IMG/VR virus record: IMGVR_UViG_3300017706_002223
Span: 1 to 21,842 of that record
Length of the DNA: 21,842 bases
Direction: 5' to 3' (one strand)
Source of the DNA: a virus
Part shown: positions 1 through 21,842 of the stretch, piece after piece
Layout: every line of letters starts with the position of its first letter
Numbering within the stretch: position 1 is the first letter of the stretch
Translations under genes and position numbers: made by a program
Notes under the pieces: model-generated
The model's database searches: none
What the model saw: the letters and a program-made list of their open reading frames with translations, nothing else
Told to the model about the DNA's origin: nothing

Positions 1-1478
1 TGGAAACGCTCCCGCTGACAGGTACAATTGGTGATGCAATACTTCAAGCTAATGCATCATCGACAAAAAATGAGCTAATTAAAAGTTATAGTAAGTTTTT
101 AGGAATTTCAAAATTAGACACTTTAGTAACCGGTTCTGGTGCAGATGAGTTTAATAATAATAAATTTACATTAGCAAAAGTGGCATTATATAATCAAATT
201 GCAACGACGTCGACAATAGAAACTAGTATTGCTGCCGCGATTACAGGAACAGCAGACACACACATGAGGGATGCTGCTTACATTCGTAATGGTGTAATTG
301 AGACAAAAAATTATACAATTCTTGACGACGTAGGGTCCAGACAACGAATAACTTTTGCAACGCTAGCAGCTGCAAGAAATTCTAAGTACTTTAATCGATT
401 TACAGACTATGCAAAGTTTACAAATATACTTTACGGTGGTTTCGATGGATTGAACATTCTCGACAAAGATAATCGTCTTATGAATGACAGAGCATCTTCA
501 GTTGATGCTAATGGTAAAGGAAATGTAAGCAATGGTACTTTTACACACCAAAATCTTCATGCTGACAGTAATGCAGGTTCTGGTAAAGAAAATAACATTA
601 TTAATTCATACCGATCAGCTGCTAGAATTATAACTGATCCACTTGCAACTAGAGTTAATATTGTTGCAGTACCAGGTATTAAAGATCCATTTGTGACAGA
701 TTTTGTGGCTGACCTTACAAGAGACTATAGCAAGGCAATATACTTAATGGATATTCCTTCTTACGATGATAATAGCAACAGAATATTTTCTAAAACAGCT
801 CGACCAAGTGTCCAAGAAACTGTTGAGACTTTTGAAGCAAGAGCTATTGATAATAGTTACGCTGCTACTTACTTTCCAGATATGATTTTTGCTGATGACA
901 TTAATAATACTGCAGTTACTTTACCATCTTCAATTGCAGCTTTAAAAGCATTAGGTTATAATGATTCAGTAGCTTACCCGTGGTTTGCACCAGCTGGGTT
1001 TAACAGGGGTGCACTTAGTAATGTTTTAAATTCTGAAGTGCGACTTAATGCAAACGATAGAAATATTTTGTATGAGGCAAAAATCAATCCAATTGCTAAC
1101 TTTCCGAATGGTGGCTTTGTAATATTTGGTCAAAAAACATTACAACAAGATCGATCTGCACTGGACAGAGTTAATGTAAGAAGAATGCTTCTTGAAGTAA
1201 AGCGAATTATTTCTGATATTGCAAATCAATTAATATTTGAACAAAATACACCACAAACTCGAGCAAGATTTGTTGCCCAAGCGACACCACAACTTGCAAC
1301 AATTCAAACCCAGCAAGGCATAGATCAATTTAAAATAGTAATGGACTCTTCAAACAACAACTCAGAGGACATTGAACAAAATCGATTAAATGGTAGAATT
1401 GTGTTAGTTCCAACCCGAGCAGTAGAATTTGTAGCAATTGACTTCATTATTACGAATTCAGGTGTAAGTTTCGAATAA
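1..1478 (+). CDS. Tail sheath protein, first copy (5' end outside window)
   Basis: This is the C-terminal part of a contractile-tail sheath protein (T4 gp18 type), which polymerises around the tail tube and contracts during infection. The frame is open from nucleotide 3 to the TAA at 1476-1478, giving at least 491 residues. The GTG at 180 is an internal valine codon, not a start, because conserved sheath sequence (FNNNKFTL) lies just upstream of it and recurs in the next gene. The C-terminal sheath domain is clear: AVPGIKDP, YPWFAPAGF, a GQKTLQ...LDRVNVRR segment and a terminal PTRAVEFVAIDF strand. All of these have counterparts in the gene that follows, so the two are diverged paralogues. 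The next start is 22 nt away, behind its own ribosome-binding site. Family assignment is firm; the N-terminal structure is unknown because the gene is cut by the window edge. Confidence 0.93.
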   Translation, partial: ETLPLTGTIGDAILQANASSTKNELIKSYSKFLGISKLDTLVTGSGADEFNNNKFTLAKVALYNQIATTSTIETSIAAAITGTADTHMRDAAYIRNGVIETKNYTILDDVGSRQRITFATLAAARNSKYFNRFTDYAKFTNILYGGFDGLNILDKDNRLMNDRASSVDANGKGNVSNGTFTHQNLHADSNAGSGKENNIINSYRSAARIITDPLATRVNIVAVPGIKDPFVTDFVADLTRDYSKAIYLMDIPSYDDNSNRIFSKTARPSVQETVETFEARAIDNSYAATYFPDMIFADDINNTAVTLPSSIAALKALGYNDSVAYPWFAPAGFNRGALSNVLNSEVRLNANDRNILYEAKINPIANFPNGGFVIFGQKTLQQDRSALDRVNVRRMLLEVKRIISDIANQLIFEQNTPQTRARFVAQATPQLATIQTQQGIDQFKIVMDSSNNNSEDIEQNRLNGRIVLVPTRAVEFVAIDFIITNSGVSFE

Positions 1479-1500
1479 TTAAGATAAACGGAGAAATTTT

Positions 1501-4500
1501 ATGGCAGAAATAACATTTAAATCAGCGGGTGTAAAAACCAGAGAAATAGACCTGTCACAACCATCTAGGACCGGTCCAGTAGGAATACCTGCAGGTATAA
1601 TCGGAACATCTTTAGAAGGTCCGGCTTTTGTTCCTCTGACTTTTGCAAACTTCAGTGATTTTACAACAACATTTGGCAATTCTGATGGTGAAAAATTTGG
1701 TCCTATTGCTGTTAACCAGTGGTTAGCAAACGCGCAGGCTGTCACGTATATGAGAGTTTTAGGCGTAGGGAATGGATTACAAAGAAGTAATGTAGGTCAA
1801 GTTACAAATGCCGGATTTACTGTTGGTAACAGAATTATACAAGAAAACGGATTACTAGGAGACAATGCTTTTTCAACAGAATCTGCTACTGCTGCTGTGG
1901 AAGGTAGAACATATTTTCTTGGCTGTTTTATGTCTGAATCCAATGGGTCGACAGTTTTTAGTGAAGCAGGAATACAAGGAACAGCTGCACCAACATCGGC
2001 GACACTAGTAGATGCAATTGATATTGCAGGAATCGCTGCAGGTGATAAATTTACAATAACAGTACCTGCTGATTCCGGTGGAGATGGACTAGTATATACA
2101 GTTTTATTTGACACCACAACAAATATCGATTCTGACAGTGGTGCAAGAACCTATGGTGTGTCGACACAAAGAATTGCTGATGATAATGACGGTGCTGCTG
2201 TACTTATTTTAGCAATTAACGGCCAAAACGATCCTGGATCTCAGTACAAGTATGGTAATAACGACCATAGCGATAGTGGATTTGAGTTTAAAATACCGGG
2301 TATTACAGCAAGCACTGGTACATCTAGTTCTAAAATTACATTAACAATGGATGCACCAGGGCCAAGAGGTAACGTTGCAAATGTTCTAGCTGCTGTGACA
2401 GGATTTGAGGACGCTCTTTTGTTAGAAGCAGCATTCACTGGAGGAACAATACAAAACCAGTCTGTTCCAATCCTACGTGGTGTTCTCCTTGCACCAAGTG
2501 GTGTTATTCTTCACTTAAGCGGGAACCACGGGCAAAGATCGCAACCGCCAACAAAAGGTACAACCGCAAGATCATCAAATAATGTTGTTATGGGAAGAAA
2601 AGGTTCATTAACCGGTTCACTAAATACAGCAACTCAAGAGTTTGTTATGCTAATGAATGGTTATAACAATAGTGATCAAAGCAAGAAAACACATATTACA
2701 GCATCTTTTGACATGACAGCACCTAATTATTTTGCAAATGTGTTTAATACCAACCCATATAAAATTGAAGAAGAAGGTCACTTGCTCTATGGCCACTATG
2801 ATATATACCCAGACTTGGCTGCGGTCACAGGAAGTGGTACTATAAAAACAGGAAGGTATTCTGGAACAACTAGTCATGAAGACATTGCGCTTCTCTTAAC
2901 ATCATCTGTCGCAAGAGGGGCAACTGCTGCTAACAAACCTATTTATGAAGATTTTTCAGATAGATTCTCTCATGCAAAGACACCTTTTGTAATATCACAA
3001 GCTTTTGGAAATTCACCAAAAAGTTTATTTAGAATTCATCTTCTCTCAGCAGGTGCCGGTGTATCTGACAAATATAAGTTTTCGATTGAAAACATTAGAA
3101 AGTCGTCTTCTAGTACATCAGACTTTGGTACATTTGACTTGTTAGTTAGAGGATTTGACGACACTGATGAAGAACCTAAAGTCTTAGAATCATTTCGAGG
3201 CTTAAGTCTCAACAGAGGTTCAGATAGATATATAGGTAGAGTTGTTGGTGATCAACATATTTTTTACAACTTTGATGTTGCTAAATCTAGTCAAAAATTA
3301 ATTGTTGATGGAAACCACCCAGTAAGATCACGCTATATCAGAGTGGAAATGCATGATGACATTGAAAGCGGTAATATAGATAAATCGGCGCTTCCTATGG
3401 GATTCAGAGGGCCTGATCATCTTGTAACGAGTGGTTCACTATTGTCAAACGAAAAAGATTCATTATACACAGTTTCAACTGCAGTTCAATCATTGGTCGA
3501 ATTACCTATTCCTTATCGGAGAACTGTTTCAGTAGGTACCGGTTTAAGTAAAAAAGTTGATGGTAGATTTTTCTGGGGTGTTAACACAGTAAGACAAACC
3601 AGCGCGACACAACCTAACTTACCTAGCCTATTTGATAAATCATTTAACACATACACAAAACATTTTCCAAACCATAGAATAGGTCATCCTAATTTCTCAG
3701 TCGGAAATAATCCAGGTGCAGCTGATATAGGAGGTACAGTTCTAGACTGTGATCGATTTAACAATAATAAATTTACTCTGGAAAATGTGCTTGTGCGAAC
3801 CGGTTCAGATACTCTTGCTGATCCTGAATACTGGCTAAGTGCATCATACCAAAGATCAGGCGTTACGGCAAACGCAACAAATAAGACAAGGGCATTTTCT
3901 GTTGATGACTTAGGTAAGGTTAGCAATACTAAGTTTGCTAAATTTACATTTATAGCGCAAGGTGGATTTGATGGTGTTAATATGTTTGATGAAGAAAAAT
4001 CAAAGCTAACAAACACTGCCGTTTATCGTGAGGTGACTAATGACGAAGGTAGCGCTAGCGTAGCAAACAATACTGTCTCAGCATATAGAAAAGCTGTTGA
4101 AGTTATGAACTCAAAAACAGATGTAGATATCCAAGTATTGGCTGTGCCGGGCATTAGACATTCATCTGTTACAGACTTTGCAATACAGAAAATAGAAGAT
4201 AGATTTGATGCAATTTACATAATGGATATCGAAGAAAGGGATCAAGTCAACACTGTCATCACTTCTTCAGTCCAAAAGCCTCATGTTGCAAACACAGTGA
4301 CATCTTTTAAGAACCGAGCGCTCGACAGTTCTTTTGCAGCAGCTTATTTTCCAGATGTAATTGTTAAAGATCCAAGTACAAACACACTGGTTCAAGTTCC
4401 ACCTTCTGTTGCAGTTTTAGGTGCATATTCATTAAATGATAGAGTTGCTCATCCATGGTTTGCACCTGCAGGATTTGCGAGAGGCGCTCTAAATAGTGTA

Positions 4501-4950
4501 GAAATGGCTTCTGTCAGACTTAATAGATCTAATTTAGATGATTTATACGAAGCAGACATTAATCCAATAACAGCTTTTCCTGGAACTGGTGTCACAATAT
4601 GGGGACAGAAAACACTACAAGTTGCTAACTCTGCGTTAGACAGAATTAATGTGAGAAGACTTTTAATTAGTATAAGAAGAAAAGTTAGGAATGTAGCTAA
4701 TTCTCTTCTATTTGAACCTAATAGAGTAGAAACTTTAGAAAAATTTACATCTTTAGTCAATCCAATTCTTCAAAGAGTTCAAGAACAAAGTGGTATTGAT
4801 AGGTACAAAGCTGTTATTGATACTTCAACAACGACACAAGCAGATGTAGAAAATAATACAATACGTGGTAAGATATTTATTCAGCCCACACGTTCAGTTG
4901 AGTTTGTAGCACTAGATTTTGTTGTAACAAATGCAGGTTCAAATATTTAG
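1501..4950 (+). CDS. Tail sheath protein, second copy, oversized
   Basis: This is a second contractile-tail sheath subunit of 1149 aa; T4 gp18 is about 660 aa. ATG at 1501 follows a GGAG at 1490-1493. Residues 1-95 form the usual sheath N-terminus (an AGVKTREIDLS start, then a GPxxxP segment and a VTYMRVLG strand). Residues about 150-315 look like an inserted, Thr/Ser/Gly-rich beta domain, probably displayed on the outside of the tail. Residues about 490-620 resemble the middle sheath region (FDLLVRGFDD, VLESFRGLSLN). Residues about 745-1149 align with the preceding gene (FNNNKFTL, AVPGIRH, HPWFAPAGF, GQKTLQ, LDRINVRR, PTRSVEFVALDF), including the PF04984-type C-terminal domain. The sheath identity is sure; the boundaries and role of the inserted region are inferred from composition. 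It is followed by the tube gene, as in T4 (18-19). Confidence 0.95.
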   Translation: MAEITFKSAGVKTREIDLSQPSRTGPVGIPAGIIGTSLEGPAFVPLTFANFSDFTTTFGNSDGEKFGPIAVNQWLANAQAVTYMRVLGVGNGLQRSNVGQVTNAGFTVGNRIIQENGLLGDNAFSTESATAAVEGRTYFLGCFMSESNGSTVFSEAGIQGTAAPTSATLVDAIDIAGIAAGDKFTITVPADSGGDGLVYTVLFDTTTNIDSDSGARTYGVSTQRIADDNDGAAVLILAINGQNDPGSQYKYGNNDHSDSGFEFKIPGITASTGTSSSKITLTMDAPGPRGNVANVLAAVTGFEDALLLEAAFTGGTIQNQSVPILRGVLLAPSGVILHLSGNHGQRSQPPTKGTTARSSNNVVMGRKGSLTGSLNTATQEFVMLMNGYNNSDQSKKTHITASFDMTAPNYFANVFNTNPYKIEEEGHLLYGHYDIYPDLAAVTGSGTIKTGRYSGTTSHEDIALLLTSSVARGATAANKPIYEDFSDRFSHAKTPFVISQAFGNSPKSLFRIHLLSAGAGVSDKYKFSIENIRKSSSSTSDFGTFDLLVRGFDDTDEEPKVLESFRGLSLNRGSDRYIGRVVGDQHIFYNFDVAKSSQKLIVDGNHPVRSRYIRVEMHDDIESGNIDKSALPMGFRGPDHLVTSGSLLSNEKDSLYTVSTAVQSLVELPIPYRRTVSVGTGLSKKVDGRFFWGVNTVRQTSATQPNLPSLFDKSFNTYTKHFPNHRIGHPNFSVGNNPGAADIGGTVLDCDRFNNNKFTLENVLVRTGSDTLADPEYWLSASYQRSGVTANATNKTRAFSVDDLGKVSNTKFAKFTFIAQGGFDGVNMFDEEKSKLTNTAVYREVTNDEGSASVANNTVSAYRKAVEVMNSKTDVDIQVLAVPGIRHSSVTDFAIQKIEDRFDAIYIMDIEERDQVNTVITSSVQKPHVANTVTSFKNRALDSSFAAAYFPDVIVKDPSTNTLVQVPPSVAVLGAYSLNDRVAHPWFAPAGFARGALNSVEMASVRLNRSNLDDLYEADINPITAFPGTGVTIWGQKTLQVANSALDRINVRRLLISIRRKVRNVANSLLFEPNRVETLEKFTSLVNPILQRVQEQSGIDRYKAVIDTSTTTQADVENNTIRGKIFIQPTRSVEFVALDFVVTNAGSNI

Positions 4951-4985
4951 TGAGCAGATATATAATATAGATTAAGGAGATTATA

Positions 4986-5477
4986 ATGGCAGAAACACTT
5001 TCAGTCACAGATATGTTACCAAATAAGTTTGAACCAAAAAGAGATTATCGCTGGGTTCTAGCAATTGAAGGTATCGATTCATTTTTAGTTAATGCAACTA
5101 AGCGACCCACAATTAATATTGGTAACTCACAAATAAAGTTTATTAATAGCTACCGACAAATTTCAAACGGAAAAGGTGTGTTTGGTGGTATTTCAGTAGA
5201 GCTACATGACCCTATTGCTCCTTCTGGCGCACAACAAGTAATGGAGTGGATTAGAACGCACTATGAGTCTGTTTCTGGCCGGGCAGGTTACACTGATTTT
5301 TTAAAGCGCGATTTACAGCTAAAGATGTTAGACCCGGTAGGTACTGTTGTTGAACTTTGGGATATTAAAGGTGCATTAATTACTAGTGCTGACTTTGGTT
5401 CGTTAGGGTACGAGAATGACGGTATTATGAAGATAAGCCTTAACTTAGAAGTTGACAACTGCGTACTTCAATTCTAA
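4986..5477 (+). CDS. 19: Tail tube protein (T4 gp19 family)
   Basis: This is the major subunit of the inner tail tube, which stacks as hexameric rings inside the sheath and carries DNA on ejection. It is 163 aa, the same length as T4 gp19. Typical family features are the N-terminal PNKFEPKRDYRWVLAIEGID segment, the SYRQISNGK loop, LHDPIAPSGAQQVMEWI, and the C-terminal WDIKGALITSADFG and LNLEVDNCVLQF strands. A strong Shine-Dalgarno (TAAGGAGA, 4973-4980) precedes the ATG, as expected for a protein needed in many copies. It lies directly after the sheath genes and just before a strong terminator, so it is probably the last gene of a high-output sheath/tube transcript. The assignment is very secure. 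Confidence 0.96.
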   Translation: MAETLSVTDMLPNKFEPKRDYRWVLAIEGIDSFLVNATKRPTINIGNSQIKFINSYRQISNGKGVFGGISVELHDPIAPSGAQQVMEWIRTHYESVSGRAGYTDFLKRDLQLKMLDPVGTVVELWDIKGALITSADFGSLGYENDGIMKISLNLEVDNCVLQF

Positions 5478-5507
5478 TACTTAACATATTTATTTACGTT
5501 ATAGAAC

Positions 5508-5537
5508 AGCTTCTGTACAATGTACAGAAGCTTTTTT
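5508..5537 (+). terminator. Intrinsic terminator after the tail tube gene
   Basis: A perfect 11-bp stem (AGCTTCTGTAC at 5508-5518 pairing with GTACAGAAGCT at 5522-5532) has a 3-nt loop and is followed at once by a T run (5533-5537). This is a classic Rho-independent terminator. It sits 30 nt after the tail tube stop codon and separates the sheath/tube genes from the chaperone and tape-measure genes. Confidence 0.9.
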
Positions 5538-5555
5538 AATTATGGAGAACAGCAA

Positions 5556-6356
5556 ATGAATGAAGGAATGCCAACAAGTAATGTTATGAAAGATGAATTT
5601 GGGTGGGAAGTACCTGTTGAGAGTGTACCCTTACCATCAAGAGGGGTTATTTATTCTCCTGATAGTTTATTATATAATACTGAAGTTTTACAAATAAAAG
5701 CTATGACTGCCAAAGAAGAAGACATTTTAACCAGTCAAGCGTATATAAAAGAAAATTTAGTTGTTGAAAAATTAATTCAATCTTGTTTAATTGAAAAATC
5801 AATTGATGTTAATGAGTTAATCACTGGTGACAAAAACGCACTAATGGTTTCAATTAGAATTACTGGTTATGGCTCAGACTATAAAGTTGCACATTCTTGT
5901 ACTAACTGCGGTGAAAACAACCAGATTAATGTTAACTTATCACAACTTGAAATTAAAAGATTGACAGAAGATCCAGTTGAATTGGGTAGAAATATTTTCG
6001 AATTTGTTCTTCCCGTTACAAATAAAAAAGTTAATTTTAAGTTCTTAAATGGTCACGATCAAAAAGAAATTGCTTTAATTGAGAAAAGACTCAAAAAAGC
6101 AGGAATACACTATGATAATCCTGTAACGGGTTATTTAGAAAACGCTATTATTTCTATTGATGGTGTTACAGATAAAAATAAGATAAAACATTTTGTTATG
6201 AATATGCCAGCTCTAGATAGTAGAAAGTTAAGGCAGCACATCAAAAGATCCGAACCAGGTATCGATATGACGTGGAATTATAACTGCAGTCAGTGTGGGC
6301 ATGATAATAATATCAATCTCCCCATAACCCCTGAGTTTTTTTGGCCCAGTATATAG
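5556..6356 (+). CDS. 26: gp26-type baseplate hub/tail assembly chaperone protein (short form)
   Basis: This 266-aa protein is of the T4 gp26 / T4_baseplate (PF12322-type) family. In T4, gp26 and gp51 are needed to assemble the baseplate hub around tape measure gp29. Features: LPSRGVIY at residues 26-33, the AMTAKEEDILTS block at 49-60, a GDKNALMVSIRITGYG block at 91-106, and two CxxC pairs (115-118 and 244-247) that probably bind one zinc. The start is ATG 5556, with GGAG at 5544-5547. The in-frame ATG at 5520 lies in the loop of the upstream terminator hairpin and is rejected. The stop (TAG, 6354-6356) comes four codons after a TTTTTTT run. The +1 frame is open across this point for 87 further codons, so a longer 349-aa product is likely. 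Family call is good; the gp26 symbol is by similarity of type and position. Confidence 0.8.
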   Translation: MNEGMPTSNVMKDEFGWEVPVESVPLPSRGVIYSPDSLLYNTEVLQIKAMTAKEEDILTSQAYIKENLVVEKLIQSCLIEKSIDVNELITGDKNALMVSIRITGYGSDYKVAHSCTNCGENNQINVNLSQLEIKRLTEDPVELGRNIFEFVLPVTNKKVNFKFLNGHDQKEIALIEKRLKKAGIHYDNPVTGYLENAIISIDGVTDKNKIKHFVMNMPALDSRKLRQHIKRSEPGIDMTWNYNCSQCGHDNNINLPITPEFFWPSI

Positions 6357-6398
6357 TTGGAGAGAAAATATACTCGAAGAATTCTTTGCTCTCCAACT
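6336..6398 (+). promoter_or_regulatory. Probable programmed +1 (or -2) ribosomal frameshift site with downstream stem
   Basis: Seven T residues (6336-6342) read as TTT TTT TGG in the gp26-like frame. A tRNA-Phe at 6339-6341 can re-pair perfectly one base forward at 6340-6342, entering a frame open from 6328 to 6606. Twelve nucleotides later begins a perfect 10-bp inverted repeat, AGTTGGAGAG (6355-6364) with CTCTCCAACT (6389-6398), separated by 24 nt that themselves contain the palindrome AAGAATTCTT (6377-6386). The zero-frame stop overlaps the foot of the stem. The slippery-run, spacer and stem layout is that of a recoding signal. A homopolymer sequencing error would also join the frames and cannot be excluded here. 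Confidence 0.65.
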
Positions 6399-6408
6399 CC
6401 ACCTCAAC

Positions 6409-6606
6409 ATGTCTTATTCAGAGGTGCACCAGTTACCAATACGCTACCGCCGTTGGTTTCTGTCTAGACTAGTGAAACATTTTAATGAAAAGAATGAAGC
6501 ATACGACGATGCGAAGAAAAGCAGTACACCAAAAGGTAATAATCATTCTAATTTAGAAAAGTTATCTCAGTTTCAATCTCAAGTAAAAAGTAAGTATCGA
6601 ACATAG
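6409..6606 (+). CDS. Frameshift extension of the gp26-like protein (possible gp51-like part)
   Basis: This frame ends at 6606. From its first ATG (6409) it gives 65 aa, but no Shine-Dalgarno precedes that ATG (upstream bases are CCACCTCAAC), and the frame is open back to 6328. Read through a frameshift at the T7 run it adds 87 residues to the gp26-like protein. The segment before the ATG (ILEEFFALQLHLN) continues naturally into the MSYSEVHQLPIRYRRWFLSR stretch. This 'E..F.L...hl..s...v..lP...RrWF' pattern resembles the C-terminal parts of tail assembly chaperones found just before tape-measure genes. A match to T4 gp51 is only a suggestion from context. It may be made solely as a fusion; independent translation is less likely. 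Confidence 0.65.
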   Translation: MSYSEVHQLPIRYRRWFLSRLVKHFNEKNEAYDDAKKSSTPKGNNHSNLEKLSQFQSQVKSKYRT

Positions 6607-6631
6607 ATAATTATGTAAAAGTGAGTAATCT

Positions 6632-8569
6632 ATGGCAGAATTTGATCAAGATAAATTAGAAGCAGCAATTACCGGAGCTATTGCGGCAGGTTTTGCGTCT
6701 TCTCGATCTGGAACAGGCGGTGGTAGTACACCAAGTAGCCCACGCCCACCTACAGACGATAGCGGATCACCAACGCCAGATATTTCACCAACTTTACCTA
6801 GCTTAGACGATGACGCAACAACAGCTGCCGCAAAAACGCAACGTGAAGAAACAATAAAATCCCTTAAGCGGGCTTCTGGTACGTTCACTGGATTTGCCGG
6901 CGGTGTAATGAAGATGCTAGGTGAGTCAACCAAGATGTATCTCGATGGTGCTGCTAGTCTTAACAAGGAACTTGATGAAGAAATATCTTATTTTAGACAG
7001 ATTCAAGAAAGTTTTGGCGGTGTGACATTTGAAGCATTTGCTGCTGGTGAGGCAATTGGTGGATTAGCAGGTCAAGCACTAGACGCTCAACTCCACCTAG
7101 GTCAAGTAGGTTCTGCAGGTAAAGAGTCTGCTTTAGAAATTAAGTCCGGCGCGATGGCTGGTAAAAATGCGCTACTTGAACTTTTTCAGGACCCACTCGA
7201 ACCTGCAAAAATGTTTTCTGAAGTAATGATTGACGTTGCAGACACAAACTTCACTTTGGCACAATCTTTACAAGAACAAGGTGACGCTGAGATGGAACGA
7301 ATAGCAGTCATCAGAAAAAGAATGGGTGTTGACTCGAGGACAATGGGTAACATTTTAAGGCGTGAATATGCATTTACTGGTGAAGCTTCATCTAAAATAT
7401 TTGAGGACATTGCTAGTGTATCAGTCGCGCTTTCAGAGCAGACTGGTGCTTCAGCTAATGACTTAAAGTCTGATATCTTGGATATTATGCAAGATACAAA
7501 ATTGTTTGGTGATATTGGAGTTGACTCAGCCGGTAGAATAGCCACATCTTTAAATCAATTAGGATTAGACTTTCAGACTTTTAAAAGCATGACTAGCCAA
7601 TTTATGAATTTTGATAGCGCAGCTGAGAAAATGGGCGATCTATCTGCACTCTTCGGTATTCAAATGGATGCTATGGAGATGACATATCTTGCAAATGAAG
7701 ATCAAGAAGAGTTTCTTTTTAGAATGAGAGAAGAAATTTTAGATGCTGGTTTAGATGTTGAAAACATGTCTAAGACACGACAAAGAGCTTTGACTGATCA
7801 ATTAGGACTAGAGTCTATTGAACAGATGCGACAATTTATGGACACAGGAATTCAACCTGATCAGGTTGCGATGGAAGCAGCGACAGATTCTGCAAAAACA
7901 ATGGACGGAATGGCAACAGCAATTGATAAGTTTGGTGGTGCTTACGAAGGTTCTTATAGAGGCGCTGCAGAATTTGAAGAGTCTTTAAGAAATCAAGCAA
8001 GGTATACCAGTTCTATTGCGGAAGATATAGCAAAAGTTAGAAAAGAGTCGGGATTAATACCTGGTGAATTCCAGAATTTTCAGTTACCTCCGGATGCTAT
8101 AGAAAGTGCAAGAAAAATGCTGGCCTTGGATTTTGCTGGAATTGAGACGTTTAGAACTAAGTTAGCACCAGCATTTAAAGCACTTGGAGAAATGACAGCT
8201 AATTTTGCAGCAGAAACTGTGAATACAGGGTTAGAATTTGTTGGTATAGAAGCTCTATCATCAGGAGACTTAAATGTGAAAGGTGAAGTAAAAGTTGCAA
8301 CTGATGAGAAAGGTCAGCAAGTAATTACGCAAGTAAACGAATCTGCAAACAAGCAAAGTGAAAGACATGCCCAGATTGAAAATAAAACGATGGAACTAGC
8401 TGTTAACCAAGAGAGTATGCAAACTGATGTTACTGGTTTAATTGACGCTATGAAAGAAGATAAAAACATAAATGTTACGTTCCAACTAAATGATCAAATG
8501 ATGGCAACACAGTTATTTAATATATTGCAAGAAAAGAAAGGTACTTTTGCAATAAGGCCGGACCAATGA
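6632..8569 (+). CDS. Tail tape measure protein (gp29-like)
   Basis: This 645-aa protein is in the position and of the type of the tail tape measure (T4 gp29, 590 aa), which fills the growing tail tube, fixes its length and starts from the baseplate hub. Residues 1-25 are Ala/Gly-rich. Residues 25-60 form a Gly/Ser/Thr/Pro low-complexity linker. The rest is almost entirely helical, with Ala/Gly-rich amphipathic stretches (TGFAGGVMKML near 85 and AFAAGEAIGGLAGQAL near 134-149) and a long run of predicted helices in 170-480. The C-terminal 100 residues are polar. The start has only a weak AAGTGAG-type ribosome-binding site (6619-6625). The next gene overlaps by ATGA. Function is inferred from composition, its place directly after the gp26-like/frameshift pair, and the hub genes downstream; no catalytic motif is seen. 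Confidence 0.72.
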   Translation: MAEFDQDKLEAAITGAIAAGFASSRSGTGGGSTPSSPRPPTDDSGSPTPDISPTLPSLDDDATTAAAKTQREETIKSLKRASGTFTGFAGGVMKMLGESTKMYLDGAASLNKELDEEISYFRQIQESFGGVTFEAFAAGEAIGGLAGQALDAQLHLGQVGSAGKESALEIKSGAMAGKNALLELFQDPLEPAKMFSEVMIDVADTNFTLAQSLQEQGDAEMERIAVIRKRMGVDSRTMGNILRREYAFTGEASSKIFEDIASVSVALSEQTGASANDLKSDILDIMQDTKLFGDIGVDSAGRIATSLNQLGLDFQTFKSMTSQFMNFDSAAEKMGDLSALFGIQMDAMEMTYLANEDQEEFLFRMREEILDAGLDVENMSKTRQRALTDQLGLESIEQMRQFMDTGIQPDQVAMEAATDSAKTMDGMATAIDKFGGAYEGSYRGAAEFEESLRNQARYTSSIAEDIAKVRKESGLIPGEFQNFQLPPDAIESARKMLALDFAGIETFRTKLAPAFKALGEMTANFAAETVNTGLEFVGIEALSSGDLNVKGEVKVATDEKGQQVITQVNESANKQSERHAQIENKTMELAVNQESMQTDVTGLIDAMKEDKNINVTFQLNDQMMATQLFNILQEKKGTFAIRPDQ

Positions 8570-8775
8570 ACTTACAAGAAGAAATTAAAAAAGAAATATA
8601 TGAACATGTTGCGAAGTTTAATTTAAGTGAAGATGAGATTAAGGAAATAGATACTTATGTTTTGGATCTTTTGAATAACTTTAAATTTTTATTAAAGGCT
8701 CATGACGCAGTTTTAAATACAAAAGAAGATCTAGATAAGTTTAAAAAAATGATACTAGAAAACATAAGGGAGTAA
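8566..8775 (+). CDS. Small charged helical protein, unknown function
   Basis: A 69-aa acidic/lysine-rich protein, predicted to be wholly helical (repeating EEIKKEI, DEIKEID and DLDKFKKM patterns), with no cysteine, signal peptide or membrane segment. Its ATG overlaps the tape-measure stop codon (ATGA), so it is probably translated by coupling and made in proportion to the tape measure. It is not recognised. Its position between the tape measure and the baseplate genes suggests a small structural or assembly factor, but that is inference. Confidence 0.72.
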   Translation: MNLQEEIKKEIYEHVAKFNLSEDEIKEIDTYVLDLLNNFKFLLKAHDAVLNTKEDLDKFKKMILENIRE

Positions 8776-8777
8776 AA

Positions 8778-11700
8778 TTGTCAAGAGAAACTTTAAAAGA
8801 CTTTCTAACCCAAAAAGGTTCTACGGAAGATATGATATCTATTACAAGAGGTGACAAACCTAGCGGCTTAGGCGTGGAGCCAGGGACTGGAGAAGAACTC
8901 TTAGACCTTTTAGATGACACCAGAGGTTTACTAGGTGAGTATTTAAAGTTTATTGTTGATGATTCTTCTAATGTTCATAAATTTAAAACTGGTAACGCTC
9001 TAGCCTCTTCAACTTCACGAGGAGATAGTTTACAACTAGCTGATTCTTCAGGAACAGAAACAGTTTTTATACCTCAAGGTACAGTGTTAAAATCCAAACT
9101 TAATGAAAATAGTAATAGCGGAAGGTTTGATGATTCGGGGACACCGTTAAGTGATTTAATAGATAAAACAAGTAAAAACTTTAACAATCATAACAAATTA
9201 AAAGATATCGAAGGCAATACCTTAAGTAAGTCTGGAAAAACGCTAACAAACCCAAATGGTGTTGATAACGACATAGTACAAGCAACACAAAGAATGTTTC
9301 TGCAAAACAATAGGTTTGCAAACGTAGGAGATGAAAATAAGACGTCTTTTACGAACAAACCCCAGTCAGTCAGAGACTTTGAGTCATCTGAAAAAACTCA
9401 TAACAGAGGTACTTTAAATATCCAAAACAATTTTGGTGCTTACGACCAAGAAAATAACGTAGTAAGTATTGATGAACTTAAAAAATTAGGTGCGTCCTTA
9501 CTGTACAAATCATCAGGCTTTGACAGTGGCGATAATCCTTTTGAGTCTGGGAATGTTGAGGATGTTAGTAGAGGTATTTCTTCTTTAGATATAAACAACA
9601 ATATAGACAAGAACTCTGGGTTTGACAGAGTTAATTTCAGTAAACTTAGAAGTAAAAACGCTAAAGGCTTTCCTACTAATATCTCTGGTGAATCAGCTAG
9701 AGCTGATAGAGGCGAAGCAATAGAACGAGACAGTGATGATTCAGTTATATCTAATAGTAATCAAAGTTTTGGATCAACATATAACGATATATTTAGGTTT
9801 ACCGGTAAGTCTCTCAAGCTTCACAAAATACAGGCTGCAATATCTCTTATTGCTTTGAAAAAAATTGCTAAAGGCTTTTTTGATAATTTTATGCAGCAGT
9901 TACGTGAAACTGATAGAGTCGATTTAACTAGTGAGACTGAGGCTTACTTAGAAGAAAACGCAAAAGTTGACATTGGTCTTTACATGTTAGGCAAGTCTAG
10001 AAAACTGGCGTCGTTAAAAATAGACAATCATATCTTTACAAACATTTTAACAAACACCACTTTTCCGTTTGGTGACTGTGTAGATAGAGGATTAGAAATT
10101 ATTCTGGGTCCTGATAAAGATTCGAATGACGAAGAAAAAATTATAAAAAACAGAGTATTAGCAGAATCTCCTGGGTATTGGTTAGCCATTTCGCGATCAG
10201 TCCTTAAAACATATTCGGACGTTGCAGGTAGGTATGGAGCGCTTGATGAACCTCTAACAACTGAAGATTTGTTTTTTGTTTATAGAGACTTGATTATTAA
10301 AAATAAATTTATAAGCTTTTTTAATGTCATGGCGATTATTGGAGATGTAAGTCTACAATCTACAGCAGGTGTTAAAACTGACGACACCGATTTTAAACAC
10401 CCACGAGATATAGATTCAATTCCTGATAATAGAGCGGTGCACAAGTCTAGAAAGAAGTTTGGTTTAAACAAGAATGAGGTAAGTTGGAGTCAGGATGCAA
10501 CTCCTTCTATGTATTTGTTACCTGCTAATATTATTAGAGCTGCTTCTCACTTAAACAACTCATATCGTGGAGAAAGCCCTGTTCGTGGTATGTTTGGATC
10601 TAAGTTAGTTAAAAATACTTACACAGGAATTGATGTTGATGGTTCTTATAATAGAATCCCTAACGAAGTTGTAAAAATTATAGAAGATCAGTTAGACGCA
10701 GAGTACGTTCCATTTTACATACAAGATTTAAGAACTAATGAGATAATCTCTTTTCATGCTTTTCTAGACAGTCTCTCGGATACAATTACTCCATCTTATA
10801 ACGCTGTGGATGGTTATGGTAGAATGGATTCTGTTCAGATATACAAAAGCACAAAAAGAAGCCTACAAGTTGGTTTTACATTAATGGCAACAAATAGGGA
10901 AGATTTTGATACAATGTGGTATAAGATTAACAAATTAGTGACACTATTATACCCACAATGGACGCCTGGCTCACTAGTCTCAAATGACAAAACAGGTGTA
11001 ACAGGCGGAAAGTTTTACATGCCTTTTAGTCAAGTAATTGGTGCGTCACCGATAGTTCGTTTAAGAGTAGGTGACGTTATCAAATCTAATTATTCAAGGT
11101 TTGCATTGGCTAGAACTTTTGGTATTGGTGATTCTAATGTTAAAGCTACAACAGGCATACGCAGCGGTGGTGAAGATAGAGCAAAAGCAACAGCAGAATC
11201 TAAAGGCGGCAAAGTTAAAAAAGACGTAAACTGGAAAGGTGTACAAGAGGTTCTTTTAAAAGTTTGGCTTGGCGCTTTTGGTAGCCCTCATTCTATAGTT
11301 AACGCAGCCTTTAACTCAGCAGGACAGGTTGACAATCAGGCAGGAAAAATTGCCATGAAGTATGCTCGTGGAGCATCAATTCAATTACTATCAAACATAC
11401 TTGTTAACGGTTTTGCAAATCCGTTGGCAGTTGGTGGTATTATTAGACAATTAAGAGATCCTGGGCTCGTAAATGACGTTACTTCACTTACCACTCCTGT
11501 TGGTAAATTGCAAAGACAGATTAACGAAAGTAGTCTTATTAATCCAAACACTGGTGACGGCATCGCCGGTGGATATCAAACAGCAGTTGCTGAACTCAGG
11601 CAGATGTTTTTAAAACCTAATGTAGTTAATGGTTACTATTGTGAAGAAAATGGTAAAAAATATCTTCTACCAAGAAGACTTAAAGTTGTTATTACTGATA

Positions 11701-12374
11701 AGGGTTCAGGTCTACCTGGTTTACCTCCAGATGTTATCGGTTATAGAGCAAAAGTAGTAGATGGAAATGCACCTTTAGAATTAGGCTCGATTGGAAACAG
11801 AAAACATTTAATAGTTGCTCATCATGATATACTGCCCGACCCAAAAGCATTGTTTACAAACAGCATTGTTGGCGCAACATTATTTGCAACAGACCCAGCT
11901 GGTGTCGTAGACTTAATTGCAGATAGATACACATCAGAAGCTGCACAAGGCTACGGGATACCTAATGAAATTACAGATCTGGTTAGGTCTTTATACATGT
12001 CAGACACAGGACTCTTTATGGACTCTGCTGTCAATCCTTTTGTTAAAGCGATGGAGTCAACAAGGGGTAGAGGTCTTGCAGGTACAATGGGGGCAATTAA
12101 TTTTAATTGGCTTGATGATAATTTTGGATGGGAAACAGATTTTAACGCTAGAGCACCTATGGGTTGCAAAATAACCTTTAGTTTCGACGTTATTCACGAT
12201 ATACCTCCAGGATTAGACCATAGTGGCTATAATAAAGCACCGTTGTATAACGTAGGCGAAGTTATGAGGAACGTATCAGGAGATGTTTATGGCGATGACG
12301 GAAAACAAGCAGAATTTAATTTTAGAAAAGAAGGCGGTTACGCAGCACGTTCTACAGGCAAAAACAACAAGTGA
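8778..12374 (+). CDS. Large baseplate / tail-tube-initiator-like protein (1198 aa)
   Basis: Start is TTG 8778, five bases after a strong AAGGGAG (8767-8772) and two after the previous stop. Residues 1 to about 320 are rich in Asn, Ser, Asp and Gly and look flexible. About 325-620 is mostly helical. Residues about 660-731 contain SFHAFLDSLSDTITPSYN, a GRMDSVQIYKST segment and NKLVTLLYPQW. This pattern recalls tube-fold baseplate proteins that connect hub to tail tube. The C-terminus (about 1130-1165) has a beta segment, FSFDVIHDIPPGLDHSG. T4 tube-initiating proteins gp48 and gp54 are only 364 and 320 aa, so this would be a large elaboration or a fusion. The next gene's ribosome-binding site overlaps its stop codon. 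Virion structural protein: fairly sure. Exact counterpart: uncertain. Confidence 0.65.
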   Translation: MSRETLKDFLTQKGSTEDMISITRGDKPSGLGVEPGTGEELLDLLDDTRGLLGEYLKFIVDDSSNVHKFKTGNALASSTSRGDSLQLADSSGTETVFIPQGTVLKSKLNENSNSGRFDDSGTPLSDLIDKTSKNFNNHNKLKDIEGNTLSKSGKTLTNPNGVDNDIVQATQRMFLQNNRFANVGDENKTSFTNKPQSVRDFESSEKTHNRGTLNIQNNFGAYDQENNVVSIDELKKLGASLLYKSSGFDSGDNPFESGNVEDVSRGISSLDINNNIDKNSGFDRVNFSKLRSKNAKGFPTNISGESARADRGEAIERDSDDSVISNSNQSFGSTYNDIFRFTGKSLKLHKIQAAISLIALKKIAKGFFDNFMQQLRETDRVDLTSETEAYLEENAKVDIGLYMLGKSRKLASLKIDNHIFTNILTNTTFPFGDCVDRGLEIILGPDKDSNDEEKIIKNRVLAESPGYWLAISRSVLKTYSDVAGRYGALDEPLTTEDLFFVYRDLIIKNKFISFFNVMAIIGDVSLQSTAGVKTDDTDFKHPRDIDSIPDNRAVHKSRKKFGLNKNEVSWSQDATPSMYLLPANIIRAASHLNNSYRGESPVRGMFGSKLVKNTYTGIDVDGSYNRIPNEVVKIIEDQLDAEYVPFYIQDLRTNEIISFHAFLDSLSDTITPSYNAVDGYGRMDSVQIYKSTKRSLQVGFTLMATNREDFDTMWYKINKLVTLLYPQWTPGSLVSNDKTGVTGGKFYMPFSQVIGASPIVRLRVGDVIKSNYSRFALARTFGIGDSNVKATTGIRSGGEDRAKATAESKGGKVKKDVNWKGVQEVLLKVWLGAFGSPHSIVNAAFNSAGQVDNQAGKIAMKYARGASIQLLSNILVNGFANPLAVGGIIRQLRDPGLVNDVTSLTTPVGKLQRQINESSLINPNTGDGIAGGYQTAVAELRQMFLKPNVVNGYYCEENGKKYLLPRRLKVVITDKGSGLPGLPPDVIGYRAKVVDGNAPLELGSIGNRKHLIVAHHDILPDPKALFTNSIVGATLFATDPAGVVDLIADRYTSEAAQGYGIPNEITDLVRSLYMSDTGLFMDSAVNPFVKAMESTRGRGLAGTMGAINFNWLDDNFGWETDFNARAPMGCKITFSFDVIHDIPPGLDHSGYNKAPLYNVGEVMRNVSGDVYGDDGKQAEFNFRKEGGYAARSTGKNNK

Positions 12375-12382
12375 GGTAAATA

Positions 12383-12688
12383 ATGGCTCTATCTAGATAT
12401 TCTTTTTCAACAAACCTAAAAAATAGCTTAGGTCAAAATCTTATTAGTATTTCAAATGCTTCACCTAAAATTTTTAGAGCTGTTGAAGATCAAAGAATAA
12501 ACTATAGTGTTCATGTACTAGAAGAAGGTGAAAGATTGGACTACCTTGCAGGTATATATTATGGTGATTCTTCTTTTTGGTGGGTTCTAGCTGCATCAAG
12601 TGGAATAGGATACGCACTGCAAGTACCACCAGGTACAGTTATTAGAGTCCCAAATAGTATTGCTGATGTATTAGGAGTGTTAGTTTGA
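12383..12688 (+). CDS. LysM-like baseplate protein (gp53 / tail protein X type)
   Basis: A 101-aa protein with a LysM-like domain at about residues 40-90: YSVHVLEEGERLDYLAGIYYGD, then the aromatic FWWVLAASSGI core, and PPGTVIRVP at the end. This is the shape of the LysM module in T4 baseplate wedge protein gp53 (196 aa) and in gpX-type tail proteins, which bind the central hub or tube. In phage tails this fold acts as a structural adaptor rather than a cell-wall binder. GAGG at 12373-12376 precedes ATG 12383, and the following gene starts within its stop codon, so synthesis is coupled to the hub-like protein. Domain call good; the exact homologue (gp53 or gpX) is not decided. Confidence 0.75.
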   Translation: MALSRYSFSTNLKNSLGQNLISISNASPKIFRAVEDQRINYSVHVLEEGERLDYLAGIYYGDSSFWWVLAASSGIGYALQVPPGTVIRVPNSIADVLGVLV

Positions 12689-15600
12689 GTAGTTCAAAAT
12701 ACGATAAAATTGGAAACTACAATCTTAGTTATGAATTACTCAAAGATGCTGTTGCAGAGTTTGATGGTTACATTTTAGGGCTGTCTCAAAACGATATATG
12801 GCTTTTTGCAGAAAAAGCACAGAGCGAGTTTAGCCTCACAAACAAAGCCATAGAGCCTATTGTTTTATCACCTGCAGAAAAAAATCTTGATAAGTTTTTA
12901 AAAGATTTAGCACCTAGAGTACTAGATAGGACAACAGGTACTTATCTTTTTAAAGATTTGCTTGGCGCAGATTCTGTTTCTACTCTGAAAAATAGTGCTA
13001 TTTTTGATGTTAGTGGAGAAACTAAGTCTATTAAAGAAGTTAGTGCTGATGATAATTTTCCAAGAAAAGTCATGACATTTGTACCAGGCAGTTACCCTGA
13101 AGGTCTAGGCTCTTCTAAGTCGTGTTTTGTGTCTGCAATGAGAGGTTTCGATCCAACACAAGATGAAACTAACACAGATCCTAGGAATAAACAACAAACA
13201 ATAAATGATTGTCTTTATTATTATAATGTTAAAGGAATTATTTCTGAACAGGCTAAAAAACAAGTAAAAGATGAGAAAACTGGAAAGTTAGTAGATGAAC
13301 TACAATATGAGGACAAAGATAAGAAAAAGCCAGTAATGCATTCCGTTGGTGTTGCTGTTGATGATTCAAAATTTAATGCAGTTGAGGTCAACAAAACTGT
13401 AAAAGGTGTGCCTGACAGATTTAATAGTCCTTCCCTTGGTGCGCTAGTGATGCAACATCCCAAGGCAAGTAATGCTTCAAAAGGGAAAGATCACCTACCT
13501 ATATTTTTTAATGCAATACCTCCAATTGAGATGTCAAGATGCGTTCCTTACTTAGATGTTAGAGTTTTAACAGAAAACTATTCAGTAGACCAAAACGGAA
13601 ACAAAACTAGTCCTAGTAGATTAAATAATGTAGCTTTTATGAGGTTTACAAAAGAAGTTGAAGGGCGTGGATATGTCTTAGATGATTCAGTAGGGTTTGG
13701 TGATCTAAGTCCAGTTAACACATCAATGAAAGAAGATGAAAGAAAAGCAACAGAAAATGTCGACATATCTTATATGGATATTTTTACTTCACCACAAACC
13801 TTAGCCAACGCTAATATAAATGGTGGTAGTGCCTCTGGTGAAATTGGTTCGGGCGATAGAATTAAAAGCCTTATTGGTGGTGGAATTAATGATGACCCTA
13901 TCTTAGAACCGATTATGCCGTTTTTGTCGTTAGACAGTTTAAACGTAAGCATTACTGGTGCAGGTTACGGTATTATGGCATCTAAAAAAGCATCGCTTAA
14001 ATTAACACTACATGATAGAAGTCGTCTGCGAGATTTAGCACCTTTAGTTTCAAGTTCACAATTTGCAACAACAAGAATATTAATTGAGTATGGGTGGAAT
14101 CATCCAGATGGTGGACCAGGATCTAATAATACAATAGGAAAATACTTAAACGCATTAAAAGAAAGATCTGTTTATCAAGTTGTCAAGTGTGATTATGATT
14201 TTTCTGAAGGTGGTGCTGTTGGCATTAATATTGGTTTAGCTGCTTACGGTTTTAGGCAGACTGAACGTGTGCATTGTGGTGCTGGACCTGAAGTACCTTT
14301 AAATGTTTTTAGTGAGTATATAGATAAAGTTAATGATGATTTAAGAAAAAAATTAGAAGTTGCTGAGCGAGGTTTAGGTGTAAAAGCTCCTGAAGTACGA
14401 CAAAAGCTAAAAATGAATGCGCGCGCATCAAGAAGCACTTTAAATTCGTTATCTTGGAGTTCGTATAGACTAATAATGAACGCGTTAAACAGTGGTGATG
14501 AAAAGTCAATAAATGCACTAAAGTATGTCTTTGAACTTGAGTCTATCACAGATGGCGCTTTTAAAAGAATAAGAAGAACTGAGATTAAAAACAATGAGTT
14601 AGGAAAAGGTAGTTTAGGATTAAAAGTATTTGAACGTCTCGAAGAGGCGGGTTTGTTCCAAGAAGACACAAAAGAAACCATGCTCCAAAGATTATATGGT
14701 AAAATTAAAGCTTTTGAAGACCCAGATATCGCTGATCCTTTTATCTCAGCTGTCATATACGAAAGCAACTTACAAAAGTCTATCTTAGGAAAAGATGACT
14801 TACTAGATGATTTTTTAATAAGTACACCAGCAGTTCAAAAAGCTAGGTTTTTATTTAATGATGGAATAAAGAAAAGTAAACGAAATGTCTCAGACCACGT
14901 AACGTTAGGCAAGGCAATAGCAAACTTAGTAGGGTTTCCTCTAGCAGCGACGTGCTTATACGACGAAGTACAAATGATTTTTTATCCTCTTAATCATCAA
15001 TCTGGTGGTGCAAGAGTACACACAACAGCTAGTCTTCCAATACCTATATCTAAAATCAGATCTGAAGTTCAAGATGCAGTAAAGAAGAGTTCAAATATTT
15101 CAGTTAAAAGAGCTTTTTCAATACTTGAAAAGATAGTTAAAGATAAAAATCTAGAAGTTTATAACATATATGATGTCAAACATGAAGACGACTTTGATAG
15201 TAAAGAAGAGCTAGATCAATTACTTGTTGTTTTAAATGAATGTTGCGCTGAAAATAACTTCTCATACGGCTTTTCACCAGATCCAGGTACTGAAGCTGTG
15301 ATGTCTACCGCTGAAGATGCTGATACCTATGGCGTTGGTTTAATTAAAACTCCGGCGGTAGAACCCAATACTGACTATTTAATTTTTGATAATTATTTTG
15401 ACAATAAAGTTATAAACTATTCTAACAAAAAGTCTCTAGATACAGGTGACTTTAGTGCAAAAAGTACAAAATATAAAGGACGACTTTTTAAAAGGTTAAA
15501 ACAGTTATTAGCTGAGAAAAAAAGACAGAGAGCCTTAGGGTTGAGAGAAGAACTTGGAAAGAAATTAAAAAGCATATACACAAGTGATGGTCTATCTACT

Positions 15601-16386
15601 TTGTTTCCAGCACTAGATAAGTTTGTTAGACCTAATATATCGCTAGACTTTGAAGTTGTAGATGCTATAGACGTGAACTCTGGATCAGAATTACCAGGAC
15701 CACTACAAAGATTTGTAAATGAGATTGCGCCGTCTAATGATGATAGTAATGGTTTACTCAACAATAAAACCATCTTAAGGCTTCACATATATGATGAAGA
15801 AACTGTGATGTCACCAGCAGAAAACACTTTAATGAGCACAGTAACTGAAGGTACTACAGGTATGATTATCGAGGGTGATGATACAAAAAAAAGCATCCAT
15901 GGCTTAGCTAAAAGTTTAAATTTTAATCAAGCGAAACAGTACATTAAAAGAACATATCCGACTATAATTTATGGCTCTGCCGGATCTACTGTAAGAAATC
16001 TTTCAGTTAGCGCAAACACTTCTGGAGAGATGGCAAATATTTTAATGGTTGAGAGTTACGGTAATCTTAAAAACGCACAAGTTAGCGGAATTAATAATGA
16101 AACTAATTTTGAATCAGTTACGATGTTTCCAAACACAGTAAGTTGTACACTAATGGGCATGCCCATGATTGGTAGAGGAAACACTATATTTATAGACTTT
16201 GGCACCAACACTAGTCTAGACAATATATACACAGTTAAGAATGTAACGCACACTATTAGAGCAGGAGATTTTAGTACTACTTTAGATCTAGTGCCTCCAA
16301 ATATGGGTGCGGTTGAAGGTTTTGCTAAAAACATAAGTAAAACTTTTGCACCTTCTGAGTCAAAAACCACAACTGGAACAGGATAA
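12685..16386 (+). CDS. Large baseplate hub-like protein (gp27/gpD-type elements, 1233 aa)
   Basis: Start is TTG 12685, overlapping the previous stop (TTGA), with AGGAG at 12673-12677. Two regions support a hub role. Residues about 410-530 have a beta-rich domain with SLNVSITGAGYGIMASKKAS and an ILIEYGWNHPDG motif seen in hub-type proteins of other large phages. The C-terminus (about 1150-1210) has MPMIGRGNTIFIDFG, then NIYTVKNVTHTIRAGDFSTTL, the typical closing beta-barrel of gp27/gpD-like hubs. Between them (about 550-1000) is a long, mainly helical, charged region with no recognised domain. No lysozyme motif is visible, unlike the T4 gp5 partner. At 1233 aa it is about three times T4 gp27 (391 aa). 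A 12-bp inverted repeat begins just before its stop. Central baseplate role: likely. Detailed homology: inferred. Confidence 0.7.
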   Translation: MSSSKYDKIGNYNLSYELLKDAVAEFDGYILGLSQNDIWLFAEKAQSEFSLTNKAIEPIVLSPAEKNLDKFLKDLAPRVLDRTTGTYLFKDLLGADSVSTLKNSAIFDVSGETKSIKEVSADDNFPRKVMTFVPGSYPEGLGSSKSCFVSAMRGFDPTQDETNTDPRNKQQTINDCLYYYNVKGIISEQAKKQVKDEKTGKLVDELQYEDKDKKKPVMHSVGVAVDDSKFNAVEVNKTVKGVPDRFNSPSLGALVMQHPKASNASKGKDHLPIFFNAIPPIEMSRCVPYLDVRVLTENYSVDQNGNKTSPSRLNNVAFMRFTKEVEGRGYVLDDSVGFGDLSPVNTSMKEDERKATENVDISYMDIFTSPQTLANANINGGSASGEIGSGDRIKSLIGGGINDDPILEPIMPFLSLDSLNVSITGAGYGIMASKKASLKLTLHDRSRLRDLAPLVSSSQFATTRILIEYGWNHPDGGPGSNNTIGKYLNALKERSVYQVVKCDYDFSEGGAVGINIGLAAYGFRQTERVHCGAGPEVPLNVFSEYIDKVNDDLRKKLEVAERGLGVKAPEVRQKLKMNARASRSTLNSLSWSSYRLIMNALNSGDEKSINALKYVFELESITDGAFKRIRRTEIKNNELGKGSLGLKVFERLEEAGLFQEDTKETMLQRLYGKIKAFEDPDIADPFISAVIYESNLQKSILGKDDLLDDFLISTPAVQKARFLFNDGIKKSKRNVSDHVTLGKAIANLVGFPLAATCLYDEVQMIFYPLNHQSGGARVHTTASLPIPISKIRSEVQDAVKKSSNISVKRAFSILEKIVKDKNLEVYNIYDVKHEDDFDSKEELDQLLVVLNECCAENNFSYGFSPDPGTEAVMSTAEDADTYGVGLIKTPAVEPNTDYLIFDNYFDNKVINYSNKKSLDTGDFSAKSTKYKGRLFKRLKQLLAEKKRQRALGLREELGKKLKSIYTSDGLSTLFPALDKFVRPNISLDFEVVDAIDVNSGSELPGPLQRFVNEIAPSNDDSNGLLNNKTILRLHIYDEETVMSPAENTLMSTVTEGTTGMIIEGDDTKKSIHGLAKSLNFNQAKQYIKRTYPTIIYGSAGSTVRNLSVSANTSGEMANILMVESYGNLKNAQVSGINNETNFESVTMFPNTVSCTLMGMPMIGRGNTIFIDFGTNTSLDNIYTVKNVTHTIRAGDFSTTLDLVPPNMGAVEGFAKNISKTFAPSESKTTTGTG

Positions 16387-16425
16387 ATTTTCCAATTATC
16401 ATTGTAAATTTTAAAAATTTATCCT
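16380..16425 (+). repeat. 12-bp inverted repeat overlapping the hub gene stop codon
   Basis: AGGATAAATTTT (16380-16391) is perfectly complementary to AAAATTTATCCT (16414-16425), with a 22-nt loop. The left arm contains the hub gene's TAA stop. Only three G-C pairs per stem and no following T run argue against a strong intrinsic terminator. A transcript-end/processing stem, or a structure lowering entry into the polymerase gene 11 nt downstream, is possible. The alternative AT-only palindrome at 16405-16421 shares the right arm. Confidence 0.6.
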
Positions 16426-16436
16426 AATAATTGTAT

Positions 16437-17501
16437 ATGGAATTAGTTAATAACAAAATTAAATCGCTTAACATTAGTGGCGATCACTCACTATCAGGTA
16501 AAAGACATGGTATTGTCTTTAATAAAGATTCAAACATTAGTCTAGATATAGAAACACTTTCATTAATAAGAAGATTATCGAATCTAGATAATATAAAAAC
16601 AATAGTTGAATATTATCCTGAATTAAGCGTTCTAAATTCATCTGGTAGTTTAAATTTTAAGATTCTCTTAGGTAATAAAAAGTCATCAGAATACGGTGTT
16701 TATTTAAGAAACAAAATAGAAGAGAGCTTAAAATTAATAACAGACTATCACACAGTAATTTTTCCTATAAGAATTCAGTGTTACAAAAAATTAAGCAAGG
16801 TAATGCTCGATGGCAATGTTTTAGAAACGCCAGTATATAATCATGCCGGCGTAACAGGTAGAACGAGTATCACAAAAGGTTTTAATTTTCTAACACTAAA
16901 AAAAGATAAGAGACAGAATATACAACCAGTAAACAAAGAAATGTGCTTGGTAGAAGTTGATTTTAAATCTTGTGAACCTTTCTTTTATCTTAAATCTAAT
17001 AATTTTAACATTGATAGTGACGACGTCTATTTGTGGTTGTGCGAAAAATATAATATTGAGATGAAAAATAGAGACTATATTAAAAGAGGAATATTATCAA
17101 TGATATACGGTGCCAATGAAAACACAATATCAAAGATAATGAGAATATCTAAAAATAAAGTTTTGACAATAAAACGTGACCTAGGTCTAGATGTGCTTAA
17201 AGAAAAGCTACAGAATGATTATGATAAGAAAGGTTTCTTTTTAAATTATTACGGAAGACCAATAACAAACGACAACAATTTAATTAATTATTACATTCAA
17301 TCGTCTGCTGTTGATTACTGCTCGCTAGCTTTTGTAAAGTTCTGTCAGGATAACAATGTCCAACCATCTTATTTTATTCACGACAGCATGACGTTTCAAT
17401 GTAATAAAGATCAGCTAGAAGAAATTTTAAAAATTAAAATTATAACAGAGCCACATTCTAATATCTCAATTCCTGTAGAATTTAACTTGCTTTATAAATA
17501 G
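16437..17501 (+). CDS. Minimal family-A DNA polymerase (no exonuclease domain)
   Basis: 354 aa counted from ATG 16437; a TTG six bases upstream is possible, and neither start has a clear Shine-Dalgarno. The pol I-type polymerase motifs occur in order: TGR at 140-142 with RQNIQP at 159-164 (thumb/palm entry); motif A VEVDFKSCE with Asp175 and Glu180, spaced as D705/E710 of E. coli Pol I; motif B with R212, K216, Y224, G225, spaced as R754/K758/Y766/G767; and motif C IHDS with His315, Asp316. So both catalytic aspartates are present. Position 220, matching Pol I Phe762, is Leu, and motif C Glu883 is Ser317. The N-terminal 135 residues are too short for a 3'-5' exonuclease and show no exonuclease motifs. 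Polymerase activity is inferred; a specialised repair or replication role is possible. Confidence 0.82.
   Translation: MELVNNKIKSLNISGDHSLSGKRHGIVFNKDSNISLDIETLSLIRRLSNLDNIKTIVEYYPELSVLNSSGSLNFKILLGNKKSSEYGVYLRNKIEESLKLITDYHTVIFPIRIQCYKKLSKVMLDGNVLETPVYNHAGVTGRTSITKGFNFLTLKKDKRQNIQPVNKEMCLVEVDFKSCEPFFYLKSNNFNIDSDDVYLWLCEKYNIEMKNRDYIKRGILSMIYGANENTISKIMRISKNKVLTIKRDLGLDVLKEKLQNDYDKKGFFLNYYGRPITNDNNLINYYIQSSAVDYCSLAFVKFCQDNNVQPSYFIHDSMTFQCNKDQLEEILKIKIITEPHSNISIPVEFNLLYK
17493..17500 (+). promoter_or_regulatory. TATAAATA, match to T4-type late promoter core
   Basis: An exact TATAAATA overlaps the polymerase stop codon, 9 nt before the next ATG (17510). In T4, TATAAATA is the whole late promoter core (about -13 to -6). 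Used that way here, the transcript would start about four bases before the ATG, giving a nearly leaderless mRNA. Chance occurrence in AT-rich DNA is quite possible. Confidence 0.3.
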
Positions 17502-17509
17502 TTATAGAT

Positions 17510-18088
17510 ATGAAAAAAAGAAAAATAAACGAAATAGGTATCGGGTCTTTTCGATCTGGAAGAGAACCACAAGGAAGACACATTAAATCTATTGACTTAA
17601 TGGGACCAACATCAAACGCAGACAGTGTAATATCACAAAGAATGCAATATAATGTTGGAAACTATGAGTATGATGAAGATATTAGTTACAGAGACTTAGG
17701 CGACAAAGAAGAAGAAGAGTATGATATGGAAGATATGGTGTTAGAATGCCGTGTGTATAGAAATGGTAAATACTGTTTAATTGAAACATTAGATAATATT
17801 TCTGAATTTGACTACGCAGATAAGATTAATAATATGATGTCCAAGCTATCTAACCAAAAACAAAAAAGAGATAGCAATGTTGACTCTTTAGAAGAAGATA
17901 GTGAATCTCTAGATGAATTCTCAGGAGCAGCTGCCGGCGGTGGCGGACCCGCAGTTCCGATTGGTTATACAGCGAAAGGTAAGCCTGAAACACCAGCGCA
18001 GCGAAGAAAGCGGCAAAGATTTAATATAACAAAATCGTATCCCTACAATAAACTAGCAGACTCTCCAAAAAAAAGAAGAAAAAAATAA
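17510..18088 (+). CDS. Unrecognised acidic/basic protein with Gly-rich hinge
   Basis: 192 aa, not assigned to a family. Residues 1-25 are basic (MKKRKINEIG, FRSGREPQGRH). Residues 52-76 are strongly acidic (DKEEEEYDMED). Residues 77-110 form a small alpha/beta segment with two cysteines (80 and 89). Residues 120-136 are acidic again, then comes a Gly/Ala/Pro stretch (EFSGAAAGGGGPAVPIGY, 135-152). The C-terminus is very basic (QRRKRQR, PKKRRKK). The layout suggests a flexible nucleic-acid- or virion-binding protein, but no function can be claimed. No Shine-Dalgarno is seen before ATG 17510. It lies between the polymerase and the gp32-like gene and may be cotranscribed with either. Confidence 0.75.
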   Translation: MKKRKINEIGIGSFRSGREPQGRHIKSIDLMGPTSNADSVISQRMQYNVGNYEYDEDISYRDLGDKEEEEYDMEDMVLECRVYRNGKYCLIETLDNISEFDYADKINNMMSKLSNQKQKRDSNVDSLEEDSESLDEFSGAAAGGGGPAVPIGYTAKGKPETPAQRRKRQRFNITKSYPYNKLADSPKKRRKK

Positions 18089-18109
18089 AATAATTTGATA
18101 AATCTTCTC

Positions 18110-18140
18110 TTGACATAGTATTATCTAATGTTCACTTAAT
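18110..18140 (+). promoter_or_regulatory. Possible sigma70-type promoter for the gp32-like gene
   Basis: A consensus -35, TTGACA (18110-18115), lies in the 99-nt gap before the gp32-like gene. The -10 is weak: candidates in CACTTAAT (18133-18140) give spacers of 17-19 nt. The leader that would follow is A/T-rich and looks unstructured, ending in AAAGGAG. An independent promoter fits a gene whose product is needed in large amounts. Confidence 0.45.
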
Positions 18141-18187
18141 CATTTAGATTTTGGACATTACAAGTTAAACATTAAAAAGGAGAAAAC

Positions 18188-18982
18188 ATGGCACTAGATT
18201 TTGATGCTATTAAACGAAAACTTGAAAGACTTAGTGGTAACACCACTTCTAGAAACGTAATGTGGAAGCCAGAAGAAGGGCAAGAATATGAAGTTCGACT
18301 TCTTTCATTTCCAGATAATGACGGTCAACCATTTAAAGAATTGATGTTCTACTACAACATCCCTGGTCAACGTGGACTATTGGCACCTAGCCAATTTGGA
18401 AAGCGCGATCCAATTCAAGAGTTGATTGATAAATTGCGCAGCGAAGGAACAAAAGAAAGCTATGAAATGGCAAAGAAGTTGTATCCAAAAATGCGCGTTT
18501 ACGCACCAGTAATTGTTCGTGGCGAAGAATCTGAAGGCGTCAGAATCTGGTCATTTGGTAAATTGGTATATCAAGCATTACTTTCCTTGATGATGGACGA
18601 AGATTATGGTGATATCACAGATCTTAAAACAGGAACAGATGTAAAGGTAAAATGTACAAAGCCACCTGGTCAACAGTGGGCAAAGACAGAAGTATTACCT
18701 AAACGTAAGTCTTCACCTGTTTCTAAGAATTCAAAGCAAGCTAAGGAATGGATTGACAACATTCCAGACGTTAATAATATCTTTCAAACTAAGTCATATG
18801 ACGAATTGAGTAATATCATTAATAATTGGCTTACAGGCGATGAGGTTGAAAGCGAAGGTTCAGATTGGTCCGGTAGTAAACAGACAAATACGACTAATAC
18901 TAATACAAGTAGTAAAGCAGATGACAGTGGTGACACATCATACTCAAATTTAGACGATGCTTTCTCTGATTTAATGAGTTAA
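18188..18982 (+). CDS. 32: Single-stranded DNA-binding protein (T4 gp32-like)
   Basis: 264 aa (T4 gp32 is 301). It coats ssDNA during replication, recombination and repair. N-terminal residues 6-20 (DAIKRKLERLSGNTT) match the basic B-domain that gives cooperative binding. Residues about 24-165 form the OB-fold core (EYEVRLLSFPDN, FYYNIPGQRGLLAPSQF, MRVYAPVIVRGEESEGVRIWSFGK). Residues about 217-255 are a Ser/Thr/Asn/Asp-rich linker, and the acidic tail ends LDDAFSDLM, like the A-domain that recruits partner proteins. The protein has one cysteine (156) and no histidine, so the T4 zinc site is absent. A strong AAAGGAG (18176-18182) precedes the ATG. The gene uses TTG, CGT and CGC codons more than its TTA/AGA-rich neighbours, as expected for high expression. 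A terminator follows. Confidence 0.9.
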   Translation: MALDFDAIKRKLERLSGNTTSRNVMWKPEEGQEYEVRLLSFPDNDGQPFKELMFYYNIPGQRGLLAPSQFGKRDPIQELIDKLRSEGTKESYEMAKKLYPKMRVYAPVIVRGEESEGVRIWSFGKLVYQALLSLMMDEDYGDITDLKTGTDVKVKCTKPPGQQWAKTEVLPKRKSSPVSKNSKQAKEWIDNIPDVNNIFQTKSYDELSNIINNWLTGDEVESEGSDWSGSKQTNTTNTNTSSKADDSGDTSYSNLDDAFSDLMS

Positions 18983-19008
18983 CATAAAAAACAAAAAACG
19001 TATTTTAG

Positions 19009-19033
19009 ACCCGAGCAATGCTCGGGTTTTTTT
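19009..19033 (+). terminator. Intrinsic terminator after the gp32-like gene
   Basis: An 8-bp stem (ACCCGAGC, 19009-19016, with GCTCGGGT, 19020-19027) has a 3-nt loop and runs into TTTTTT (19028-19033). It lies 26 nt after the gp32-like stop codon and should end that transcript. Confidence 0.92.
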
Positions 19034-19050
19034 GTGCCTGACAGAATATA

Positions 19051-19058
19051 TATAAAGG
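19051..19058 (+). promoter_or_regulatory. Weak late-promoter-like TATAAAGG before the 888-aa gene
   Basis: After the terminator the next gene needs a new promoter. TATAAAGG (19051-19058), within an ATATATATAAAGG stretch, matches six of eight bases of the T4 late core TATAAATA and sits 22 nt before ATG 19081. No convincing -35/-10 pair is seen in this gap. Confidence 0.3.
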
Positions 19059-19080
19059 TAATTAAACTTAGGGATTAGTA

Positions 19081-21747
19081 ATGAAATTAAAAAGACTGGC
19101 AATTAGAAAGCTATTAGAAGAATCTGTACGAAGAGAGAAAGAAAAAAAATTACATCTCGAAAATCTTAGAAGAAAGCAAAGACGTGAGCTCCAAACCTTG
19201 AATGAGTCATTACTCGCAGGTTCAGCTGAAGCCATGGGCGACTTTATTATGATATCAGATGGTGGTAAGGTTATTAGAAGTCCCAATACAGTAAAAGGTG
19301 TAGCACGAGCATCTTCTAAGGCTATTTTTTCAAACAATACAATTCCAACCGGTTGCAAAGGTCTTTACCGTGTTATTGGTGTGGATGGGGGAGAAGCAAT
19401 TGTTGCAAGAGTTAGCGTAAAAACAGGTGAAGTTTTAACTAGACAAGGTTTTGCGGAGACTATTAAAGTATCTAAAGATGCAGTTACTAGATCTAGCGTC
19501 CTATATATGAACGGACTAAGAGGTTCAGAATATAAATTAGTAACTGACACAGGTAAAGTAGTAGGACAAAATGCGTCAGGTGCACCTGCTGTCGTCGATG
19601 CTGCTAGTAAATCAACAAATAAGGCTGTCCAAAAAGTTATTGAAAAATCTGATAAGCTACTTCCAGTGGAAAAAATTATGGATGCAACAGCAAAAGAATC
19701 TGCTGAAGCTATTCATACTAATGCAGCAAAAGCTATAAGCCCTGCAGCTCAACAAGCAGCTGCATCATCATCACCAAAAGTAAAGTTTGGTGCAAGCGAC
19801 ATTAAGATGAAGCCAGGTTCTGGTGCTTCATCAACAGCAAGCGCAGCTGCTAGTAATGTAGACCGCGGCCGAGCAACAGTAAAAGCACTGCAAAAAGGTC
19901 TCCAAGACCCAAAATACTATAAAATGGTATCTGAAGAATTAGCTGACACTACTTTAAGCAAAGCCATAACAACTTCAAGTGGTAGAGTAATTCCAAAAGG
20001 TGCTATAATTGACGCAATTCTACCAGACGGAACCATGGTTTTTAAAGCAGGTACACCTGCAGGTTTCAAAGGATTAACTGTTACTGCTAGTACAACGCAA
20101 CAGTTAATTACCAAACCTGGACCGGTCCGAGATGCTTTCAGTAATGCAATCCAAGCCCAGAATGCCGCATCTGGCCAGGTAGCAAAAACCGCTGCAGCGG
20201 AAACAGGTGAAGAATTAGCAAAAACAGGAGCACAGTCCGCTGAAGCAGGATTGGCAAAAACAGGTGCAGAAACCGCCGGTAAGACAGCCATACAAAAAGC
20301 AACCGGAACTACAGAAATTGTGGTAGCAGATCTTGCTGAAGGCGCTATAGCAAAAGGCGGAGAAATAGCTAAAGGAGCGCCTCAGCTAGAGGCAGCTGTA
20401 GTAGAACAATTTGTAAAAGCTGGTGGTGGTGAGATTTCAGAAGAAGTCGCAAAGCAAGGAGCACACGGTCTTCTAGGGTCGTTGCCGGCTGACGACGTTG
20501 CAGAAGTAGTAGCTAAAAATGCAGGACAAGAAACTGCAGAAGTGGCAGTCAGCGCAAGTGGAAAGTTTGTGACTGGTCTCGCAAAAGCGCTAGGTCCAAC
20601 AATCGTTTTAGCATTTGGTTTTTACGAACTATATAATGCCTTTACAAACGATGAATACAACGATGAGCAGTTTTATGATGCGCTTGCCTTGGCAGCTGGA
20701 AACATGACAGTTGGATTTGGTACACTTGTCATGGCTACTCCAGCTTTCGCCGCAGGTTACGGTCTTGCAGGTACTTTGGCAGTCGCTTTTGGCTCGACAA
20801 TTGCCGCGTCAGCAGCTGGTGCGGCTGGTTATTTTCTCGGAAAAACATTTAACGACTACATGTCTGTAGATACTAGTGATTTATTCGTCAGTATTGGCCG
20901 CCAGGCAGCTGATAGAGTTGGTGTTCTTGATACTGGGATGTTTACTAAGTGGCATGAAGAAGATGAATGGGCAGAAGATTTTATTGAAGCTGCAGCAGAA
21001 AAAGACTTTAAAGGACTTAATCCAAAAGATGTTGATGAAAAAAGGCGCGGCGCTTTATTTAATATACTAGCAATTGAAAGAACAATGATGCTTGCCGGTG
21101 AAAAACTAATGAATGCTACGGGTGAAAATGCAGAGATTGCTAAAAAACTACGAAGCTTGTTTGATAAAGGATTTTTAAATTCTGAAACATGGTACCCCGA
21201 ATTTAAAAAGATGAGAAAAGGAGCTAAGATCGCGGTAAAACCTGCTGAAGGTGGTGAAAAGCAAGGCGGCGGAAAAGTAGAAAAAACAGAAGACCAAGCC
21301 GCTGAGAAAAAAGGTGGTTCAGGTGCAGCCTCTGCTTGGGACAGTTACATTAGCAAAACTAAAGACAGTAAAAATGCTGAAGCTATTAAGATCTTATGGT
21401 TAGGTAATGAAAGATTTCCTTCTTCAGGTGAGGCTTCAGGCAAGAGTAAATCATACGGCGATTATGTTAAGTGGTATAAGAGTTTATACAAAACTGGAGA
21501 GATCGCACCTGGGTATAAAATAAAACCAGGGACAAAGATAGGCGCAAGTAGTAAAGGTTGGAGCCCAGGTACTCATTTAAACCCAAAGCAAGTCCAAGCT
21601 ATCTTAAGACAATTAAGTTCAGGTGACTATAAAAATAGCGGGTTAGCTGTTGTCACAGAGACTAGATATCTAGAAGACTTATTGTGGGAATCAATCTTAA
21701 AAAGAAAAATTATCAAGACACAAAAATTAATTAACCTTATTAGTTGA
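19081..21747 (+). CDS. Large Ala/Gly-rich protein, possible internal or ejected virion protein
   Basis: 888 aa, not assigned to a family. Residues 1-45 form a very basic helix (MKLKRLAIRKLLEESVRREK) of a kind often seen at the N-terminus of phage virion proteins. Two segments, about 77-120 and 290-333, share an SKAI...IP.G...I..DG..V pattern and may be degenerate repeats. Residues 355-500 are Ala/Glu/Lys/Gly-rich helix with repeated TGAETA-like units. Residues about 496-521 and 534-589 are hydrophobic, the latter a long Gly/Ala-rich stretch like a glycine zipper or membrane hairpin. About 715-750 is a charged Gly/Lys linker. The C-terminus (about 750-850) looks like a small folded domain, and the last 20 residues are basic. 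AGGG at 19070-19073 precedes the ATG. A membrane-active injected protein is a reasonable guess only. Confidence 0.72.
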   Translation: MKLKRLAIRKLLEESVRREKEKKLHLENLRRKQRRELQTLNESLLAGSAEAMGDFIMISDGGKVIRSPNTVKGVARASSKAIFSNNTIPTGCKGLYRVIGVDGGEAIVARVSVKTGEVLTRQGFAETIKVSKDAVTRSSVLYMNGLRGSEYKLVTDTGKVVGQNASGAPAVVDAASKSTNKAVQKVIEKSDKLLPVEKIMDATAKESAEAIHTNAAKAISPAAQQAAASSSPKVKFGASDIKMKPGSGASSTASAAASNVDRGRATVKALQKGLQDPKYYKMVSEELADTTLSKAITTSSGRVIPKGAIIDAILPDGTMVFKAGTPAGFKGLTVTASTTQQLITKPGPVRDAFSNAIQAQNAASGQVAKTAAAETGEELAKTGAQSAEAGLAKTGAETAGKTAIQKATGTTEIVVADLAEGAIAKGGEIAKGAPQLEAAVVEQFVKAGGGEISEEVAKQGAHGLLGSLPADDVAEVVAKNAGQETAEVAVSASGKFVTGLAKALGPTIVLAFGFYELYNAFTNDEYNDEQFYDALALAAGNMTVGFGTLVMATPAFAAGYGLAGTLAVAFGSTIAASAAGAAGYFLGKTFNDYMSVDTSDLFVSIGRQAADRVGVLDTGMFTKWHEEDEWAEDFIEAAAEKDFKGLNPKDVDEKRRGALFNILAIERTMMLAGEKLMNATGENAEIAKKLRSLFDKGFLNSETWYPEFKKMRKGAKIAVKPAEGGEKQGGGKVEKTEDQAAEKKGGSGAASAWDSYISKTKDSKNAEAIKILWLGNERFPSSGEASGKSKSYGDYVKWYKSLYKTGEIAPGYKIKPGTKIGASSKGWSPGTHLNPKQVQAILRQLSSGDYKNSGLAVVTETRYLEDLLWESILKRKIIKTQKLINLIS

Positions 21748-21772
21748 AAAATTTAGATATGTGCTATATAAT
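21744..21772 (+). promoter_or_regulatory. Sigma70-type promoter, TTGAAA-17-TATAAT
   Basis: TTGAAA (21744-21749) and a perfect TATAAT (21767-21772) are exactly 17 nt apart. The element starts in the stop codon of the preceding gene and lies 22 nt before the next ATG, giving a short leader that contains AAAGGAG. It should be read by the host RNA polymerase without phage factors. Confidence 0.72.
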
Positions 21773-21794
21773 CTACTAAACAAAGGAGTAGATA

Positions 21795-21842
21795 ATGGCA
21801 AATGAAGATTTTACCTCACAACTTATTAAGTCTCTCAATAAA
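21795..21842 (+). CDS. Start of an unidentified gene (cut by window end)
   Basis: ATG 21795 follows AAAGGAG (21782-21788) at good spacing and opens a frame (MANEDFTSQLIKSLN) that continues past the window. It lies behind a strong sigma70-type promoter, so it begins a new transcription unit. Sixteen codons are too few for identification. Confidence 0.65.
   Translation, partial: MANEDFTSQLIKSLNK

Follow-up and report, generated by a model that had tools for sequence, protein, structure and literature searches.

A probable programmed +1 ribosomal frameshift in the gp26-type tail gene of a T4-like phage, with probable two-form arrangements in the T4 supergroup

Introduction

Does the gp26-type gene of this phage yield a single protein, ending where its frame stops, or do some ribosomes change frame close to its end and continue into a second, overlapping frame? 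The locus lies in a window (the whole stretch of DNA analysed here) of 21,842 bases, which has the same extent as IMG/VR record IMGVR_UViG_3300017706_002223. The fragment comes from a T4-like phage with a contractile tail and encodes sheath, a gp19-type tube, a gp26-type protein, a presumed tape measure, baseplate and a gp32-type protein. According to a review, G-T frameshifting is widespread and conserved among long-tailed phages, "except T4" (PMC5009743). T4 gp51 has been described as an essential protein of unknown function (PMC3004832). A search of the open-licence literature returned no earlier report of the gp26/gp51 frameshift considered here.

Here we report that a programmed ribosomal frameshift, most likely +1 and at a UUU_U site, is highly likely to occur near the end of this gp26-type (PF12322) gene, giving a short and a long form, as judged from the conservation of the site and of the frame offset across relatives.

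Results

The locus and its neighbourhood

The features described below between positions 4986 and 8569 lie on the plus strand. The tail tube gene (gp19 type, 163 aa; positions 4986-5477) matches phrog_4542 (E 4.7e-20) and, below the Pfam cut-off, PF06841 (E 0.0076). It is followed by the gp26-like gene (5556-6356), whose ATG at 5556 is preceded by GGAG and whose frame 0 encodes 266 aa matching both PF12322, T4_baseplate (67.6 bits against a cut-off of 24.5, E 1.7e-18), and the baseplate hub family phrog_150 (E 3.3e-23). In frame 0 the gene ends GAG TTT TTT TGG CCC AGT ATA TAG. Checking the sequence directly, we confirmed what the earlier note on this DNA had described, with every coordinate correct: seven Ts at 6336-6342, read by the gp26-like frame as TTT TTT TGG with a stop four codons later; a +1 frame open from 6328 to 6606 whose first ATG, at 6409, has no Shine-Dalgarno sequence (the bases ahead of it are CTCCACCTCAAC); and a perfect 10-bp inverted repeat starting 12 nt past the T run (6355-6364 with 6389-6398). 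The candidate shift site, TTT TTT TGG at 6336-6344, is conserved in relatives and would place UUU_U in the P site and UGG in the A site. Beyond it the +1 frame adds an 87-aa extension (6343-6606), GPVYSWRENILEEFF..., a gp51 C-terminal-like domain of a predicted long form that would comprise 349 aa after a +1 shift and 350 aa after a -2 shift.

Downstream lies an ORF of 645 aa (6632-8569), by its position a probable tape measure protein and the expected client. Pfam-type and phrog profile searches gave no family match for this ORF; homologues occupy the equivalent place in about 40 relatives, and in immuto and LIS04 the neighbour downstream of the gp26-like gene carries a tape measure annotation.

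Between the tube and chaperone genes is a hairpin resembling an intrinsic terminator (5508-5532; 11 pairs, then TTTTT). Terminator-like elements precede the gp26-like gene in 43 of 102 relatives, as against 15 of 306 random windows, and in SP-15 a terminator is annotated at the equivalent position; the hairpin could keep the levels of chaperone and tape measure under that of the tube. Elsewhere the window carries two consecutive tail sheath-type ORFs (3-1478 and 1501-4950), the second of 1149 aa with a long N-terminal addition. An ORF between the structural genes and the gp32-like gene (16431-17501) has a match, below the Pfam cut-off (E 1e-6), to the C-terminal portion of family A DNA polymerase.

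Conservation of the site and the frame offset

Two IMG/VR scans produced 111 contigs, and the counts given here use the 102 distinct gp26-like proteins with the motif. A UUU_U or CUU_U site together with an open +1 extension is present in 101 of the 102. The P-site codon is TTT in 96, CTT in five and TTC in one (L059). One codon earlier, 100 have TTT and two, L059 and L066, have TTC; the A site is occupied by TGG in 100 and by TAC in two, and the fourth base of the site is always U. The variants found are TTT CTT TGG (five times), TTT TTT TAC (twice) and TTC TTT TGG (once). Among the 95 relatives uncut by a contig end, the +1 frame stays open for at least 53 aa past the site in 94 (median 78 aa), the sole short extension being that of L059 (8 aa), while the -1 frame closes almost immediately in most relatives (median 1 aa). 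Wherever the second domain could be matched to that of the window by tblastn, it lay in the +1 frame. The earlier note had suggested aligning relatives across this region, and its expectation was borne out, with the T run and frame offset kept in about 100 of them.

As a control for codon choice within the same phylogeny, we used the 86 alignment columns with a degenerate residue common to at least 60 sequences. Codon conservation is highest in the two Phe columns of the site, which take first and second place among the 86 (96/96 and 100/101 TTT); the remaining conserved Phe columns are 79-82% TTT, and the median codon conservation of the gene is 48%. Chance is excluded as the source of the site and frame offset because of this ranking and because 101 of 102 relatives keep both.

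Translation of the second frame from a start of its own finds little footing in these sequences. No +1-frame ATG, GTG or TTG occurs near the junction in 51 of 100 relatives, and an ATG with an SD-like sequence ahead is found in only one of 100, so that the lack of a ribosome-binding site noted in the window extends across about 100 relatives. Within the clade of the window, the second domain is conserved from the site itself onwards (GPVHSWRENILEEFF), starting upstream of the ATG at 6409.

A tblastn search of isolate phages with the +1 domain gave no match, and isolates were found via the gp26 domain instead. The Flavobacterium phage immuto and the Microcystis phage Mel-JY01 have an identical frame offset. 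Several further phages show other junctions. In SP-15, LIS04 and GXN1 the domain is in the +1 frame but the sites are TTT TTT CAC, TTT TTT AGT and TTC TTT CGT, respectively; the three share CC CGA TT a few bases past the junction, and the shift site is ambiguous (L118 ~3150-3178, L119 ~3190-3211, L116 ~3208-3232). The jumbo phages BF, XacN1 and LR756511 (L121, L122 and L120) have a short ORF in the -1 (+2) frame behind the gp26-like one; in BF the annotation gives this ORF an ATG of its own that overlaps the stop, and it may be a separate coupled gene. Streptomyces phage LuckySocke (L125 ~3140-3166) has a possible +1 extension after TTT CAG GAA CTC TGA, possibly an RF2-like stop shift at CUC_UGA.

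Proposed direction and mechanism of the shift

In the proposed mechanism, the majority of ribosomes would end four codons past the site and give the short form, whereas in a minority the P-site tRNA-Phe would move from UUU to the overlapping UUU, one base forward, with UGG waiting in the A site, and the long form would acquire an extra alpha-helical C-terminal domain. The P-site codons of the +1 relatives are just the two types used by RF2 shift sites, namely CUU_U and, in a few species, UUU_U (PMC5009743): 96 have UUU_U and five CUU_U, and the remaining one of the 102 uses -1. UUU_U is weaker than CUU_U as a +1 site in E. coli (PMC5009743). No SD-like element was seen immediately upstream of the site in the relatives' listed site sequences.

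The second frame could equally be reached by a -2 slip on the U run, which would add one Phe (FFF-GP), and such a shift is established for the phage Mu chaperone (PMC5009743). We favour +1 because in L066 (TTC TTT TGG) and the isolate GXN1 (TTC TTT CGT) a -2 slip would force tRNA-Phe onto UCU, which a +1 slip would not; the CUU_U variant, itself an RF2 +1 site, and the U kept as fourth base throughout the 102 also argue against -2. We nevertheless retain -2 as an unlikely but serious alternative, since the first Phe codon, which it requires to be TTT, is TTT in 100 of 102 relatives, and since the site of the distant relative LIS04 (TTT TTT AGT) suits it better, or suits another site. Far less probable is a separate small gene, using its own or a non-canonical start or reinitiation past the frame-0 stop. 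Annotators do call a short gp51 gene in cyanophages, and some relatives with a -1 arrangement (the S-PM2 clade, CZ01 and YB07) have an ATG at or right after the stop; however, a start near the junction is lacking in half of the window's family, SD-preceded ATGs are almost absent, protein conservation begins upstream of the ATG at 6409, and the codon conservation of the slip site would be left unexplained.

The T run itself invites two further readings. RNA polymerase might slip on the seven Ts, present in most members, to give mRNAs with six Us, but this is very improbable because TTT CTT TGG (five of 102, and immuto) and TTC TTT TGG interrupt the run, leaving no more than four consecutive Ts, and yet keep the +1 frame. 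Homopolymers are prone to sequencing error, and a miscount (six or eight Ts, which the earlier note had named as a way to be wrong) or a decayed gene would also produce an apparent break. This is refuted, with a negligible residual probability, by the matching offset in about 100 independent contigs and in the isolates immuto and Mel-JY01.

A -1 family in cyanophages and other T4-like phages

Cyanophage annotations place a short "gp51" behind gp26; it lies in the -1 frame, directly past U_UUU_UUC or U_UUU_UUU. A scan with S-PM2 gp26 gave 57 distinct cyanophage proteins, and all 57 have U_UUU_UUC with the domain in -1; phiN3, Cr30, Vibrio CZ01, Stenotrophomonas YB07 and Rhizobium IG49 fit this pattern. 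In profile comparisons, the +1 and -1 second domains matched each other (prob 94.3, score 40; best of 40 column shuffles 15), as did the -1 domain and the C-terminus of T4 gp51 (prob 95.4, score 42; best shuffle 19), with the shuffled controls for both comparisons reaching a prob of at most 14. The -1 domain profile also finds T4-type gp51 proteins (E 2e-5 to 5e-9 in a small test set).

According to Sullivan and colleagues (PMC3037559), gp51 in cyanophages reaches about 20% of its normal length, the first ~200 residues are absent from the cyanophage and vibriophage copies, and Aeh1 is the only phage in which gp51 is missing. Under the frameshift model, Aeh1 should carry an unannotated domain in the -1 frame, and it does: GAT TTT TTC GAC TGA, with the site U_UUU_UUC, is followed in -1 by FFRLTLVNDSVYDLFNVNYEMHKEGWTIEELETTTPFERAIY..., which the profile detects with E 8e-16 in a small test set. 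The same arrangement is found in Aeromonas AS-szw, phage 65, Cronobacter S13 and Vibrio VmeM-32. The model explains both the "truncated" cyanophage gp51 and the "missing" gp51 of Aeh1.

The single exception among the 102 relatives of the window points to a change of direction within the family. In L059 the U run has been lost and the second domain (KFLLAFPVDPEYKPLIHESIFNLVYFSEG...) occupies the -1 frame; the sequence reads GTA AAT TTC TTC, within which is the canonical -1 heptamer A_AAU_UUC. The tree places L059 inside the +1 clade, and by this placement its lineage appears to have switched from +1 to -1.

Downstream structure

The inverted repeat past the site can form a stem-loop (6355-6398), a possible frameshift stimulator in the window's clade. 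Its stability as a single sequence is modest (z -1.6, with 11 of 200 shuffles equally good). Across 18 close relatives, 84% of cells pair at the homologous positions, as against 36-49% when the positions are slid; one pair clearly covaries and one is mostly broken. Over 100 loci, the 75 nt past the site are slightly more stable in folding than control stretches from those genes (mean z -0.73 against -0.18, p 6e-5), the window having z -2.3. A second clade has a different hairpin of 6 bp about 6 nt past the site, with changes on both sides in five of six pairs; its covariation score exceeds that of all 500 shuffles, which ignore relatedness. The window stem was also considered as a general stimulator and rejected, as homologous offsets in other clades mostly offer 2-7 of the 10 possible pairs. 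The stem conservation anticipated by the earlier note holds in the close clade and fails in the others, which have different hairpins or none evident. It is plausible that downstream structure is a clade-specific stimulator and not a defining part of the arrangement.

gp26 and gp51 as two genes in T4

PF12322 is matched by both T4 proteins, gp26 (E 9e-64) and gp51 (E 4e-52), the match in gp51 covering residues 1-201 with ~48 residues beyond. T4 and Cronus have no frame break and two PF12322 genes each; a single PF12322 gene is present in each of S-PM2, P-HM2, S-SM2, phiN3, Cr30, Melnitz, CZ01, YB07, SP-15, GXN1, C48C1 and IG49, and in each of ten large +1 relatives. Compared directly, the C domain of the +1 family and T4 gp51 did not match (prob below 1), and for that reason we accept a link between them only via the -1 family or via the pooled +1/-1 profile, which matches T4 gp51 with prob 80.7.

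These comparisons refine the reading given in the earlier note. That gp26 and gp51 are separate genes in T4 is correct, although gp51 is itself a gp26-type domain and a C-terminal domain joined in one frame; similarly, the idea of short and long gp26/gp51-type forms is supported, except that the second frame of the window corresponds to the C-terminal domain of gp51 and not to the whole protein. Most likely, T4 and its close relatives carry the short/long pair as paralogous genes, 26 (short) and 51 (long).

Discussion

On the evidence of sequence, a two-form chaperone of the G/GT type is very likely to be a feature of the T4 supergroup as a whole, made by a +1 shift in the window's family, by a -1 shift in cyanophages, Aeh1, S13 and KVP40-like phages, or from a duplicated pair with gp51 pre-fused in T4, L059 having switched.

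If gene position and the lambda gpG/gpGT analogy are a guide, the short form would coat the tape measure protein, with the added domain of the long form recruiting tail tube subunits. We infer a gpG/gpGT-like role from the position of the gene, the short/long architecture and the review's remark on T4, and the synthesis of both products, their ratio and their binding to tape measure and tube are to be read in the same way. One feature typical of G/GT-type genes is present: a second ORF in another frame overlaps the end of the first, has no start of its own and follows a conserved slippery site. A tube gene lies upstream (by profile match), and the ORF downstream would, by position, be the tape measure.

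An AlphaFold2 model of the short form (pLDDT 92.5) had as its most probable match in the PDB the HK97 tail assembly chaperone (gp13; 2ob9), a non-significant match (prob 0.30, E 1.9) that we treat as a lead and not as proof; a single-sequence AlphaFold model of the long form (pLDDT 35.5) was of no use. Sequence searches of the PDB with the gp26-like protein and T4 gp51 found no relatives.

The frameshift could be real and its products nonetheless serve assembly of the baseplate hub rather than chaperoning of tape measure and tube. One paper counts T4 gp26 and gp51 among the hub assembly chaperones (PMC3004832), and the sequence families are named for the baseplate hub. We consider this rather improbable, as the gene lies just past the tube and just ahead of the presumed tape measure, and the two-form logic fits G/GT, as does the fact that gp51 is absent from the virion. 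The T4 tape measure, gp29, is itself a hub protein, and the two roles are therefore compatible.

If a gpG/gpGT-like role is correct, gp26 and gp51 would have a single explanation, as the short and long forms of a chaperone of gp29, and T4, which probably has the pair as duplicated genes, would cease to be an exception to the G/GT rule. The annotation of many cyanophage and T4-like genomes would be corrected. Furthermore, +1 shifts, -1 shifts and two genes form a natural series within one family, which should be useful for studying how frameshifts arise, switch and are replaced.

Among known systems, the site resembles that of bacterial RF2 (prfB), in which a P-site CUU_U or UUU_U slips to UUU; it differs in having a sense codon, UGG (or UAC), in the A site instead of the UGA stop, and in showing no SD-like stimulator ahead of it. 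A tail chaperone made by a +1 shift has a likely counterpart in the archaeal myovirus HSTV-2, for which +1 is considered very likely (PMC5009743). Lambda gpG/gpGT, with its analogues in P2 and Mu, has no known sequence similarity to the proteins described here, which belong to PF12322 and have two Cys-pair motifs; the window's lineage differs further in its +1 site and its larger first domain (about 260 aa). T4 gp26 and gp51 share PF12322 with the window's protein, and the last ~50 aa of gp51 are homologous to the -1-family domain, itself homologous to that of the window. T4 has two separate genes with unbroken frames, whereas the window has a single gene with two overlapping frames.
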